A DNA stretch of 64,000 nucleotides. Source: Clostridia bacterium. GTDB lineage: Bacteria > Bacillota > Clostridia > Christensenellales > Aristaeellaceae. The notes under the pieces are model-generated. The model did no database searches, was not told the DNA's origin, and saw nothing but the letters and a program-made list of their open reading frames with translations. Within the stretch, counting starts at the first letter, position 1; the number at the start of each line of letters is the position of its first letter. The stretch lies in the NCBI GenBank assembly GCA_017512805.1, contig JAFWES010000046.1:46363-110362 (forward strand), read 5' to 3'. Positions 1-64,000 of the stretch are shown here, one piece after another. The position numbers were made by a program, and so were the translations under genes.

Positions 1-155
1 ATGGTCATCAGGCCGTTGCGGAAGGGCATGTTCTCCCGGTCGGAACCCCACATCGTAACGGTGACGGGCTCCTCCGCGGCGGCGCCGGCCAGGCAGGCCA
101 GCGGAAGCAGGGCGGCTGTCAGAAGCAGCGCCAGCAGACGGGACAGGTGTTTCAT
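1..155 (-). CDS. Extracellular sugar-binding protein, N-terminal part only (cut by window edge)
   Basis: Only the first 51 or so codons are inside the window. They encode a signal peptide (MKHLSRLLALLLTAALLPLA, then a small-residue cleavage region ending near GAAAEE) followed by PVTVTMWGSD, the usual first beta strand of a type 1 extracellular solute-binding protein. A GGAGG ribosome site sits 7 bases before the ATG (163-167 on the plus strand). It follows two permease genes on the same strand, so it should be the binding protein of that importer. No lipobox cysteine is evident in the visible part. A 6-bp GC stem (238-254) lies between it and the upstream permease and may favour higher expression of the binding protein. 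Confidence 0.85.
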   Translation of the reverse strand, partial: MKHLSRLLALLLTAALLPLACLAGAAAEEPVTVTMWGSDRENMPFRNGLMT

Positions 156-267
156 GTTCGTTCCTCCTTTTTCTTTCTGGTTTTCTATTTTGACCTCCGT
201 CTCCGGGAGGCCGAACCACATCGCAGACAAGCGTCCGGGCCGCGAAAGGCGGCCGCCGGCTTTCCCT

Positions 268-1155
268 TTATTCCTTCACGGATCCCACCATCACGCCCTT
301 CACAAAATACCGCTGCACGAAGGGATAGATGCACAGCATCGGCAGCATCGCCACCACGATGGTGGCGTATTTGATGCCCTCCGCCATCACGTTCTCGGTG
401 CTGCTGGCGTTTTCCACGATTTCATTCATCAGCACCACCTGCCGCAGGATGATCTGCAGCGGATACAGCTCCGGCTTGCTCAGATAAAGCACCGCGGTAA
501 AATAGCTGTTCCAGTGGGCCACGGCGTAGAACATGCCGATGGTCATCAGGCTGGCCAGGCTCAGGGGCAGCACAATCCGGAACAGCACCCCGAAATCCTT
601 GCAGCCGTCCAGCTCCGCGGCCTCCACCAGGCTCTGGGGAATCTGCAGGAAGAAGGTCCGCATCAGGATCATATTATAGGTGCTGACCGCCCCGGGCAGC
701 ACGATCGCCCAGATGGTATTCAGCAGCTTCAGCTCCTTGATCACCAGGAAGGTGGGGATCATCCCGCCGTTGAAAAACATGGTAAAGGTGCACATCAGGG
801 TGAAGAACCGCCTGCCCACCATCTTTTTCCGGCTCAGAGACCAGGCCCCGAAAACCGTCAGAATCAGGTTGATGGCCGTTCCCAGGAAGGTATAGAGCAG
901 GGTGTTCCCGTAGCTCTGCCACAGCAGCGGGTAGTTAAACACCTTCTGATAGGCCTTCACATGGGGCTCCACCGGAATGAAAACCACATCCCCCCGAAGA
1001 ATGGCCGTTTCCCCGGAAAAGGAGGCCGCGGTCACGAACACCACCGGATACAGCATGGCAAAGCTGACCAGCAGCAGGATGATCACGTTGATCACCTGAA
1101 AGACCCGCCTGCTGACCGGTTCCCGGATCCCGGAAGAACGGAGCGTTCTTTCCAT
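268..1155 (-). CDS. Carbohydrate ABC transporter permease, LplC/YtcP type
   Basis: Inner-membrane subunit of an oligosaccharide importer, 295 residues with about six hydrophobic segments. The cytoplasmic EAA loop that docks the ATPase is clear (EAAELDGCKDFGVLFRIVLP), and the C-terminus has the family ending KGVMVGSVKE. I place the start at MERTLRSSG because AAGGGGG lies 8 bases upstream; an in-frame ATG 11 codons earlier lacks a ribosome site. It lies between the partner permease and the binding protein gene. No ATPase gene is next to it, which is normal for this subgroup, where a shared MsmK-like ATPase is used. Confidence 0.93.
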   Translation of the reverse strand: MERTLRSSGIREPVSRRVFQVINVIILLLVSFAMLYPVVFVTAASFSGETAILRGDVVFIPVEPHVKAYQKVFNYPLLWQSYGNTLLYTFLGTAINLILTVFGAWSLSRKKMVGRRFFTLMCTFTMFFNGGMIPTFLVIKELKLLNTIWAIVLPGAVSTYNMILMRTFFLQIPQSLVEAAELDGCKDFGVLFRIVLPLSLASLMTIGMFYAVAHWNSYFTAVLYLSKPELYPLQIILRQVVLMNEIVENASSTENVMAEGIKYATIVVAMLPMLCIYPFVQRYFVKGVMVGSVKE

Positions 1156-1262
1156 GCGATGTTCCCCCTTTCCGCCTGCAGGCGTCATGCTTCCCGTCTC
1201 AGGCGCTTCCCGTTTCCTGTCTCAGGCCAGGCCGGCTTCTTCCCGCGGGCCTGGTCCGTTTC

Positions 1263-2183
1263 TTACCACAGGCTCGTTTCGCTGTATCGCCGGCTCATCC
1301 AGTTGGCAAATATCACCATGGCAAAGCCGATCACGCTCTGGAACATGCCCACCGCGGTGGCGTAGCTGTATTCTCCGCCCTTCAGCCCCCGGCGGTAGAC
1401 GTAGGTGCCGATCACGTCGCTGGTCTCCAGATTGGCGTTGTTCTGCAGCAGGAGGATGGTCTCGTATCCCGCGTCCATCACATGGCCCAGCCGCATAATC
1501 AGCAGCACCACGATGGTGCCCGCGATCCCGGGCAGGGTGATATGCCACATCCGCCGCAGGTAGCCGCCCCCGTCCACCATGCAGGCTTCATACAATTCCC
1601 CGTTGATCCCGCTGATGGCCGCCAGAAAGATGATGGAATTCCAGCCGATGTTTTTCCACAGGTTCATCAGGGTATAGATCGGCCGGAAGGCCTCCGGCTG
1701 GGTCATAAAATACTGCCGTTCCCCGCCCAGGGCGGCGATCAGATTGTTGATGATTCCGCTGGAGGGGGACAGAAACTGCACCACCATGCTGGCGATCACC
1801 ACGCTGGAAACGAAGTAGGGCAGATAGGTGATGGTCTGGGTGACTTTCTTGAACCGGCGGTTCTGCACCTCGTTAAGCAGGAGGGCCAGGATGATGGCCG
1901 CCGGAAAATTGAACACCAAGTCGTACAGATTGATCAGCAGCGTGTTCCGGATCAGCCGCCACAGGTATACGGAATGAAAAAACTGCAGGAAATATTTGAA
2001 CTGTACCCAGGGGCTCTTCTGAAATCCCAGGAACGCGTTGTAATCCTTGAAGGCAATGGAAAGCCCCAGCATCGGCGCATAGCGAAAGATCACATAATAA
2101 AGGAACACCGGCAAAAACATCAGATACAGATACCGAGACGCCCATATTCTCCGCCGCAGCAGCGCTACGCGGGACTTGGTCAT
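1263..2183 (-). CDS. Carbohydrate ABC transporter permease, LplB/YteP type
   Basis: Inner-membrane partner of the following permease, 306 residues. The basic N-terminus (MTKSRVALLRRR), the early hydrophobic segment with FRYAPMLGLSIAFKDYN and the EAA loop (EACMVDGGGYLRRMWHITLP) are typical of LplB. The start is set by GGAGGTGAG ending 4 bases before ATG at 2183; an upstream in-frame ATG overlaps that site and is unlikely. A terminator-like hairpin sits directly before the gene (2201-2233), so its expression may depend on read-through from the regulator gene upstream. Confidence 0.94.
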   Translation of the reverse strand: MTKSRVALLRRRIWASRYLYLMFLPVFLYYVIFRYAPMLGLSIAFKDYNAFLGFQKSPWVQFKYFLQFFHSVYLWRLIRNTLLINLYDLVFNFPAAIILALLLNEVQNRRFKKVTQTITYLPYFVSSVVIASMVVQFLSPSSGIINNLIAALGGERQYFMTQPEAFRPIYTLMNLWKNIGWNSIIFLAAISGINGELYEACMVDGGGYLRRMWHITLPGIAGTIVVLLIMRLGHVMDAGYETILLLQNNANLETSDVIGTYVYRRGLKGGEYSYATAVGMFQSVIGFAMVIFANWMSRRYSETSLW

Positions 2184-2200
2184 GGATCTCACCTCCATGG

Positions 2201-2233
2201 CATAAAAATAGCAGAACGCGCGCCGTTCTGCTA
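2201..2233 (-). terminator. Intrinsic terminator or attenuator just before the permease gene
   Basis: Read on the minus strand, a perfect 10-bp stem (arms TAGCAGAACG and CGTTCTGCTA around a 5-base loop) is followed at once by ATTTTTAT. It ends only about 11 bases before the GGAGG of the permease gene, leaving no room for a separate promoter downstream. Confidence 0.7.
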
Positions 2234-2276
2234 TCTCCGATTCCGTGAATCCGGGATCCGATCCGGTGAAAGGGGA

Positions 2277-4553
2277 TCATCCATTCCGCGAATCGATCGT
2301 CTGATTCGCCAATCGGTACTGTCCCGGCGTAATCCCCTCGGCCTTTTTGAAGGTGCGGATCAGGGTATTCTGGTTCTCCATCCCCACCCGCTGGCCGATT
2401 TCCCGCAGGGTCAGATCCGTTTCCCGCAGCAGCCTTTTGGTTTCCTCGATGCGGATATCCGTCAGATATTTCAGGAAGCTCGTATCCCCGACTTTCCGGA
2501 ACACCAGCCCGATATAGCTGGGGGACATCCCCAGCGCCTCGCCCACGCTGTCCAGGGAGATGTCCTGGGCGTATTCCCGGCGCAGGTAGGCCGTCAGCCG
2601 GGCATAGTGCTTTTCCTCCTGGCTGCTCACATCCTCGTTCATGCATTCCGCCAGCGCGGCGGCCGCCCGGCAAAGCCGGTCGGCGGCGTCCGGGGCGGCG
2701 GGCATCCGGTCCGCCCGGAAGCCGGCATCCCGCAGGATGGTTTCCAGCCGATCCTCCATGCTGGCCCGCCGGGCCGCCCGGCCCAGGGTAAACAGCAGGG
2801 CCTGGATCAGATCCGTCCGGGGCACGGCGGCCCCGTCCTCCGGGGCGCAAAGCGCCCGCACCAGCGCTGCCGCTTCCTCCCCCTTCCCGCTGAGGATCCT
2901 GTTCATCAGCTGCTGCTCCGCGTTCAGGGAATACTCCGTATCCCGATTCTCGGGAATCTCCTCCGCCAGGGCGATCTGCCGGTTCTTCTCCTCTCCCACC
3001 ATCAGCGCCCGCATGGCGTCCACCAGCGCATCCGCCGTCCGGTTCTTCTCGAAGGCGCGGCCCACGCCCATGGCGCAGGGGCAGTCCCTGAACACCCGGC
3101 TCAGGCAGTCCTGCAGGAAGGGATAGATGGATTCCGGCGCGGGATGCCGGGCGTCCAGGTTGAACAGAATCAGCACCCGTCCGTCCGCCCGGCGGGCGCA
3201 CAGCACCTTCATGGGCCCCCGGTCCTCCGCCACCGCCAGCTCCTCCACCAGGTCCGCGGTGCTCACGCCCCCCGCCCTGGCCTCCAGCCGTTCCAGATCC
3301 CGCGGCGCGCATTCCGCCACCGCGATCTGAATCCGGTCATAGGGCAGCGTGATCCCCGCCCGGGTCAGCGTTTCCTCCGCGCCGCTCTTGAGCCGGCCCT
3401 CGATCCAGTCATTGAGAACCCGGTTTTTCAGCAGCCGGCTCACCTCCCGGTTGGACAGCGCCAGCTCATGATTTTCCGCCGTGATCAGGCGGATCGCCTC
3501 ATCCAGCACCTGATACTCGTTGTTCCGTCCCTCCGGCAGGGTATCGTTGAACAGCTGCCGGACCGTTCCGATCAGCTGCTCCAGCGGCGCGTACAGCCGC
3601 CGGGAGGCGAGACTCGCCGCCAGCACGCACAGGATCATGCAGGATCCCATGATCAGCATCACCGTATTGCGCAGGCGCAGGCTGGGCCCCAGCAGCTCGC
3701 TGTAAGGAATGACCGCCATGCAGTACAGCCCTTCCGCATCGGTTTCCGCCCGCAGAATGCCGTATTCCCCGCCCTCGGTCCGGATCCGGTTCTGCGGATG
3801 CTCCGCGTACAGGCGGGTGATGTCCGCGTAGGCTTCGTTTTGCAGCCCGTGGACCGGCGCCCCGTCCCCGTCCGTCAGCATCATCTCTCCCGATTCGTTC
3901 TCCGGCAGGCAGGCCAGCAGCCGCCCAGTATTCAGATGGAAAAACGCGTAGCTCCCGCCGGCTTGGGCGTTCAGCGGCAGGCTGCTGACAAAGGCCAGCG
4001 CGTCTTCCGCCGTCAGAATCCGGCGGATGACGCATTTCCCCGCAAACCGGCACAGCGCCACCGTCCCGGGGACGGATCGGGCCCGCGTCATCCCGGCCCC
4101 GGTCACCCCCGTGATCCGCTGATAATAATCCTCCGCCCGGTAGCTGCTCTCCCCGGTGATGATGATGTCCAGCCCCTCGGCGTACAGGCCCAGATCGGCG
4201 ATGGTATTGCTGAAGGCCTTCATCTGCTGCAGCTGCTCAATGATCCCCTTTTTCCGCAGAATGTCCCGGGGCGTCTGTTCCGTCAGATGCAGATAGGACT
4301 GCACCTCGCTGTCGTTGTTCAGCTGCCAGGTGAAGGACTGGATCTGTTCCACTTCCCGGTTCACCGCGGCGCACGCGTTCCGCAGCAGGGATTCCTGCTG
4401 CTGCCAGGTGTCCCGGACCACCTGTTCCGACATCCGGTCATAGACCAGCCAGCCGGTCAAAAGCGTCGTCAGCAGCGGAAACAGCAGCAGCAAGACCCCC
4501 ATCTGCATTCGCACCCGGCCGCGGAAAACCCGCGTTCGTTTCTGTCCGTTCAT
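2277..4553 (-). CDS. Membrane-anchored AraC-family regulator (YesS-like)
   Basis: A 758-residue transcription regulator. A hydrophobic segment at about 17-40 and a second at about 285-312 enclose a sensor region of about 245 residues outside the membrane. Two AraC-type helix-turn-helix motifs occupy the last 100 residues or so (SLDSVGEALGMSPSYIGLVF and LREIGQRVGMENQNTLIRTF). Such proteins usually control neighbouring polysaccharide-uptake genes. The ATG starts right after the TAG stop of the response regulator gene, with GGAGGAAG as ribosome site, so the two are translationally linked. The ligand cannot be read from the sequence. Confidence 0.9.
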   Translation of the reverse strand: MNGQKRTRVFRGRVRMQMGVLLLLFPLLTTLLTGWLVYDRMSEQVVRDTWQQQESLLRNACAAVNREVEQIQSFTWQLNNDSEVQSYLHLTEQTPRDILRKKGIIEQLQQMKAFSNTIADLGLYAEGLDIIITGESSYRAEDYYQRITGVTGAGMTRARSVPGTVALCRFAGKCVIRRILTAEDALAFVSSLPLNAQAGGSYAFFHLNTGRLLACLPENESGEMMLTDGDGAPVHGLQNEAYADITRLYAEHPQNRIRTEGGEYGILRAETDAEGLYCMAVIPYSELLGPSLRLRNTVMLIMGSCMILCVLAASLASRRLYAPLEQLIGTVRQLFNDTLPEGRNNEYQVLDEAIRLITAENHELALSNREVSRLLKNRVLNDWIEGRLKSGAEETLTRAGITLPYDRIQIAVAECAPRDLERLEARAGGVSTADLVEELAVAEDRGPMKVLCARRADGRVLILFNLDARHPAPESIYPFLQDCLSRVFRDCPCAMGVGRAFEKNRTADALVDAMRALMVGEEKNRQIALAEEIPENRDTEYSLNAEQQLMNRILSGKGEEAAALVRALCAPEDGAAVPRTDLIQALLFTLGRAARRASMEDRLETILRDAGFRADRMPAAPDAADRLCRAAAALAECMNEDVSSQEEKHYARLTAYLRREYAQDISLDSVGEALGMSPSYIGLVFRKVGDTSFLKYLTDIRIEETKRLLRETDLTLREIGQRVGMENQNTLIRTFKKAEGITPGQYRLANQTIDSRNG

Positions 4554-5615
4554 CTATACTTCCTCCGCCCGGAAGGCGCTGGGCTTTTTTCCCGTGCTTC
4601 TCTCAAACAGCTTGCTGAAATAATTCGCGTCCGTATATCCCACACGCTCGCTGATTTCGTATACCTTCAGATCCGTCTGCCGCAGCAGCGCCTGCGCCCG
4701 CTTCATGCGCAGCTCTGTCAGGTATTTCTGATAAGTGGTGCCGGTTTTCTTCTTGAAAAGCTGGCTGAAATAGAAAGGATTGACGTAAAACCGGCCCGCG
4801 ATCTCGTTGAGGCTGATATTCCGGGCGTAATTTTCCTGAATATAGGCTTTCGCCTCGCCGATCAGATCCCGCCGGTCCTCCGCCTCCTCCCCCTCCAGAA
4901 TTTCGCCGGCTCCCCGGAGCAGGTTGAACACCCAGTTTTCCAGCTCTTCCAGGGAGTTGATGCGGGATACGCTCCGGGAGGAAAGGACATTCCGTCCCAG
5001 ATAGTTGTTCATCCGCAGGGAGGCGTAGGGATATTTCCGGGTTCCGTACAGCACCAGGTTCAGGCACAGCATCCGGATATTCTCCCGGCTCAGGTCGGCC
5101 TGGTGGCTGCGAAGGATGTCAAAGAGCCCGGAAACGCTCTTGCGCACCGCGTCCAGATTCTGCAGAACCATCCCCTCCTCCAGCTCCTGCAGCAGCTTTT
5201 CCGGAAACAGGTCCGCCATCTCCGCGAAGTCCTGCTGGGGAATCCATTTTTCGCGGATTTTTTCAATATCGGCGAAAAGCTCCTCCTCGTCAATGGGCTT
5301 GGTCAAAAAAAACTGTACGCCGTATTCCATAGCCCGTTTGGCATATTCAAAATCCGCGTACCCGGAAATCAGAATATACTCCGTCCTCGGTTCGTAGGCC
5401 TGAATGTCCCGGATCATGTCCAGCCCGCTGGCCTGGGGCATCCGGATATCCGTAATCACGATGTCCGGATGCCCTTCGATGGCCATATCAAAGCCCTCCA
5501 GCCCGTCCCGGGCTTTCCCGATGACCCGGTATTCCTGCGACCGGGCGCTCAGCATGAAGGCCAGGCCTTCAGATATTTCCGGCTCATCGTCCACAATCAG
5601 GATTCGGATCTCCAT
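4554..5615 (-). CDS. Response regulator, receiver plus AraC-type DNA-binding domain (YesN-like)
   Basis: 353 residues. An N-terminal receiver domain carries the acidic pair DD at 9-10, the phospho-acceptor Asp56 (VITDIRMP) and the late KP motif (FFLTKPIDEEEL). A C-terminal AraC domain has two helix-turn-helix motifs (SLNEIAGRFYVNPFYFSQLF and VYEISERVGYTDANYFSKLF). It is the cytoplasmic partner of the kinase encoded just upstream, whose gene it overlaps by 32 bases. GGAGGAGGG precedes the ATG. It probably activates the adjacent importer genes. It ends with TAG, showing that TAG is a normal stop in this genome. Confidence 0.95.
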   Translation of the reverse strand: MEIRILIVDDEPEISEGLAFMLSARSQEYRVIGKARDGLEGFDMAIEGHPDIVITDIRMPQASGLDMIRDIQAYEPRTEYILISGYADFEYAKRAMEYGVQFFLTKPIDEEELFADIEKIREKWIPQQDFAEMADLFPEKLLQELEEGMVLQNLDAVRKSVSGLFDILRSHQADLSRENIRMLCLNLVLYGTRKYPYASLRMNNYLGRNVLSSRSVSRINSLEELENWVFNLLRGAGEILEGEEAEDRRDLIGEAKAYIQENYARNISLNEIAGRFYVNPFYFSQLFKKKTGTTYQKYLTELRMKRAQALLRQTDLKVYEISERVGYTDANYFSKLFERSTGKKPSAFRAEEV

Positions 5616-7425
5616 TTTCTTCCCTCCTCCGCGGCTGTTCCGCGTCCGCGGCCTCCACGATGCAGATTTCGATTTCCGTCCCGGTCTCGTTGCTGTAGAT
5701 GACCTTCATATAGGACTCCGGGCCGTAGCGCAGCTGCAGCCTTTTGGCGATGTTTTCCAGCCCGATATGCTGCCGCTCCCCCTCCTCCGGCGCTGTCATG
5801 CGGATTTCCTCCCGGCGGATGGATTCCAGCCGGTCCGAAATCTGCATGAGCCGGTCCGGCTCCATGCCGGTGCCGTCGTCCGTAATCCGGAACAGGATCC
5901 GGCCGGTCTCCGGCTCCCGCCATCCGCGGATCCGGATATGCAGGGGAACGTCCGCCCCGGCCGCGCCGTGGCTCAGGCTGTTTTCCACCAGCGGCTGGAA
6001 CAGAATCACCGGGCACGGGACCTCCATCAGCTCCTCCGGCATCTCCGCCGTCAGGGTGTTCTCCGCCCGGAAGCGCAGATTCTGCAGCCGCAGAAAGGAT
6101 CGGACGTAATCCAGCTCATTCCGGACTGTATGCCGCTGGTTCACGTTTTCCAGCGTCATGCGGAACATCTTCCCCAGCAGGCTCGTCATCTCCGCCACAT
6201 CCCGATTTCCCGCCACCAGCGCCTTCATCCGGATGGACTCCAGCGTGTTGAACATCATATGGGGATTGATCTGGGTCTGCAGGGCCAGAAGCTGAGCGTC
6301 CTTTTTCTGCAGATCCTTCTGATAAACCTGATCAATCAGACGCTCGATCCGTTCCACCATCTGGTTGTACTGCCGGATCAGATCCCCGAATTCATCCTGC
6401 CCGGCCTCCCCCCGGACCCGGGGATACCGGCCGTTATCCACCTGGGCCATGGCTTCCCGCAGTCGGGCGATGGGCCGGGTGAAGGATCGGCTGAAAAACA
6501 CCGCGCAGGCCCCGGAAAGCAGCACGCAGACGTAGACGCTCAGGGCGGTCACCAGGATCAGGTCCCGCCGCAGCAGCGCCAGCGTAGCCTTCGGATAAAT
6601 GGTGTGGACAGAAACCCCCAGATCCTCCAGCACCGTCGTCTGAACCAGATACCGCTGATCCGGCATTTCAAACAGGCGGAATCCTTCCCCGTTCCGGAGG
6701 GACGGCCCCTCTTCCCCGGCGGAATCGTACAGCATCCGGTGCGCGTCGTCTTCCACCGCCAGGCGGATTCCCTGCATGTTTTCCTGCAGAAGGTCCTCGC
6801 CGCCCAGCTGCAGGATGGCGTCGCTCTCCACATCCAGCACGATCACCCCGGCGGGCTGCCGGAAGGGGCCGTACAGCTTCTGCACCGCGGAAATCACGGG
6901 GCCGTGCTGATGCCGGTTGGTATACCCGCCGTCATGCATGGGGATCAGGGTAAAGGTCTCCTCCCCTTCCACCGTCCGCCGCATCCATTCCTCATTCATC
7001 ATCGCCGCCATATCCGTATTCTCTCCGGCGGCGCCCGTCTGAAAATACCGCCCTCCCTGCAGGGCGATGCCCGCGTGCGTCAGCAGGGGCTGCATCTTAA
7101 TCAGGCGAAACAGCAGCTTGTTCACCTGCGCCCTGTATTCCGCCTGCTCGGAAACCGGTACGGTTCCCCGGGAAAGGGTGTTCAGCACATCCGAATCCAC
7201 CAGCACCGCCATCATCAGCCCCCGGCAGGATTGGACAAAGTGCTCCAGCCCGGCGGCCGCCTGGGCGTTGACGGCCTGCGCCAGCACCTCCGTCCGCCGG
7301 TCGATGCTTTTCATGGCCGCGTAGGAAACGCAAATGGCGGAAACGGAAATGGAAACAAAACAGATCGCCAGAAAAACGGCGATCATTTTTCTGGATATTT
7401 TCAGGTTTCCCGCTCTGTGCAGCAC
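5584..7425 (-). CDS. Sensor histidine kinase, YesM/LytS type
   Basis: Membrane kinase of 613 residues. A membrane segment near 12-35, an extracellular sensor domain to about 285, a second membrane segment (DLILVTALSVYVCVLLSGAC), a HAMP-like linker, then the histidine region (QINPHMMFNTLES, His at about 389) and an ATPase domain with PLVENSLSHG and DDGTGM. I choose GTG at 7425 with a G-rich site 6 bases before it. An ATG at 7446 is possible, but the predicted promoter would leave it almost leaderless. Its substrate is presumably the sugar imported by the linked transporter. Confidence 0.93.
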   Translation of the reverse strand: MLHRAGNLKISRKMIAVFLAICFVSISVSAICVSYAAMKSIDRRTEVLAQAVNAQAAAGLEHFVQSCRGLMMAVLVDSDVLNTLSRGTVPVSEQAEYRAQVNKLLFRLIKMQPLLTHAGIALQGGRYFQTGAAGENTDMAAMMNEEWMRRTVEGEETFTLIPMHDGGYTNRHQHGPVISAVQKLYGPFRQPAGVIVLDVESDAILQLGGEDLLQENMQGIRLAVEDDAHRMLYDSAGEEGPSLRNGEGFRLFEMPDQRYLVQTTVLEDLGVSVHTIYPKATLALLRRDLILVTALSVYVCVLLSGACAVFFSRSFTRPIARLREAMAQVDNGRYPRVRGEAGQDEFGDLIRQYNQMVERIERLIDQVYQKDLQKKDAQLLALQTQINPHMMFNTLESIRMKALVAGNRDVAEMTSLLGKMFRMTLENVNQRHTVRNELDYVRSFLRLQNLRFRAENTLTAEMPEELMEVPCPVILFQPLVENSLSHGAAGADVPLHIRIRGWREPETGRILFRITDDGTGMEPDRLMQISDRLESIRREEIRMTAPEEGERQHIGLENIAKRLQLRYGPESYMKVIYSNETGTEIEICIVEAADAEQPRRREENGDPNPDCGR

Positions 7426-7457
7426 CCTATTCCCCCCCTGACCCATTTTCCGGAATG

Positions 7458-7486
7458 ATTGTATTCCATTTAACCGCGGAAATCAA
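7458..7486 (-). promoter_or_regulatory. Predicted promoter of the kinase-regulator operon
   Basis: On the minus strand TTGATT (7481-7486), a 17-base spacer and TACAAT (7458-7463). Transcription would begin near 7451, which favours the GTG start of the kinase at 7425 over the ATG at 7446. Confidence 0.65.
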
Positions 7487-7492
7487 ATGGCG

Positions 7493-7537
7493 AAAAAAAC
7501 GATTCAGTCCAGCAAGCGAAGCGACTGATTCGTTACA
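7493..7537 (-). repeat. Palindromic repeat, copy 1, doubling as a terminator
   Basis: Arms CGATTCAGTC (7500-7509) and GACTGATTCG (7523-7532), one mismatch, with GTTAC just outside. On the minus strand the hairpin is followed by seven Ts (7493-7499), so here the repeat probably also ends transcription from the binding-protein gene. Related copies lie at 11252-11289, 15549-15734 and 19533-19566. Confidence 0.65.
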
Positions 7538-7540
7538 GCT

Positions 7541-7588
7541 GAAAAAGAAAAAGCGCCGCGCGGGGCGGCTTCGGCCTTCCCGCGCGGC
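7541..7588 (-). terminator. Intrinsic terminator after the binding-protein gene
   Basis: A perfect 10-bp stem (GCCGCGCGGG at 7554-7563 with CCCGCGCGGC at 7579-7588) is followed on the minus strand by CTTTTTCTTTTTC. It lies 28 bases past the stop codon of the gene at 7616-9163. Confidence 0.85.
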
Positions 7589-7615
7589 GTGACGCTCATA
7601 TGTGCTGTAAATTGC

Positions 7616-9163
7616 TTACTGCTTGCCGGCATACCATTCCCGAACCCGTTCGGTGACTTCAGTGCCGCCGATGCTGTACCAGCGGTCCACAAACTCGTCG
7701 AACTTGTCCAGGTCGTACTCGCCGGAGATGATCTTGGAAATATATTCCACATACAGGGTACGGTTCTGAATATCCTCATAGCCGTCATAGACGGAGGAGG
7801 GCATGCCGTCGGCGGCGATGATCTTCCCATCCGCCTGATTGCCGTTGAGCAGGGCCAGGGATTCGTCAATCTGCCAGCTGTTCTCTTCGGTCCGGATCGC
7901 TTCCAGCCGGCTGCTGATCACGTCCACGGTTTCAACCTGGCATCCGGGGGTCTGGAGGATCAGCAGCTCCTGAGTCGCCTTGTCTTCCGGCAGCTTCACC
8001 TTTTTGCCGTCCACCACTTCGTGATGCATGCCTTCCACGCCGTATTCCAGGTCCCGGTATTCCATGTTGTACTGGCAGTCCAGCACCCGGAACGCCGCCT
8101 TCATCAGCTGCTCGTCCTTCGCCACGTCCGCGGACACCATCTTGCCGGAGTTGCCGGTGGGCTTGACGGTGATGAAGCCTTCATAGCCTTCCGCGCTGAT
8201 CTGGGGCAGGTTGGCCACCTGGGCCTTGACGGCGCCGCCGGTGAAATCATAGATGCCCTGCAGCCGCTGATAGGCCACCCACGGAATATGATAGTACACG
8301 CCGATCCGGTTGCTGTCGAATTTCCCGGACCAGTCGCCGGCGGAGTTCAGCAGCGTTTCGGGATCCAGCAGGCCTTCCTTGTACAGGTCGGACACGAATT
8401 TCAGCGCTTCCTTCATGTTGGGGGTCACGGCAGAATAGGTGATCTGTCCATCATACACATCCCATTCCGGATAGCCTTCGTACATGGCCACGCCGTACAT
8501 GGCAAACAGATAGTCCATCCAGCGGGCTTCCATCCGGCCGCCGGTGGGGATTTCGTCCGCGGCGCCGTTTCCGTTCAGGTCATTTTCCTTGAAGGCGCGC
8601 AGCACGTCCACAAACTCTTCCTGGGTTTTTGGCATTTCCTTGCCCACGGCTTCCAGCCAGTCCGTACGGATGTACGCGCCGTGCCGGGTGAAGGTGGTCA
8701 CGTCCGGAATGGTCCAGATCCGACCCTGGCCGGTGGGATCGTTGGCCTTGACGGTTTCCCATACGGAGGCGGGAATCGCTTCCCACACATGGGGCATGTA
8801 TTCCGGCAGATAGTCGGTCAGATCCAGGGCGACCCCGTCGAGAATCATGCTGTTCTCGATGCCGTTGTTGTAGATGAAAATGTCGGGCATGTCATTGGCC
8901 GCCACCCGCAGCGCCAGCTGCTCCCGGTAAGTCTGGCCGCCGTTCCAGTCCACGTAGGGCATGTACACGCCCACGCCGATGGTTTCCTTCGTCAGGTTGT
9001 AGTAGGCGCCGCCGACTTCCGCCGGCAGGAATCCCTCGTTGGTGAACCAGTACTCGATATCCGGATAGGTTTCCGCGCTTTCCGCGGCGGCGATGCTCAT
9101 GCCGGCGGTCATCATGACCAGCGCCAGCAGCAGGCCCAGGATACGGGAGGACAGTTTCTTCAT
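7616..9163 (-). CDS. Extracellular oligosaccharide-binding protein (LplA/YtcQ-like)
   Basis: 515 residues with a signal peptide (MKKLSSRILGLLLALVMMTA, cleavage near AAAESAE) and no lipobox cysteine, so it is either released or held by an unrecognised means. The mature part has solute-binding features such as DIEYWFTNEGFLP and the family segment TDWLEAVGKEMPKTQEEFVD. GAAGGAG lies 6 bases before ATG at 9163. Two permease genes precede it on the same strand. A short hairpin (9195-9212) upstream of its ribosome site could protect or separate its message. The sugar is unknown. Confidence 0.92.
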   Translation of the reverse strand: MKKLSSRILGLLLALVMMTAGMSIAAAESAETYPDIEYWFTNEGFLPAEVGGAYYNLTKETIGVGVYMPYVDWNGGQTYREQLALRVAANDMPDIFIYNNGIENSMILDGVALDLTDYLPEYMPHVWEAIPASVWETVKANDPTGQGRIWTIPDVTTFTRHGAYIRTDWLEAVGKEMPKTQEEFVDVLRAFKENDLNGNGAADEIPTGGRMEARWMDYLFAMYGVAMYEGYPEWDVYDGQITYSAVTPNMKEALKFVSDLYKEGLLDPETLLNSAGDWSGKFDSNRIGVYYHIPWVAYQRLQGIYDFTGGAVKAQVANLPQISAEGYEGFITVKPTGNSGKMVSADVAKDEQLMKAAFRVLDCQYNMEYRDLEYGVEGMHHEVVDGKKVKLPEDKATQELLILQTPGCQVETVDVISSRLEAIRTEENSWQIDESLALLNGNQADGKIIAADGMPSSVYDGYEDIQNRTLYVEYISKIISGEYDLDKFDEFVDRWYSIGGTEVTERVREWYAGKQ

Positions 9164-9227
9164 GGTTTCTCCTTCTTTCGTTTGTATTATTTTTCTTCCC
9201 GCTTCCGGGAAGGAAAAATCGTTCGGC

Positions 9228-10115
9228 TTATCCCTTGACGGAGCCCAGCATGGCGCCCTTGGCGAAGTATTTCTGCACAAAGGGATAGATGAGCAGCACG
9301 GGAATCATGGAAAAAATCACGGCGGCCGCCCCCAGCGTTTCGTTGGTATAGTTGGCCGTGCTGACCTTCACCGCCGCGGCGATATCGCCGGAGGCGGCGT
9401 TCACCAGCTGGTGGATTTTCAGCTGCAGGGGGAACAGCGCGGTGTCCTGAATCATCATCAGCGGGGTCGCGTACTGGTTCCATGCCCCCACGCCGTAGAA
9501 CAGGCCCACCGTCGCGATCACCGCCTTGGAAGAGGGCAGCACAATCTGGAAAAACATCCGGAATTTCCCGCAGCCGTCGATCTCCGCCGCCTCCTCGATT
9601 TCGGAGGGAAAGGTCTGGAAGAAGCTGCGCATGACCAGCAGGTTATAGGCCGAAATCACCTGGGGAATCACCATGGCCCAGAAATTGTTGTACAGCCCGT
9701 AGCCCCGCAGGGTCAGGAAATACGGGATGGTGGGCGCCTTGAAAATCATGGTAAACACCACGATCAGCATCAGCGCCTTCACCGGCGCGAAATGCTTCTT
9801 CGACAGCGGATATGCCATCATGGCGTTGATCAGCAGGGAGATCACCACCACCAGCGCCGTGGAGGCGGCCGAGATCCCCAGCGACGTCCACAGGCTCACG
9901 TTGGAAAGCATGAACTGCCAGGAGGCAAAGGTCAGATCCACCGGCAGCAGCCCAATGGAGCTGGTCTGGGAGGCGATCTTCGAGCTGAGCGAAACGGCCA
10001 GCTCCGCGATCATCGGCACCGCCATGACGATTCCGAAAAGAATCAGAAACACCAGCACAAACAGGTTAAAAGCGTGATCCCCGGCCGATTCCCTGATGCG
10101 GTTTTTCGCGTTCAT
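9228..10115 (-). CDS. Carbohydrate ABC transporter permease, LplC/YtcP type
   Basis: Membrane subunit of the second importer, 295 residues. The EAA loop is EAAEIDGCGKFRMFFQIVLP and the C-terminus ends KGAMLGSVKG. The ATG at 10115 overlaps the TGA of the upstream permease (TGATG), and GGAGGG lies 8 bases upstream, so this start is preferred to a GTG two codons earlier. Translation should be coupled to its partner. Confidence 0.94.
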   Translation of the reverse strand: MNAKNRIRESAGDHAFNLFVLVFLILFGIVMAVPMIAELAVSLSSKIASQTSSIGLLPVDLTFASWQFMLSNVSLWTSLGISAASTALVVVISLLINAMMAYPLSKKHFAPVKALMLIVVFTMIFKAPTIPYFLTLRGYGLYNNFWAMVIPQVISAYNLLVMRSFFQTFPSEIEEAAEIDGCGKFRMFFQIVLPSSKAVIATVGLFYGVGAWNQYATPLMMIQDTALFPLQLKIHQLVNAASGDIAAAVKVSTANYTNETLGAAAVIFSMIPVLLIYPFVQKYFAKGAMLGSVKG

Positions 10116-11056
10116 CACCACAGCCCTCCGTCCTCTGAAACCTTTTTGGAAAGGCGGTTGAAGATCACCACCAGGATGAAACCGATCACGGACTGAAACA
10201 GCCCCACCGCCGTGGAAAAGCTGTACTTTCCCTGCTGGATGCCCGAGCGGTATACATAGGTGTCGAAGATATCCGCCACGTCGTAGGTCATGGGCGTATA
10301 CAGGTTGAACACCTGGTCGAATCCCAGATCCAGAAAGCTCCCGATGTTGATCAGGAACAGCGTCACCGCCGTGGGTAGGATCATGGGAAAGGTGATGCGC
10401 GTCATCTTCTGGAACCGGGAGGCGCCGTCGATGGAGGCCGATTCATAGATCCCCGGATCAATGCCGGAAATGGCCGCCAGATACACCACCGTCCCCCATC
10501 CGGACTCCTTCCAGATGGAAGTCAGCACGTAAACCGGGCGAAACCAGGGGCTTTTCTGCATGGGCAGGATCATGTCCAGCCCGAAAGCCGCGCGGATCTG
10601 GTTGAACAGCCCGCCGGATCCCAGTACGTCGAAGGTCAGCCCGCCCACAATGACCCAGGAGATAAAATGTGGAATCGTCACCACCGTCTGAATGCTCTTC
10701 TTGATCCGGGGCTGGCGCAGCTCGTTGAGCAGCAGGGCCAGCAGAATCGGAACCGGGAAAACGATCAGCGTCTTGAGCGCCCCCAGGATCAGCGTGTTGC
10801 GGAACACCCGATGAAAATCGTCATAGTTCAGCAGCTTCCGAAAATTCTCCAGCCCGATCCAGGGGCTGCCCCAGATTCCCTTCCGCAGCGAAAAGTTCTG
10901 GAAGGCGATCACGCTGCCGGCCATCGGAATGTACTTGATCAGGATCAGAAAGGTCAGCCCCGGCAGAATCATCACATAATAGGGCCAGAAGTTTCTGAAA
11001 TGCCTCCCCAGCCTGGCGATGCGGGAAACGGAAGCGGAACGCCCGACCTGAGCCAT
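10115..11056 (-). CDS. Carbohydrate ABC transporter permease, LplB/YteP type
   Basis: First gene of the second importer operon, 313 residues. It carries the LplB signature near the N-terminus (IKYIPMAGSVIAFQNF) and an EAA loop with Ser in place of the first Ala (ESASIDGASRFQKMTRITFP). AGAGGTG lies about 7 bases before ATG at 11056; a GTG one codon earlier is an alternative. The stop overlaps the next permease start. Confidence 0.94.
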   Translation of the reverse strand: MAQVGRSASVSRIARLGRHFRNFWPYYVMILPGLTFLILIKYIPMAGSVIAFQNFSLRKGIWGSPWIGLENFRKLLNYDDFHRVFRNTLILGALKTLIVFPVPILLALLLNELRQPRIKKSIQTVVTIPHFISWVIVGGLTFDVLGSGGLFNQIRAAFGLDMILPMQKSPWFRPVYVLTSIWKESGWGTVVYLAAISGIDPGIYESASIDGASRFQKMTRITFPMILPTAVTLFLINIGSFLDLGFDQVFNLYTPMTYDVADIFDTYVYRSGIQQGKYSFSTAVGLFQSVIGFILVVIFNRLSKKVSEDGGLW

Positions 11057-11087
11057 CACGGATCACCTCTTTCTCCTGTCTGCCCTC

Positions 11088-11116
11088 ATTTTACACGGCG
11101 TCTCCCCTCCGGCCAA
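11088..11116 (-). promoter_or_regulatory. Predicted promoter of the second importer operon
   Basis: On the minus strand TTGGCC (11111-11116), 17 bases, TAAAAT (11088-11093), about 25 bases before the ribosome site of the permease gene. Confidence 0.55.
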
Positions 11117-11170
11117 TCCCCCATTTTTAAGCATTTACCCTGACAAATTTAAGAAGCCGCGCCAAAGCCA

Positions 11171-11200
11171 TGGACAGGCTACGCGTCATTCTGTTAAAAT
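11171..11200 (+). promoter_or_regulatory. Possible promoter of the glycosidase-like gene
   Basis: TGGACA (11171-11176), 18 bases, TAAAAT (11195-11200). The leader of about 120 bases would contain the palindromic repeat at 11252-11289. The -35 box is imperfect. Confidence 0.4.
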
Positions 11201-11251
11201 ATCGGCGGAACCAAAAGGGCGTCCTTTCACGCCACCGAACTGCCTCTTTTT

Positions 11252-11289
11252 GTAACGATTTGTCGCTCCGCTTTCTGGACTGAACAGTG
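11252..11289 (+). repeat. Palindromic repeat, copy 2 (opposite orientation)
   Basis: GTAACGATTTGTCGCTCCGC followed by TTTCTGGACTGAA. It matches the reverse complement of the copy at 7500-7537 with a few substitutions. It lies in the leader of the glycosidase-like gene and lacks a T-run on either side. Confidence 0.55.
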
Positions 11290-11324
11290 ACCTCATTATT
11301 TTTAGAAAAGGATGGATTGTAACC

Positions 11325-13961
11325 ATGAACCAAACCATTCAGGCCCTTCTGAACGGTCAGGAGGAAAATCATGTGCTGCCCTTTTTCTGGCAGCATGGGG
11401 AAACGGAGGCCACCCTCCGGGAAATGGTGGCCGCCATTCATGGCTCATCCTGCCGGGCCGTATGCGTGGAAAGCCGGCCCCATCCGGATTTCTGCGGTCC
11501 CAAATGGTGGCAGGATATGGATGTGATCCTGGACGAGGCCCGCCTGCGGGGCATGAAGGTCTGGATCCTGGACGACAGCCACTTCCCCACCGGCTTTGCC
11601 AACGGCGCGCTGGCCGGAAAGCCGGACAGCCTCTGCCGTCAGCAGATTTTTCTCAATTCGCTTCCCCTGCCCGCCGAAGGCGGATCCCTCCGGATCGATC
11701 TAAGGGAACGGCAGCTGCTGCAGGCGCCGGCCCGGGTGCCGGCCAACCCGATGGAAGCCCGCTTTTTCAACATGCCCCCGGCCCGCGTCTTCAGCGACGA
11801 CCGGGTGCTGCGGGTCTCCCTTGTGCAGGGCGAAACGGAAACGGATCTGACCGGCTGTCTCTCCGGCGAAACCCTTTCCTTTGAAAAGCCGGCCGGAGAG
11901 GCCGAGCTGCGAGTGCTGGTGGTCAGCCGGAACGCCGGTTTCCACCGGAATTACATCAATATGACGGAAGCGGACAGCGTCCGGGTGCTGATCGACGCGG
12001 TCTACGAGCCTCACTGGCAGCATTACGCCCCGGATTTCGGCCACACCATCGCCGGTTTCTTTTCCGACGAGCCGGAGCTGGGCAACGGCTTTCTGTATGA
12101 CAAGGGCAATCTGCTGGGCTCCCGGCAGGATCTGCCCTGGGGAAAGACGCTGGAAGCCGAGCTGCGCCAGGCCCTGGGCGAGGGCTGGACGCGCCTGCTG
12201 GAGCGGCTGTGGCAGGCGGATACGGATCCGGAAACCGCCCGCGTTCACGCGGTGTACATGGATTGTCTGACCCGCCTGGTCCGCCGGAATTTTTCAGAGC
12301 AGCTGGGCGCCTGGTGCCGGGAGCATGGGGTGATGTACATCGGCCATGTCATCGAGGACGATGGGCATCATTGCCGGACCGGTTCCAGCCTGGGCCATTA
12401 TTTCCGGGGCCTGGAGGGACAGGATATGGCCGGGATCGACGATATCGGCGGCCAGGTGCTCCCCCAGGGGGAGGATGAGCCCCGGGTCAACTTCATGGGC
12501 TTCCCCCGGGACGGCGCCTTTTACCATTACGGCCTGGCCAAGCTGGCTCAGAGCGCGGCGGCGCTGGAGCCCCGGAAGGCCGGCCGCGCCATGTGCGAAA
12601 TCTTTGGCAATTACGGCTGGGAGGAAGGCCTTCGGCTGGAAAGATACCTGGCGGATCATTTCCTGGTCCGGGGCATCAACTATTTCGTTCCCCATGCCTT
12701 CAGCGGCCTCGACTTCCCGGATCCGGACTGTCCGCCGCATTTTTACGCCCACGGTCACAACCCCCAGTACCGGCATTTCGGCCGCCTCATGACCTATATG
12801 AACCGGGCCGCCACGCTGACCTCCTCCGGAAGCCACCGCATCCCCGTGGGCATTCTCTATCACGGGGAAGCCGAGTGGTGCGATACCGAGGCCATGCCCT
12901 TCGAGGTTCCGGGCCGCAGGCTGTATGACGCGCATCTGGACTGGCATGTGATTCCCGCGGACGCGCTGGCGAATCCGGATCTTTGCCGGGCGGAGAACGG
13001 GGCCTGCGTTGTGAACGGCAACCGCTACCGCGTGCTCGTCGTTCCCGGCAGCGCCAGCCTCTGCCGCGCCGCGGCGGAAAGCCTCGGCCGCCTGACCGAA
13101 GCCGGCGTTCCCGTCCTGTTCGCGGAGCGCAGGCCGCGTTTCGTCAGTGAAACCGGCGCGCCGTTGCCCCCGTCCCTGGACGCCTGCCCCGTCCTTTCCC
13201 TGGATGCGCTGGCGGACGCCGTCCGGAACGCGGGCGCCGAGGGACCGGTGCTGGATCCCCCCTGCGACCGGGTGCGCCTGCTGGACGTTCGGGGAACCCC
13301 CCCCCTGGTCATGGTCGTGAACGAAGGCACCTCGCCCTGGACCGGAACCCTGTTCCTCCCCGATTTCCCGGACGATGCCTTCCTCTATGACGCGTATGAA
13401 AACCGCTGCCTTCCCGCCCGGCGGGCCGGAGAGGGCTTCCGCCTGACGGTGGAACCGCTCAAGTCCCTTTTCCTGGTCTCCGGCCCCTGTGATGCCCCGC
13501 TTTACACCCTTCCGAAAGCCGGCGCGGAAATCCCCCTCTCCGGCTGGCAGCGCTCCCTGTGCGAAGGGGCGGCGTATCCCCTCTTCTCCGATCCCGTCGG
13601 GACCATCGTCCCCGATGGCGCCCGGGTCGCGGAGGAATGCCCCGCCTTCTCCGGTTTTGTCCGGTATGACTGCGGCTTTGACCTGCCGGACGCCTCGCCC
13701 CTGCTGCTCCGCATCGAGGATGCGCAGGAGGGCGTGGAAGTCTTCCTCAACGGAGAAAGCGCCGGCCTCCAGGGCGTGCCGCCCTTTGTGTATTCGCTGC
13801 AGGGCGTCCGGGGCAAAAACCATCTTCGCATCGAGGTGGCCACCACCCTGGAACGGGAATGCTATCCACTGCTGGAGGGCTATCGGAAGATGCTGGCCCG
13901 GGTGCCGGTCTGCGCCAGCGGCCTGACGGGCTCCGTATCCCTCTTCAGCGCCCGCCCCTAA
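11325..13961 (+). CDS. Large glycoside hydrolase-like protein of unassigned family
   Basis: 878 residues, no signal peptide, so cytoplasmic. The first part looks like a TIM-barrel glycosidase: VESRPHPDFCGPKWWQDMD and MKVWILDDSHFPTG near residues 45-90, then GFFSDEPELGNG near 245 and YIGHVIEDDGHH near 345, whose acidic residues are candidate catalytic groups. The C-terminal 150 residues (FDLPDASPLLLRIEDAQEGV and EVFLNGESAGLQG) resemble the galactose-binding-like sandwich of GH2 and GH106 proteins. I cannot name its family with certainty; relation to GH106 rhamnosidases or GH2-like enzymes is a guess. It diverges from an importer operon and may act on that sugar inside the cell. Confidence 0.8.
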   Translation: MNQTIQALLNGQEENHVLPFFWQHGETEATLREMVAAIHGSSCRAVCVESRPHPDFCGPKWWQDMDVILDEARLRGMKVWILDDSHFPTGFANGALAGKPDSLCRQQIFLNSLPLPAEGGSLRIDLRERQLLQAPARVPANPMEARFFNMPPARVFSDDRVLRVSLVQGETETDLTGCLSGETLSFEKPAGEAELRVLVVSRNAGFHRNYINMTEADSVRVLIDAVYEPHWQHYAPDFGHTIAGFFSDEPELGNGFLYDKGNLLGSRQDLPWGKTLEAELRQALGEGWTRLLERLWQADTDPETARVHAVYMDCLTRLVRRNFSEQLGAWCREHGVMYIGHVIEDDGHHCRTGSSLGHYFRGLEGQDMAGIDDIGGQVLPQGEDEPRVNFMGFPRDGAFYHYGLAKLAQSAAALEPRKAGRAMCEIFGNYGWEEGLRLERYLADHFLVRGINYFVPHAFSGLDFPDPDCPPHFYAHGHNPQYRHFGRLMTYMNRAATLTSSGSHRIPVGILYHGEAEWCDTEAMPFEVPGRRLYDAHLDWHVIPADALANPDLCRAENGACVVNGNRYRVLVVPGSASLCRAAAESLGRLTEAGVPVLFAERRPRFVSETGAPLPPSLDACPVLSLDALADAVRNAGAEGPVLDPPCDRVRLLDVRGTPPLVMVVNEGTSPWTGTLFLPDFPDDAFLYDAYENRCLPARRAGEGFRLTVEPLKSLFLVSGPCDAPLYTLPKAGAEIPLSGWQRSLCEGAAYPLFSDPVGTIVPDGARVAEECPAFSGFVRYDCGFDLPDASPLLLRIEDAQEGVEVFLNGESAGLQGVPPFVYSLQGVRGKNHLRIEVATTLERECYPLLEGYRKMLARVPVCASGLTGSVSLFSARP

Positions 13962-13967
13962 AAGGAG

Positions 13968-14003
13968 AAAAGGAGACAGGGGACGGTTCTCTGTCTCCTT
14001 TTT
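13968..14003. repeat. Dispersed 35-bp palindromic repeat acting as terminator (copy A)
   Basis: GGAGACAG (13972-13979) pairs with CTGTCTCC (13991-13998) and T5 follows. The 35 bases from 13968 to 14002 are identical to 25888-25922. It follows the glycosidase gene stop by 7 bases and faces the convergent mutase gene, so it likely terminates the plus-strand transcript. Confidence 0.8.
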
Positions 14004-14017
14004 GAAAACAGAAAACA

Positions 14018-14068
14018 GGGGACGGCTCTCTGCGTGAATCCTATCGTAGAGAACCGTCCCCGTTTTTT
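14018..14068. terminator. Second hairpin between convergent genes
   Basis: GGGGACGGCTCTCT (14018-14031) pairs with AGAGAACCGTCCCC (14048-14061), one G-T-like mismatch, then GTTTTTTG. The sequence is a longer relative of the adjacent 35-bp repeat. On the minus strand it is followed by TGTTTTCTGTTTTC, so it can serve both converging genes. Confidence 0.75.
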
Positions 14069-14090
14069 GTCCGTGTGTATCATGTGTATA

Positions 14091-15521
14091 TTATGACCCT
14101 ACCCCTGTCTGAAGCCCGCAGAAGCGCTGCATCAGATCGGCCAGGCGCGCGGCTTCCTCCGCCGTCTCCCCTTCCGCGAAAACCCGGATGCGGGGTTCCG
14201 TGCCGGAGAAGCGGGCGATGGCCCAGGCGCGGTCGCCAAAATACACCTTGCAGCCATCCACCCGGCTGATCCGCGTCACCTCCCGGCCAAAGTCCGGCAG
14301 GCGCTTTTCCACCATGAGCAGCCTGTGAAGGCGCTCCCTGTCCTCCGGGGTCAGGGCAAAATCCCGCTCCACCATGGCGCAGGAGCCGTAGCGTGCGTAC
14401 AGATCCGCGATCAGGGCCGACAGGGGTTTGCCGGTCTTGCTGATCATTTCGATCAGCAGGGAGGCGGCATACAGCCCATCCTTCCCCAGAATATGCCCCC
14501 TTACAGTCAGCCCGCCGGAGGACTCTCCGCCGATGATCGCGTCATAGGTTTCCATGCCGGCGGAAATATGCTTGAAGCCCACCGGAACCTCCACGCAGGT
14601 CTGTCCCCAAGCCTTCGCGATGCGGTCCAGCAGGTGGGACGTGGCGATATTGCGAACCACGGCGCCCCGCCAGCCCCGGACCTCCAGCAGATAGTTATAC
14701 AGAAGGGCGAGGATTTCATTGGCGCTGACGTACCGCCCCTGCTCGTCGATGACCCCCAGCCGGTCCGCGTCCCCGTCCGTGGCGATGCCCAGATCGGCGT
14801 TATGCTCCCGGACCGCCATCTGCAGATCCATCAGCGTATCCGGATTGGGCGCGGGAAGATGCCGGCCGAAAAAGGCGTCGTGCCGGTCGTTGATCACGTC
14901 CACATCGCATCGGGCCGTATACAGAATGGTCTGCAGCCCCGTCAGGCTGACGCCGAACATGGGGTCCAGCACGATGCGGGGCCGGCGGCGGCGGATGGCC
15001 TCCAGGTCGATCTGGGCCATGATGGAATCCAGATAGTCGTCCCGGGGATCGATGAAGCGGATTTTCCCTTCCGCCAGGGCCTGCTCGAAGGGAATCTCCC
15101 GAATTCCTTCCGGATCCAGGGCGTTGGCCTGCTCCTGGATGGAATCGGTGAAGGACACTTCCGCGTCCCGTCCGCCATGGGTGAACAGCTTGATGCCGTT
15201 ATAGATCGCGGGATTGTGGCTGGCCGTGATCATCGCGCCATAGGGAAGGCCCAGATGGCGGACAGTAAACATGACCTGGGGCGTGGGGCAGGAAAGATTG
15301 ACGAAGCGGACAAAGACCCCCTCCCCCGCCATGACCTGCGAAAACCAGATGGCCGCCTCCCGGCTCAGAAAGCGCCGGTCATAGCCAATGCAGATCCCGG
15401 TCTCCGCCTTGCCTTCCGCCCGCATCCTCCGGGCCAGCGCGGCCGCCACGGTGCGGATATTCGCCCGGGTAAAGCCGTCGCCGATAATGGCGCGCCATCC
15501 GCCGGTTCCAAATTGAACCAT
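14091..15521 (-). CDS. Phosphohexomutase (phosphoglucomutase/phosphomannomutase family)
   Basis: Cytoplasmic enzyme that interconverts hexose 1-phosphate and 6-phosphate, 476 residues, close to the family length. Landmarks: FGTGGWRAIIGDGFT at the N-terminus, the phosphoserine loop TASHNP near 98-103, metal-binding DGDADR near 247, sugar-binding GGESSGG near 331 and the phosphate-binding loop RFSGTEPRIR near 440. AAGGAG precedes the ATG. Glucose, mannose or N-acetylglucosamine phosphate cannot be told apart by eye. A GH94 phosphorylase nearby releases a sugar 1-phosphate, which this enzyme would pass on to glycolysis. Confidence 0.93.
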   Translation of the reverse strand: MVQFGTGGWRAIIGDGFTRANIRTVAAALARRMRAEGKAETGICIGYDRRFLSREAAIWFSQVMAGEGVFVRFVNLSCPTPQVMFTVRHLGLPYGAMITASHNPAIYNGIKLFTHGGRDAEVSFTDSIQEQANALDPEGIREIPFEQALAEGKIRFIDPRDDYLDSIMAQIDLEAIRRRRPRIVLDPMFGVSLTGLQTILYTARCDVDVINDRHDAFFGRHLPAPNPDTLMDLQMAVREHNADLGIATDGDADRLGVIDEQGRYVSANEILALLYNYLLEVRGWRGAVVRNIATSHLLDRIAKAWGQTCVEVPVGFKHISAGMETYDAIIGGESSGGLTVRGHILGKDGLYAASLLIEMISKTGKPLSALIADLYARYGSCAMVERDFALTPEDRERLHRLLMVEKRLPDFGREVTRISRVDGCKVYFGDRAWAIARFSGTEPRIRVFAEGETAEEAARLADLMQRFCGLQTGVGS

Positions 15522-15548
15522 GCTCCTTCCCCCTTCTTTCTTTCTATC

Positions 15549-15734
15549 GTAACTTTTCAGTCCCTCAAGCGCAGCGCTGAGGTGTTTCCCTCCGGGGGCC
15601 TTGAGTCTCGCCGGTTCTTAGTGATTGGCGAGGCGAATGCCGAAGACAGAGCTTAGAACCGCTGCGTAAGCGAACGGAGCCGCGAGGCGTCCCCAGGAGG
15701 GGAATACCTCAGTGCGGAGCGACTGATTAGCTAC
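15549..15734. repeat. MITE-like palindromic element of about 186 bp
   Basis: Two imperfect inverted ends of about 40 bp. The left one begins GTAACTTTTCAGTCCCTCAA and runs to GAGGTGTTTCCCTCC; the right one is its approximate reverse complement, from AGGAGGGGAATACCTCAG to CGACTGATTAGCTAC. An inner, nested inverted pair (GGTTCTTA at 15613-15620 with TTAGAACC at 15653-15660) makes the whole element a long stem. No gene fits inside. Single-unit copies of the ends occur at 7500-7537, 11252-11289 and 19533-19566. Confidence 0.7.
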
Positions 15735-15748
15735 TCTGAATCAGATCA

Positions 15749-16507
15749 TCACTCCGATTTAGGAACCATTCGGGCGGCCCGGTATTCTCCCGGGGTCCGC
15801 CCGGTGATTTTTTTGAAGGTTTTGCTGAAATGCGCCACATCGGAAAAGCCGGTATCATAGGCCACATCCACAATCCGGCGGCCCGGATCCCGGAGCAGCT
15901 CCCGGGCGGCGTCGATCCGCATCCCGTTCAGCAGCTCCAGAAAGCCCATGCCCATTTCCCGGTTCAGCAGCTTGGAAAGATGCCACTGGCTGACATATAC
16001 ATGCTCCGCCACCGCCTCCAGGGTCAGATGCTCCGCGCAGTGCGCCCGCATCCAGGCCAGTGCGTTTTCAACGATATAGCCGTGGGCGGCGGAAACCTCC
16101 GGGATCTCGGCCTCCTCCCGCTCCACGGGCAGAGCATCCAGCCGGGCGGTCATGGCCCTGACCGCTTCCTCCAGCTCCTCCATATGGCTGGGTTTAAGCA
16201 GATACCGGCACACGCCCAGGCGGATCGCCTGCTGGGCGTACTCAAAGTCCCGGTAGGCGGTCAGCACGGCGATCTGCATCCGGGGAAACTCGCTGCGAAC
16301 GGCGGCCGCCATGGTCAGCCCGTCCACATTGGGCATGCGGATATCCGTCAGCAGGATGTCCGGGCGCTTCTGCCGGATCAGTTCGATGCCGGCCTGTCCG
16401 TCCGCGGCGGTGCCAACTACTTCGCATCCCAGTTCCCCCCAGCGGACCACGGAGGAAAGCCCACGGACGATGAGCCGGTCGTCGTCCACGATGACAGCTT
16501 TATACAT
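15749..16507 (-). CDS. Response regulator with AraC-type DNA-binding domain
   Basis: A compact 252-residue YesN-type regulator. The receiver domain has DDD at 8-10, phospho-acceptor Asp55 (ILLTDIRMPN) and YLLKP. The AraC domain has TLEAVAEHVYVSQWHLSKLL and IVDVAYDTGFSDVAHFSKTF. It is the third gene of a kinase, binding-protein, regulator operon, 13 bases after the binding-protein gene. The likely targets are the divergent GH94 and transporter promoters around 22.1-22.25 kb. Confidence 0.93.
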   Translation of the reverse strand: MYKAVIVDDDRLIVRGLSSVVRWGELGCEVVGTAADGQAGIELIRQKRPDILLTDIRMPNVDGLTMAAAVRSEFPRMQIAVLTAYRDFEYAQQAIRLGVCRYLLKPSHMEELEEAVRAMTARLDALPVEREEAEIPEVSAAHGYIVENALAWMRAHCAEHLTLEAVAEHVYVSQWHLSKLLNREMGMGFLELLNGMRIDAARELLRDPGRRIVDVAYDTGFSDVAHFSKTFKKITGRTPGEYRAARMVPKSE

Positions 16508-16520
16508 GCGTTTTCTCCTT

Positions 16521-17801
16521 TCATCGGAACGGGTTCAGACGCATGACGGTTTCCCAGCACGCCTCCGGCGTCATGCTGCCTTCCGCTACGGCGGGCACGC
16601 ACTCCATCAGCCACGCTTCCCGGGCGGCGGCGTTCATGCCGTCCTGAATGGGGCTGAGCATCAGATGGCCGGCCTCGATCAGGGAGGCGGCCGATTCCGC
16701 CAGTTTCCCCGTCAGGCTCGCGCCTGCCAGCTGATTCCGGCTGTCCTCCCGGGTCAGATAAGCCAGAAGGCCCACCGCCGCGTCCCGGATGGCGGGCTGG
16801 CTGTAGGCGCGGCGCGTCAGATAAAAGCCCATGGACACGCCGCCGATGTAGGCGGCCGGCCGGGCGTCCGGGATCAGGGGAGGCACCGGAAGCACCGCGG
16901 TGCGGTTCATCTCTTCCTCCGTCATCTGCAGGGCAAACCAGCTGCCGTTGACCATCATGGCCGCTTCCCCGCCGCGAAACAGGGACTCGGCGCTCCGCGC
17001 GTCCATCAGGGACGCCTGGGAAGGAAACGCGCCGGCGTCCGCCAGCTCCCTGAGCAGGGCCATCCCCTGTATCCAGGAGGGCGGTACCTCCGCCAGGCTG
17101 CCCGGCCGGACCTGCTGCTCCTCCGGGGTGGCGCAGGCCAGAATCGCCATCTCAGCCACATAATGGGGCTCATCCATCAGCGAAAGGGCGATGGGGGTGA
17201 CGCCCTGGGCCCGGAATCCCCGGACGGCTTCCATCAGATGCGCCCAGGTGTCCGGCAGGGGAAGGTCATACCGGTCAAACAGCTCCGTGTTGCACAGCAG
17301 CCCTTCCCAGAAGGGGCGGACGGGAATGGCGTATACCTCCCCGTCCGCCTCCCGCAGCGCGTCGCTGAGGGGAAGGTCCAGGGAGGGATAGTCCCCGTTG
17401 ATTTCCGCAATGGGAACCACCCGGGAAAGCAGGGGCTGGGAATCCGCGCTCCTGGCGAAGAAAAAGAGGATATCCGGCTCGTTGCCGGCGGCAAAATCGC
17501 TCAGCACGCTCTGCTTCCAGCTTTCGCTGCTGGCGCTGGACCGGTCCACGACGGTGCAGCCGTATTCCGCCTCAAAGGACTGCAGCAAATGGGCGTAAAC
17601 GGTGGCGGAGGCGTCATCCCCGGCGAAGGAGGAGGCGGTGTAAAGGGTCACGGGCTCCGCCGACGCCGCGCCCGCCGGGCCGCGGCAGAGGCCGCACAAG
17701 AAGGCGCAGATGATGCAGAATGAGCGGAAAAGTCGGGAACAACGGAAAAAGCCAAAAACGCCAGAATATCCGGAATATCCGTAACATCGTCCGATGGTCA
17801 T
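16521..17801 (-). CDS. Extracellular solute-binding protein placed inside a two-component operon
   Basis: 426 residues. After an odd, Cys- and aromatic-rich N-terminus (MTIGRCYGYSGYSGVFGFF, then a hydrophobic stretch to about 45) comes a type 1 binding-protein fold (VTLYTASSFAGDDASATVYA, DILFFFARSADSQPLLSRVV, PVRPFWEGLLCNTELFDRYD). The start codon overlaps the stop of the kinase gene (ATGA), and the response regulator follows. A second permease-linked binding protein exists at 24340-25884, so this one may serve as a sensor co-receptor for the kinase rather than for uptake. Confidence 0.88.
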   Translation of the reverse strand: MTIGRCYGYSGYSGVFGFFRCSRLFRSFCIICAFLCGLCRGPAGAASAEPVTLYTASSFAGDDASATVYAHLLQSFEAEYGCTVVDRSSASSESWKQSVLSDFAAGNEPDILFFFARSADSQPLLSRVVPIAEINGDYPSLDLPLSDALREADGEVYAIPVRPFWEGLLCNTELFDRYDLPLPDTWAHLMEAVRGFRAQGVTPIALSLMDEPHYVAEMAILACATPEEQQVRPGSLAEVPPSWIQGMALLRELADAGAFPSQASLMDARSAESLFRGGEAAMMVNGSWFALQMTEEEMNRTAVLPVPPLIPDARPAAYIGGVSMGFYLTRRAYSQPAIRDAAVGLLAYLTREDSRNQLAGASLTGKLAESAASLIEAGHLMLSPIQDGMNAAAREAWLMECVPAVAEGSMTPEACWETVMRLNPFR

Positions 17802-19495
17802 GGGCGGCCCTCCTTTCCCAGGGGAATGCTCATCTGAACCAGGGTTCCCCTTCCGTCCGGGGCGGCGCTCAGCTCCGCCTCGCCGTGATAGATCAGGCGG
17901 AGCCGGCCGGCGATGTTGCTCAGGCCCACGTGCCGGCCCTCCAGCGTGCCGGCCAGCGCTTCCTGCATCCTGTCCGCGTCCTCCGGCGACAGGGGCCGGC
18001 CGGTGTTCCTGATTTCAATCCGCATCCGATCCCCGTCCCGCCGGATGGATATGGAAATCTCTCCCCCGCCCGCCGGGGCAATTCCGTGCTCCACGGCGTT
18101 TTCCAGCACAGGCTGGAGGGTCAGCAGGGGCAGGTCGCAATCCAGCAGCGATTCGTCCACCTGGCGGCTCCACGTCAGCTTATCGCCGAACCGTTCCTGG
18201 ATAAAGAAGAAATAGGCGTCCACCACGGCCAGCTCCTCCCGCAGGGGAACCGTGCGCTGATCCCGGTGGGCCATGGTGGCGTTGAGCAGCACGCTCAGCG
18301 CCTCCACCATGCGGCTGACGGTCTGGCTGCCATCCATGCGGGCCTGCCAGTTGATATCCTCCAGCGCATTGTTGATAAAATGCGGATTGATCCGACTCTG
18401 CAGGGCCTGGATCTGCGCGTCCCGCAGGGCGATTTCCTCCTTGTAGGTCCGGTCCACCAGCTCCTTGATGCGGGTGCTCATGGCGGAGAAAGCCCTGCCC
18501 AGGGTGCCCAGCTCGTCCTTCCCCTGCATGGGAACGACGGTGCCCAGCGCCCCTTCCTCCACCTGGTGCGCCGCGTTGACCAGGATGGAAACGGGCCGGG
18601 CAAAGCGGCGGTAGGTGTACAGGGCGATCAGCCCCATGGCGGCAAACAGGAACAGATTCAGCAACTGGAAAATCCGCCGGAACTGGCGCGCCTGGCCGTT
18701 GATCCGCTCCCCCGGGATGGCCAGATGCCAGGAAAGGCTCCAGTCCCTGCCGGCGGATCGCCGCACATAGCTGATTTCCGCCTGGTCCGTCTCTGAAAGC
18801 CCGTCCTGAAGGGCGTCCCAGTCGATCAGGCCGGCGCCGATGTCATCCAGGCGAATCTGCTGGGCCGCGGACCAGCGATCTGCGACCTGCTCCAGCGGCG
18901 CAAAAAGCCCCCGGGAATCCACCTCCAGCACCAGCAGCCCGTAGCGCTGCATGGATGTGCTGTACAGATTGCGGGCCAGATAGATGCGGTCCGCCGCCTG
19001 AAGGAAGGCGCAGCGGGTGTCCATGCGTTCCCGCTCCGGCAAAAGGGAGGCGTGCACAGATTCCTGATAAACCGTCGCCCGGTCCGCCTGGGCCCGGGGG
19101 GACAGGAACAGGGGCTCCGCGCCGTCCGGAACATAAACCGCGCAAAGGATCAGGGGTTCCCGGCCGTATTTCCGCTCCAGATAGGTGCGGGACAGGCGGA
19201 CAAATTCCGTGTCGCCCGAATTCCCCCGCGACCATTGATCCCAGGCAGTCCACAGCTCCTGATCGTAGGTGGCCCCGCGGGAGAGCGATATCAGCGCGTC
19301 CAGATTCCGGACGGTTTCGGACCAGGCGAATTCCGCCCCGGAGAGCAGGGAATCCTCCGTCGCCCGACGCAGGCCGGGCAGCAGCGTCCCAATGAAACGG
19401 GACAGGATCAGGGTGGGAATCATCCAGGCCAGAAAAATCGTAATCAGAAGGCGGAGACGAAGCGAATGCCAGAAATCACCGCGCCGGCCGTTCAA
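17798..19495 (-). CDS. Sensor histidine kinase, YesM type
   Basis: 565 residues. Membrane segments near 14-35 and 277-294 flank an extracellular domain; a HAMP-like linker leads to the histidine motif (SRINPHFINNALED, His372) and an ATPase domain (LQPVLENAVEHG). The usual acidic residue of the D-x-G-x-G box appears as Asn (IEIRNTGRP), which could reduce ATP binding or be tolerated. The start is TTG, with GGAGGAGGGG about 7 bases before it; no better ATG exists. It overlaps the binding-protein gene by 4 bases. Confidence 0.92.
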   Translation of the reverse strand: MNGRRGDFWHSLRLRLLITIFLAWMIPTLILSRFIGTLLPGLRRATEDSLLSGAEFAWSETVRNLDALISLSRGATYDQELWTAWDQWSRGNSGDTEFVRLSRTYLERKYGREPLILCAVYVPDGAEPLFLSPRAQADRATVYQESVHASLLPERERMDTRCAFLQAADRIYLARNLYSTSMQRYGLLVLEVDSRGLFAPLEQVADRWSAAQQIRLDDIGAGLIDWDALQDGLSETDQAEISYVRRSAGRDWSLSWHLAIPGERINGQARQFRRIFQLLNLFLFAAMGLIALYTYRRFARPVSILVNAAHQVEEGALGTVVPMQGKDELGTLGRAFSAMSTRIKELVDRTYKEEIALRDAQIQALQSRINPHFINNALEDINWQARMDGSQTVSRMVEALSVLLNATMAHRDQRTVPLREELAVVDAYFFFIQERFGDKLTWSRQVDESLLDCDLPLLTLQPVLENAVEHGIAPAGGGEISISIRRDGDRMRIEIRNTGRPLSPEDADRMQEALAGTLEGRHVGLSNIAGRLRLIYHGEAELSAAPDGRGTLVQMSIPLGKEGRP

Positions 19496-19532
19496 CCGAA
19501 TCCCCTCCTCCCTGCAATCGAATAATGCTTCT

Positions 19533-19566
19533 GTTCAGACCCTCAAGCGCAGCGACTGAACCGTTA
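19533..19566. repeat. Palindromic repeat, copy 4
   Basis: GTTCAG (19533-19538) pairs with CTGAAC (19556-19561); between and after are CCTCAAGCGCAGCG and CGTTAC, shared with the left end of the 15549-15734 element. It fills most of the gap between the GH94 gene and the kinase gene and overlaps the last codons of the former. Confidence 0.6.
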
Positions 19567-21978
19567 CGGCTTCTGGTTTTCCTCTCCACCCATTATGACC
19601 AGCACCTCATGGGTGCCCCCGTCAAACGTGGGAATATGTCCCGCCGGAGCCCCGTCCACGGTCAGGGCGGCGACGCCCTTCTCCACATGCCGCGGATTTT
19701 CGACCCGGATCCGGTAGGTCGCGCCTCGCCAGCGCCGGACAACGGTAAAGCCGTCCCAGCAGGCGGGAATGCAGGGATCCACGGTCAGGGAGTGAAACTC
19801 CGGCCGGACGCCGAGCATGTAATGGGTGGCGGCGTAATAGGCCCACCCCGCGGACCCGGTCATAAAGGGATGCCTGGCCCGGCCAAAGGCGGTATGATCC
19901 TTCCCCATGATAAACTGGCAGTAGGTATAGGGCTCCGCCTGCCGGATCTCCATCCGGTCATTCTGATTTTCCGGCAGGAGGGCGTCATAGTATTTCATGG
20001 CCTGGGAGCCGTGTCCGATCATGGTTTCCGCCACCCATGCCCAGGGATTGGGATGGCTGAAAATGGCCCCGTTTTCCTTCACCCCCGGATAGACCCGCGA
20101 GATGAACCCGATGCCGTCGTCCCGCCGGGTAAAGCTGGGCGCGTTGAGCAGCAGCCCATAGGGGGTATACAGCCATTCGTCCACCGCGTCCAGAATGCTC
20201 CGGGCCTGCTCGGGCGTGGCCGTGCCGGAAAGCACGGACCAGGCCGCGCTCTCCAGATGCATCTTCCCCTCCTCCGCCCGGGCGCTGCCGATGGGCCGCC
20301 CGTCCGCGGTAAAGCCCCGCAGGAACCACCTTCCGTCCCACAGCGCCGCCTGGCAGGATTCCTTCATCCGCCCCATCAGCGCCTCATACCGCTCCGCGTC
20401 CTCCGTCCGGCCCAGATTCCGCGCTGCGTCCAGGAAGTGCTCCGTCGCCCAGATCAGCAGGAAGGCCACCATGGCGCTCTCCCCGCCCCCCAGGTTCAGG
20501 CAGTCGTTCCAGTCCGCCCGCAGTCCCTTGGTGATGCCGTGGGCGCCGGTCTGGCTGTAGGAAAAGTCCAGGGCCCGCTTCATGTGCTCCCACACCGTGG
20601 CTTCGCCCTGATCCGCGAAGGGAATGACCCGGTCGAAGAAAGCCAGGTCCCCGGTTTCCCGTACGTTTTCCACGATGGCGGGAATCAGCCACAGCGCGTC
20701 GTCCGCGCAGGCGTCCGCGATGCCGTGGATCCGGCTTTCGTTCATGGAGGGCACGACGGTGGGCGATTTGCTGTCCTGCTCCCCTGTCTGGGGCTCGAAC
20801 CAGGCGGGGTCAAACAGATGCAGCCCGTATCCGGCGCTGACCTGTCCGTGCAGCAGCTGCTCCAGCCGCGTCCGGCACATGCCCGGTTCTGCGCCGGGCA
20901 CGCACATGGCGTCCTGGGCCGTATCCCGATATCCCAGCCCGGTGCGCCCGCCCACCTCAATAAAGGAGGAAAAGCGGGAAAACAGCACGTTGATTTCCGC
21001 CTGATACAGGTTCCAGATGTTCAGGCTCCGGTTCATGTTGTCATGGGGCGTCCGGATCTGCAGCGCCCCCAGCTTTTCGTCCCAGAAGCGCCGCAGCTCC
21101 GCGAAAGCCCGGTCGCACCCAGCGAAATCATATCGCTGCCGGGCCCGCTCCGCCGCGTCGCCCCGGCCCCGGCCGAGATAGAACAGCACCCGGGCCTCCT
21201 CGCCGGGCTGCAGGGTCAGCCGGCGCCGCAGGGCGCCCACCGGATTGCCGCCCAGCTCCGTGGCGCCGGTCAGGTCTCCCCGCTCCACCCCCAGGGGATT
21301 CCGCTCGGTGCGATAGGGCCCGATAAAGGCGTCCCGGGTCCCCTCGAAGCCGTCGGGCTCCGCGTCGGAGGCGAAGAATTCGAATTCGCCTTCCTCATAA
21401 TGCAGGTCGCAGACCACCGCCCCCTTCTCGGCCAGGGAGCCGGCGCAATACAGGCTCATCTGGAAATTCTGCTGGTCGAAGGAGATATGGTGGAAGGAAA
21501 ACTCCATGTAGCCGTAGAGGCTGATCCGCCGCGGGCGGGCGGAAACGTTTCTGACGCGGACGTCAAAGATTTCCACCGGATCCGTTTTCGGATCGGCCTC
21601 CCGGGGAATGAAAAGGGTCTGGGAAGCCTCCAGCCCGTTCCGCGCGCATTCGTAGACGGAATAGCTCAGCCCGTGACGGCATCGATAGCCGGAAGCGTCT
21701 TCCCCGCCGGCGGGCTGCCAGCTCAGGGAGTGAAACGCGCCGGTTTCGTCGTCCCGCAGATACACCCAGTGCCCGGGGCCGTCCGCGGGCAGCCCGTTGG
21801 GGCGGAACCGGGTGATCCGGCCGTACTCCGGCGTATCCAGCCAGGCATATCCGCCTGCCAGCTGGCTCAGTACGGCCCCCATCCGCTGGGTGCCCAGATA
21901 ATTGGTCAGCGGCTGGGGGCAGCTGACGTCGTCAATCACATATTCCCGGTTCGCATCGTCAAAAAACCCGTATCGCAT
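19564..21978 (-). CDS. GH94-family glycoside phosphorylase
   Basis: Cytoplasmic inverting phosphorylase of 804 residues that cleaves a beta-linked disaccharide with phosphate to give a sugar 1-phosphate and a free sugar. Family marks: the N-terminal beta-sandwich with YGFFDDANREYVIDD, the (alpha/alpha)6 barrel motif GGRTGLGYRDTAQDAM near 345, and KGLRADWNDCLNLGGGES near 480-500, which holds the catalytic acid Asp of the DWND motif. The GRTGLGYRDTAQD form reminds me of N,N-diacetylchitobiose phosphorylases more than cellobiose phosphorylases, but this is from memory. GAGGAGGGG precedes the ATG. It diverges from a transporter operon and is followed by two-component genes. Confidence 0.9.
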   Translation of the reverse strand: MRYGFFDDANREYVIDDVSCPQPLTNYLGTQRMGAVLSQLAGGYAWLDTPEYGRITRFRPNGLPADGPGHWVYLRDDETGAFHSLSWQPAGGEDASGYRCRHGLSYSVYECARNGLEASQTLFIPREADPKTDPVEIFDVRVRNVSARPRRISLYGYMEFSFHHISFDQQNFQMSLYCAGSLAEKGAVVCDLHYEEGEFEFFASDAEPDGFEGTRDAFIGPYRTERNPLGVERGDLTGATELGGNPVGALRRRLTLQPGEEARVLFYLGRGRGDAAERARQRYDFAGCDRAFAELRRFWDEKLGALQIRTPHDNMNRSLNIWNLYQAEINVLFSRFSSFIEVGGRTGLGYRDTAQDAMCVPGAEPGMCRTRLEQLLHGQVSAGYGLHLFDPAWFEPQTGEQDSKSPTVVPSMNESRIHGIADACADDALWLIPAIVENVRETGDLAFFDRVIPFADQGEATVWEHMKRALDFSYSQTGAHGITKGLRADWNDCLNLGGGESAMVAFLLIWATEHFLDAARNLGRTEDAERYEALMGRMKESCQAALWDGRWFLRGFTADGRPIGSARAEEGKMHLESAAWSVLSGTATPEQARSILDAVDEWLYTPYGLLLNAPSFTRRDDGIGFISRVYPGVKENGAIFSHPNPWAWVAETMIGHGSQAMKYYDALLPENQNDRMEIRQAEPYTYCQFIMGKDHTAFGRARHPFMTGSAGWAYYAATHYMLGVRPEFHSLTVDPCIPACWDGFTVVRRWRGATYRIRVENPRHVEKGVAALTVDGAPAGHIPTFDGGTHEVLVIMGGEENQKP

Positions 21979-22104
21979 GGGGGAATCCCCTCCTCACTCC
22001 TCATTGATTTCCGTTTCGTTTCTGACGCTCCGGCCGCGGATGGCTGTTATGCCCCTGCCCGCCTTGCGCCCATGGGAATAACAGGTCTCCTCCCGTTCCC
22101 TTCC

Positions 22105-22133
22105 ATCATAATCGGAAGCGGGAGAAAAGCCAA
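22105..22133 (-). promoter_or_regulatory. Predicted promoter of the GH94 and two-component operon
   Basis: On the minus strand TTGGCT (22128-22133), exactly 17 bases, TATGAT (22105-22110). The leader is about 120 bases long. Confidence 0.7.
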
Positions 22134-22140
22134 TTGCTGT

Positions 22141-22213
22141 GTTTGTTGTCTTTTGTTGCTGCTTGCGCTCTTCTTTCCCTTTTCCGGAAGAAAACCAACC
22201 AGAGACAACAAAC
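22141..22213. promoter_or_regulatory. Inverted repeat in the divergent control region, candidate regulator sites
   Basis: GTTTGTTGTCT (22141-22151) and its exact reverse complement AGACAACAAAC (22203-22213). They lie 8 bases upstream of the -35 box of the GH94 promoter and upstream of the plus-strand transporter promoter, the expected place for an AraC-type activator such as the regulator at 15749-16507. The rest of the 324-base intergenic region holds both promoters and no gene. Confidence 0.45.
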
Positions 22214-22245
22214 AGCAAGCGGATACGATGATTTACCGATGCGGT

Positions 22246-22251
22246 TATGAT
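22246..22251 (+). promoter_or_regulatory. Possible -10 box of the third importer operon
   Basis: TATGAT lies 52 bases before the permease start with no recognisable -35 box at the right distance. This would fit an activator-dependent promoter, but the call is weak. Confidence 0.3.
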
Positions 22252-22302
22252 ACCATGATCCCGAACCACAGGCAAGACACAGGGCGAAAGGAGGCGCGGC
22301 GG

Positions 22303-23310
22303 ATGACAGCGCGGCGGGAAACGGCGTCCGCAAAATCCCCTGAAAGCGGCATCGCGTTGAAAAAGAGCGGCATCGCGTCGAAGAAAAGCGGCAGGGCGGG
22401 CCGAAAGACCACCTTCTGGCTGGATACCATGGTGCTGCCCGGGGCCATCTGGCTGCTGCTGATCCGGTATCTGCCCATGTTCGGCATCGTGCTGGCCTTC
22501 AAAAACTATAAGGCGCAGCGGCCGAATACATTCTGGAACAATATCCTGAAAAGCCAGTGGGCCGGCCTGGACAATTTCCAGTTTCTGAAATCCCCGGACA
22601 CGGCCGTCATGGTCCGCAACACCCTGGGCTACAACCTGCTGTGGATCGTGCTGGGGCTGGTGATTTCCGTGACCTTCGCCATCATGATGAGCGAGCTGAG
22701 CAGCCGCTTCTTCGCCAAAGCGTATCAGACGCTGATGTTCTTCCCCTATTTCCTTTCCTGGGTCGTGGCCAGCTATTTCGTGCTGGCCTTCCTGGATCCC
22801 ACCAGCGGCATGATCCCCGCCATGCAGAAGGCGGCGGGAGGAACGGTTTCCAATTTCTATCATGAAACCACCTGGTGGCCCCTGATCCTGACCCTGTGCA
22901 ACCTCTGGAAGAATGTGGGCTACTCCTCCGTGCTATACCTGGCCGCCATCACGGGCATCGACACCTCCCTCTACGAGGCCGCGGCGGTGGACGGCGCCAC
23001 CAAATGGCAGCAGGTGCTGCACGTGACGCTGCCCAATATCCGGACCATGATCGTGATCCTGCTGATCATGAACGTGGGCAAGATTTTCAACGCGGACTTC
23101 GGCCTGTTCTACAATGTGCCCCAGAATTCCGGTTCCCTCTATCCGGTCACCCAGGTGGTGGATACCTATGTCTACCGCGCCTATGCCAACACCCATAACA
23201 TCGGCATGAGCTCCGCCGCGGGCTTCCTGCAAAGCGCGGTGGGCCTGGTCTGCATCGTGGCTGCCAACGCTGCGGTCCGAAAGCTGGATCCGGACAGCAG
23301 CCTGTTCTGA
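22303..23310 (+). CDS. Carbohydrate ABC transporter permease, LplB/YteP type
   Basis: 335 residues, first gene of the third importer. A basic, repeat-like N-terminus (GIALKKSGIASKKSG) precedes the membrane part. The LplB signature is IRYLPMFGIVLAFKNYK and the EAA loop EAAAVDGATKWQQVLHVTLP. AAAGGAGG lies before ATG at 22303; the open frame continues upstream but without a start site. It is read away from the GH94 gene, which suggests that it imports the GH94 substrate. Confidence 0.94.
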   Translation: MTARRETASAKSPESGIALKKSGIASKKSGRAGRKTTFWLDTMVLPGAIWLLLIRYLPMFGIVLAFKNYKAQRPNTFWNNILKSQWAGLDNFQFLKSPDTAVMVRNTLGYNLLWIVLGLVISVTFAIMMSELSSRFFAKAYQTLMFFPYFLSWVVASYFVLAFLDPTSGMIPAMQKAAGGTVSNFYHETTWWPLILTLCNLWKNVGYSSVLYLAAITGIDTSLYEAAAVDGATKWQQVLHVTLPNIRTMIVILLIMNVGKIFNADFGLFYNVPQNSGSLYPVTQVVDTYVYRAYANTHNIGMSSAAGFLQSAVGLVCIVAANAAVRKLDPDSSLF

Positions 23311-23328
23311 AGAAAGGGGGGCTTTCTG

Positions 23329-24270
23329 ATGAGTACGCTGGCCGGAAAGAAAAAAATCCGCCCTTCCACCGCCTCCCTCAACCGGTTCGGGCCGGGCGCC
23401 CAGGCGGGGTTCCATCTGGCGCTGGGGCTGTTTGCCCTGCTGTGCATCATTCCCTTCGTTTTTGTGGTCATCATTTCCTTTACCTCGGAGGACAGCATCC
23501 GCCAGATCGGCTACAGCTTCCAGCCCCTCGGCTGGTCCCTGCAGGCCTATCGGTACACCTTCCAGCTGGGGGATCAGCTCTGGCGCAGCTATCTGAACTC
23601 CTTTCTGATCACCGCCGTGGGCACGGCGCTGTCGGTGCTGATGTGCTTCCTGTACGCCTATCCCCTGTTCCGGAAGGATTACGGCCACCGCTCCTTCTTC
23701 AACTTCCTCAGCTTCTTCACGATGATCTTCGGCGGTGGCCTGGTGCCGACCTTCGTGATCTGCAAAAGCGTCCTAGGCCTGAGCGACAATTATGCCGCCC
23801 TTATCGTGCCCATGCTCTTCAGCCCCTTCCATGTCATCGTCATGCGGACCTTCTTCCAGACCTCCGTGCCCATGGAGCTGATTGAAGCCTCCCGCATCGA
23901 CGGCTCCGGGGAATACGGCACGCTGTTCCGGATTGTCTTTCCCATCGTCACCCCGGGCATCGCCACCATCGCGCTGCTGGTGGCTCTGGGATACTGGAAC
24001 GAGTGGTTCCTGTCCCTGCTGTATATCAACAAGAACATGGACATCATTCCCCTCCAGTATCTGCTGATGCGGATGCAGCGGAACGCGGATTTCCTGGCCA
24101 AGAATTCCGCCATGCTGGGAGCGGACGCGGCCCGGGCAGCGGCCCAGCTGCCCTCCCAGACGCTGAAGATGGCCCTGGTGGTCTTCATCGTGGTGCCCAT
24201 CGCCTGCGCCTATCCCTTCTTCCAACGCTATGTGGTCGCCGGGCTGACCGTCGGTTCCGTCAAGGGCTGA
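23329..24270 (+). CDS. Carbohydrate ABC transporter permease, LplC/YtcP type
   Basis: 313 residues with six membrane segments. The EAA loop is EASRIDGSGEYGTLFRIVFP and the C-terminus ends VAGLTVGSVKG. The gene starts 18 bases after the previous stop with AAAGGGGGG as ribosome site. It is the partner of the preceding permease in the third importer. Confidence 0.95.
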   Translation: MSTLAGKKKIRPSTASLNRFGPGAQAGFHLALGLFALLCIIPFVFVVIISFTSEDSIRQIGYSFQPLGWSLQAYRYTFQLGDQLWRSYLNSFLITAVGTALSVLMCFLYAYPLFRKDYGHRSFFNFLSFFTMIFGGGLVPTFVICKSVLGLSDNYAALIVPMLFSPFHVIVMRTFFQTSVPMELIEASRIDGSGEYGTLFRIVFPIVTPGIATIALLVALGYWNEWFLSLLYINKNMDIIPLQYLLMRMQRNADFLAKNSAMLGADAARAAAQLPSQTLKMALVVFIVVPIACAYPFFQRYVVAGLTVGSVKG

Positions 24271-24339
24271 CCCGGCTGATTCGGATTCCGGAGAGCGGAG
24301 CTCTCTGAAAGATAGAAAAATTAAAGGAGGTCTATTTCA

Positions 24340-25884
24340 ATGAAACGGTTTCTGTCCCTGATCCTTTCCCTGGCGCTGATCCTCTCCCTCTGCGCGGCGG
24401 CGCAGGCGGATGATCTCCCCACCATCACCATCATGTTCCACGGTTCCAACGTCAGCGACGACGCCGCGGTGCTCGAAAAAGTCAACGAGTACATCGCCGA
24501 TAAGGTCGGCGCGAAGCTGGAAGTCATCTGGGGAACCTGGGGCGACTTCGACGAAAAGGCCACCAACGCCCTGGCCACCGGCGACTCCGAGGTGGACATG
24601 CTGTTCACCTGCTCCTGGTCCGCCGATGAGTTCAACACCTACGCCAAGAACGGTTTCTTTGAGCCCCTGGACGAATATATGGACCAGTTCGGCGCGGATC
24701 TGAAGGCCGCCCTGCCGGAGGCCCTGATCCAGGCCGCGACGGTGGAAGGCCCGGACGGCGAAAAGCACATTTACGCCGTCAACGGCTTTAAGGATACCGC
24801 CACCCAGAATACCTGGGACATCAACGTGACCCTGCTGGGCGAGCTGGGCTACACCGTGGAAGATGTGCAGAAGCTGGGCTTCTACGGCTGGGGCGAAATC
24901 TTCGCCAAAGCCAAGGAAGTGAAGGGGGATTCCTTCTATCCCTTCCTGATTGAGCCGGCGGTCGCGGAGCGCATGGTGACCAACAGCATCATCATCACCG
25001 GCGATTCCGGTTCCGTGAACCTGCTGAGTTATTATCTGGATCCCGCGGATGTCACCAAGGCGGACGCCAAATACGGCGACGTGATCCTGAACAAGTTCGC
25101 CACGGATGAATTCGCCGCCTTCACGAAGCAGATGCGGGAATATTACCTGGCCGGTTACATCGATCCCGCCCTGGCCGTGGCGGAAACCTCCAACGATACC
25201 CGCAGCAACGCCCAGAAGACCGGCAGCTACCTGATCGGCACCCAGAGCTACGCCTACGGCTATGAATACTCCGCCGAGGTGCTCTCCCGCGGGATCGAAG
25301 TCCAGTTCCTGCCCTGCACCGACCCCTATGTGGATACGACGGTTTCCCAGGGCGCCATGGTCGCCGTCAGCTCCGCTTCCCAGCATCCGGAAGAGAGCTT
25401 CAAATTCCTGGCCCTGCTCAACAGCGATCCGGCGCTCATGACCCTGCTGAACTACGGCGTGGAAGGCGTGCATTACACCCTGGATGACGACGGTCTGGTG
25501 GTCTTCACCGATGCCCGCGCCAGCTACTCCCCCTGGACCAACGGCATGGGCAACGTAACCCTGCTGCCGGATACCCAGGCCGAGGGCAAGGGCTTCCGGG
25601 AAGCCTTCAAGGCGTACTACGCTTCCGGCAAGGCGGTTCCGATCCTGGGCTACATCTTCAACAACGAGCCCGTAAGCAATGAAATGGCTGCCCTGACCAA
25701 CGTGGCCGCCCAGTATTCCCTTGCCCTGTGCAGCGGCGCGGTGGATCCGGAAACCGAGCTGCCGAAGTTCCTCAAAGCGCTGGACGACGCCGGCATGGCC
25801 GCCTACCTGGCCGAAGCCAACGCCCAGCTGGACGCCTACCTGGCCGAAGCCAACGCCCAGCTGGACGCCTTCCTCGGCAGATAA
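24340..25884 (+). CDS. Extracellular oligosaccharide-binding protein with duplicated C-terminal segment
   Basis: 514 residues. The signal peptide is MKRFLSLILSLALILSLCAA, with cleavage near AQADD. The mature domain begins PTITIMFHGSNVSDDAAVL, a usual binding-protein strand. A strong AAAGGAGG precedes the ATG. The last 27 residues contain a perfect tandem repeat of AYLAEANAQLD, encoded by two identical 33-base units (25801-25833 and 25834-25866). A small hairpin (24291-24305) separates it from the permease gene. It is the receptor of the third importer. Confidence 0.93.
   Translation: MKRFLSLILSLALILSLCAAAQADDLPTITIMFHGSNVSDDAAVLEKVNEYIADKVGAKLEVIWGTWGDFDEKATNALATGDSEVDMLFTCSWSADEFNTYAKNGFFEPLDEYMDQFGADLKAALPEALIQAATVEGPDGEKHIYAVNGFKDTATQNTWDINVTLLGELGYTVEDVQKLGFYGWGEIFAKAKEVKGDSFYPFLIEPAVAERMVTNSIIITGDSGSVNLLSYYLDPADVTKADAKYGDVILNKFATDEFAAFTKQMREYYLAGYIDPALAVAETSNDTRSNAQKTGSYLIGTQSYAYGYEYSAEVLSRGIEVQFLPCTDPYVDTTVSQGAMVAVSSASQHPEESFKFLALLNSDPALMTLLNYGVEGVHYTLDDDGLVVFTDARASYSPWTNGMGNVTLLPDTQAEGKGFREAFKAYYASGKAVPILGYIFNNEPVSNEMAALTNVAAQYSLALCSGAVDPETELPKFLKALDDAGMAAYLAEANAQLDAYLAEANAQLDAFLGR
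25801..25866 (+). repeat. 33-bp perfect tandem duplication within the binding-protein gene
   Basis: Two copies begin GCCTACCTGGCCGAAGCCAA and end GCCCAGCTGGAC. The unit is in frame and adds 11 residues to the C-terminal helix. The identity at silent positions implies a recent event. Confidence 0.95.
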
Positions 25885-25887
25885 CCC

Positions 25888-25922
25888 AAAAGGAGACAGG
25901 GGACGGTTCTCTGTCTCCTTTT
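25888..25922. repeat. Dispersed 35-bp palindromic repeat (copy B)
   Basis: Identical over 35 bases to 13968-14002 (stem GGAGACAG/CTGTCTCC with T4). It starts 4 bases after the stop of the binding-protein gene and probably ends its transcript, as copy A does for the glycosidase gene. Confidence 0.8.
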
Positions 25923-26004
25923 GCCTTTTGTCAGGAGACGCCGGCGCTTCTCTGTGCCGACAATAAAAGCAAAAAGCCATCCGGATGTTTTCCCACGATA
26001 GCCA

Positions 26005-26041
26005 AGGGGCTGCCGCATATTTCGCGGCAGCCCCTCTTTTT
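26005..26041 (+). terminator. Strong intrinsic terminator of the third importer operon
   Basis: A 12-bp perfect stem, AGGGGCTGCCGC (26005-26016) with GCGGCAGCCCCT (26024-26035), is followed by CTTTTTG. It lies between convergent genes and has a T-run only on the plus strand. Confidence 0.9.
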
Positions 26042-26061
26042 GCCGGACAACAGGGAGCGGC

Positions 26062-26436
26062 TCAGTCCCCGACCAGCGCGGTCACTTCGATCTCGCACAG
26101 AACCCCTTTGGGCAGATCCCGCACGGCAACGCAGCTCCGGGCCGGCTTGGACACGAAGAACCGGGCATAAACCTCATTAAAGGCAGCAAAATCCTGCATA
26201 TTTGCCAGATAGCATGTGGTCTTGAAAACCTTGTCAAAGCCGGATCCGGCCGCTTCCAGAATCGCGCCGGCATTCAGGCAGCTCTGCTCCGCCTGGGCGG
26301 CAATGCCCTCCGGAATCTCGCCGGTCACGGGATTGACCGGGATCTGGCCCGACGCAAAAAGCATTCCGTTTACAACGTATCCCTGGGAATAAGGTCCAAT
26401 CGCTCCGGGGGCTTTGGCGGTTTCAATCACTTTCAT
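26062..26436 (-). CDS. ridA: RidA/YjgF/UK114 family enamine/imine deaminase
   Basis: 124 residues, the usual length. RidA proteins form cytoplasmic trimers that hydrolyse reactive enamines and imines made by PLP enzymes. Visible signatures are GAIGPYSQGYVVNGMLFASG at the N-terminus, the active-site Arg in KPARSCVAV and the C-terminal Glu in LCEIEVTALV. AAGGAGG lies 8 bases before the ATG. It has its own promoter, so it is probably expressed independently of its neighbours. Confidence 0.95.
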   Translation of the reverse strand: MKVIETAKAPGAIGPYSQGYVVNGMLFASGQIPVNPVTGEIPEGIAAQAEQSCLNAGAILEAAGSGFDKVFKTTCYLANMQDFAAFNEVYARFFVSKPARSCVAVRDLPKGVLCEIEVTALVGD

Positions 26437-26915
26437 GGCACATCCTCCTTGTCACTGTCTGATCTGTCCCTCGGTCCCGCCCGGCAGCCCTCGCTCCAGG
26501 ACGTCCCGATGCCTGTATTTTTCTCTCCCGTGCCCTATTATATGCCATCCGGTCAAAACAGGCAAGGGAGACAGGGGACGCATATAAATCTTTCGTGCCC
26601 GGTCGTTACCATTCACAGTGAAATGAAGGGTACAAGAAACACATCGCTCGTTTTTTGCACAGAACTGAATGTTATTTTTTCGAGGACAGCTCTCTAACCG
26701 TATACGGCCGTCAGGCTGCCCCACGATGGACACTTCATTAATATTGATCCATATGTTCCTAAAAATGATCCCCAAAGGGGAATGTACGAAATCGGGCGCC
26801 GATAATACACGCTCAGAATTCACACAAATACAAGCAGCAGGACTGCGCGGTACCATTTATGTTTTTTCCCTTTATCGTATTTTTTTGTTCTGCTGTCCGT
26901 ATCAGTGCAATTTAT
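26437..26915. other. 479-base intergenic region with ridA promoter, no convincing gene
   Basis: Contains the ridA promoter and, just upstream of it, a 14-base fragment (26567-26580) matching the start of the 35-bp dispersed repeat. A 134-codon frame on the minus strand crosses the region but lacks a ribosome site, recognisable motifs and credible composition. Base composition shifts toward A+T here, marking the start of the atypical region. Confidence 0.6.
26537..26565 (-). promoter_or_regulatory. ridA promoter
   Basis: On the minus strand TTGCCT (26560-26565), 17 bases, TATAAT (26537-26542). The leader of about 95 bases ends with AAGGAGG and the ridA ATG. Confidence 0.75.
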
Positions 26916-27380
26916 TTAGGAGGGATGCAGCATTTTCCGCCCATTATCTGTCGAAACAAAGCACTTAATCTTTCCGCTCTCCCGCAGAATTCCCTCCACA
27001 TATCCGATGCATTCCCGGATCATGGCATTGCAATGCTGCATTTTCTCTCCTTTGTTTTCAGCATTCACACGGAGCAGATCTTTGCATTCGATCAGCCCCT
27101 TGTGGTTTTCCCTGACCTTTCGGATGATCTCATTGGAAGCCTGCGGATCGTCCACGCCGGCCAGTCCAAGGGCCAGCAAGCTGCCGGTCACAGCTCCGCA
27201 GACAGATCCCATCTGCATTCCGCCGCGGAAATAGGTTGCAGCCTTCATACAGGCATCCTCGTCATATCCTGCGTCCTGCGTAAAGACGGATACAACCGCC
27301 TGACAGCAATTCCAGGCCGGCTTCCCGTCCGGATTAAACTGGTTGCGGCGTTCCATGGCCAGATCGGTATATTTGCTCAT
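26916..27380 (-). CDS. C-GCAxxG-C-C family protein
   Basis: 154 residues of a small family of unknown biochemical role, named for its conserved cysteines and thought to be redox related. The pattern is visible: WNCCQAVVSVF near 27, GGMQMGSVCGAVTGSLLALG near 53-72, ECKDLL near 98 and HCNAMIRECIGYVEGIL near 115-131. The start at MSKYTDLA is set by GGAGG 7 bases upstream; an in-frame ATG nine codons earlier lies before that site. It lies 27 bases after a Nudix gene and is probably co-transcribed with it. Confidence 0.88.
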   Translation of the reverse strand: MSKYTDLAMERRNQFNPDGKPAWNCCQAVVSVFTQDAGYDEDACMKAATYFRGGMQMGSVCGAVTGSLLALGLAGVDDPQASNEIIRKVRENHKGLIECKDLLRVNAENKGEKMQHCNAMIRECIGYVEGILRESGKIKCFVSTDNGRKMLHPS

Positions 27381-27407
27381 TCTGTGGCCTCCATTATAAA
27401 TCTCCAT

Positions 27408-27932
27408 TCAACCGCGGGTTTTCAATCCGCCAGTCCTTCCATTGGATACCTGAAGCTGATTCCATCCATACTTGTTTTCCTGCAGCATCGGATATCGGAC
27501 GCCTCTGAAATAAGCATCCAGGGATGCGATATGATCCTCCGCGAACAGTTCCGGAATATCATCCTTCCCGAAAAAACGCAGCTCCAACGATTCCGAATCA
27601 ATTCTGGGTTCCCCGCTGACAATGCCGGCCGTGAACATCGCGGAAATCACATGGGCCGCGTCCCCGTTGCTCCACACCATGTCATGATTGTGAAAGATCC
27701 CCAAAAAGCTGTCCAGCCTGACCTCCAGCCCCGTCTCTTCCCGAATCTCCCGCAGCGCGGCCTGTTCGTATGTTTCATTCATCTCAACCAGTCCGCCGAT
27801 CAGCCCCCATTTGCCGTTATCCGTCCGGCGCTGAAACAGAATCTTTTCGTCCCGGATGATCAGGGCCCCGGCGCAGTTCAGGATAATTTTCCTCGGTCCG
27901 ATCACTTTTCTCAGATCATGGATATAGTCCAT
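27408..27932 (-). CDS. Nudix hydrolase
   Basis: 174 residues. The Nudix box is complete: GGLVEMNETYEQAALREIRE followed by ETGLEV (G-x5-E-x7-R-E-U-x-E-E-x-G-U), with its metal-binding glutamates. The enzyme hydrolyses a nucleoside diphosphate linked to another group; the substrate cannot be read. I choose ATG at 27932 (MDYIHDL), since AAGGGAGA lies about 7 bases before it; an ATG two codons earlier is too close to that site. It precedes the C-GCAxxG-C-C gene. Confidence 0.92.
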   Translation of the reverse strand: MDYIHDLRKVIGPRKIILNCAGALIIRDEKILFQRRTDNGKWGLIGGLVEMNETYEQAALREIREETGLEVRLDSFLGIFHNHDMVWSNGDAAHVISAMFTAGIVSGEPRIDSESLELRFFGKDDIPELFAEDHIASLDAYFRGVRYPMLQENKYGWNQLQVSNGRTGGLKTRG

Positions 27933-28093
27933 CGTCATTCTCCCTTCGTCCACGTACATCAATCGGCTTCTTCTGTGACGTGGTCACCGCTCCTATTCTG
28001 ATCAGCTTTCAGGCTCCATCGCCCGGATTGAATGAACTTACAGCCTCACTGGCCGGAATAATAATCGGTCGCGGTCTGATTCGCCTGGAATGA

Positions 28094-28606
28094 TTACAGA
28101 TAGCTGACCGTCTCGCTGAGCGACTTGCGGTTTGCGTGGTTGGGCAGCGGGCCAGAGTCTTCCGCGGCATAGCCAAGATCCAATACCATCAGCACTTCCT
28201 CATTTTCCGGCAGGCCCAATGCATTGGCCAGCTTTTCCGGATCAAGGAAGTTGATCCAGCAGCTGTCCACACCCTCGTCCGCTGCGGCCAGTATCATGTG
28301 TGTGGCCACGATCGTGGCATCCTCTATGCCGGAATCCCGCTTGCCGCCGGGATAGGTAAAGACGTTGTTTTTGTCGAACGCCACCACCACCACTGTAGGC
28401 GCACCATAGCGGCAGGGCGTGACCGCATCGACTTTGGCTAAGCCCTCCGCAGACTGTACAACATAGATATGCTGCTCCTGTAGATTCTTCGCCGTAGGCG
28501 CCAATCGGCCGGCCTCAAGGATCGCATTCAGTTTCTCCTGTTCAACCTGTCGGCTGCTGTACTTTTTGCAGGAGTAACGGGTTTTGACGACTTCTTTGAA
28601 TTCCAT
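28094..28606 (-). CDS. Nitroreductase-family flavoprotein
   Basis: 170 residues. The FMN-binding N-terminal motif is KTRYSCKKYSSRQVEQEKL, followed by ILEAGRLAPTAKNLQ; the later segment MILAAADEGVDSCWI and the ending HANRKSLSETVSYL fit small clostridial nitroreductases. It should reduce quinones or nitro-compounds with NAD(P)H. AAGGAAGG precedes the ATG. The gene begins 54 bases after the helicase gene of the defence island, on the same strand, and may be reached by its transcript, though its function looks unrelated. Confidence 0.92.
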   Translation of the reverse strand: MEFKEVVKTRYSCKKYSSRQVEQEKLNAILEAGRLAPTAKNLQEQHIYVVQSAEGLAKVDAVTPCRYGAPTVVVVAFDKNNVFTYPGGKRDSGIEDATIVATHMILAAADEGVDSCWINFLDPEKLANALGLPENEEVLMVLDLGYAAEDSGPLPNHANRKSLSETVSYL

Positions 28607-28660
28607 GGTTCATACCTTCCTTTCATATTCTCTGATGTATTTCCTGTATTCGGCTTATCT

Positions 28661-31600
28661 TCAGCTTTTTCCTTTATAATATGGACTAAGGTTGATAAAC
28701 AGCTTTTGAAGCTTTTTGGGGTCATCACAGTTTCGGAACAGGTATTCCAGCAGCTCCTCCTGTCGAGCCTGTCCCAACGTTAGTCGGTACATGGAAAGAA
28801 TCTTGATCAATCGTTCGTATGCCAGTTCATCCCTGCTGAAGGGGTACATGGGAACAATCCGCTCAATCCGAACCATGTCTCTTGTCTTCTTAAGCCCCCA
28901 ATAAGGAATCAAATCAGACATTCCTTCTCTTTTCTCTTTCTCCTTCGCTTTTTCAAACATTTCTTCCCAGACATCGTGCTTAAAAGTAATATTCCCATAA
29001 CGTTTTGCCACATTCTGCCTGATAGCCAGGCATTCAAAGCGATTGATTCGGCCCTCCCGCTGCTCAAGATCTATCGGGTTAGCCGGAAGATTCCAATGTA
29101 CAATTCGTCTGCAATAATTGTGGAAATCCAGTCCTTCCTGTCCAATGGATGTAGTTGCAAGCACAAACGGCCTGAATGGCGAATTGAAAGCATTCCGAAG
29201 AACTTTCTTTCGATTGGTGCTCGAATCTTTTTCTTCGCCCCTTGTAAAGGCAACCGCAAAATGAGTTCGTATTCCGATCTGATTGTCTTTCAGCCCGCGC
29301 ATACGTCTCTGAAAGCTCTGATATGTATCCACCCTGTATGTTGTTGCGCGAATATTCATAGCCTCCATCATCTGGGCATGCATCCGTTCAATCATATGTG
29401 AATCGTGATCGATACCGCTGGAAATCAGATGTGCGTACTCGTCAAATACGGCCTGTATATTTCCATGTCGGCAGTAAGTCAGCATGTTTTTCCAGTGCGG
29501 CGTATTCGGATTCTTGGCACAGGTCAGTTCCACGACAGCGGTTGACTCAACGGTGTTCATTCTGTTCAGAAATACCCTTGCTAACTGTGTTGGGAAAACC
29601 ATAGGGACGTTCGTGCCTTCCGATGCATAGTACTCATAGGTTCGCCGGATACATACCGCAGGGGATGCAATTGCCATGTCCGTAAGTACGTCCAGCAAAT
29701 CTGCGGGACATCTCCCCAGATTGCTGAATTGATTATTTCGGATTCCGGACAGCAATTCCTGGAGCAAATCCAGGTGTGCTTTGTATCCCTTTTTGATGTT
29801 AACATCTTCCTGATTGGCTGAATTCAGTACAGTCTTAACGGACGTTAGCCAACCGAGTGCCTTGTCAATTCCATCCAGCAGCATAGGGAGCAGATAGTAC
29901 CAGCGTCCGTCTGACCTCCTGTTGATGGGAAATGTAAACTGCTTCAGCGTTTGTTGAATCTTTACTTTGATTTGATTTCGAATATCCCGCAGCTTCGCAT
30001 GTTCATTCATGGAAGCAATTGGATCATAGCATTTCGCAAGATAACCGGAAGGATAGATCAGGCAGAACAATGGCATACCGGATGGCCTTCCATCCTTTTC
30101 CGAAAAGTTCATTCTTGCAGGAGGATAGCGTTTTTCGTCCGAATAAAAATAGCGGACTTCCCGGTCTGGTCTTTTAATAGCAGGATCACCGATGGTTAAC
30201 CTTTCCGCCTCATAGGAAATCAGACTGGCAAGCATTCTGGGAACCATCTCCCAGGAAGAAAATATCAAGGTCTTTGTGAAACAGTCCACCCCTTTATACG
30301 GTCCCTGCGGTTCATAATAAGGCCTGGAGGGCGGCATCCATAACAGCTTTTCAGCTCCCTGGAGCATCACATAATCCATCACACGGTCCAGCCTTGCATT
30401 ATTATTGGGGATCTTTTCATACCGGTCCAATGTTTGCTTTTTTAACCAGAATAGATTCTTATTGGCTTTCTCGGTTTCATCTGGATGGCTTTTGAAGTAT
30501 TTTTCAATATCCTTTTTCAGCTGATAATCCTTCATAAAGGACATCAGGTATGGTGAAGATTTGATATAATCGACCGGCACATGTCCCCCGATTCCGACGG
30601 CATCCATCAGATTTTGTGCTTCCACATAGGATCGGATATCGTTCTCGAGAACTGTCAGCGGAATCCGCTTATCACTGTCATCGATAATATCTGCATTGCC
30701 TTTTTCCGATACCCGTTCCGTGCGGCAAACTGATTGGTACATCGCGTCTTCAGCTGCGTTTTTTGCAGCAAGGATGGTTGTATCACCCAGAGTCAGTTCT
30801 TTTAGCTTTACGGAAAAATCTTTCCACACAGTATGAAAATTGTTGCTCCTGGATCGATCTATGTTCAGGAAATCCATGACGCTCAGGAATTCTTCGTAGT
30901 GTTCATCCATATTCAATTCGTCAATTTCTTCCATCGTCGAATACATTTTATAGGGTGTTGCTGAAAGGAGCAGCATCCGGACATTGGCAGCGTGGAAGAA
31001 CTTTTGAGCCAACATGCCAGTTTCTGTATCCGGTTTTCTCTCGGCATCCAACAAATACCGGAATCTTTGAAACTCATCCATGATGACCAGATCCGGCTCC
31101 AGTTTATCCAGACTGATTTTTGCAAAAATGATTCGAAGCTGGCCGATTATTCCTGTGTCACCGACCCGTTTTCCCTGATTCTGGCGGATGGCTTCGCACA
31201 GCTTTACAATGCCATCCTGATACGTCATTCCTTCTTTCCAGTAGGCATTTATCTCCTGCTCAATCCTTGGAATCATATCAGCGAAATATTTTCCGCCAGA
31301 CTTTTCATTGCATTTAACCGCTTCATCCTCAAATGTTTTCTTGTCAGAGCCCCAGGCCTTGTACGCCTCGTCCATCATGGCGATTTCAAGTTCGGGGACA
31401 TAATCTTGCAATTCCGGTATCCGTCTGAGGAAGGCGAACATCAAAGCTCTTTCGCCTACAACGCCGGTTCCCGTGGTCATACGGAAGGAAGTATCCGGCG
31501 TAAGGGGGATAAGCTGGATATATCGATTTTTCAGTTCATCATCATTTTCCTGTTGACATATATTCAGATGCTGCATGGACAGACGTGAGGAGGACACGCT

Positions 31601-31906
31601 CTCTGTTCTGGCTTCGCTTGTAATTCGAAGCTTCTGCAGATTCTGATCAGCAATGGCCCCGTTTGAACAGACATAAACCACCTTGAATAGGGTATCTCCC
31701 TCTTTCTTGCGGAGCCTGGCAACCTTAGCCACCGTTCCCCTTGCGATCAGCGTTTTTCCCAAGCCTACCTCATCGGATACCAACACACGCCGCTGTCCAG
31801 ATTTATAGAGTTCTTCTATGCGGTTAACCGTGGCCTTTTGGAAATCCTTCAAGCCGCTGAAGACTCTTTTCTCAATTTCATCAAGCTGTTCAGCTACATT
31901 AGCCAC
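28661..31906 (-). CDS. Large SF2 helicase, last gene of the DUF6361-PLD-helicase module
   Basis: About 1081 residues. Walker A is SDEVGLGKTLIARG near 44-57; the Walker B/motif II is unusual, DLVIMDEFQRF, with DEFQ in place of DEAH; motif III is LLLSATPYKM; and the second RecA domain ends in RIVHWNLPANPIDLEQREGR plus INRF, the motif VI of Snf2-like helicases. About 500 residues lie between motif III and motif VI, much more than usual, and hold an uncharacterised insertion. The start is GTG in GTGGCTAA, overlapping the stop of the PLD gene by 8 bases, with GGAAGGCGG upstream. Nucleic-acid translocation in phage defence is the likely role. Confidence 0.88.
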   Translation of the reverse strand: MANVAEQLDEIEKRVFSGLKDFQKATVNRIEELYKSGQRRVLVSDEVGLGKTLIARGTVAKVARLRKKEGDTLFKVVYVCSNGAIADQNLQKLRITSEARTESVSSSRLSMQHLNICQQENDDELKNRYIQLIPLTPDTSFRMTTGTGVVGERALMFAFLRRIPELQDYVPELEIAMMDEAYKAWGSDKKTFEDEAVKCNEKSGGKYFADMIPRIEQEINAYWKEGMTYQDGIVKLCEAIRQNQGKRVGDTGIIGQLRIIFAKISLDKLEPDLVIMDEFQRFRYLLDAERKPDTETGMLAQKFFHAANVRMLLLSATPYKMYSTMEEIDELNMDEHYEEFLSVMDFLNIDRSRSNNFHTVWKDFSVKLKELTLGDTTILAAKNAAEDAMYQSVCRTERVSEKGNADIIDDSDKRIPLTVLENDIRSYVEAQNLMDAVGIGGHVPVDYIKSSPYLMSFMKDYQLKKDIEKYFKSHPDETEKANKNLFWLKKQTLDRYEKIPNNNARLDRVMDYVMLQGAEKLLWMPPSRPYYEPQGPYKGVDCFTKTLIFSSWEMVPRMLASLISYEAERLTIGDPAIKRPDREVRYFYSDEKRYPPARMNFSEKDGRPSGMPLFCLIYPSGYLAKCYDPIASMNEHAKLRDIRNQIKVKIQQTLKQFTFPINRRSDGRWYYLLPMLLDGIDKALGWLTSVKTVLNSANQEDVNIKKGYKAHLDLLQELLSGIRNNQFSNLGRCPADLLDVLTDMAIASPAVCIRRTYEYYASEGTNVPMVFPTQLARVFLNRMNTVESTAVVELTCAKNPNTPHWKNMLTYCRHGNIQAVFDEYAHLISSGIDHDSHMIERMHAQMMEAMNIRATTYRVDTYQSFQRRMRGLKDNQIGIRTHFAVAFTRGEEKDSSTNRKKVLRNAFNSPFRPFVLATTSIGQEGLDFHNYCRRIVHWNLPANPIDLEQREGRINRFECLAIRQNVAKRYGNITFKHDVWEEMFEKAKEKEKREGMSDLIPYWGLKKTRDMVRIERIVPMYPFSRDELAYERLIKILSMYRLTLGQARQEELLEYLFRNCDDPKKLQKLFINLSPYYKGKS

Positions 31907-33746
31907 GAATTCCCACCGCCTTCCTGAAGATGTCGTATAGCTTCCTGAATTCATCCGGAATAACACCGTCTTCTGAGATGGTCTTCATCAGGTATTCTAT
32001 TCCTTTAAATTTCTCTGGTGCAGCTGCAGCCGTTCTAAGCATTCGTTCATATAGTGCAGGAATCGGAAAATGTGATTGTCTGAAGGAAAAAGAACCGTTT
32101 CCGGACAATTCGCCTGTCTCCAGCAGCGAAAGGATATTCTCATCCCCAAGCAGAAAAATGATATACCGATAAAAGCTGTCCTGATCCCTGATGACACTGG
32201 AAACGACTTCTTTTTCCCGTTGCTCTGGCATCCCTTCAGTTGAAATCAGGATGACCCTGGAAACAGTTTCTTCACCGTCAGAAGCGGAAATAGCATAAAA
32301 CTCAGATATCTGAAGCAATGTTAATCCCGAGAAAACAATATGCTCTGCAAATGGAGCCGTTTCTTTTGAAAGAAGTGGATGGATACTAACCTGATAATCC
32401 TTTGTGTCTACAGTGGCGAAATCAATGATCGCATCAAATGTTCCATCGCTGTTTTCAGTGATCATTGCATGCTGATTGCATCTGCCAATCTCCTTGATGA
32501 CCATCTCCAGCAGATGGGCTTTGTCCTCTTCCGCAGGCTTTTGTTCTACATCTAAATGGACTTTCTCGAAAGGGTTATCAGGGCCTTCCGGATCTTTTCC
32601 AAACAGGGCTGCCTTCATTTTATCCATATTCAGATTGCTTCTGTAAGTATGAAGGCACAGCATGAATTCAACATTCCCATATACCGCGTTTCGAGAGGCG
32701 TTCATTGATCCGAGATACAGATCTGTTTCTGAATGCTTCCGAATCATGTAGATCTTTGCATGTATGTCCTGACGCTGTATGGATCCTGCATCTTCAGATA
32801 TCGCGGCTTCCCCGTCTACGATGTTTTCCTTCATCACATAGATATCGTCTTTAAAATTGCTGATTTCTTCAGGCTTCAGATTTCCCAGGGACATCCCACG
32901 GGTTATCAGCATATACCTGTCATTTTTTATGAGCGAATTTCTGTTTCGATCATTGAAGCTTCGGATAATTTTTCCCGACAGGAACGGAGAAATGATGACA
33001 ATCTCGTGAAATGTGTTCCTGAACAGCGGTGTTTCACTAAACTGGTATTTTTTACCGTTCGCCCCATGAATTCCACCAGGAACGAAGCTATAATCATGGA
33101 ACCATTTCAGATCCTTGTCTTCGAGTTGAAAAATGACATGATACAGTTCGCGAATCATGGAGCGAATCCCCCGGGCTTTCCTCTTTCCGGTTACATCGGA
33201 TGGAAGCTGGCCAACCAGATATCGGAGGAAATCACACAGCGGTTCATTTTTACTGGTCACAGCTTCACCCAGTTGGCCGTCCATAGCGCATGTAATATCC
33301 CAGCTTCTGTCAAATGTCAGGTTTCTGCTGAGAACGATGAATCTATATCTGGATTCATTTTTCCTGTTTTTATATCGGATCAGCCACATTTTCGGATGAA
33401 AGGATGGATATGCTGTCATTCCCCTGCGTTTGTGGATCTTTACTGGGAACACCATTTTCTCCAGCAGAATATAAAGATGATTAACATGATTGGGATAATG
33501 AATCTGGCCATTTTCGCAAAAAAGCGCTACCTTATCCCCGGTATCGCGAAGTGCTTCCAGCAAACATACTGCGTTGTTCATCAGCACGCTGTCTGTTTCT
33601 TCCGACAGGCTTAAAGAAAGACTTGCACCAACCAGAGCATCCAGGTCCAGAGAATATGTCGTTCCAACTGCAAAATCCAATTCATATTCCGCCGGAGGGG
33701 CGAGCAGCTGACCATAGTCCAGCCTATCATTGTTCGGATTAAACAC
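31899..33746 (-). CDS. Phospholipase D-like nuclease-fold protein
   Basis: 615 residues with two HKD half-sites: FHPKMWLIRYKN followed by VLSRNLTF near 140-170, and HAKIYMIRKHSETDLYLGSM followed by NASRNA near 325-350. PLD-fold proteins in defence systems usually act as nucleases. The second site is canonical (H-x-K-x4-D-like); the first keeps His and Lys. The start is the GTG of GTGTTTAA, which overlaps the stop of the DUF6361 gene by 8 bases, with GAGGG upstream; an in-frame ATG 35 codons earlier would lie deep in that gene. No signal peptide, so cytoplasmic. Confidence 0.88.
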   Translation of the reverse strand: MFNPNNDRLDYGQLLAPPAEYELDFAVGTTYSLDLDALVGASLSLSLSEETDSVLMNNAVCLLEALRDTGDKVALFCENGQIHYPNHVNHLYILLEKMVFPVKIHKRRGMTAYPSFHPKMWLIRYKNRKNESRYRFIVLSRNLTFDRSWDITCAMDGQLGEAVTSKNEPLCDFLRYLVGQLPSDVTGKRKARGIRSMIRELYHVIFQLEDKDLKWFHDYSFVPGGIHGANGKKYQFSETPLFRNTFHEIVIISPFLSGKIIRSFNDRNRNSLIKNDRYMLITRGMSLGNLKPEEISNFKDDIYVMKENIVDGEAAISEDAGSIQRQDIHAKIYMIRKHSETDLYLGSMNASRNAVYGNVEFMLCLHTYRSNLNMDKMKAALFGKDPEGPDNPFEKVHLDVEQKPAEEDKAHLLEMVIKEIGRCNQHAMITENSDGTFDAIIDFATVDTKDYQVSIHPLLSKETAPFAEHIVFSGLTLLQISEFYAISASDGEETVSRVILISTEGMPEQREKEVVSSVIRDQDSFYRYIIFLLGDENILSLLETGELSGNGSFSFRQSHFPIPALYERMLRTAAAAPEKFKGIEYLMKTISEDGVIPDEFRKLYDIFRKAVGIRG

Positions 33747-34953
33747 GCTGCTTTCCCTCGCTTTCGAAAATATCCCGGATAATCGTCTTTGCGTTATTGA
33801 AACGATATCCCAGATGTTCTCCGCTGTACCAGGCATTCGGGTCAAATTCACCGGGGTGCTGTGTTTTAGCTCTTCCTTGTTTCAGCTCCTTCTCGCGTTT
33901 TTTAATGAGCGTCTTGAGCTCTTCCGCATCCTCTGCCCGCATGGCTTCTCTTGTTTTTCGAAGAAACTGGCATAATCCCGGATTTCTCCGGAGAAATAGT
34001 ATATCGATTATTCCTTCAAGATTGAATGACGCTATCTCTGTCAGGTGATCCTGCACAGCGTTCCATTCGATCAACACCCTTTTGTTTTCACCATTGGAAA
34101 GAATATCGTTATATAGAATACGAAGCACAAATAAGAATTCAGAAAATGCGCAGGCAAGATCATAATCCTGCTGTATTCCTTCGGGAAAACACGGCATCAG
34201 TCCTCTCAATTCCCTGAAGTTTTCAACCGCCAGAACCTGAGTCATATTATTCTTCAGAATATATGCCAGCATTGTGTCTGGATGATTCATGATGATCTGA
34301 TGTTTCAGGTATTCGCCTTCCTCCGCGGTCAGCTGAAGGGTTAGTTGATTCTCCCATTCCGGCGTATAGGTTGGAACAGACCAGAAATGCTTGTGGAATA
34401 ATCCGCCTGCATCCGAATCATCCGTCTCGTTCTCATCTCCATCTGCTTTGTCGTTTCTATTTCCCAATTTTTTTAAATTCGCTTTTTGGCTTTTTATGGA
34501 GCAAATCGCCCGAAGGTATTCGGACAGGGATACACCTCCGCCGGTAAAAATGCCATAGCTGCGCAATCCTGCCCAATAGATGCTGGCAGGAGTTCTTTTG
34601 ACCCAGCTTCCCTGGCTTAATGATCTGCTTCCAATTACTCCGGCAGTATCATTTTCTTTTTCCAGAAGACGAACAGCGCACTTTTTTTCGGACTCATCCA
34701 GCATTCGCTGGAGACGATTCGGATTCGTTTCTTCATTGTGTTCAAGATCTTTCAGAATATACGGTACGATCAAAAAATACTTGGCCCTGGTCTGAATCGT
34801 CGATGTTCCCGGAAAGAAGCGTTCCGCGAACCCGTCTCTGACAGGAGCAATACCCAGTTCGTCCAAAGTTCCGTTTTCAGAAAGAAGATCCAGAACGCTC
34901 AGAACTTTGTCGCGTTCATTCTTTGAAAAATCGATCCAGCCAAGAGGCACCAT
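33739..34953 (-). CDS. DUF6361 family protein
   Basis: 404 residues. The opening MVPLGWIDFSKNERDKVLSV and GTSTIQTRAKYFLIVPYILK near 50-70 match what I remember of DUF6361 proteins, which recur beside PLD-like and helicase genes. No enzyme motif is evident; a charged, glutamate-rich C-terminal half (LKTLIKKREKELKQGRAK) suggests an adaptor or DNA-binding role. AAGGTG lies close before the ATG. A 183-base gap separates it from the Mrr-like gene, so this three-gene module may have its own promoter, though I see no clear one. Confidence 0.8.
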   Translation of the reverse strand: MVPLGWIDFSKNERDKVLSVLDLLSENGTLDELGIAPVRDGFAERFFPGTSTIQTRAKYFLIVPYILKDLEHNEETNPNRLQRMLDESEKKCAVRLLEKENDTAGVIGSRSLSQGSWVKRTPASIYWAGLRSYGIFTGGGVSLSEYLRAICSIKSQKANLKKLGNRNDKADGDENETDDSDAGGLFHKHFWSVPTYTPEWENQLTLQLTAEEGEYLKHQIIMNHPDTMLAYILKNNMTQVLAVENFRELRGLMPCFPEGIQQDYDLACAFSEFLFVLRILYNDILSNGENKRVLIEWNAVQDHLTEIASFNLEGIIDILFLRRNPGLCQFLRKTREAMRAEDAEELKTLIKKREKELKQGRAKTQHPGEFDPNAWYSGEHLGYRFNNAKTIIRDIFESEGKQRV

Positions 34954-35136
34954 TCACACCTTCTTTATTTCATCGTCACAAAATAACAGCTTGCACTTTA
35001 CTCTACCCTTTTCTTTTAACCGATTCAGTAAGGCGCTCCTAGTGCACCTTCTCTTCAGTACAGAGCGGTCTTGGCCCATCTTCTGCATTCAAACAATATC
35101 AAAACTGATGCTGAATAAAACTAACATCAATTTGAT

Positions 35137-36063
35137 TTACAGGCTGTCATTGAAGAAATCTGTATCTATCCTTTTGACTTCGTAGGTCTGTTCAATCGAA
35201 ACGCCCAAATTATTTTTGATCATCAGGCGCATCAGAGCATCCCCATCGATCAGCACAATGTTGGATTGATGAAGATTACCTGCATACTGTATGGCTTCCT
35301 TGCTGAATTTGGCTGTCGTGATGAAAAGCCCCTTGGTTGCTTTTTCTCCCTGAAGCGCTCCGGCAAACTTCTGAATCTCAGGTCGTCCTACTGTGCTGCC
35401 AAGCGCCCACTGCTTTGCCTGAATGTAAATTGTGCTGAAGCCAAGCTGATCCTCTTTGATGGTTCCATCAATCCCACCATCACCGGACAATTTCGTCACA
35501 GCGCCTGCATTGTCTATACCGCTTCCATAGCCCATCTGCAGGAGCAGCTTTACGACAAGTTTTTCAAAATCGCCAGGTTCCAGTTTCATAACTTCTGTCA
35601 TCAGCTCGTCTGCCAAGGAAGCAGTAACCTGCTTATATGCTTCATCCAAAATCTCCATAGGAGATTTTTCTTCCTCTTTTCCTCCGAAATCATCGTCTTT
35701 CCCCTTTCCTGGTTCGATCGTATTTACGGAGTGAAATGCAACAAAAGATGGATATTGCTCCAAGTATTTCAGGTCAATCTTTTCGCCGGACGCCAGGGCT
35801 TTTTTCCCTTCCTCTGTAATGCAATAGTTACCCCTGGACGGCGTGTTTATCAATCCTGCTTTATTAAGATAGGTTCGCGTCCAAGCCACGCGATTATCAA
35901 ATGTTGTCTGTTTCCCACTTGGAAGTCTTTCCGCAAGCTCTTCCTCGGTCAGATTCATCTCAGACGCAATATATTTCCTGACTTCCTTAGCATGGTGGAT
36001 TTTCTCATCTGATACTGCCCTTAAAAAAGCTTCGAAGAATTCGAAAAAACTTGGTACTGCCAT
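35137..36063 (-). CDS. mrr: Mrr-like restriction endonuclease
   Basis: 308 residues. The N-terminal half is a winged-helix region (FFEFFEAFLRAVSDEKIHHA, then KAGLINTPSRGNYCITEEGK). The C-terminal half is the Mrr catalytic domain: DFEKLVVKLLLQMGYG, GDGGIDGTI and IYIQAKQW, giving the D-(E/Q)-x-K site, followed by GLFITTAKFSKEA. Mrr enzymes cut methylated DNA. It lies 20 bases after hsdR and overlaps nothing; GAGGGTAAGAAA precedes the ATG. It could attack foreign methylation patterns, and must tolerate those made by the two methyltransferases of this locus. Confidence 0.92.
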   Translation of the reverse strand: MAVPSFFEFFEAFLRAVSDEKIHHAKEVRKYIASEMNLTEEELAERLPSGKQTTFDNRVAWTRTYLNKAGLINTPSRGNYCITEEGKKALASGEKIDLKYLEQYPSFVAFHSVNTIEPGKGKDDDFGGKEEEKSPMEILDEAYKQVTASLADELMTEVMKLEPGDFEKLVVKLLLQMGYGSGIDNAGAVTKLSGDGGIDGTIKEDQLGFSTIYIQAKQWALGSTVGRPEIQKFAGALQGEKATKGLFITTAKFSKEAIQYAGNLHQSNIVLIDGDALMRLMIKNNLGVSIEQTYEVKRIDTDFFNDSL

Positions 36064-36083
36064 TTTCTTACCCTCGCTCCATC

Positions 36084-38996
36084 TTAATAGTATTGTTCAA
36101 CATACCCGTATGCTTTATCGAATACAGCCTTATCTCGTATCTTGTATTTTACCATGACAACTTCCCGCAGTGTCCTTTTTACTGTTTTCCTGCCCTCAGA
36201 GGAATCCTTCCATCCAGGGAAGCGAACAATCTTGACGATTGCGTCAATATCATTTACCAAACGCTCTACGATTACCGGTGTGCTGTCCGCACGGACCGTT
36301 TCAAACAGTTTCGTTAGGGCTGCTTTTCCTCGTTCTTCAGATGCTACCGGTTCTGCAGCACGTTCCATCTGCGCTGCTTCTTTTGCCAGATCTAACAGCG
36401 ACTTAACAAACTCGATGCTGGATAGCAGACCTGATTCAACTCTCTGCCTCAATTCTTCGACGCGTTTCCCCAGCGCGATAAAACGTTCATCGTCTTCATG
36501 CCGATGGATTAAAGCAACCAGATCAATTTCCAGTTTCTTAGCTTTTCTTTTCTGATCGGTTTCCCCATCCATCATTTTTTCGATCAGTTCTGCCTCTAAG
36601 GCAATCGTTTCTTCTGAAACCGGCTTTTCTTCAACAGAGATATTTTCATGGACCAATTGCAGCGTTTTGCTTCCCAGTGCTGCCCAAATCAGTTTCCCTG
36701 AATCGTCTGCAGGTCGAATTGAATCATAAACTTTGGACAGCCATCGATAATCTCCCTTGAAAGGTGTCAAACAGTTGTCCGGAGACAGCGCATTCCATGC
36801 TTTATTCAGAACGCGATAGTCCGCTCCAAAGGCATCTTTTATATCGTCTGTGGGTAAACAGGATTGTGCTTCCATCAGCCCTTCCCAGTCAGCCCGGGTA
36901 CGGTCAACACCAGGGAAATACTGAACGCACTTTTCGACAAATTCCCTGATTTTGCCACGGAGGGCATCAATATTGGTGATAATCTTCCTGGCAGCCTCAT
37001 CATCGAAGCTCAGTGCTTTTGCAACATCATCGAATATACCAACATAATCAACGATCAGACCATAGCTCTTATCCTGTCCATAAACACGATTGGTTCGGCA
37101 AATTGCCTGCAGAAGCGTATGATCCTTCATCGGTTTATCCAGATACATAACCTGAAGGATAGGCGCATCGAAACCGGTTAGCAGCTTGCTGGTAACAATG
37201 ACCAGCTGAAGCGGATTATTGGGATCTCTGAAGTCATCCAGCACCCTTGCTTCCTCGTCCCGATCTCTTCTCCACTCCTTGTACCGGTCCTCTTTGTCGT
37301 TATTTGTATCCATTACGATCGTGCTGGTCTGCTCGCCAAGCAGCTTATCCAGTTCGTTTTTATAGAGAACACAGCACTCACGGTCATAGCATACAACCTG
37401 CCCCTTAAAACCATTTGGGTTTATCTTTTCCATAAAATGCTGAGCAATATGCTCACATACCGCATGGATTCTGCCAGGATCTTTGATGATGGCTTCTACC
37501 CGGACATGTTCCGCTAACTTAATCGACTGGTGATCCGTCAGGCCTGCCTCTCTTTGCAGTCTGGCAAATTCCTCATCCAGAACATCCTGACGAACATGCA
37601 TCTTGACTGGAACCGGTTCGAAATGCAGTGGCAGCGTTGCGCCGTCCTTAACCGAGTCTGCGAAGGAATAGCGGGACATATACCCACCACGATCTTCAAG
37701 CGCTCCAAATGTACGGAATGTGTTTCGATCCAGTTTACTGATGGGCGTTCCCGTTAATCCGAAGAAAAATGCATTAGGCAGCGCGAGCCGCATCAGGATG
37801 CCCAGATCGCCCTCCTGTGTCCTGTGCGCTTCATCGACAAGCACGATGATATTATCCCGAAGGTTCAAAGAATGCGTAACCTTTTCGAACTTAAAAATGG
37901 TCGTGATCAGCACTTTCCGGATATCCGCTTTCAGCTTCTTTTCCAGTTCGTCGCAGGAAGATACGCCTTCCAAATTCGGAACATCTGCCATCGTAAATGT
38001 ACCAGCAATCTGTCCTTCCAGATCAATCCGGTCATTCACAATGATGACTGTTGGCGATTGCAGCTCTTTCATCATCCGCAGCTTCATTGCGGCGAATACC
38101 ATCAGCAATGACTTACCGCTGCCTTGGAAATGCCATATCAGACCTTTCTTCGGCTGGCCCGCTTTCACTCTTTCTACGATCATGTTTGCCCCTTCATACT
38201 GCTGATAGCGGCAAACGACTTTGATCTTTCGATTTCGTTTATCCGTAGAGAAAAGGGTAAAGTATCTGAACAGATCCAATACTGTTTCAGGATTCATGAT
38301 GGACGTCACAGATCTCGCCACATCGGTAAATGCACCTTCCTGATGCTCAATTCCCGCATACCAGGGTCCCCAGACAGTGACCGGAGCGCATACCGACCCG
38401 TATCGGAAGCACTTCCCTTCCGAAGCAAAATTGAAGATATTGGTCACAAACATCTGCGGAATGGATTTTTCATACTTCCCGATGTCTTGAGCTCCATCAA
38501 CCCAGCTCACGCTTGGCCTGGTCGGAGATTTCATTTCTCCAATGATAACAGGGAATCCATTGATCAGCAGGACGATATCCAGCCTTTTTCCGCCATTGGC
38601 AAACGGATAGATCCACTGATTGGTAACAACGAATTCGTTCTGCGTGACATCGTCATAATCAAAGAAACGGATGCTGACAGACCTGCCATCCGGGGCAAAG
38701 GGAAAAGAATTCTCTTCAAAAATCAATTTCTTGAAGCGTTCATTCTGCGTGACAAGATCATGCGGTTGAACAGTGCTAATCAATGACCGCAGCTTGTATA
38801 TGACCGTATCTGCATGCGTTGGATGCTCTGCAATGCATGGATTCAGCCGTATAAGAGCTGATTTCAGCATCTGGTCTACAAGGACATCCCCGTATGTCCT
38901 TGCAAGGGTATCTGCTGGCATATACTTCCAGCCCGCAGCAATACATGCTTCTATGACCATCTGCTCAGCTTGAGCTTCATTAAACGAATCCGCCAC
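36084..38996 (-). CDS. hsdR: Type I restriction enzyme, restriction/translocase subunit HsdR
   Basis: 970 residues. N-terminal nuclease domain with the D-x(n)-E-x-K site in RLDIVLLINGFPVIIGEMKS near 138-157; SF2 translocase with Walker A IWHFQGSGKSLLM near 290 and DEAH box VLVDEAHRTQEGD near 383, SAT-like GLTGTPIS and a second RecA domain (VIVTSKLLTGFDAPILQVMY); then a helical C-terminal part that docks on the methyltransferase. The start is GTG with AAGGAG 9 bases upstream. It should cut DNA after translocation when HsdM-HsdS find unmethylated sites. There is one hsdR for two hsdM and two hsdS genes. Confidence 0.95.
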   Translation of the reverse strand: MADSFNEAQAEQMVIEACIAAGWKYMPADTLARTYGDVLVDQMLKSALIRLNPCIAEHPTHADTVIYKLRSLISTVQPHDLVTQNERFKKLIFEENSFPFAPDGRSVSIRFFDYDDVTQNEFVVTNQWIYPFANGGKRLDIVLLINGFPVIIGEMKSPTRPSVSWVDGAQDIGKYEKSIPQMFVTNIFNFASEGKCFRYGSVCAPVTVWGPWYAGIEHQEGAFTDVARSVTSIMNPETVLDLFRYFTLFSTDKRNRKIKVVCRYQQYEGANMIVERVKAGQPKKGLIWHFQGSGKSLLMVFAAMKLRMMKELQSPTVIIVNDRIDLEGQIAGTFTMADVPNLEGVSSCDELEKKLKADIRKVLITTIFKFEKVTHSLNLRDNIIVLVDEAHRTQEGDLGILMRLALPNAFFFGLTGTPISKLDRNTFRTFGALEDRGGYMSRYSFADSVKDGATLPLHFEPVPVKMHVRQDVLDEEFARLQREAGLTDHQSIKLAEHVRVEAIIKDPGRIHAVCEHIAQHFMEKINPNGFKGQVVCYDRECCVLYKNELDKLLGEQTSTIVMDTNNDKEDRYKEWRRDRDEEARVLDDFRDPNNPLQLVIVTSKLLTGFDAPILQVMYLDKPMKDHTLLQAICRTNRVYGQDKSYGLIVDYVGIFDDVAKALSFDDEAARKIITNIDALRGKIREFVEKCVQYFPGVDRTRADWEGLMEAQSCLPTDDIKDAFGADYRVLNKAWNALSPDNCLTPFKGDYRWLSKVYDSIRPADDSGKLIWAALGSKTLQLVHENISVEEKPVSEETIALEAELIEKMMDGETDQKRKAKKLEIDLVALIHRHEDDERFIALGKRVEELRQRVESGLLSSIEFVKSLLDLAKEAAQMERAAEPVASEERGKAALTKLFETVRADSTPVIVERLVNDIDAIVKIVRFPGWKDSSEGRKTVKRTLREVVMVKYKIRDKAVFDKAYGYVEQYY

Positions 38997-39027
38997 TCTT
39001 TTCCACTCCTTCTTAACTCTCTCTTCT

Positions 39028-40170
39028 CTACTGTAAAAATGCTTCTCTGATCACATTTTTGATTAAATTTCGTCTCCGTAGGCCACTCTTCCACCCGCAA
39101 TATTTTGATTTGTCGGTCTGGTCACATAAAGCGCAGAACGCCTGTTGTTGCTCTATAGGTGGCAACGGAATTTGTAGTGCTTTCAGCTTTACTCCTGGTA
39201 AATGGGCGATTGAAGTTTTGCCTCCAACTATGTCCTCGAATTGATTGAAATCACTATGATGCTTGAACCAGTACGCAAGGTATCCCGGGACCAGATACTG
39301 CTCATTGCATCGTATTCTATGAACCGCCTTTTGAAAATAGCATCCCTCGATTTCATTGTGCCAAATGGCGCAACGTCCTACTTCGCCACCTTCGCATACA
39401 AGCAAATCTCCTTCTCGAAGCTCAAATTCCAGCTGATCCTCTGGAAGGAAATCCATCTCACGAAGTTCACTAAAATCAAAATGAAACCATTGGACATTGA
39501 AATTCGCGATGTAGGGGTGCCGATACTCGCCAGTCTGTTTTTTTGCATCAACCATTTTTCCGAGCCTTGTTTCGGCTATTGTTGCCAACGACCTCATTGG
39601 CCAGTTGAAGCTATTGGTAATAACATCCCCAAACATCTCCACAAATTGCGATTGAACAAGGGCATCTGCCTGCTTCAAAAGTGCTGTGTAGGCCATCTTT
39701 AATCGGTTCATTGCCCACAAAACACTTGAAAGGGCAATTTGTTCATCCAAAGAAGGAATCTGGAATTCCAACTTTGCAAGGTCCCGCCAGTTTATTGTGG
39801 GGGAAAGTGATCCGACAGAAATTTTGATAGCTGCATCGAGAAAATAGTCGGAGCTAATAAAAAACGGAAAGAAATACTTTGTGATAACAGATTCGATTGG
39901 CCGAAGTACCATTCCGTGAGCAGAAAAGATACCATCAAAAGGGGCGATGGCAACCTTCTTTTGATAGGCACGCCGGCGACCAAAGAGTACATCACCCTTA
40001 TGCATAACCAGCTTATCTCCAATAGGAGCTACCTCTGCACCCCAGCGAGTAACTTCTAAGCTACCGCTGTCGAGATGCTCCAATCCAATATATGTATCCT
40101 TGTCCGTTTCAGCTGGCTTTTTCTTTTCGGTCGAATTGATAGCTATCTCTTCAAAACGGTACTTAGGCAC
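39028..40170 (-). CDS. hsdS: Type I restriction-modification specificity subunit HsdS (second copy)
   Basis: About 381 codons, two target-recognition domains. The first runs to about 165 (YIGLEHLDSGSLEVTRWG, GDVLFGRRRAYQKKVAIAPF), a central helical linker contains LVQSQFVEMFGD, and the second has MRSLATIAETRLGKMVDAKK and closes with QQAFCALCDQTDKSK. The start is probably GTG at 40170 (VPKYRFEEIAINS), aligned with the other HsdS and preceded by GGTGGTGA; upstream GTGs are alternatives. It ends with TAG. It lies between the recombinase and hsdR and differs from the first copy in most of its recognition sequence. Confidence 0.88.
   Translation of the reverse strand: MPKYRFEEIAINSTEKKKPAETDKDTYIGLEHLDSGSLEVTRWGAEVAPIGDKLVMHKGDVLFGRRRAYQKKVAIAPFDGIFSAHGMVLRPIESVITKYFFPFFISSDYFLDAAIKISVGSLSPTINWRDLAKLEFQIPSLDEQIALSSVLWAMNRLKMAYTALLKQADALVQSQFVEMFGDVITNSFNWPMRSLATIAETRLGKMVDAKKQTGEYRHPYIANFNVQWFHFDFSELREMDFLPEDQLEFELREGDLLVCEGGEVGRCAIWHNEIEGCYFQKAVHRIRCNEQYLVPGYLAYWFKHHSDFNQFEDIVGGKTSIAHLPGVKLKALQIPLPPIEQQQAFCALCDQTDKSKYCGWKSGLRRRNLIKNVIREAFLQ
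39632..39653 (-). repeat. 22-bp direct repeat in hsdS central linker (copy 1)
   Basis: AACATCTCCACAAATTGCGA plus TT is identical to 41884-41905 in the other hsdS gene. It encodes SQFVEMF in both. The copies have the same orientation and bracket the recombinase gene. Confidence 0.9.
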
Positions 40171-40232
40171 ACATATCACCACCAATCTGTACGTTTCTAA
40201 GCCATCCCTTTTGGATAAATTGCGATTGGCAA

Positions 40233-41225
40233 TCAGCTAAGGTACTTCTGATGGCTTGCTTTAACATTAGTTTGATCAACCATGGCATATTCCATTGTTG
40301 TTTCAATTTTCGAATGGCCAAGGAGTTTCTGGACCTGCTCAACAGGCATTCCTTTATCAATCGCTCTCGTTGCCAACGTCCGACGGAATTTATGCGGATG
40401 AACCCTACCGACGCCCAATTTGCGTCCCAATTCCCGAACCCTGATTTCAACACCGCTGATTTCCAAGCGGTCATGAGGCTTCTGTAGTGTAACGAAAAGA
40501 GCAGGATTATCATCTGTTCTGCTGTTGAGATAATTTTTAAGATGCACTTTTGTTCGCGCATCGAAATATACAGGACGTTCTTTACTGCCTTTTCCAAACA
40601 CTACACACTCCCTTCCGTCAAAATCTACATCAGCCCGGTTGAGTCCAACAAGTTCGCTTACACGAATCCCTGTCGAAGATAACAGATCGATCATCGCCAA
40701 GTCTCTTAGGCAAGTACACCCATCCCGTAAGGTCTCCATTGTCTCGTCCGAATATGTTTCCTTTACTTGCTTCTCAGATCTGACCTTATGAATTCTCCGG
40801 ACGGGACTTTTCAAAATAAGATCCTCATCTTCAAGCCAGGAAAAGAAACTTGAAAAGATCCTTCGAAGATTATCGATATTGCCTTTGCTACAGTTAGTCC
40901 GTTTACGGTAATCAGCAAGGTACGTTCGAAGTTCATCTGTTTTAACCTGTACCATCGGCTTCTTAATCTCACTAAACATCTTTTTCAACGTATTCTCATA
41001 ATAATGAATCGTCTTTTCGCTACAGCCCTCCACTCTCTTTGCATCCAGAAATTTTCTTAACAATTCCTGGTTGTCCGGATCTTTCGAAATAAGTGGTTCT
41101 TCGGTTGGCAATATTGAAACTGCCATCAGGAGAATCGACAATGTGTCCTTGAGCATTCGAAGCTGTGAATTATTCAGAGCTCCCTGCATAGCCCGTAAGA
41201 CGTCGTTGATGATCTGTTCTTTCAT
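40233..41225 (-). CDS. Tyrosine recombinase between the two hsdS genes
   Basis: 330 residues. A SAM-like N-terminal DNA-binding domain (FLDAKRVEGCSEKTIHYYEN, LRRIFSSFFSWLEDEDLI) is followed by the catalytic domain with Arg in SSTGIRVSELVGL, HPHKFRRTLATRAI (H-x-x-R), LLGHSKIETTMEY (second His and the Tyr nucleophile). All key residues are present. Enzymes of this kind beside hsdS genes usually shuffle recognition domains, so switching of specificity is the likely job. No clear attachment sites were found, apart from the 22-bp repeats in hsdS. Confidence 0.93.
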   Translation of the reverse strand: MKEQIINDVLRAMQGALNNSQLRMLKDTLSILLMAVSILPTEEPLISKDPDNQELLRKFLDAKRVEGCSEKTIHYYENTLKKMFSEIKKPMVQVKTDELRTYLADYRKRTNCSKGNIDNLRRIFSSFFSWLEDEDLILKSPVRRIHKVRSEKQVKETYSDETMETLRDGCTCLRDLAMIDLLSSTGIRVSELVGLNRADVDFDGRECVVFGKGSKERPVYFDARTKVHLKNYLNSRTDDNPALFVTLQKPHDRLEISGVEIRVRELGRKLGVGRVHPHKFRRTLATRAIDKGMPVEQVQKLLGHSKIETTMEYAMVDQTNVKASHQKYLS

Positions 41226-41276
41226 GTTGATACACCTCTCCTTTAATTATGTACCAACATCCTACACCAGCTTCAA

Positions 41277-42413
41277 TCAGCCAAATATTCCCTTCATGAT
41301 GGCGTTTCTACTTTTTTCAAGAGATTCTAACGCTTGCCGGATTGCCAATTTTGATTTGTCAGTCTGTTTGACATAACTAATAAATCGCTCTTGCTCCTCT
41401 AACGGAGGTACTAATAATTTGAGAGTTCGTATTGAATCAAAATTTAACCCCGCCTTTACTGAACTTAGATTCTTTTCAAAGAATTGTTTTTTGCCAGCTT
41501 CGCTCTCCATAAAAAATGCAACATAAATAGGATCCAATACTTTACGATCTAGACGTATGCATGTAAGGTGTTGATTGATATATGCCCCATGTTCAGCTAT
41601 TTCTTTTGTTACAACACCTGTACGTCCAAGATCTGCTGTAATGCTGATAAGCAAATCACCTTCTTTAAGCCGTGTCCTATCCGCCTCAGCATTATGTGGT
41701 GGTTTTATGCATTGCACATCATCCACTGAAATAATACAATCTTTTACATTTTTAATCGTTATAAACCATTTGCCCTCATCAGAATAATATTGTGCCCAAC
41801 CACGAGACCCAGAAGTCAAAAAGCTAATAAAATCGGATAATTGATGAACTGGTAGTCCCTTTGTATTGTTTACCGGATCCCCGAACATCTCCACAAATTG
41901 CGATTTTACCAGCTCGTCTGTTTGTATAAGTAAGTCTTGATATGCCTTTCTTGTCCGTTCAACAGACCATAGCAAAGTAGCAAGCTTATGCTGCTCTGCT
42001 AATCCCGGCAGATCAAATTCGTACTCCGCCAATTGTGCCCATTTAGCTCGAGGAGACAAAGATCCTGCTGACTTTTCCATTGCAAAATCGAAAAAATCAT
42101 CGCTGCTGATGATAAATGGTAAAAGCGTTGGAAGCAGTTTGTCCTTTTGGGCAGCAATAACTGTAATATCTCCTGAACATACTCCATCAAAAGGTGCAAC
42201 AGCAGCCTTTTTCAGGTATGCTCGTCTGCGGCCAAACAAAACCTGGCCTTTATGAAACAGCTTTGTAAATGTGTTGTCCGAAGCATCAGACCAATGCGTC
42301 AAATTAATCTCTCCAGGAATTAGATGCTCAAGGCCAATCACTGGCAGCCCTGTTGGATCTTTGGAAGTCTCTCGGACTTCAATCGCCACATCTCCCAAAC
42401 GCACCTTACTCAT
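41277..42413 (-). CDS. hsdS: Type I restriction-modification specificity subunit HsdS (first copy)
   Basis: 378 residues with two recognition domains. The first holds VIGLEHLIPGEINLTHWSDA and GQVLFGRRRAYLKKAAVAPF; the linker has LVKSQFVEMFGD; the second begins HQLSDFISFLTSGSRGWAQY and ends EEQERFISYVKQTDKSK. The ATG overlaps the hsdM stop (ATGAGTAA), with GGAAGGAGG upstream. It gives sequence specificity to the methyltransferase and nuclease. It resembles the second hsdS only in the framework segments. Confidence 0.92.
   Translation of the reverse strand: MSKVRLGDVAIEVRETSKDPTGLPVIGLEHLIPGEINLTHWSDASDNTFTKLFHKGQVLFGRRRAYLKKAAVAPFDGVCSGDITVIAAQKDKLLPTLLPFIISSDDFFDFAMEKSAGSLSPRAKWAQLAEYEFDLPGLAEQHKLATLLWSVERTRKAYQDLLIQTDELVKSQFVEMFGDPVNNTKGLPVHQLSDFISFLTSGSRGWAQYYSDEGKWFITIKNVKDCIISVDDVQCIKPPHNAEADRTRLKEGDLLISITADLGRTGVVTKEIAEHGAYINQHLTCIRLDRKVLDPIYVAFFMESEAGKKQFFEKNLSSVKAGLNFDSIRTLKLLVPPLEEQERFISYVKQTDKSKLAIRQALESLEKSRNAIMKGIFG
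41884..41905 (-). repeat. 22-bp direct repeat in hsdS central linker (copy 2)
   Basis: Identical and in the same orientation as 39632-39653. Recombination between the two would fuse the first half of this hsdS to the second half of the other and release a circle carrying the recombinase. Confidence 0.9.
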
Positions 42414-43890
42414 CCGCTTCGCCTCCTTCCAACATGGCAACAACAGCTTCAAGCGCACTATGCATGATCGCTGCGTTTTCCTGCCAGGAATCGAGGCATT
42501 CCTGTAGATTAAGCGATACGAGCTCTCGATCCTTTTTTCTCACATATAGTGGGATACTGAGATTGAAACGGTTATTTGCAATCTCTTCAAAATCGACCAA
42601 GCGGGAATAGCCTTCCTCTTTCGTACCATTCAGATAGGCTCCCGCGATGTGCTCTATATGGCTATCTTCTAAGTAGCTCTGCGCATTTTTACGCGTGACT
42701 TCATCGACAGCATTAATAAATAATACCTTGTGCTTACGCTCTTCTGATTTGGATGTTCTGCAGATTACGATACACGCTTCCATCGGAGCATTAAAAAACA
42801 GATTGGGGCCAAGGCCAATTACACATTCAATCAAATCACTTTTTACCAGGTTCTCCCGAAGCAAAGATTCTTCTTCGCGAAACAGCACGCCATGGGGGAA
42901 CAGAATCGCGCATCGACCGGTACCCGGCTTCATGCTTTTTAGAATATGCTGGAAGAATGCATAATCTGCACGCCCCTGAGGCGGTGTGCCCAGAAAATTT
43001 CGGCCGTATTTATCATTTTCAAATGCGGTGCGATCCCATTGTTTGATAGAATATGGTGGATTGGCCAGTACGAGATCAAATCGCTGAATCTGACCGCCAA
43101 CCACGAACGCCGGGTTGCGAAGTGTATCGCCCGTGACAATGTGAAAATCGGAAATACCATGCAGGAAGAGGTTCATTCTTCCGATCGCGCTGGTCAGATT
43201 ATTGATTTCCTGGCCGTAGATCTTTACATTTCTGTATTCCTGTCCGTGTTCTTTGATCCACGCGATCGAGGAGATGAGCATTCCGGCGCTTCCACAGGTT
43301 GGATCATAGATGCTTTCCTGACTCTGTGGCCGCAGCATTTCCGTCATCAGATGGACCACCGTTCGGTTTGTATAGAATTCCTGTGCTGTATGTCCGCTGT
43401 CGTCCGCAAACTTCTTGATCAGGTATTCATATCCCTGTCCTAATTCATCCTCTGGACAATTTGCGAGGGACAGAGTCAGCTTGGAAAAGTGCTCCAGCAG
43501 GTCCTTCAGGAGCCGATCAGGAAGGCGGTTCTTATTCGTCCAGGCACCATCTCCAAAGATACCAGTCAGTTTTTCGCCGTTCGCTTTCTCGATTTCCCGG
43601 AAGGCATTCACGATCGCTTGTCCGACATCTTCTGTTACCATCCGGACATCCCTCCAGTGATGACCATCTGGGATCACGAAAGAGTGATCGTCCGAAAACA
43701 GATCCGCATCCTCCCCATACTCGGCTTCGAATTCTGCTGTTTCCTCATCATAAACATCACAAAGCCGTTTAAAAAACAATAACGGGAAAATATACTGTTT
43801 GTAGCTTCCGGCATCAATGTTCGTTCTCAGCAGGACAGCAGAGCCCCAGAGATAGGATTCCAGCTCTGAGATGGGAATTCTTTCAGCCAT
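42406..43890 (-). CDS. hsdM: Type I DNA methyltransferase subunit HsdM (stand-alone)
   Basis: 494 residues. The N-terminal helical HsdM domain (YKQYIFPLLFFKRLCDVYDE) is followed by the N6-adenine methyltransferase domain with motif I DPTCGSAGML near 197 and motif IV NPPY near 277. SAM-dependent methylation of adenine requires HsdS for targeting. The ATG overlaps the previous stop by 8 bases (ATGGCTGA), after GGAGGGAGG. It is a paralogue of the methyltransferase part of the fusion gene upstream, but clearly different in sequence, so the two are not a recent duplication. Confidence 0.95.
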   Translation of the reverse strand: MAERIPISELESYLWGSAVLLRTNIDAGSYKQYIFPLLFFKRLCDVYDEETAEFEAEYGEDADLFSDDHSFVIPDGHHWRDVRMVTEDVGQAIVNAFREIEKANGEKLTGIFGDGAWTNKNRLPDRLLKDLLEHFSKLTLSLANCPEDELGQGYEYLIKKFADDSGHTAQEFYTNRTVVHLMTEMLRPQSQESIYDPTCGSAGMLISSIAWIKEHGQEYRNVKIYGQEINNLTSAIGRMNLFLHGISDFHIVTGDTLRNPAFVVGGQIQRFDLVLANPPYSIKQWDRTAFENDKYGRNFLGTPPQGRADYAFFQHILKSMKPGTGRCAILFPHGVLFREEESLLRENLVKSDLIECVIGLGPNLFFNAPMEACIVICRTSKSEERKHKVLFINAVDEVTRKNAQSYLEDSHIEHIAGAYLNGTKEEGYSRLVDFEEIANNRFNLSIPLYVRKKDRELVSLNLQECLDSWQENAAIMHSALEAVVAMLEGGEADE

Positions 43891-46309
43891 GGATGTAACC
43901 TCCCTCCATCAGAAGCTTTGTCAATTCTTCCTCTGCTGCTTTGACCTCCGCCAGGGCAGCCATAAAATTCTTTCGGACCTCCCCTGGAGATATGGTCGGC
44001 GCCTGTGTTTTCTCGATATAGGAATTGACAGACAAGGTATAATCTTTTGCCCGAACAGTATCGAGATCTACCACCGCGGCGAAATCGATGACATTCTGAT
44101 AGTCCTGCCACAGCCGATAGACTTTCGCGATGTCCTCCTCCGTCATGATGTTTTGTGCACGCTTCGGAGTATAGATCGTGCTGGCGTCGATCATACAGAT
44201 TTTCCCTTGATGAGAGGCCGCTTTGTGGTTATTCAGATATAGAATGCATGCTGAAACGCCCGCGCCATAGAACACCCCGCCTACCAGGGTAATGACTGCT
44301 TCCAGCTTATCAGACTCAATCAGCTGCTTTCTGATCTCGCCTTCCTTTCCGCCATGGAAAAGGACACCCTGGGGCATGACAACCGCACATCGGCCAGTAT
44401 CCTTCTTCATAGAGCACACCATATGCTGCAGCCAGGCAAAATCAGCATTGGAATCAGGGGGACAACCCCAGATATTCCGGCCATACTGGTCCATGGAGAA
44501 TGCTTCCGCTCCCCAGCCCTTCAGGCCAAATGGAGGATTGGCCAGAACGCAGTCGAACCTGCGGATCGATCCGCCGGAAAGAAACTGCGGATGGGTCAGC
44601 GTGTCTTCCCGCAGGATGGAAAACTCCTTTGCGCCATGCAGGAAGAGGTTCATCCGGGCAATTGCGGAGGTAGACAGGTTCTTTTCCTGCCCAAAGATTC
44701 GGCCATAAGCCGCCTGCTCATTCTGCATCTGTCGGATCGCCTCGATCAGCATTCCGCCTGTTCCGCACGCAGGGTCATATACGGTTTCTCCCGGCTTTGG
44801 CGCAAGCATCTGGACCATCAGCTTGACAATAGAGCGAGGCGTATAAAACTCCCCGGCGTTTTTCTTGCTAAGGTCAGCGAACTTTTTGATCAGGAACTCA
44901 TAGGCATCGCCCATGATATCTGCAGAGTAATTCCGGTTTCCTTTCTTGACGGAGCTCATATGCTCGATCAGGTCCTTCAGATCGGCATCCGTCAGCCTTC
45001 CTTTGTCCGTCCAGCTGGCATCATCAAATGCCGAATACAGACCGGACATGGTATTCGGATTGGCATGCTCGATACCCATCATCGCATTGACAATTGCCTG
45101 ACCGACATCCTCTGTTGTCTGTCGCAGATCGTTCCAGTGGCAGCCATCCGGGATAATGAAGGCATGTATTTCTTCCTCATCAAAGAGGTCCACATCGTCA
45201 CCATACTGGGCAATCGCATCCTGCGTCTCTTCATCATAGCAGTCTGAAACGCGCTGCAGAAACAGAAGCGGAATAATGTATGATTTAAAGTCCTCATGGC
45301 CGATGTGACCATGAAGAATATTGCAGGCCTGATACAGATGATTAAAGAGCTTCGTTGCGGATGTTTCCTGGCTCTCAATCGTTGTAGATGCTTCAGCCTG
45401 TTCGGTGGTTTTGACGGAATCCAGCATCATTTCGGAGCGGCTGCCAGCATCCTCTTTTTTCTGATTTGCCCGCGGTTTATATTCGATCTGTCTGCTCATA
45501 TTCTCATTGATGTTCTTCTCAATTGCCATTCCGTATTGCTGCTCGAAAGCCATTACAATGCCAAGCTGAGTCTCATCCAGGAACGTAAGGGCATGTTTAC
45601 GAATATCTGCCGGAATGCCATAATAAGCCTCCGCAATGCTGCCTGCCATCGCGGCGATGGTATCACTATCTCCGCCAATTGAGATTGCATTGCGAATCGC
45701 ATCCTCAAATCCGGTGGATTCAAGGAATGCTTCGATCGCCTGGGGAACGCTTCCCTGACAAGAAACATCAAAGGAGTATTCTTCCCGGATCTGATCCAGG
45801 GTGAAATCCAGCGGATAATAATGATCATGAATATGATCCCGGATTTCCAGGATGCTGGAACCGTTTCTGGCCATCCAGATGGCGGACGTGATCGCTCTGG
45901 CTCCCTTGATTCCTTCAGGATGATTATGCGTAACGCCCGTCACCGCATCCGAGAGGAGCAGCGCCTCTTCCAGGGATCCTGCCGCCCAGGCACATGGCGA
46001 AACGCGCATGGCTGAACCGTTCCCCCAGCTGCCATATGGCTGAGGCTCAGCGGAAAGCAGCCATTGTTTGAAACGGCTCCCATATCCATGGGGATACTTT
46101 TTTCCAAGCTCTCGCATGGCTTTCACTGCCTCCTCTGGCAGGTCGGACCAGTCCTTCTTTGATTGCAGGATTGCCTGGGCGACAGCCAGCGTCATATTAC
46201 TGTCGTCTGTGAGATGACAATGATATGTCAGCAGATCAAATTCTTTTGATTTCAGGTTCCTCCATTCGAAACGCGAACCTGAAATGTCTCCAACAATAGC
46301 ACCCAGCAT
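43883..46309 (-). CDS. hsdM: ADP-ribosylglycohydrolase (DraG) fused to a type I methyltransferase (HsdM)
   Basis: 808 residues. Residues 1-265 form a full ADP-ribosylglycohydrolase domain: GAIVGDISGS at 3-12, metal-binding LTDDSNMT at 33-40, GNGSAMR at 96-102, THNHPEG at 127-133 and GGDSDT at 212-217. A polar linker (266-320) leads to a complete HsdM: KSYIIPLLFLQRVSDCYDEE near 342-361, motif I DPACGTGGML at 512-521 and NPPF at 591-594. There is no stop or frameshift between the parts. AGAGAGGTAC lies before the ATG. DraG enzymes remove ADP-ribose from proteins (or other acceptors); HsdM methylates adenine. Their fusion suggests a defence role against ADP-ribosylation by phage or toxin, or control of the complex; this is inference. 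Confidence 0.93.
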   Translation of the reverse strand: MLGAIVGDISGSRFEWRNLKSKEFDLLTYHCHLTDDSNMTLAVAQAILQSKKDWSDLPEEAVKAMRELGKKYPHGYGSRFKQWLLSAEPQPYGSWGNGSAMRVSPCAWAAGSLEEALLLSDAVTGVTHNHPEGIKGARAITSAIWMARNGSSILEIRDHIHDHYYPLDFTLDQIREEYSFDVSCQGSVPQAIEAFLESTGFEDAIRNAISIGGDSDTIAAMAGSIAEAYYGIPADIRKHALTFLDETQLGIVMAFEQQYGMAIEKNINENMSRQIEYKPRANQKKEDAGSRSEMMLDSVKTTEQAEASTTIESQETSATKLFNHLYQACNILHGHIGHEDFKSYIIPLLFLQRVSDCYDEETQDAIAQYGDDVDLFDEEEIHAFIIPDGCHWNDLRQTTEDVGQAIVNAMMGIEHANPNTMSGLYSAFDDASWTDKGRLTDADLKDLIEHMSSVKKGNRNYSADIMGDAYEFLIKKFADLSKKNAGEFYTPRSIVKLMVQMLAPKPGETVYDPACGTGGMLIEAIRQMQNEQAAYGRIFGQEKNLSTSAIARMNLFLHGAKEFSILREDTLTHPQFLSGGSIRRFDCVLANPPFGLKGWGAEAFSMDQYGRNIWGCPPDSNADFAWLQHMVCSMKKDTGRCAVVMPQGVLFHGGKEGEIRKQLIESDKLEAVITLVGGVFYGAGVSACILYLNNHKAASHQGKICMIDASTIYTPKRAQNIMTEEDIAKVYRLWQDYQNVIDFAAVVDLDTVRAKDYTLSVNSYIEKTQAPTISPGEVRKNFMAALAEVKAAEEELTKLLMEGGYIHG

Positions 46310-46327
46310 AATTGTACCTCTCTCTAT

Positions 46328-47314
46328 TTAACCATGCGCATCATCGATCGCATCCTGGAGATATCTAACAAATGCCTCCTTGACACGCACTGGTTCCACA
46401 ATGTTCATCTCTCCGACAAACTGAACGACCCAAGCATAGAAAGTCCCGCTGATACAAACCGGGACGGTGACATCAAACATCTCTTCCGTAGTATTCTTCA
46501 ACTCGATTCCTTCGCCGAAACGGTCAATTACCTGATCCAGAATCTTTTTCCTACAGCGGAGGGTGACCTCTTCCTCGTTTCCATTATACATCCAGAAGAC
46601 TTTGTCCGTGTAATCCTGAATGTTGAAGTCTTCCGGTTCCGGGACGCGTTTTTTCTGAATCTGTTTGACATGCATCATCCGGTCAACGCGAAAGGTATTG
46701 ACATGCTGCCGCCTATCGGAGAAGCCCACCAGGTAATAGCGGTCATTGTTCCAAATGGTGGCGTAGGGGGAAACGATGTATTCTTCCTCCGGCGTGCCCT
46801 CATGCCGCGGAACCTGCTTCTTGTCCACGGTGTATTCCATATACTTGAATGTGATCTTGTGATCCCGGTCGATGGCCCGGCGGATGGCCTGCACGCTGAG
46901 AAGGATCTGCTGATTCGGGGCCTTCACATGCTCCGAAACCAGGATCTGCGGTTTTAAGCTTTCCCGGAAGGATGGGGCCCCCATTCTGACCAGCTTTTCG
47001 ATCAGTTCGCGACTCTTCTCCTTGGTGATGAACTGGGAGGATGACACCGCGTCCACCAGGATCTGCAGCTCGGGCTGGCTCCATTCCCGGTCCAGCCAGC
47101 TGTAGGTTGTGGACAGGCCCTCTGTCTCATTCACCTGGATGTCGTAGCCCGCGCTTTGCAGTGCTTCGATATCGTCCCGAAGCGTGGGGATAATGATCGG
47201 GCAACCCTTATTGGCCATCTCCTCCCGGATCTGGGCAGTCGTCACAGGCTTGTTTTCGTCCGAATTCTCCCGCAGATACTGCATCAGATAGACGATCCTG
47301 TTTTTCGTTGCCAT
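46328..47314 (-). CDS. WYL-domain transcription regulator, first gene of the defence operon
   Basis: 328 residues. An N-terminal winged helix-turn-helix (KNRIVYLMQYLRENSDENKP, VTTAQIREEM) is followed by a WYL domain (ITFKYMEYTVDKKQVPRHEG, YIVSPYATIWNNDRYYLVGF, HVNTFRVDRMMHVKQIQ) and a WCX-like C-terminus. WYL regulators sense nucleic-acid ligands and often repress defence operons. Here it stands 18 bases before the fusion gene and is transcribed with it, so it probably represses its own operon. GGCGAGGAG precedes the ATG. Confidence 0.93.
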   Translation of the reverse strand: MATKNRIVYLMQYLRENSDENKPVTTAQIREEMANKGCPIIIPTLRDDIEALQSAGYDIQVNETEGLSTTYSWLDREWSQPELQILVDAVSSSQFITKEKSRELIEKLVRMGAPSFRESLKPQILVSEHVKAPNQQILLSVQAIRRAIDRDHKITFKYMEYTVDKKQVPRHEGTPEEEYIVSPYATIWNNDRYYLVGFSDRRQHVNTFRVDRMMHVKQIQKKRVPEPEDFNIQDYTDKVFWMYNGNEEEVTLRCRKKILDQVIDRFGEGIELKNTTEEMFDVTVPVCISGTFYAWVVQFVGEMNIVEPVRVKEAFVRYLQDAIDDAHG

Positions 47315-47662
47315 GGCATTGTCTCCTCGCCGACAAATGTGTTTATTATTTTACCACATCTTCAAGCGTTTCGTCTACTGCCTACCCCGATGAAAAAAGT
47401 ACAGGGTTGGACTAAAGCCTTTTCGCAGTTCTGCGGAGAACAAAAAAACGCATGGCCACCTATACGATGATTGCTTCGGCCAGCGCCTGATATCCGTCCA
47501 TGACGTTATTTTCTCCTTTGCCTGTCTCCTTGCCTGTTCCATCGGAATTGTCTTCCCTTCTGTCGCTTTGCTTTTCGTCCGGGAATGCGCTTCGCGCCTG
47601 GCGTTCCTGATCTGATCTTTCCTTGTCAAGATGATCCTTACTCCTTCGTTTTTGAAACTTCG
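47315..47662. other. 348-base intergenic region with operon promoter and a possible gene remnant
   Basis: Holds the predicted promoter of the defence operon. Further in, on the minus strand, GGAGAAAATAACGTC leads to a 13-codon frame (47460-47501, MDGYQALAEAIIV) stopped by TAG. Read through the stop it continues VAMRFFVLRRTAKRL, which faintly recalls a small protein of mobile elements; a remnant is possible but not shown. No other gene is credible. Confidence 0.4.
47348..47356 (-). promoter_or_regulatory. Possible extended -10 promoter of the defence operon
   Basis: On the minus strand TGGTAAAAT (extended -10 type) lies about 34 bases before the WYL gene ATG. The -35 region (AGACGA) is poor. 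Confidence 0.45.
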
Positions 47663-48163
47663 TTACTGGAACAATGTGCATACCCAGGCCGCGATTGCCG
47701 AAGCCGCCGGAAATACAATCAGGAGCTTCAGCAGCTGGCTTTTGATGTTGTAACCGTATTTCTTCAGGGGATACACGCTTCCTACCTCCGGGAAGTAGTA
47801 CTGGAAGAAGTGAAACCTCATCAGCAGAAAGTAGTCAAAGCAGACCATGTCGTAGACTTTGTAGATCGTGAAGATCAGCACAAATCTCGTGAAAAACTGC
47901 CAGAAGCCGAATCCATTCCGGAAGCCGTCCCAGATGGAAACAATCCCTGTACCCAGAATCATGAGGATACTGAATGCCATGAGCGTCCAGCCGATGGTTC
48001 TGGCGCCTACAAACAGTTCCTTTTCACGGGGAAGGATCGCTTCCCGCGCCTCCCTGGGGGCGGAGGAGAAAAACTCTTTCTTCTGAATGAAAGCCACGGC
48101 GGACAGCAGCATCAGCGTGATGGCCGCGCAGAACACAATCGCCATAAAAATCGTCAAAAGCAT
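47663..48163 (-). CDS. Small integral membrane protein of unknown function
   Basis: 166 residues with four or so hydrophobic segments (MLLTIFMAIVFCAAITLML, IGWTLMAFSILMILGTGIVS, FTRFVLIFTIYKVYDMVCFD, LLKLLIVFPAASAIAAWVCT). I do not recognise the family. It is the last gene of the exporter operon, 32 bases after the methyltransferase-like gene, with GGAGGGATGA before the ATG. Its place suggests a role in the same membrane process. Confidence 0.8.
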   Translation of the reverse strand: MLLTIFMAIVFCAAITLMLLSAVAFIQKKEFFSSAPREAREAILPREKELFVGARTIGWTLMAFSILMILGTGIVSIWDGFRNGFGFWQFFTRFVLIFTIYKVYDMVCFDYFLLMRFHFFQYYFPEVGSVYPLKKYGYNIKSQLLKLLIVFPAASAIAAWVCTLFQ

Positions 48164-48195
48164 GCTTCATCCCTCCTAATGCATCTTGATTCTCC

Positions 48196-48699
48196 TCATG
48201 CTTTCCGGGGTAGCCAGGGGATGCAGCGGTTCACCCGTTTCATATAATCCGCATAGTCCTGCCCGTACAGATTGAGCAGCCATTTCTCTTCTGTAAGCTT
48301 CAGGGTAAGCGTCAGGATCATCCAGTTGACAGGAATGGTCACCAGGACCCAGGCATTGTGCCACTGGAGACAGATGCCGGCAAACAGCATCCACCAGCCA
48401 CTGTACATGGGATTGCGCACCCAGGCATAGATGCCGCCAGTCTGCAGTCGGTTCTCAGCGATGCTCGCGTCCATGTCGGACCGCATCGCACCAATGAACC
48501 AGACAGCCAGCCCCAAAACAATCAGCAGCACTCCGGCAATCCGGCAAAACAGCGCCAATGGGGCTTCCAGAGCGCCAGTTTTCCAGACATAGGCAAACAG
48601 AATGATCCCGGTGGCAGTGACCATACCCATCCCAAATACAATCATCGGGCCGACACCATACAGGGGCAGCTTTTGTCCTTCCTTCACATAATTCTTCAC
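48196..48699 (-). CDS. Isoprenylcysteine carboxyl methyltransferase-like membrane protein
   Basis: 167 residues. Membrane segments are followed by the ICMT/PEMT signature GGIYAWVRNPMYSGWWMLFA near 107-126 and EEKWLLNLYGQDYADYMKRV followed by NRCIPW near the end, which bind S-adenosylmethionine. These bacterial proteins are mostly uncharacterised; lipid or small-molecule methylation is likely. The start is GTG, overlapping the TGA of the hydrolase gene (GTGA), after GGAGG. Confidence 0.88.
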   Translation of the reverse strand: MKNYVKEGQKLPLYGVGPMIVFGMGMVTATGIILFAYVWKTGALEAPLALFCRIAGVLLIVLGLAVWFIGAMRSDMDASIAENRLQTGGIYAWVRNPMYSGWWMLFAGICLQWHNAWVLVTIPVNWMILTLTLKLTEEKWLLNLYGQDYADYMKRVNRCIPWLPRKA

Positions 48700-49463
48700 A
48701 CCGGTGCCTCCATAAACTCGTCGATGGCCTTCAGCACCGGTCCGGTGTACTGCTCCCCGCCGAAGAGCCACTGCTCGTGCTGCATGTCGAATGCCCGGAT
48801 CTCCGGATCACGGAAATACTTCTTGTAGCGCTTTAGGTATTTCTCACCCATCTTGGTAGCGTAGATGAAATGAACTTTCGTATGCGCTACATGGATGTCG
48901 TCCTCCAGCCAGGTGAGCAGATCGGTGTAGTACTCGTTTTTGATGGATTCCGGCTTGAACCGGGCGAAACAGCCCATGAACCTCTCCGCCGTTTCATCGC
49001 TCATCTCAAAGAAGCCTTTGAGCTTTGCCTTCGTCTTCTCCCGCTTCTTCTCACTGCCGGTGAAGCTGGTCAGCAGCGGCACCACCAGCTTGGACTGCAG
49101 CCAGGCGCTGAGCTTTCCGCTCTGATCCAGGTCAGGGCTTCCGAAGATGCCGTGATCGATGTGCACCTTCCGGCGCATGATCAGCTGCCCCACAAAGGTG
49201 CTGCCCAGGGAGGAGCCGATGGCCCCATCCAAGCGACCGCCATGATTCTGGATCACATACTGCTCGATCTTGTCCACCACCGTGAGGATATCCGGAAAGA
49301 CCAGATTGCTTGCGTCGAAGCCGTCATAGTTGACGCAGATCAGGTGATACTGTTCTCCGAGCCTGTCCAGAACCGCGGCGAAGTTCGTCTGATAGTCGCA
49401 GGCTGTGCCCGGCAGGAGCATCAGCGTTTTGCCCCTCATGTTGCCCATCTCTTCAAACTGCAT
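48696..49463 (-). CDS. Alpha/beta hydrolase
   Basis: 255 residues. The nucleophile elbow GSSLGS lies near 84 (G-x-S-x-G), the oxyanion region LLPGTACDY near 16, and the catalytic His is probably in MQHEQWLFGG near 227. The mid-part is a lid-like, lysine-rich helix (GSEKKREKTKAKLKGFFEMS). No signal peptide. Its substrate is unknown. It lies 15 bases after the exporter genes, with GGAGGAGG before ATG, and may release or modify the exported compound. Confidence 0.88.
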   Translation of the reverse strand: MQFEEMGNMRGKTLMLLPGTACDYQTNFAAVLDRLGEQYHLICVNYDGFDASNLVFPDILTVVDKIEQYVIQNHGGRLDGAIGSSLGSTFVGQLIMRRKVHIDHGIFGSPDLDQSGKLSAWLQSKLVVPLLTSFTGSEKKREKTKAKLKGFFEMSDETAERFMGCFARFKPESIKNEYYTDLLTWLEDDIHVAHTKVHFIYATKMGEKYLKRYKKYFRDPEIRAFDMQHEQWLFGGEQYTGPVLKAIDEFMEAPV

Positions 49464-49478
49464 GCTGCCCGCCTCCTC

Positions 49479-51221
49479 CTAAATGCTCCAGTCCGCGCTG
49501 GCTGCCTGCAGCTGCGTCATGCGGCGGAAGATGCTCTTATCCTTCGCCATCAGCTCCGCGGGGCTGCCCTCTTCGGCCACTTTGCCATCGGCGAGCACCA
49601 CGATCTTGTCGGCGGCCTCCACCGTGCGCATCCGGTGAGCGATCACCAGCACGGTCTTGCCTTGCAGCAGGCGGGACAATGCTCCCTGCACCCTGGTTTC
49701 GTTTTCCACGTCCAGGGACGCGGTGGCCTCATCCAGCAGCACGATCGGCACGTTTTTCAGCAGCGCCCGGGCGATGGAAATGCGCTGGCGCTCGCCGCCG
49801 GAGAGCTTCGCGCCGTTTTCCCCAATGGGCGTCTGATACCCTTTGGGCAGCTTTTCCACGAACTCATCACAGTTGGCGGCCCTGGCCGCGGCGCGTACCT
49901 CTTCATCCGTCGCGCCGTGTTTGCCCAGGCGGATGTTCTCCATCACCGTGTCGTCAAACAGCACCACGTCTTGGAACACCATCGAATAGTCCGTCAACAG
50001 CACTTCCGGATCAACGGTGGAAATATCCACGCCGCCCACCGTGATCTGTCCCTGATCGATGTCCCACAGCCTGGCCGCAAGGCGGGCGCAGGTGCTTTTG
50101 CCGCCGCCGGAGGGGCCCACCAGGGCGGTAACTTCGCCTTCCTTCGCCGTGAAGCTGACGCCCTTCAGCACCTGCTTGTCCTCATAGGAGAAGCCAACAT
50201 TTTTGAATTCGATATCATGCCCGTTTGGCACAAAACGTTCCGCGCCTTCCGCCGTGGGTGTGTCGTAGATTTCGTTCAGCCGGTTTGCGGACACCTGGCT
50301 CATGAACATTTCCGCAATCAGCGCCAGGGCCTGGTCAAAGGGCGCGTACACCCGGGTGATGACCAACAGGAACATGAACAGCAGCATAAAGTCAATCTGG
50401 CCGGAGAGGATCAGACCGGTGCCGGTCAGGATGGTGGTGGCCACGCCCAGACGCATAATCACGCTGGCCCCGTTGACGAACAGGCCTGTGACCAGTTCGC
50501 CGTAGATGTTGGTCTTTTCGTGTCGGTCGATTTTGTCGTTGAGCGCCTGCAGAAAGCGCTGTTCCTGGTTGGTGGCCCGGATCTCCCGGATGTTTTCCAG
50601 CGTTTCCTGGATGCCGTCGGACACCTGCAGACTGTCCTGCTTCAGCTTTTCGGAATTGCGCCGGGACAGCTTCCGGCTGCCGAACAGCAGCGCGAAGGCC
50701 ACCGGAACACCCCACAGCACGGCGATTGCCAGCCGCCAATCATAGCAGAACAGCGCAATGGCGATGATCACCGTGGAGATGATCGCGCCGTGCAGGTACC
50801 CCAGACAATGGGACCATACGTGTTCCAGCCGGTTCACATCGCCCATGACGGTTTCGGTCAGGTCAGCCAGGTCACGCTTGCCAAAGTATCCCAGGGGAAG
50901 CTTGCGCAGCCTTTCCGCCAAGCTCAGGCGGGTGGCCTTCACCTCGCCGTATACCAGGCCGTAGGTAGCTTTGTACTGCTGAATGTGCGTGATCAGAGAA
51001 AGAACGATAAAGGCCAGCACCAGTAAGATGAAAACCCATGCGTTGGGCAGCGGCGAACCCTTTGTCAGCGTGTCCATGTATTTGGTCATCATCAGGTACA
51101 GGATGCCCATGCCGCCCATGACCACCAGATTGACGATCACCGTCCAGAAAGCACCCTTTTTTGTATTCTTCACGCCCTGGCCGGTGAGGGCGTAACGGCG
51201 CTGAAACGCTTTGCCAAACAT
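49479..51221 (-). CDS. ABC exporter half-transporter, second subunit
   Basis: 580 residues: six-helix membrane domain (about 1-310) then ATPase with Walker A GPSGGGKSTCA, signature LSGGERQRISIARALL, Walker B IVLLDEATASLD and the H-loop His in VIAHRMRT. It starts immediately before the stop of the first subunit gene with GAGGAGG, so the two probably form a heterodimer. Such pairs export peptides, lipids or drugs; in some actinobacteria related pairs import siderophores. Confidence 0.95.
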   Translation of the reverse strand: MFGKAFQRRYALTGQGVKNTKKGAFWTVIVNLVVMGGMGILYLMMTKYMDTLTKGSPLPNAWVFILLVLAFIVLSLITHIQQYKATYGLVYGEVKATRLSLAERLRKLPLGYFGKRDLADLTETVMGDVNRLEHVWSHCLGYLHGAIISTVIIAIALFCYDWRLAIAVLWGVPVAFALLFGSRKLSRRNSEKLKQDSLQVSDGIQETLENIREIRATNQEQRFLQALNDKIDRHEKTNIYGELVTGLFVNGASVIMRLGVATTILTGTGLILSGQIDFMLLFMFLLVITRVYAPFDQALALIAEMFMSQVSANRLNEIYDTPTAEGAERFVPNGHDIEFKNVGFSYEDKQVLKGVSFTAKEGEVTALVGPSGGGKSTCARLAARLWDIDQGQITVGGVDISTVDPEVLLTDYSMVFQDVVLFDDTVMENIRLGKHGATDEEVRAAARAANCDEFVEKLPKGYQTPIGENGAKLSGGERQRISIARALLKNVPIVLLDEATASLDVENETRVQGALSRLLQGKTVLVIAHRMRTVEAADKIVVLADGKVAEEGSPAELMAKDKSIFRRMTQLQAASADWSI

Positions 51222-53021
51222 TTACTTCGCCTCCTCTGCGGTGATTTTCCATTGTACGGCCTGGTTGTAATCCTTCCACATCCGGGCGTACAAACCATTC
51301 CCACGCACCAGCTCGGCGTGAGTGCCCTGCTCGGCCACCCGGCCTTCGTTCAGCACGATGATCTGATCCGCGTTCACCACCGTGGACAGGCGATGAGCGA
51401 TCATGATCACTGTGCGGCCCTGCGTCAGCGCGGCAAAAGCCTTTTGGATCATCGCCTCGTTTTCCGGGTCGGCAAAAGCGGTGGCCTCGTCCAGCACCAC
51501 GAGGGGCGCGTCTTTCAGGATGGCTCTCGCCAGCGCCACCCGCTGCTGCTCGCCGCCGGACAGATAGGTGCCCTCCGTGCCGATCACGGTGTCGATGCCG
51601 TGTGGCAGTTTGGCGATGATATCATCGCATTGAGCGGCGGACAGCGCTTTTTCAACCTCCTGCCGGGTGGCATCGGGACGGGAGGCACGCACGTTTTCCA
51701 GGATGCTGGCTTTGAACAGCCGGTTGTTCTGGAACACGAAGGCCACCTGGTCCATCAGCACATGGGGATCGGTGTCCCGCACGTCCACGCCGCCCACCTT
51801 CACGGTGCCGGAGGTGACATCCCAGAACCGGGGAACCAGGCTGGCCGCGGTGGTCTTGCCGCCGCCGGAGGGGCCCACCAGCGCCACGGTCTGGCCGGGC
51901 TTCACAGAGAAGGATACATGATCCAGCGCAGGCAGCTCTGCCCCGTCGTAAGTGAAGGACACGTCCTCAAATTCCACGCTGTTGTCCCTGGGCGTTTTCG
52001 GGTGATCGGTGATTTTCAGCGTCGGCGCGCTCATCACCTGGTCGATGCGGCCCAGAGCGGTCTTGGCCAGCATCATGCCGCTGGCGGCGAACATGATCCG
52101 GGCCAGGGCGGTGGAGATGATGGCTGAAAACACTGCGTAGAACGCGAAGTTGGTCACAAAACTCGCGAAGGTTCCGGAGCTCAGGGCGGCGGGAGCCAGC
52201 AGCAGGGCCACAGGAACCAGGAACACGAAAGCACCTTCCGTGGCGGTCAGATTGACAGCCTGGGGTACCTTGCACACGTCGGCCTGATAATGCTCTGCCT
52301 TGGCGCTGTAATCCTCGATGGCCTGCTTGAAGGCCCTGAAGGAATACACCGTCTGCTGGAACACCTTCACCACCGGGATGCCCCGCACATATTCGGTACC
52401 CGCCTTGCTCATCGTGTCCTGGGCGGCCTGGTATTCCGCCATCAGGCCGGCGTTTTTGCCGCCCATCATGGTGAACAGCGCCCCGATGGATACCACCGCC
52501 GCCAGCAGGCAGGCCGCGCCCATCCGCCAGTCGAACCAGAACATCAGCACCAGCGTCGCGATGAACATGGCGACGGTGCCCACGATGTCGGCCAGGTTAT
52601 GGGCCAGCAGGGTTTCCGTTTCGGCCGCCGCACCGTCCAGACGGTTGCGCAAAAGGCCTGAAGCGTTGCTGTCAAAGAAGCCCAGCGGCGCTTTCATCAG
52701 ATGCGCCATGCCCTGCTTGCGGATGTTGGACGCCGTGCGGAAGGCCGCCAGGTGCGTGCACATCAGGGCGCAGAAATAGACGAGGATGCCCGCCAGGGCA
52801 AAGGCGAAGGCCATCCAGCCATACCGGGCGATCCCCGCTGCCTCCGTCCAGTTGGGGGCCACTGCGATCAGATCCCTTGCCACCAGCCAGATGCAGATAT
52901 AGGGCAGCATCCCAAGGATCATGGCCACAGCCGACAGGCCCAGCCCCAGGAAGGTGAGCCCCTTGTGCCTGCCGGCATACCCCAGCAGCACCTGCAGGTC
53001 ATTTGGTTTCTTGCTCTTCAT
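51222..53021 (-). CDS. ABC exporter half-transporter, first subunit
   Basis: 599 residues. The membrane domain is followed by an ATPase: Walker A GPSGGGKTTAASL, Q-loop in FVFQNNRLFKA, signature LSGGEQQRVALARAIL, Walker B VVLDEATAFADPE and IAHRLSTVV. The Walker B tail has AFADPE where the D-loop usually reads SALD, a feature seen in YbtP/IrtA-like pairs as I remember. AAAGGAGG precedes the ATG, which lies 23 bases inside the end of the DUF6796-like gene. It pairs with the next gene. Confidence 0.95.
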   Translation of the reverse strand: MKSKKPNDLQVLLGYAGRHKGLTFLGLGLSAVAMILGMLPYICIWLVARDLIAVAPNWTEAAGIARYGWMAFAFALAGILVYFCALMCTHLAAFRTASNIRKQGMAHLMKAPLGFFDSNASGLLRNRLDGAAAETETLLAHNLADIVGTVAMFIATLVLMFWFDWRMGAACLLAAVVSIGALFTMMGGKNAGLMAEYQAAQDTMSKAGTEYVRGIPVVKVFQQTVYSFRAFKQAIEDYSAKAEHYQADVCKVPQAVNLTATEGAFVFLVPVALLLAPAALSSGTFASFVTNFAFYAVFSAIISTALARIMFAASGMMLAKTALGRIDQVMSAPTLKITDHPKTPRDNSVEFEDVSFTYDGAELPALDHVSFSVKPGQTVALVGPSGGGKTTAASLVPRFWDVTSGTVKVGGVDVRDTDPHVLMDQVAFVFQNNRLFKASILENVRASRPDATRQEVEKALSAAQCDDIIAKLPHGIDTVIGTEGTYLSGGEQQRVALARAILKDAPLVVLDEATAFADPENEAMIQKAFAALTQGRTVIMIAHRLSTVVNADQIIVLNEGRVAEQGTHAELVRGNGLYARMWKDYNQAVQWKITAEEAK

Positions 53022-53715
53022 TTCCCAAGCCTCCTTTTACTCTTTTCATCATGCCCAGCAGGCCGCCGAACATCCACAGATTCCCGATGCTGATCCAGCC
53101 GGCCGTCAGAGCGTTACGCAGCGGCGTCTCCGGGAAAAACTTCAGCAGCATGGTCAGCGCCATGCCCACCACCGGGCAGAAGATCCAGCACCATCTCGTA
53201 TAAGGTGTCAGCCCTTTGGAAAAGGCGGCGATGTGCGCGATCTGGTGCACCAGCCAGAAGACGAAGAACAGGATCATCCCGGGCAGCAGATAGTACAGGC
53301 CAAAGCGGACGGTGGCTTCCAGCGCCGTCTCCGGGCTGGCCGCCATCATGTACTTGTAGAAGAACACGCAGGCCAGGCAGGGAACGTGCACGCCGCAGCC
53401 GCCAAAGGCCAGCACGCCCAGAATGCCGCTGCGATACAGGTGCGCTATGCGGGAGGAGTACGGCGCGATCAGCCGATATACGGCGAAATAGCACAGCGCC
53501 TCCAGCGGGATCCCGATCAGCCCCAGCAGCGCGGACCAGAAGATCCTGCCGTCGGACAGGTTCAAGTATGCGGAAAGGAAGCCCTCCATGCCGACCTTTG
53601 CTACGTCATGCATGCCCCAGCCCAGCAGCATGTCCCCCGCCAGCACCATCAGGGCCGCGATGATGCCGATCTTCATCAGATGGGCAATCCTTGGCCAGTC
53701 CAATTCCTTATTCAT
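52999..53715 (-). CDS. DUF6796-like multi-pass membrane protein
   Basis: 238 residues with about six hydrophobic segments (IGIIAALMVLAGDMLLGWGM, IFWSALLGLIGIPLEALCYF, LAFGGCGVHVPCLACVFFYK, YYLLPGMILFFVFWLVHQIA). I assign it to DUF6796 from memory. The fold suggests a sensor or carrier-like membrane protein of unknown role. The ATG overlaps the end of the broken hydrolase gene, with AAGGAGG 9 bases upstream. It is linked to the ABC pair by overlap. Confidence 0.8.
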   Translation of the reverse strand: MNKELDWPRIAHLMKIGIIAALMVLAGDMLLGWGMHDVAKVGMEGFLSAYLNLSDGRIFWSALLGLIGIPLEALCYFAVYRLIAPYSSRIAHLYRSGILGVLAFGGCGVHVPCLACVFFYKYMMAASPETALEATVRFGLYYLLPGMILFFVFWLVHQIAHIAAFSKGLTPYTRWCWIFCPVVGMALTMLLKFFPETPLRNALTAGWISIGNLWMFGGLLGMMKRVKGGLGNEEQETK

Positions 53716-53927
53716 CCGGCATTGCCTCCTTCATCAGCCGCACCATCATCTCCCAGCCCTCCCTGGCTTCTTTCACGATCCTTCAAAGCCGGGATGCGGT
53801 TCTTCGCGTTCTGCTTCCTCCTGTTTTCCAGGAGTTCTTCCGTCGTGGCGCTGAGCCAACGCTTTTTGAGTCCCGCCGCTACGACAAGCTTTTTCAGCAC
53901 CTCATACTTGATCGACATTCGTTTCAT
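53708..53927 (-). pseudogene. Remnant of an alpha/beta hydrolase gene, internally deleted and frameshifted
   Basis: The opening MKRMSIKYEVLKKLVVAAGL and the segment NAKNRIPALKDRE match the N-terminus of clostridial alpha/beta hydrolases as I remember them. The natural reading frame then turns into low-complexity Gly/Asp sequence, while the other frame gives IVKEAREGWEMMVRLMKEAM followed by PDE, a plausible C-terminus whose TAA overlaps the next start (ATGAATAA). Together they encode about 72 residues, far below the usual 270, so most of the gene is missing. An intact hydrolase lies at 48696-49463. Confidence 0.5.
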
Positions 53928-53934
53928 CTCGTGT

Positions 53935-53950
53935 GTTAGCATATGCTAAC
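53935..53950. promoter_or_regulatory. Palindromic operator, copy 1 (GTTAG-N6-CTAAC)
   Basis: GTTAGCATATGCTAAC is a perfect 16-bp palindrome directly before the exporter operon. It shares both half-sites and spacing with 54245-54260. Confidence 0.6.
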
Positions 53951-53989
53951 CAATCTGCAAAAAATAATGCACGCCAAGTGCTCATCTGT

Positions 53990-54199
53990 TTATTCATTCC
54001 TATGGCTTCTCTCTGACGTTTCTTTTGGCTTAGGCCCGGATTTGTGCTTCTCCGGTTTGACTGCGTCTTCTGGAATCGCCCAGGATCTGCCCAGTCGTAT
54101 CGCGCCAGGGATCCTTCCATCCAACGCGTACTGATTTACCCAACGCACAGATATACCCCACTTCCTTGCTGTTTCTTGAACAGAGCAATAGCCTTTCAC
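53990..54199 (-). CDS. Small helix-turn-helix DNA-binding protein
   Basis: About 69 residues. KGYCSVQETARKWGISVRWV, followed by NQYALDGRIPGAIRLGRSWA, is an excisionase/MerR-like winged helix-turn-helix common in small clostridial regulators. The lysine-rich tail (KPEKHKSGPKPKETSERSH) would contact DNA. I choose the GTG start at 54199 because CGAGGTG lies about 6 bases before it and relatives begin at MKGY; ATG at 54217 is an alternative. The gene stands between two identical-type palindromes and is a candidate to bind them. Confidence 0.75.
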   Translation of the reverse strand: MKGYCSVQETARKWGISVRWVNQYALDGRIPGAIRLGRSWAIPEDAVKPEKHKSGPKPKETSERSHRNE

Positions 54200-54244
54200 G
54201 ATGACACCTCGTAACATGAGTTCCCGACACCAGGAGACAGCTTC

Positions 54245-54260
54245 GTTAGCCGCCTCTAAC
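54245..54260. promoter_or_regulatory. Palindromic operator, copy 2 (GTTAG-N6-CTAAC)
   Basis: GTTAGCCGCCTCTAAC sits across the predicted transcription start of the helix-turn-helix gene. The half-sites and 6-base spacer are the same as at 53935-53950, while the spacer sequence differs. Confidence 0.6.
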
Positions 54261-54263
54261 TAT

Positions 54264-54291
54264 ATTATATTCCATTTTTCGCAGAAGACAA
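54264..54291 (-). promoter_or_regulatory. Predicted promoter of the helix-turn-helix gene
   Basis: On the minus strand TTGTCT (54286-54291), 16 bases, TATAAT (54264-54269). The operator at 54245-54260 begins 4 bases past the -10 box, a usual repressor position. Confidence 0.7.
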
Positions 54292-54303
54292 GCATAAAAT
54301 TGT

Positions 54304-54349
54304 AAATATGGCGGCGTTGGGACTCTACATCCCAGCGCCGCCATATTTA
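54304..54349. terminator. Long hairpin between operons
   Basis: AAATATGGCGGCGTTGGGA (54304-54322) pairs with TCCCAGCGCCGCCATATTT (54330-54348) with one G-T type mismatch. On the minus strand it is followed by ACAATTTT. With the terminator at 54421-54457 it insulates the sugar locus from the exporter operon. Confidence 0.65.
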
Positions 54350-54420
54350 TATCATTCCGCTGTACTAGCTGACCTTCACGTTGATAATATTTACCTCATC
54401 ACCGGGTATACAGACATGAG

Positions 54421-54457
54421 GAAATAAAACACCGGATATCCTGTGAAGGATATCCGG
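54421..54457 (-). terminator. Intrinsic terminator after the amino-acid-type binding-protein gene
   Basis: ACCGGATATCCT (54431-54442) pairs with AGGATATCCGG (54447-54457); on the minus strand GTTTTATTTC follows. It lies 29 bases past the stop of the gene at 54486-55235. Confidence 0.85.
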
Positions 54458-54485
54458 CGTTGTGCTGTCCGGTATCTGAATCTGA

Positions 54486-55235
54486 TTACTCGCTCAGGCT
54501 CAGGTATTTCGCCAGAATCTTGTCATATTCTCCGCTGGCTTTGATGTTTGCCAGGCCTGCGTTGAATTTGTCCACAAGTTCCTGCTTCTCAGCGCTGAAC
54601 ACAACAAAGCCATAATCAGTGCCCTCGTTAGCGGTGCCATCCACCATCTGCAGGAACACTCCGCCATTCAGAATGTAATCCTCCAGGGCAGGGGTGTCGT
54701 CGAAGCAGGCCGCACAATCACCACCGGTTACCGCCATGTACACGGCGAGGCTCGATCCATAGGTCACCACTTTGAATTCATACTTTTCCGACAGACTGTC
54801 GGCGTAATCCTTGCTCAGGGTACCGGCTTTCACCGCTACGCTGTGTCCCTTCAGGTCTTCAAAGCCGGTGATGGACACGCCCTGGGCGACAGCCATGGAT
54901 TGGGTTGCGTTAAAATACGCATCTGAGAAGATCCAGCCGGAGGCTAAACGTTCTTCGGTGATGGAAGCACCGGCAATCATGCCGTCTTTCTGGCCCGCCT
55001 GACAGGCAGCGATGGATCCATCCCAGCCCAGAGGTTCGATACTGTAGGTGAAGCCCTGATCCTTAGCGATGGCAGCCAGAAGCTCCACATCAATGCCCAC
55101 CAGCTCACCGGATTTATCGGTATACTCGAAAGGCCGGAAGGCGGTATCGGTAGCAATGGCATAATCCTCGCCAAACGCAGCGCCAACGCACAGCAGCAGA
55201 GAGGCACACAATACAATGGCAATGGTCTTCTTCAT
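54486..55235 (-). CDS. Amino-acid-type (family 3) ABC binding protein, no partner permease in the window
   Basis: 249 residues. The signal peptide is MKKTIAIVLCASLLLCVGAA, with cleavage near FGEDYA. The mature part is a family 3 binding domain: IATDTAFRPFEYTDKSGELV near 27-46, GIDVELLAAIAKDQGF and DGMIAGASITEERL. AAGGAGG precedes the ATG. Such proteins usually bind polar amino acids. It follows a secreted GH32-like gene by 47 bases, at the end of the sugar locus, and no permease or ATPase of the amino-acid type is close, so its partner must lie elsewhere or it may have a sensing role. Confidence 0.93.
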   Translation of the reverse strand: MKKTIAIVLCASLLLCVGAAFGEDYAIATDTAFRPFEYTDKSGELVGIDVELLAAIAKDQGFTYSIEPLGWDGSIAACQAGQKDGMIAGASITEERLASGWIFSDAYFNATQSMAVAQGVSITGFEDLKGHSVAVKAGTLSKDYADSLSEKYEFKVVTYGSSLAVYMAVTGGDCAACFDDTPALEDYILNGGVFLQMVDGTANEGTDYGFVVFSAEKQELVDKFNAGLANIKASGEYDKILAKYLSLSE

Positions 55236-55282
55236 GGTATCAACCTCCTTGGTATTTGCTGATATGGTTTTCTGAATCCTTC

Positions 55283-56815
55283 TTATTCTTCCGGGATTTT
55301 GATCGTGATATTGCTGAACTCAGCGTCGCAGCCGTCGGAGAACACGCCGATGTGGGCGCCGGATATAGAATGACTGATGCGTGAACTGAGAACCTTTTCA
55401 CCGTCGACATACATTACGACGATTTCATTCTCACACACAAGTGTCACATGGAGGCTCCTGCCGTCCGAAAAATCGAACCGGGTAAGCGCCATCGGTTCAT
55501 AATCCGAAAGCTCCGTGATTTCATACCCTTCATAGTGCAGCATGTTCCGCCGGGCATCCAGGCACAGAGCCGTATACGCCTTATCCGCGTCACTGCCGCC
55601 GAAAGCAAAGCCGGCACAGCCGTTCGGATCCAGCACGACATCACATTCCAGCATCATCGTCGGGGCACGCATGCCCATGTCCGTCAGAGCGATTTCACCA
55701 TTCTGAGCAGAAAGAGCGATCCTGTTTCCTTCAATATCCGTTTTTCCTTCCAGACCTGATGCCCGGAATGGAACCTCCTGCGTGAAGTAATCCCCAAATG
55801 TCTCCGGAGCCACTACACCCAACGTCCCATCCTCGTGCCGGATAAGCTGATGATTGAGAACATTTCCCGCCCACTGGTAGATGCCGGAATCCGCAGAGAG
55901 CGCGGCCCTGCCCAGCCAGCCGCAGAGATAGGTATGGTCGCCCCATTCCGCCGTTTTGGCCGCGTAGAAAACGAAGCCGTTTCCTTCCATCAGCCCCTGG
56001 CCATCCAGAATGTTGTTTTCAGGCACGGTAAACGGGCCGTTTATCGTCGGACCCATGGCATAGTAGGTGACACAATCCCAACTGTAGGTAAGATACCAGG
56101 TGTCTCCCATGCGGAACAGGTCAGGGCATTCCAGCATGTACTGCGCCTGAGGAGCGAAGAGGGGGCCTTCAAACGTCCAGTGTGTAAGATCGGAGGAGGT
56201 GTATTTCGCAATCACGCCGCCCAGGGTGTTGTTTCTTGCCGCGATGAGCATCCAATAGCACCCGTCCTCTTCCATCCAGAACACCTCGGGATCACGGAAA
56301 TCATCCCTGGAATATCCATCCGGGCTGAAGAAAGTGTCCTCCGGATGTTTCACCCAGTTTTCGCGGTCCGTGCTGGTGGCATGCATAACGCATTCCTTTC
56401 CCATACCACCGTTGCCGGTATCGTTATGACCGGTGTAAAACAGATGGTACAGGCCCTCCCGGTCGCGCATGACGGATCCTGTTCCCAGCGCCGGATCAGG
56501 TTCCGACATGAGGCCGTAGCTGAGCATCATGCCATCGTCCTCATAACCGACTAAATCATCTGTGGTAAATCTGTAAATCGGGTGATAGCCCTGTCCGTTA
56601 TGATCCGTGTCATACAGGTAATACAGCTCCAGGGTTCCATCCTCCGTCACAAAGGGCATGGTATCACCGACATAGGCATTTTCCGGCGCGGGATAGAGCT
56701 GATAATCCACCGGTACGTAAGCTTCCTCCGTACCGCCGGCCAAACCGCCGGCAATCGGTAAGAGCAGGAAAAGCACCAGTAAAGCCGGAGCAGCCGCACG
56801 CATTATTTTCATCAT
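55283..56815 (-). CDS. Secreted GH32-like fructan hydrolase or related protein
   Basis: 510 residues. The signal peptide runs to about AGGLAGGTEE. The five-bladed propeller shows DFRDPEVFW (RDP motif) and ECPDLFRM (EC motif with the acid/base Glu). The nucleophile region is not the usual W-x-N-D-P-N-G but YVGDTMPFVTEDG, where the Asp is the likely nucleophile; this form occurs in a side branch of GH32-like proteins as I remember it. A C-terminal beta-sandwich follows (about 350-510). It probably trims extracellular fructan to sugars for the nearby importer. It lies after a terminator, so it may have separate expression; GGAGCG precedes the ATG. Confidence 0.82.
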   Translation of the reverse strand: MMKIMRAAAPALLVLFLLLPIAGGLAGGTEEAYVPVDYQLYPAPENAYVGDTMPFVTEDGTLELYYLYDTDHNGQGYHPIYRFTTDDLVGYEDDGMMLSYGLMSEPDPALGTGSVMRDREGLYHLFYTGHNDTGNGGMGKECVMHATSTDRENWVKHPEDTFFSPDGYSRDDFRDPEVFWMEEDGCYWMLIAARNNTLGGVIAKYTSSDLTHWTFEGPLFAPQAQYMLECPDLFRMGDTWYLTYSWDCVTYYAMGPTINGPFTVPENNILDGQGLMEGNGFVFYAAKTAEWGDHTYLCGWLGRAALSADSGIYQWAGNVLNHQLIRHEDGTLGVVAPETFGDYFTQEVPFRASGLEGKTDIEGNRIALSAQNGEIALTDMGMRAPTMMLECDVVLDPNGCAGFAFGGSDADKAYTALCLDARRNMLHYEGYEITELSDYEPMALTRFDFSDGRSLHVTLVCENEIVVMYVDGEKVLSSRISHSISGAHIGVFSDGCDAEFSNITIKIPEE

Positions 56816-56850
56816 TTACGCTCCGTTTTTCCGGTATGTCTGTATGGTAT

Positions 56851-56899
56851 GTAATAAAAGGACTGGATGCCAGGAGACGGTATTCCCCTGGCGTCCAGT
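56851..56899 (-). terminator. Intrinsic terminator after msmK
   Basis: ACTGGATGCCAGG (56862-56874) pairs with CCTGGCGTCCAGT (56887-56899), one mismatch, followed on the minus strand by CCTTTTATTAC. Confidence 0.8.
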
Positions 56900-56915
56900 C
56901 TCCTTCATTTGAAAA

Positions 56916-58070
56916 TCAGAAATTGTATTCCTTACACATCGGCGCATTTGCCTTGAAAGCAGCTTCGTCATACCAGATCAGATTATTGCCGGTCTCCTTA
57001 TCAAACAACTGGATCAGCCTCGGCTGGGTGGTGAAGTGAATGGTCTTTCCCATGGAAACATCGACCGTCAGGTCCACGGTAGGAATGACCATGACCACTT
57101 CGTCCTCATTGGAACGGGTATGCAGGTTCACTTCGGTACCCAACATTTCGGAAACTTCGATCAACGCCGTCAGTTCGCCTTCACCCACGGCGATATGCTG
57201 GGGCCGGATACCCGCCACAATCTTGCAGGGTTTCTGACCGTTTTGAGCCAGCGCTTTCTGCTGGAAGTCATCCAGCTTGAATTTTACGCCACGGATCTCA
57301 GCGTAATAAACACCGCTTTCAAGAAGCAAATTGCAGCCGTCGAAGAAGTTCATTACCGGCATACCGATGAAACCGGCCACAAACAGGTTCACGGGCTTAT
57401 TGAATACTTCCACGGGAGTGCCGATCTGATTGACATAACCACTCTTCATGATCACGATGCGGTCGCCCAGCGTCATGGCTTCAGTCTGGTCATGCGTGAC
57501 GTACATAAAGGTTGTGTTAATGCGCTGGCGCAGTTTGATGATTTCAGCACGCATCTGGTTACGCAGCTTTGCGTCCAGGTTGGAAAGCGGTTCATCCATC
57601 AGGAAAACCTTGGGATCGCGCACCATGGCGCGGCCAATGGCTACACGCTGGCGTTGACCGCCGGACAGGGCTTTGGGCTTCCGTTCCAGATACTGGGTGA
57701 TGTCCAGGATCTCAGCGACCTCACGCACCTTCTTGTCGATTACATCCTTCGGCGTTTTTTTCAGTTTCAGGGCGAAGGCCATGTTGTCATATACGGAAAG
57801 GTGGGGATACAGGGCGTAGTTCTGGAATACCATGGCAATATCGCGGTCCTTCGGAGCAACGTCGTTGCACAGCCGTCCGTCGATATATAGTTCACCGCCG
57901 GAAATATCTTCCAGACCGGCAACCATGCGCAGGGTGGTGGACTTTCCGCAGCCGGAAGGACCAACCAGAACGATGAATTCCTTATCCGCGATTTCCAGAT
58001 TCACATCGTGAACCGCCAGAACGTTACCGTCATAAACCTTTCTCAGGTTTTTCAGCTCTACCTTTGCCAT
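56916..58070 (-). CDS. msmK: MsmK/UgpC-type ATPase for sugar ABC importers
   Basis: 384 residues. Walker A GPSGCGKSTTLRM near 38-50, Q-loop AMVFQNYALYPHLSV, signature ALSGGQRQRVAIGRAM, Walker B FLMDEPLSNLDAKL, then an OB-fold regulatory domain (IVAGIRPQHIAVGEGEL). It powers sugar permeases from the cytoplasm and can serve several of them. It is the only such ATPase in the window, while four LplB/LplC permease pairs lack one. The MAKVELKN start fits the family but has only a weak ribosome site; a strong, unused AAGGAGG lies 117 bases upstream. Confidence 0.95.
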   Translation of the reverse strand: MAKVELKNLRKVYDGNVLAVHDVNLEIADKEFIVLVGPSGCGKSTTLRMVAGLEDISGGELYIDGRLCNDVAPKDRDIAMVFQNYALYPHLSVYDNMAFALKLKKTPKDVIDKKVREVAEILDITQYLERKPKALSGGQRQRVAIGRAMVRDPKVFLMDEPLSNLDAKLRNQMRAEIIKLRQRINTTFMYVTHDQTEAMTLGDRIVIMKSGYVNQIGTPVEVFNKPVNLFVAGFIGMPVMNFFDGCNLLLESGVYYAEIRGVKFKLDDFQQKALAQNGQKPCKIVAGIRPQHIAVGEGELTALIEVSEMLGTEVNLHTRSNEDEVVMVIPTVDLTVDVSMGKTIHFTTQPRLIQLFDKETGNNLIWYDEAAFKANAPMCKEYNF

Positions 58071-58272
58071 AAACTTTTGCTCTGACAGCCGGGAAGCTTT
58101 CCGGGCTGCCTCGCGTCGCATACAGAGATGCGAACCGCATTACGACAGGTCTCCACACTGCCGTACCGCGAGCCTGCGGAACTACATCCTCCTTTTTGAA
58201 TGTACGGAAAACCATTGTGTGGAGTGGCTTTCCGCCATGGAAATTGGTACGTTTGGGTGATTTCTCAACCAT
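58071..58272 (-). other. Structured 202-base leader of msmK
   Basis: No gene. On the minus strand it holds an unused ribosome-site-like AAAAAGGAGGA (58187-58197) followed by ATGTAG, then a hairpin at 58113-58138 (arms GCGGTTCGCAT and ATGCGACGC) and another at 58086-58108 (arms CAGCCCGGAA and TTCCCGGCTG) just before the msmK ATG. They could be an insertion between msmK and its former ribosome site, or a regulatory leader. Confidence 0.4.
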
Positions 58273-59238
58273 TCAGTGTTCGTTCAGAATCGCTTCTACC
58301 TGGGTACGCTCCGGCATGGAGCGGATCGCTCCTTTTTTCGTGGTGACCAGATAGGCTGCCGCATTCGCAAAGCGGAGCATCTCTTTCAGGTCATCCCGGT
58401 TCAGGGAATCCAGGCCGTGCTCCAGAATGAAGTTCAGCACGCTGGCACAGAAAGTGTCCCCCGCACCGGTGGTTTCGATGGTTCCGCCCAGCAAAAAGCC
58501 CGGCACGAATACCTTTGTTTCCGGAGCATAGGCGTAGCTGCCGTCAGGGCCGGCCGTAACATTGATCAGGCGGATGCCGGGGAACTGTTTCCGGATGTAG
58601 GCGACACCCTTGTCAAAGTCGTCCGTCCCTGTCAGAAACTCAATCTCGTTATCGGAAATTTTCAGTACATCGCACTGAGAAAGTCCCCATTCCATCTGTT
58701 CCCTGGCTTCCTCCATCTCTTTCCAGAGGGGCGGACGCAGGTTCGGATCAAACGAGATAATCGCTCCGGCTTCTTTTGCTGTCAGAACCGCTTTTTTCGT
58801 TGCTTTACGCACTTCTTCGTGCGTCATGGACAATGTGCCAAAATGGAAAATCCGGGTATTCCCTAGCATCTCCAGCGGCAGCTCTTCTTCCTTCAGCATC
58901 ATATCCGCGCCCGGATTGCGATAGAAGGAAAAATCTCGGTCGCCGTTGGGAAAAGTTTTCACAAACGCCAGTGTGGTGTGCACCTCCCGATCCTGCCGGA
59001 GAGCGCACATGTCAATCCCCGCCTCTTCCGCCACGGCTTTCAGCTGATGGCCGAACATATCGTCCCCCACCTTGCCGATGAACGCGCAGGTCTTGCCAAG
59101 CTTGCGCAGCATTGCCAGCACGTTGCACGGCGCTCCGCCGGGATTCGCCTCGAAGACAGGGTTCCCCTGGTCGCTGTTGCCGTTTTCGGTGAAGTCAATC
59201 AGCAATTCGCCAAGGGCGACTACATCATAGCGCTTCAT
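58273..59238 (-). CDS. scrK: Fructokinase (PfkB family)
   Basis: 321 residues. PfkB marks: YDVVALGELLIDFTENG at the N-terminus, NPGGAPCNVLAML near 32-44, and TIETTGAGDTFCASVLNFIL near 245-265 with the catalytic Asp of GAGD. It phosphorylates the fructose released by the GH32 enzyme to fructose 6-phosphate. Its start overlaps the end of the GH32 gene by 14 bases. This is the classic sucrose-operon partner. Confidence 0.94.
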   Translation of the reverse strand: MKRYDVVALGELLIDFTENGNSDQGNPVFEANPGGAPCNVLAMLRKLGKTCAFIGKVGDDMFGHQLKAVAEEAGIDMCALRQDREVHTTLAFVKTFPNGDRDFSFYRNPGADMMLKEEELPLEMLGNTRIFHFGTLSMTHEEVRKATKKAVLTAKEAGAIISFDPNLRPPLWKEMEEAREQMEWGLSQCDVLKISDNEIEFLTGTDDFDKGVAYIRKQFPGIRLINVTAGPDGSYAYAPETKVFVPGFLLGGTIETTGAGDTFCASVLNFILEHGLDSLNRDDLKEMLRFANAAAYLVTTKKGAIRSMPERTQVEAILNEH

Positions 59239-60733
59239 TTCTCAATTCCTCATCAAAGACCAGGTCATATTTTTCCACATCCATCCTCACTTCTCCATCC
59301 GCCTCAAAGCTGATGACATCGGCAGATTCATCCGTGTGCAGTACAAAGCTCGCTACCTGCTCACCGTCGTTCACGAACAGCTCTAAGCTGTGGCGGTCCA
59401 GGATGCAGCGCAGTCTGATGCAGCCGTGCTTGGAGTAGACCGGGAACTCACGCACATGCACGATATCGAACCGGAAGCCACAGCGGGAACGGTCCACCCG
59501 CACAATGCCCTGTTCGGGTTTGTACCGGATGGTGGTCACATGCTCACCGTCCTTTGCCAGGTGTATCCTGAAGGCCCGGTACATGGTGCTGCCGTCAGCG
59601 GGGCGTACATCCACCGTCATGTCGATAACTCTTCCCCGGATGCCGGTCAGGAAGGTTTCTGTGGACAAGGGTACGTTCTTGTAGATGATCTTTTCCCCAT
59701 AATAGTTTGCGATCTCCCGGACCGGCTGCTGAATCAGCCTGCCATCCCGGATGCTCAGTTCCCGCGGCAGCGTCATCTGTCCGCAGATGCGCGTTCCCTT
59801 GGGGTAGCTTCTGGCCGTATCCCAGTTCTGCATCCAGGCGATCATAATTCTGCGGCCGTCCTGAGCCAGCAGGGTCTGCGGCGCGTAGAAGTCTATGCCG
59901 TAATCGATCGCGTGCACGTTTTCACGGATCAGGTGTTTCTTTTCATCGGCCTCGCCGATCATACAGACGGTTCCGTTACCCGCATGGAATTCGAGACCTA
60001 TCGGGCTCATCTCCTGTGGGCTGACGAGCAGGACATCCTTTCCCTGCAGCTTGAAATAATCAGGGCATTCCCACATCATACCGTACTGGTGATGGTTGGA
60101 GGCGGCGATGCCATAAAACTTCCAGTTGAAGGCGTCTTCGCTGTGAAACAGCAGCGTCGAGCCGCTGCCGTCGGCGGGACGGTTTCCTACAATGGCGTAA
60201 TAGCCATCGTCTTCCTTCCAGATCTTCGGATCCCGGAAGTCCTCCGTACTGCCGCCCTTCGGCAGATCCTTAGCCGTCAGCACCGGATTCGTCTGCACCT
60301 TTTCATAATCAACGCCGTCACCCACAGCGAGGCATTGCGTTTGATAGGATTTCAACGATCCATCCGGCTGGGGTTCCTCACGGACGCCTGTATACATCAG
60401 CAGATGACGCCCATCCGGCAGCTCTATGGCGCTTCCGGAGAAGCAGCCATCCTTATCATAAGGCATATCAGGAGCAAGGGCTGCGGGCAGACGATCCCAC
60501 TTTATGAAATCCCTTGTCTTGACATGGCCCCAGTGCATGGGGCCCCAGATCGGTTTATAGGGATAGTACTGAAAGAACAGGTGATACTCCCCTTTATAGG
60601 TGGAAAACCCATTCGGATCATTAATCCAGCCGATCCCCCCCGTGACATGAAACATCGGGCGTTCGCTCTCTGACACATAAGGGGTATACTGAGCCTCAAA
60701 GTCCCGCGCCTTCTGCAGTGTCTCGCTGATCAT
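59225..60733 (-). CDS. scrB: GH32 beta-fructofuranosidase / sucrose(-6-phosphate) hydrolase
   Basis: 502 residues without signal peptide, so cytoplasmic. The catalytic triad of GH32 is complete: WINDPNG near 34-40 (nucleophile Asp), FRDPKIW near 165 and ECPDYF near 214 (acid/base Glu). A C-terminal beta-sandwich completes the family architecture. Since the import genes beside it encode an ABC system and not a PTS, the substrate is probably unphosphorylated sucrose or short fructo-oligosaccharide. I choose ATG at 60733 (MISETLQKARDF), with GGAAGGAA 9 bases upstream, over a TTG two codons earlier. Confidence 0.95.
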   Translation of the reverse strand: MISETLQKARDFEAQYTPYVSESERPMFHVTGGIGWINDPNGFSTYKGEYHLFFQYYPYKPIWGPMHWGHVKTRDFIKWDRLPAALAPDMPYDKDGCFSGSAIELPDGRHLLMYTGVREEPQPDGSLKSYQTQCLAVGDGVDYEKVQTNPVLTAKDLPKGGSTEDFRDPKIWKEDDGYYAIVGNRPADGSGSTLLFHSEDAFNWKFYGIAASNHHQYGMMWECPDYFKLQGKDVLLVSPQEMSPIGLEFHAGNGTVCMIGEADEKKHLIRENVHAIDYGIDFYAPQTLLAQDGRRIMIAWMQNWDTARSYPKGTRICGQMTLPRELSIRDGRLIQQPVREIANYYGEKIIYKNVPLSTETFLTGIRGRVIDMTVDVRPADGSTMYRAFRIHLAKDGEHVTTIRYKPEQGIVRVDRSRCGFRFDIVHVREFPVYSKHGCIRLRCILDRHSLELFVNDGEQVASFVLHTDESADVISFEADGEVRMDVEKYDLVFDEELRNEAL

Positions 60734-60775
60734 ATACAATTTCCTTCCTGAAGCCGTTTGTGCTGATATAGGGGC

Positions 60776-60810
60776 TTTCCTCCCCCCGTGGCAAGCACGG
60801 GGGGAGGAAG
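60776..60810 (-). promoter_or_regulatory. GC-rich hairpin between binding-protein gene and scrB
   Basis: CTTCCTCCCCCCGTG pairs almost perfectly with CACGGGGGGAGGAAAG across a 5-base loop. No T-run follows on the minus strand, so it is more likely a message-stabilising hairpin giving extra binding protein than a terminator. Confidence 0.6.
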
Positions 60811-60826
60811 CCGGGAGGTCAACAGT

Positions 60827-62455
60827 TTAGTTGGCAAAGAAAGCATCCAGATACTTCTGGTGGATTTCCAGATACTTATCCAGGCCGTAGGCCTTCAGAT
60901 CATTCTGGAGGCGATCCCAGTCAGCATCGGTGAAGCCGTTCATCACCCAGTCGGATTTCGCGGTGTTGATGCACTTGCGCAGATCCGCGTTCAGGTTGGA
61001 GCATTCCTTGTTGTCATCGGCGTTCATGAACACGTTGGGATAGACATACTCGGTGTTCATGTCGGGAGTATAAACGTCCTTGATCCAGTCGAGGCGGTAT
61101 TTCGCGTCGTCCGGCAGGGTCACATACACGCCATAGTAGCTGTCCAGAATGGCCAGAGGTCCATTCACGCTCTCAGCCTCGCGAACCTCCACGGGGGAAG
61201 CGTCGCCCAGCCAGGCATGGGTCAGCATGGGTTCGCCATTGGCATTCGTGCCCATGGTGAAAATGTCGAAGTCATCACCTTCGCCATAGGTGCCCCAGTT
61301 GTTCTGAGGAGACTGCAGAGGCGCGTACATCTGGTCAATCCAGGAGCAAACCAGCTCGGGGTTCTTGCAGGTGGCGGTCACGACGCAGCGGCCGCGATCA
61401 AAGCCGGAGGTGAAGGAACCGTTCTGGGGGGTGATGTTGCGCACGTCAGCGGTCAGCGCGGGCAGCGGCACCCAGCCTTTGCCGGCGATCAGATCATCCA
61501 TGCTGACCTGGGCGATATTGGCAACGTCCCAGGTGAAGCAGACGCCATAGCGGCCAGACTTGCCCTTGGCTACATAGGTAGACCATTCCTGAGTGAAGGC
61601 TTCGGGGTCGATCAGGCCTTCGGTATACAGCTTGTGCATCCATTCGGTGCCCTTCTTGAAGCCTTCCTGGGTGGCAGTGCAGATAACCTTCTTGTCGCTG
61701 GTCACGGCGATATGACGGCCGCCGTCCACGTCGCCGTAGCCCTCGCCAAAGCCATTGATCAGGATGTAGGGATCCTGGTCGTTCATGATAAAGGACATGG
61801 GGATGATGGAACCGTCGATTCCAAACTCAGCCTTGATGGCGTCGGCATTGTCACGGAAAGCAATCAGAGCCGCCTCAAAAGCATCCACCGTGGTGGGCAC
61901 TTCCAGGCCCAGGAAGTCCAGCCAGCCCTTGTTAATGAAAGGCATATTGCCGACGGCCTGGATAGCGGTCTTTTCATAACCCAGCTGCTCAATCCACGGG
62001 AAGGCCCAGATGTGGCCGTTCTCGTCGGTGCACATGGTGCGGTATTCAGGCGCCTGCTCGAATACCTTCTGCAGGTTGGGCATGCAGGAATCAATGTAGC
62101 CCTCCAGAGCGATGATGGCGCCCTGCTTGGCATACTTCTGCAGGTCGGTATCGCCGAAGCCGGCGTTGAAGACCAGTTCAGGCAGCGTCCGGGCATTGGA
62201 CATTTCCAGAGCGATCTTTTCACCCCACTGGTCACTCTGAATGGTGCGCCATTCCACATGGACGTTGGTGGCCTCTTCAAGGCGCTTGAAGATCGTGCGG
62301 TTGTTGGGGTTGGACTCGGTACCTACGGGGAAGTTGGTCAGAGCGGTAAAGGTTTCGGTCTTCTCGATCGGGAAAGTGTAGTCCGCGTGAGCCAGAACGG
62401 TCATTGCCATGACCAGGCACAGGCTCAGAGCCAGGATCCTTGAAATTTTGCGCAT
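60827..62455 (-). CDS. Extracellular sugar-binding protein of the sucrose/fructan importer
   Basis: 542 residues. The signal peptide is MRKISRILALSLCLVMAMTV with cleavage after AHA; no lipobox cysteine. The mature part begins DYTFPIEKTETFTALTNFPV and contains the family segments TIFKRLEEATNVHVEWRTIQ and WIEQLGYEKTAIQ. AAAAGGAGA precedes the ATG. Since GH32 and fructokinase genes follow, the ligand should be sucrose or fructo-oligosaccharide. It is encoded directly after the two permease genes. Confidence 0.94.
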   Translation of the reverse strand: MRKISRILALSLCLVMAMTVLAHADYTFPIEKTETFTALTNFPVGTESNPNNRTIFKRLEEATNVHVEWRTIQSDQWGEKIALEMSNARTLPELVFNAGFGDTDLQKYAKQGAIIALEGYIDSCMPNLQKVFEQAPEYRTMCTDENGHIWAFPWIEQLGYEKTAIQAVGNMPFINKGWLDFLGLEVPTTVDAFEAALIAFRDNADAIKAEFGIDGSIIPMSFIMNDQDPYILINGFGEGYGDVDGGRHIAVTSDKKVICTATQEGFKKGTEWMHKLYTEGLIDPEAFTQEWSTYVAKGKSGRYGVCFTWDVANIAQVSMDDLIAGKGWVPLPALTADVRNITPQNGSFTSGFDRGRCVVTATCKNPELVCSWIDQMYAPLQSPQNNWGTYGEGDDFDIFTMGTNANGEPMLTHAWLGDASPVEVREAESVNGPLAILDSYYGVYVTLPDDAKYRLDWIKDVYTPDMNTEYVYPNVFMNADDNKECSNLNADLRKCINTAKSDWVMNGFTDADWDRLQNDLKAYGLDKYLEIHQKYLDAFFAN

Positions 62456-62533
62456 TGTTTTGTCTCCTTTTCTTTTATTTCACAGGCACCAGCCTGTGGA
62501 TTCAAAAGTGATCCGGGATAGAAGAAACCCGTT

Positions 62534-63457
62534 TTAGCCCTTGACAGCTCCAGCCATGATACCGCTGTCAAAATACCGCTGGAAGAAGGGATACATGATC
62601 AGCAGCGGCAGACTGGAAATAATAATGGTTGCGTACTTCAGAAGCTCGGCCAGCTGAGCGCGCTCGGCTGTGGACTGCATATCGGAAACCATCCCCTGCT
62701 CCGGCTGGCTCTGAATCAGGATGCTGCGGAGCACCAGCTGCAGCGGCTGCTTGGACGCGTCATTCAGATAGATCATTGCGTCAAAGTAGCTGTTCCACAT
62801 ACCAACAAACTGCCACATGCAGATGGTGGCAATGATCGGCGTGCAGACCGGCAGCAGAATCTTGAAGAAGTAAACCATTTCGGTTGCGCCGTCGATGGAA
62901 GCCGCTTCCTCAAGATCGTGGGGGATACCCTGATAATAGGTCCTTGCGATGATCATGTTCCAGACGCTGAAGGCGCCCGGCAGCAGAATGGCCCAGATCG
63001 TATTGAGCATTCCCAGGTCGCTGATCAGCAGATAGGTGGGGATCAGCCCGCCGCCGAAGAACATGGTAATCATGTAGATCGTATTGAAAAAGCGTTTGAA
63101 CCGGAAGTCCGGCCGAGACATCGGATACGCCGCCAGAAGCGTGATGACCGCAGAGAGGCCGGTGAACAGCACCGAATACTACATCGCGTTTTTGAAGCCC
63201 ACCCAGATCATCCCATTGGACAGTACGCGCTGGTAAGCCGTTGTCGTCCATTTGCTGAAGTCAAAGGTCACGCCTTTGTTCTGCAGCGTGATGGGGTCAA
63301 TGAAGGACGCCAGAATGATGTACACCACGGGGAGAATGATCGAGAGCAGGAAGATGCCCAGGATCACATAGGCGGTAATCAGGATCGCCTTATCCCCAGC
63401 GGGATACTTGGCAAACTCGCTCTTCTTTTTATTTACCGGAATATTTGCAACACTCAT
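62534..63457 (-). pseudogene. LplC-type permease gene interrupted by an in-frame TAG
   Basis: The reading frame spans 308 codons from ATG at 63457 (GGAAGGGGAG upstream) to TAA at 62534, but a TAG lies at 63176-63178, after GMIWVGFKNAM. The rest resumes in the same frame with YSVLFTGLSAVITLLAAYPM and goes on through an EAA loop (EEAASIDGATEMVYFFKILL) to the family ending AGAVKG. Relatives have Leu at the stop position, so one base change (TTG to TAG) is enough. Unless read through, the first 92 residues are released and the protein is lost. Sequencing error is possible. Confidence 0.85.
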
Positions 63458-63475
63458 TCGCTCTCTCCCCTTCCT

Positions 63476-64000
63476 TTAATAAATGCCCTTGCCTTCGTTC
63501 ATCTTCTTGACAATCGCATTCATGGAGATCAGCAGAATAATGTTGATGACGGTATTGAACAGGCCGACCGCTGTGGAGAATCCATAATCGCCATCCAGAA
63601 GGCCCTTCTTGTACACATAGGTGGAAATGATTTCAGAAGAGGCCATATTCAGGTCGGTTTGCAGCGCGTAAGCCTTTTCGAAGCCAACGCTCATGATGTT
63701 GCCCACCGCCATAATGAACTGGATGAGCACTGTATCCTTGATCGCCGGCCACTCAACCGTCTTGATCTGCTGGATCAGGTTCGCGCCATCGATGACAGCC
63801 GCTTCCTTCAAATCCTTGCTGGCGTTAGACAGCGCCGCTGTGTAGATGATGGAAGCCCAGCCAGCGCCCTGCCAAATACCGCTGGCAATGTAGATCGTAC
63901 GGAACGCCTGAGGCATGGTCATGAAATTGTAATTCGTTCCCAGGAACATATTCACCATGCCGGTAGGAGACAGAAGGATGCGGACGATACCGCAAAGGAC
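63476..64000 (-). CDS. LplB-type sugar ABC permease, C-terminal part (start lies outside the window)
   Basis: The last 174 codons. The visible part has IYIASGIWQGAGWASIIYTA, the EAA loop KEAAVIDGANLIQQIKTVEW with a preserved Gly, and the C-terminus VKKMNEGKGIY. The frame stays open to the window edge (VLCGIVRILLSPTG before the first internal Met), so the Met at 63958 is not the true start. Partner of the TAG-interrupted permease. Confidence 0.92.
   Translation of the reverse strand, partial: VLCGIVRILLSPTGMVNMFLGTNYNFMTMPQAFRTIYIASGIWQGAGWASIIYTAALSNASKDLKEAAVIDGANLIQQIKTVEWPAIKDTVLIQFIMAVGNIMSVGFEKAYALQTDLNMASSEIISTYVYKKGLLDGDYGFSTAVGLFNTVINIILLISMNAIVKKMNEGKGIY

What the first reader, a model, noticed from the sequence alone, without database searches (positions are those of the whole stretch)
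43883..46309. ADP-ribosylglycohydrolase fused to a type I restriction methyltransferase
Seen: one uninterrupted 808-codon frame with all DraG-type metal and ADP-ribose motifs (LTDDSNMT, GNGSAMR, THNHPEG, GGDSDT) followed by a complete HsdM (DPACGTGGML, NPPF). Known: phages and toxins ADP-ribosylate host proteins, RNA or DNA, and DraG/ARH and macrodomain enzymes reverse this. Inference: the fusion could keep the methyltransferase or its target DNA free of ADP-ribose, so that a phage cannot disarm restriction by this route, or it could make methylation respond to ADP-ribosylation. I do not know of a described system with this fusion.
Basis: partly seen in the sequence, partly recalled or inferred. 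Interest (0 to 1): 0.88.

Follow-up and report, generated by a model that had tools for sequence, protein, structure and literature searches.

The report
ADP-ribose eraser fused to restriction methyltransferase
A bacterial DNA-restriction system carries, built into one of its two DNA-methylating subunits, an enzyme domain that looks able to remove ADP-ribose tags, probably so that the system keeps working when an invader tries to tag it or its surroundings; the same fusion is found in other bacteria and appears to have been renewed several times in evolution.

Summary
The fusion is real, on the minus strand (46309 to 43883, 808 aa): an ARH3-like DraG domain (PF03747), a variable linker, a complete HsdM. 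It is no assembly join: 26 other distinct loci carry it, including named strains. Key DraG residues are kept in 25 of 25 aligned rows that reach the N-terminus; the one usable pair shows purifying selection.

The HsdM part is M1-type, the m6A subunit of PacII-like non-canonical m6A/m4C type I systems; the next gene is M2-type. In 49 of 49 fused frames (27 distinct loci) the partner is closer to M1 than to M2.

Trees show one M1 lineage with some DraG-less members, but DraG modules of several origins (AU p 3.5e-6 against one clade): the module has been swapped or re-fused.

Most likely function: an on-board de-ADP-ribosylase protecting the restriction complex from invader ADP-ribosyltransferases. 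This is inference; substrate (protein, DNA or small molecule) and activity are untested, and structure prediction was off. No description of the fusion was found in the open-access papers searched. New variant of a known kind.

The parts
45530..46309 (-). DraG/ARH-type ADP-ribosylhydrolase domain (residues 1-260 of the fusion); E15, T34-D35-D36, G96-N97, T127-H128, D214, D216, T217
   Evidence: PF03747 119.2 bits; profile nearest ARH3 in the PDB, 80 bits; residues kept in relatives
45359..45529 (-). linker (about residues 261-317): fast-evolving, with a short shared stretch around GSRSEMM
   Evidence: aligned in 26 fused rows; linker dN is 2.0 to 8.4 times that of DraG or M1 in the six pairs computed
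43883..45358 (-). HsdM of M1 type (residues 318-808 and stop) with AGEF at 485 and NPPF at 591
   Evidence: best PDB match PacII 7vru_A 451.7 bits vs 7vru_B 393.6; M1 motifs as in PMC9613975
42406..43890 (-). HsdM of M2 type (494 aa) with AQEF and NPPY; start overlaps the end of the fusion gene
   Evidence: best PDB match 7vru_B 562.4 bits vs 7vru_A 432.5
41277..42458 (-). HsdS specificity subunit, first copy
   Evidence: PF01420 and PADLOC Specificity_I
40233..41225 (-). Xer-type tyrosine recombinase between the two S genes; may reshuffle S (inference)
   Evidence: PF00589, PF13495; NF040815 244.8 bits, cut-off 220
39028..40185 (-). HsdS specificity subunit, second copy
   Evidence: PF01420
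36084..38996 (-). HsdR restriction/translocase subunit
   Evidence: HSDR_N, SWI2_SNF2, T1R_D3-like
46328..47314 (-). WYL-domain transcription factor 18 bases upstream of the fusion; possible regulator, not a constant companion
   Evidence: WYL, WCX; WYL gene held in 4 of 26 fused loci looked at, window included
35137..36063 (-). Mrr-type type IV restriction enzyme downstream of HsdR; island neighbour, not claimed as part of the mechanism
   Evidence: Mrr_N, Mrr_cat

Best explanation
A PacII-like type I restriction-modification system (M1, M2, S, R) carries an ARH3-like ADP-ribosylhydrolase at the N-terminus of its m6A-type subunit M1. If the complex is M1M2S as in PacII, each complex would carry one hydrolase. 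I propose that it is an on-board eraser: when an invading phage or mobile element ADP-ribosylates host macromolecules, the domain strips ADP-ribose from the restriction complex and nearby partners, so restriction cannot be switched off by this route. Shown here: the fusion and its spread, conserved active-site residues, a sign of purifying selection, M1-type partner in every fused frame found, several origins of the hydrolase module, no recognised ADP-ribosyltransferase domain in the neighbours scanned. Inferred: enzymatic activity, protein substrate, invader as source of the ADP-ribose, protective role.
For: Key residues kept: E15, D35, D36 in 25 of 25 rows that reach the N-terminus; D214, D216, T217 in 26 of 26. 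DraG dN/dS 0.04 in L046/L047, the only one of six pairs with dS below 1 throughout. 49 of 49 fused frames (27 distinct loci) have an M part closer to M1 than to M2; an M2-type frame follows in 24 of 27, the other three being cut by a contig end (L050, L120) or broken (L042). DraG modules on this M1 lineage come from several branches (AU p 3.5e-6 against all fused as one clade; p 7e-4 against one clade of the five in the window's M1 subclade). DarT found in 0 of 10 host genomes of fused (7) and unfused (3) loci. No ART family in the 20 flanking proteins scanned or in ten window proteins. Iyer et al. 2022 (PMC9503650, section 3.8 read) argue that ARGs without coupled ART counter viral ARTs and list WYL or Nudix regulators, vWA, SseB, Macro and NADAR as companions; the window has a WYL regulator, and the same DraG subfamily is elsewhere fused to NADAR (L058) and to SseB plus Macro (L135).
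Against: No substrate or activity shown. Three close M1 relatives (L129, L159, L160) have M2, S and R but no DraG, so the domain is not needed for restriction itself; four more distant M1s (L169-L171, L173) also lack it. WYL is held in only 4 of 26 loci, several of which have little upstream sequence; no phosphatase or chaperone among the ten window proteins scanned. The 20 flanking proteins are a part of the 120 flanking frames listed, and 9 of the 20 matched no Pfam family, so an unrecognised ART is possible. ARH3 kinship fits serine- or DNA-linked ADP-ribose at least as well as arginine-linked. Searches gave no paper on a phage enzyme that ADP-ribosylates a type I enzyme. The DRAT search is uninformative, as nothing rang in its controls.
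Confidence: 0.36

Rival explanations
1. The substrate is DNA: the M1-borne hydrolase removes ADP-ribose from bases or DNA ends, so that S and M can read or methylate the site and R can translocate and cut. It would undo invader DNA hypermodification or damage from DarT-like toxins.
For: Attached to the DNA-binding methyltransferase complex on its m6A-type subunit. Nearest solved relatives are ARH3 (80 bits), ahead of DraG (42) and ARH1 (33). The same DraG subfamily is fused to NADAR (L058) and to SseB plus Macro (L135); macrodomain DarG reverses thymidine ADP-ribosylation (PMC8883491, passages). That guanosine ADP-ribosylation is reversible is in the title of PMC11543638 (listing and start of abstract only); that NADAR does this is recalled. 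DarTG embedded in a type I R-M island is published (PMC12255303, passages).
Against: DarT found in 0 of 10 genomes; ARG domains have been argued to prefer macromolecular, mainly protein, adducts (PMC9503650); no phage with an ADP-ribosylated genome identified here.
Confidence: 0.22
2. Regulation: a host ADP-ribosyltransferase modifies the R-M complex and the built-in hydrolase reverses it, so that methylation or restriction responds to NAD or stress state, as in DraT-DraG.
For: DraG proper is half of such a switch (PMC4465626, passage; PMC9503650). A fused eraser would give local control.
Against: No ART domain recognised in 20 flanking proteins (9 of them without any Pfam match) nor in ten window proteins; DarT found in 0 of 10 genomes. 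DRAT search inconclusive. Other ART families were not searched genome-wide.
Confidence: 0.1
3. Small molecules: the domain degrades an NAD-derived signal or O-acyl-ADP-ribose, and fusion to M1 couples this to restriction.
For: ARGs acting on O-acetyl-ADP-ribose are mentioned in PMC9503650. A WYL regulator in the window could sense an ADP-ribose product (proposal in PMC9503650). A Nudix frame runs into the HsdR frame in L046.
Against: No evident reason for tethering to a DNA methyltransferase; WYL held in only 4 of 26 loci; ARGs argued to prefer macromolecules.
Confidence: 0.1
4. Scaffold or reader: the DraG domain binds ADP-ribosylated or other targets, or merely stabilises the complex, and its catalysis is secondary.
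For: A binding domain could also be kept and swapped.
Against: The metal-site and catalytic positions looked at are kept in the rows examined, with T/S exchange at T34, S37 and T127 in some; unusual for a pure binder.
Confidence: 0.12
5. Chance passenger or assembly artefact.
For: None found beyond the rarity of the fusion: M1 at E<=1e-110 in 6 of 300 family genomes, 4 of them fused.
Against: 27 distinct loci, in Bacillota, a Deferribacterota MAG and viral contigs, among them the named strains Brevibacillus reuszeri DSM 9887 and Paenibacillus pinistramenti ASL46; dN/dS 0.04; several origins of the module.
Confidence: 0.03

Closest known systems
PacII-type non-canonical m6A/m4C type I R-M (M1M2S, PDB 7vru/7vs4; PMC9613975)
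   Same: Two different M subunits side by side, M1 with AGEF/NPPF and M2 with NPPY, plus S and R
   Different: M1 here carries a 260-residue ADP-ribosylhydrolase and linker; the PacII M1 chain is 499 aa without it. The M2 pocket reads AQEF, not AAEF
ARG-centric host systems proposed by Iyer et al. 2022 (PMC9503650 section 3.8)
   Same: ARG/DraG domain with no coupled ART seen, WYL regulator beside it in the window; the same DraG subfamily has NADAR, SseB and Macro partners elsewhere
   Different: Those systems often have phosphatases and chaperones; the words Hsd, methyltransferase and MTase do not occur in the paper's main text. Here the ARG is part of a type I methyltransferase
ARH3 / DraG / ARH1 ADP-ribosylhydrolases (PF03747)
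   Same: Whole-domain match and the metal-site motifs; the ARH3 Glu of GSFYEA aligns with E15 (that it is the catalytic E41 is recalled)
   Different: Distant in sequence; substrate unknown; fused to HsdM
DarTG embedded in a type I R-M island (RptR-RMS-DarTG-M48; PMC12255303, passages)
   Same: ADP-ribose chemistry linked to type I R-M and to a regulator
   Different: There a toxin-antitoxin pair of separate genes; here no DarT found and an ARH-fold eraser fused to HsdM

Membership tests
PacII-like m6A/m4C type I R-M | two different M subunits, one of each family, next to S and R | tested here: met
   M1 and M2 each score best with their own PacII chain; S x2 and R follow
PacII-like m6A/m4C type I R-M | M1 with NPPF (and AGEF) | tested here: met
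   window AGEF 485, NPPF 591; NPPF in 23 of 23 rows covering it; AGEF in 23 of 25 rows covering it, AGEY in L041 and L042
PacII-like m6A/m4C type I R-M | M2 with NPPY | tested here: met
   NPPY in P0003 and invariant in 11 of 11 M2 rows aligned
PacII-like m6A/m4C type I R-M | M2 pocket motif AAEF (reported for the systems aligned in PMC9613975; I take it as a reported trait, not the definition) | tested here: not met
   AQEF in 11 of 11 M2 rows aligned
PacII-like m6A/m4C type I R-M | Arg (R29 of PacII M2) highly conserved in M2 but not in M1 | tested here: inconclusive
   R22 of M2 falls opposite R29 by the match offset and is invariant in 11 rows; the window M1 has His there, but the consensus of 18 fused M1 rows has Arg
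PacII-like m6A/m4C type I R-M | m6A on one strand and m4C on the other | not testable with these tools
   needs methylome sequencing
PF03747 ADP-ribosylhydrolase (DraG/ARH) | domain match over curated cut-off | tested here: met
   119.2 bits vs 26.2
PF03747 ADP-ribosylhydrolase (DraG/ARH) | binuclear-metal motifs TDD and GGDxDT, catalytic Glu, TH motif | tested here: met
   kept in the rows examined, except that T34 is Ser in L049 and T127 is Ser in some rows
PF03747 ADP-ribosylhydrolase (DraG/ARH) | ADP-ribosylhydrolase activity | not testable with these tools
   structure prediction also unavailable
ARG-centric anti-ART host system (Iyer et al. 2022) | ARG without genomically coupled ART | tested here: inconclusive
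   no ART family in 20 flanking proteins (9 without any Pfam match; 120 flanking frames listed) nor in ten window proteins; DarT 0 of 10 genomes; DRAT uninformative
ARG-centric anti-ART host system (Iyer et al. 2022) | Nudix or WYL transcription factor (reported in over 42%) | tested here: met
   WYL gene next to the window fusion; but held in only 4 of 26 fused loci
ARG-centric anti-ART host system (Iyer et al. 2022) | coupled phosphatase (a little over 55%) or chaperone | tested here: not met
   none among the ten window proteins scanned; so it may work like such a system but is not filed as one
DarTG toxin-antitoxin | DarT ART plus macrodomain DarG | tested here: not met
   no DarT found in the genome, no macrodomain among the ten window proteins

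The most novel reading that the evidence does not exclude
A restriction system with a built-in decoating enzyme: the M1-borne ARH3-like domain erases ADP-ribose from invader DNA (or from the restriction complex while it sits on DNA), so that an ADP-ribose-based counter-defence is undone at the very site where methylation or cleavage is decided. The repeated replacement of this module on one M1 lineage would mark an arms race over the kind of ADP-ribose linkage, as S-gene shuffling marks one over DNA sequence.
Probability: 0.2. Interest if true: 0.92.

Novelty: new variant of a known kind. Interest (0 to 1): 0.7.

Why it matters
Type I restriction has known antagonists, such as the DNA mimics Ocr and ArdA, which also inhibit PacII (PMC9613975, passages), and ADP-ribosyltransferases are widespread in large DNA viruses (PMC9503650). 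A restriction complex that carries its own ADP-ribose eraser would be a strong hint that invaders fight restriction by ADP-ribosylation, a route for which searches gave me no paper, and it offers a defined enzyme with which to look for the target. The unfused sister systems (L159, L160; M1 70% identical) make a natural with/without comparison.

Tried and rejected
Assembly join: rejected by 26 further distinct loci. Dead DraG: rejected. Single fusion inherited unchanged: rejected for the DraG part, although the M1 part is one lineage. My first M1 tree held truncated copies that only looked unfused (L153-L158) and a contig-cut locus (L143); I dropped these and other repeat loci and rebuilt. That tree also leaves out L037, L042, L050, L120 and L138, whose M1 is partial. 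A first DraG tree had lost L118, L133 and L119 through my duplicate filter and left out most viral loci; one search replaced it and holds the 62 best-scoring DraGs not fused to M1. Test D (main fused group as one clade) did not finish; with L043 and L055 added that group is already one side of a branch with weak bootstrap (52). Held alone, the window, L118 and L133 DraGs are compatible with one clade (p 0.62). Internal start for a DraG-free M1: no ribosome-binding-site-like sequence seen by eye before the four linker ATGs. WYL as a constant partner: rejected, 4 of 26 (the profile came from few seeds, and several loci hold little upstream sequence). dN/dS: only L046/L047 has dS below 1 throughout. 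Fold comparison: not possible. Papers: for a described fusion; passages of PMC11005914, PMC8883491, PMC3637587, PMC12724379, PMC4465626, PMC3900703, PMC6773835, PMC3321955, PMC12255303, PMC12707154, PMC5512222 were looked at and show no such fusion; the other listed papers were seen as listings only. Lmo0067 gave no paper; ZacA/ZacB nothing relevant in the 20 of 62 papers listed.
Full report
OBSERVATION. The reported frame is real but lies on the minus strand: 46309 down to 43883, 808 codons without a stop; the plus strand of the same stretch has several stops. Pfam finds PF03747 (residues 1-232), HsdM_N (323-450) and N6_Mtase (462-769), all far above cut-off.

WHAT THE METHYLTRANSFERASE IS. 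Against solved chains, the M part scores best with PacII 7vru_A (451.7 bits) and less with 7vru_B (393.6); the next gene, 43890 to 42406, scores the other way round (562.4 for B, 432.5 for A). PMC9613975 (passages) describes these non-canonical systems: M1 with AGEF/NPPF makes m6A, M2 with AAEF/NPPY makes m4C. The window has AGEF and NPPF in the fused protein, and AQEF and NPPY in its neighbour; that chains A and B of 7vru are M1 and M2 is my reading from these motifs. The locus is WYL regulator, DraG-M1, M2, S, tyrosine recombinase, S, R, all on the minus strand, followed by an Mrr enzyme and a ZacA/ZacB pair.

WHAT THE N-TERMINAL DOMAIN IS. A profile of 16 fused DraG domains matches ARH3 best among solved chains (80 bits), then Lmo0067 (67), MJ1187 (60), 2cwc (47), DraG (42 for 2woe), 6dre (36; recalled as Tri1) and ARH1 (33). 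E15 aligns with the Glu of the ARH3 GSFYEA stretch, which I recall as its catalytic E41. In 26 aligned fused rows, E15, D35 and D36 are kept in 25 of 25 that reach the N-terminus (L144 is cut), and D214, D216 and T217 in 26 of 26; T34 is Ser in L049. Of six pairs only L046/L047 has dS below 1 throughout; there dN/dS is 0.04 for DraG, 0.10 for M1 and 0.34 for the linker.

HOW WIDESPREAD. Frames were compared with window proteins. Over 253 fetched loci (many of them repeats of one place), 230 hold a DraG frame over 100 bits; 49 DraG frames also match HsdM, and in 49 of 49 the match is closer to M1 than to M2. After removing repeats these are 27 distinct loci, the window included. Twenty-one run unbroken from DraG start to M1 end; L144, L050 and L120 are cut by contig ends; L037, L138 and L042 have interrupted M1 frames. 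An M2-type frame follows in 24 of 27. Hosts include Brevibacillus reuszeri DSM 9887, Paenibacillus pinistramenti ASL46, Colidextribacter sp. OB.20, a Deferribacteraceae MAG and IMG/VR contigs. Of 9 viral contigs found with M1, 8 are fused and one (L143) is cut within M1. Of 13 viral contigs found with M2, 5 have a fused M1, 4 a distant unfused M1 (44-48% identical) and 4 begin at M2. The architecture is rare: M1 relatives at E<=1e-110 in 6 of 300 family genomes, 4 fused and 2 unfused; at E<=1e-150 in 3 of 391 class genomes, 2 fused and 1 unfused; at E<=1e-130 in 2 of 398 phylum genomes, both fused, one the window's own and one (G695) with an interrupted M1. The window's genome is in each of these samples. 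DraG by itself is common: a match in 161 of 300 family genomes.

HISTORY. In an M1 tree of 29 rows (22 fused, 7 unfused), rooted on the four distant unfused M1s, 22 fused and 3 unfused rows form one clade (100/100); two unfused rows (L159, L160) sit inside the window's subclade of seven (100/98), and no DraG is left in those fetched stretches. The DraG tree of 88 rows (26 fused to M1, 62 not fused to M1) is different: the window, L118 and L133 fall in a set with eleven DraGs not fused to M1 (97/94), five of these eleven from the window's own bacterial family, the nearest (L131) from its genus and inside a 99/94 set with them; L119 pairs with L044 (98/94) and L051 with L040 (98/87); the rest lie elsewhere. 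All fused DraGs as one clade is rejected (p 3.5e-6), and so is one clade of the five from the window's M1 subclade (p 7e-4). The bootstrap had not fully settled, and the second group was chosen after earlier trees had been seen, so its p value is optimistic. The simplest reading is replacement or re-fusion of the hydrolase, at least three origins, on a persisting M1. Two DraGs not fused to M1 (L043, L055) nest among the fused ones, so the traffic may run both ways.

NEIGHBOURS. Twenty flanking proteins from fifteen loci (thirteen fused, two unfused), out of 120 flanking frames listed, were scanned: GmrSD, Mrr, a Schlafen-type helicase, PLD-ResIII, conjugation genes, Nudix, a transporter, a glycosyltransferase and others; 9 of 20 matched no family; no ADP-ribosyltransferase was recognised. 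DarT is found in 0 of 10 genomes tried, with one of 14 controls ringing; the DRAT search rang in no control and is uninformative. A WYL gene is held in 4 of 26 loci (window, L118, L037 just upstream; L128 beyond R).

MECHANISM. Iyer et al. (PMC9503650, section 3.8 read in full; passages elsewhere) propose that ARG domains without coupled ART, often with WYL or Nudix regulators, phosphatases, vWA, SseB, Macro or NADAR, counter viral ADP-ribosylation. The DraG subfamily of the window also occurs fused to NADAR (L058) and to SseB plus Macro (L135). I take the fused DraG to be such an eraser, tied to the restriction complex. Whether the target is protein (0.36) or DNA (0.22) cannot be told; the ARH3 kinship and attachment to a DNA enzyme keep DNA open. 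DraG-less sister systems show the domain is an accessory.

NOVELTY. In the open-access library no paper describing this fusion was found (passages checked). Subscription papers, REBASE notes and InterPro architecture tables could not be searched, and the architecture may well be visible there. The main text of PMC9503650 has no mention of Hsd or methyltransferase. I rate it a new variant of a known kind: a known type I subtype plus a known enzyme family in a conserved and recurrent combination.

Noticed in passing
39028-42458: Two S genes in the same orientation with an Xer-type recombinase between them and imperfect direct repeats shared by the S genes; the best inverted repeat is 28 nt at 71%. 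Relatives such as L118 hold up to four S-like frames around the recombinase, suggesting S-gene shuffling.
   Followed up: partly
31899-34953: ZacA (313 bits) and ZacB (491 bits) by PADLOC, a DUF6361 protein and a PLD-like protein, downstream of the R-M operon; a paper search for these names gave nothing relevant in its listing.
   Followed up: partly
L141:3434-5053, L142:3377-5023, L146:3449-5053, L049:8258-9892, L163:608-2212: A protein of about 540 aa just upstream of DraG-M1: C-terminal TRD (Methylase_S; L163 by BLAST to HsdS only), weak N6_Mtase match in L142, L146 and L049, no [NDS]PP[FYW] motif in any of the five. It looks like a catalytically silent M-S fusion that may add or block specificity.
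   Followed up: partly
L121:2875-5628, L058:5942-7321, L135:91-1923, L078:7291-8556: The same DraG subfamily fused to a protein kinase domain plus dockerin, to NADAR, to SseB plus Macro, and to DUF6508; L127 and L130 look like vWA fusions by eye.
   Followed up: partly
L042 (Streptococcus anginosus J4206): The fused frame departs from M1 after DPACG, and no M2 or R frame is found in the fetched locus; described only.
   Followed up: no
window genome contigs C15 and C28: Another DraG frame of 310 aa (G000:C15:13032-13721) and a further DraG match in two adjoining pieces (C28:53409-53952) elsewhere in the same genome.
   Followed up: no
L046:6307-7041: A Nudix protein whose frame runs into the HsdR frame in a fused locus; some Nudix enzymes cleave ADP-ribose.
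   Followed up: no
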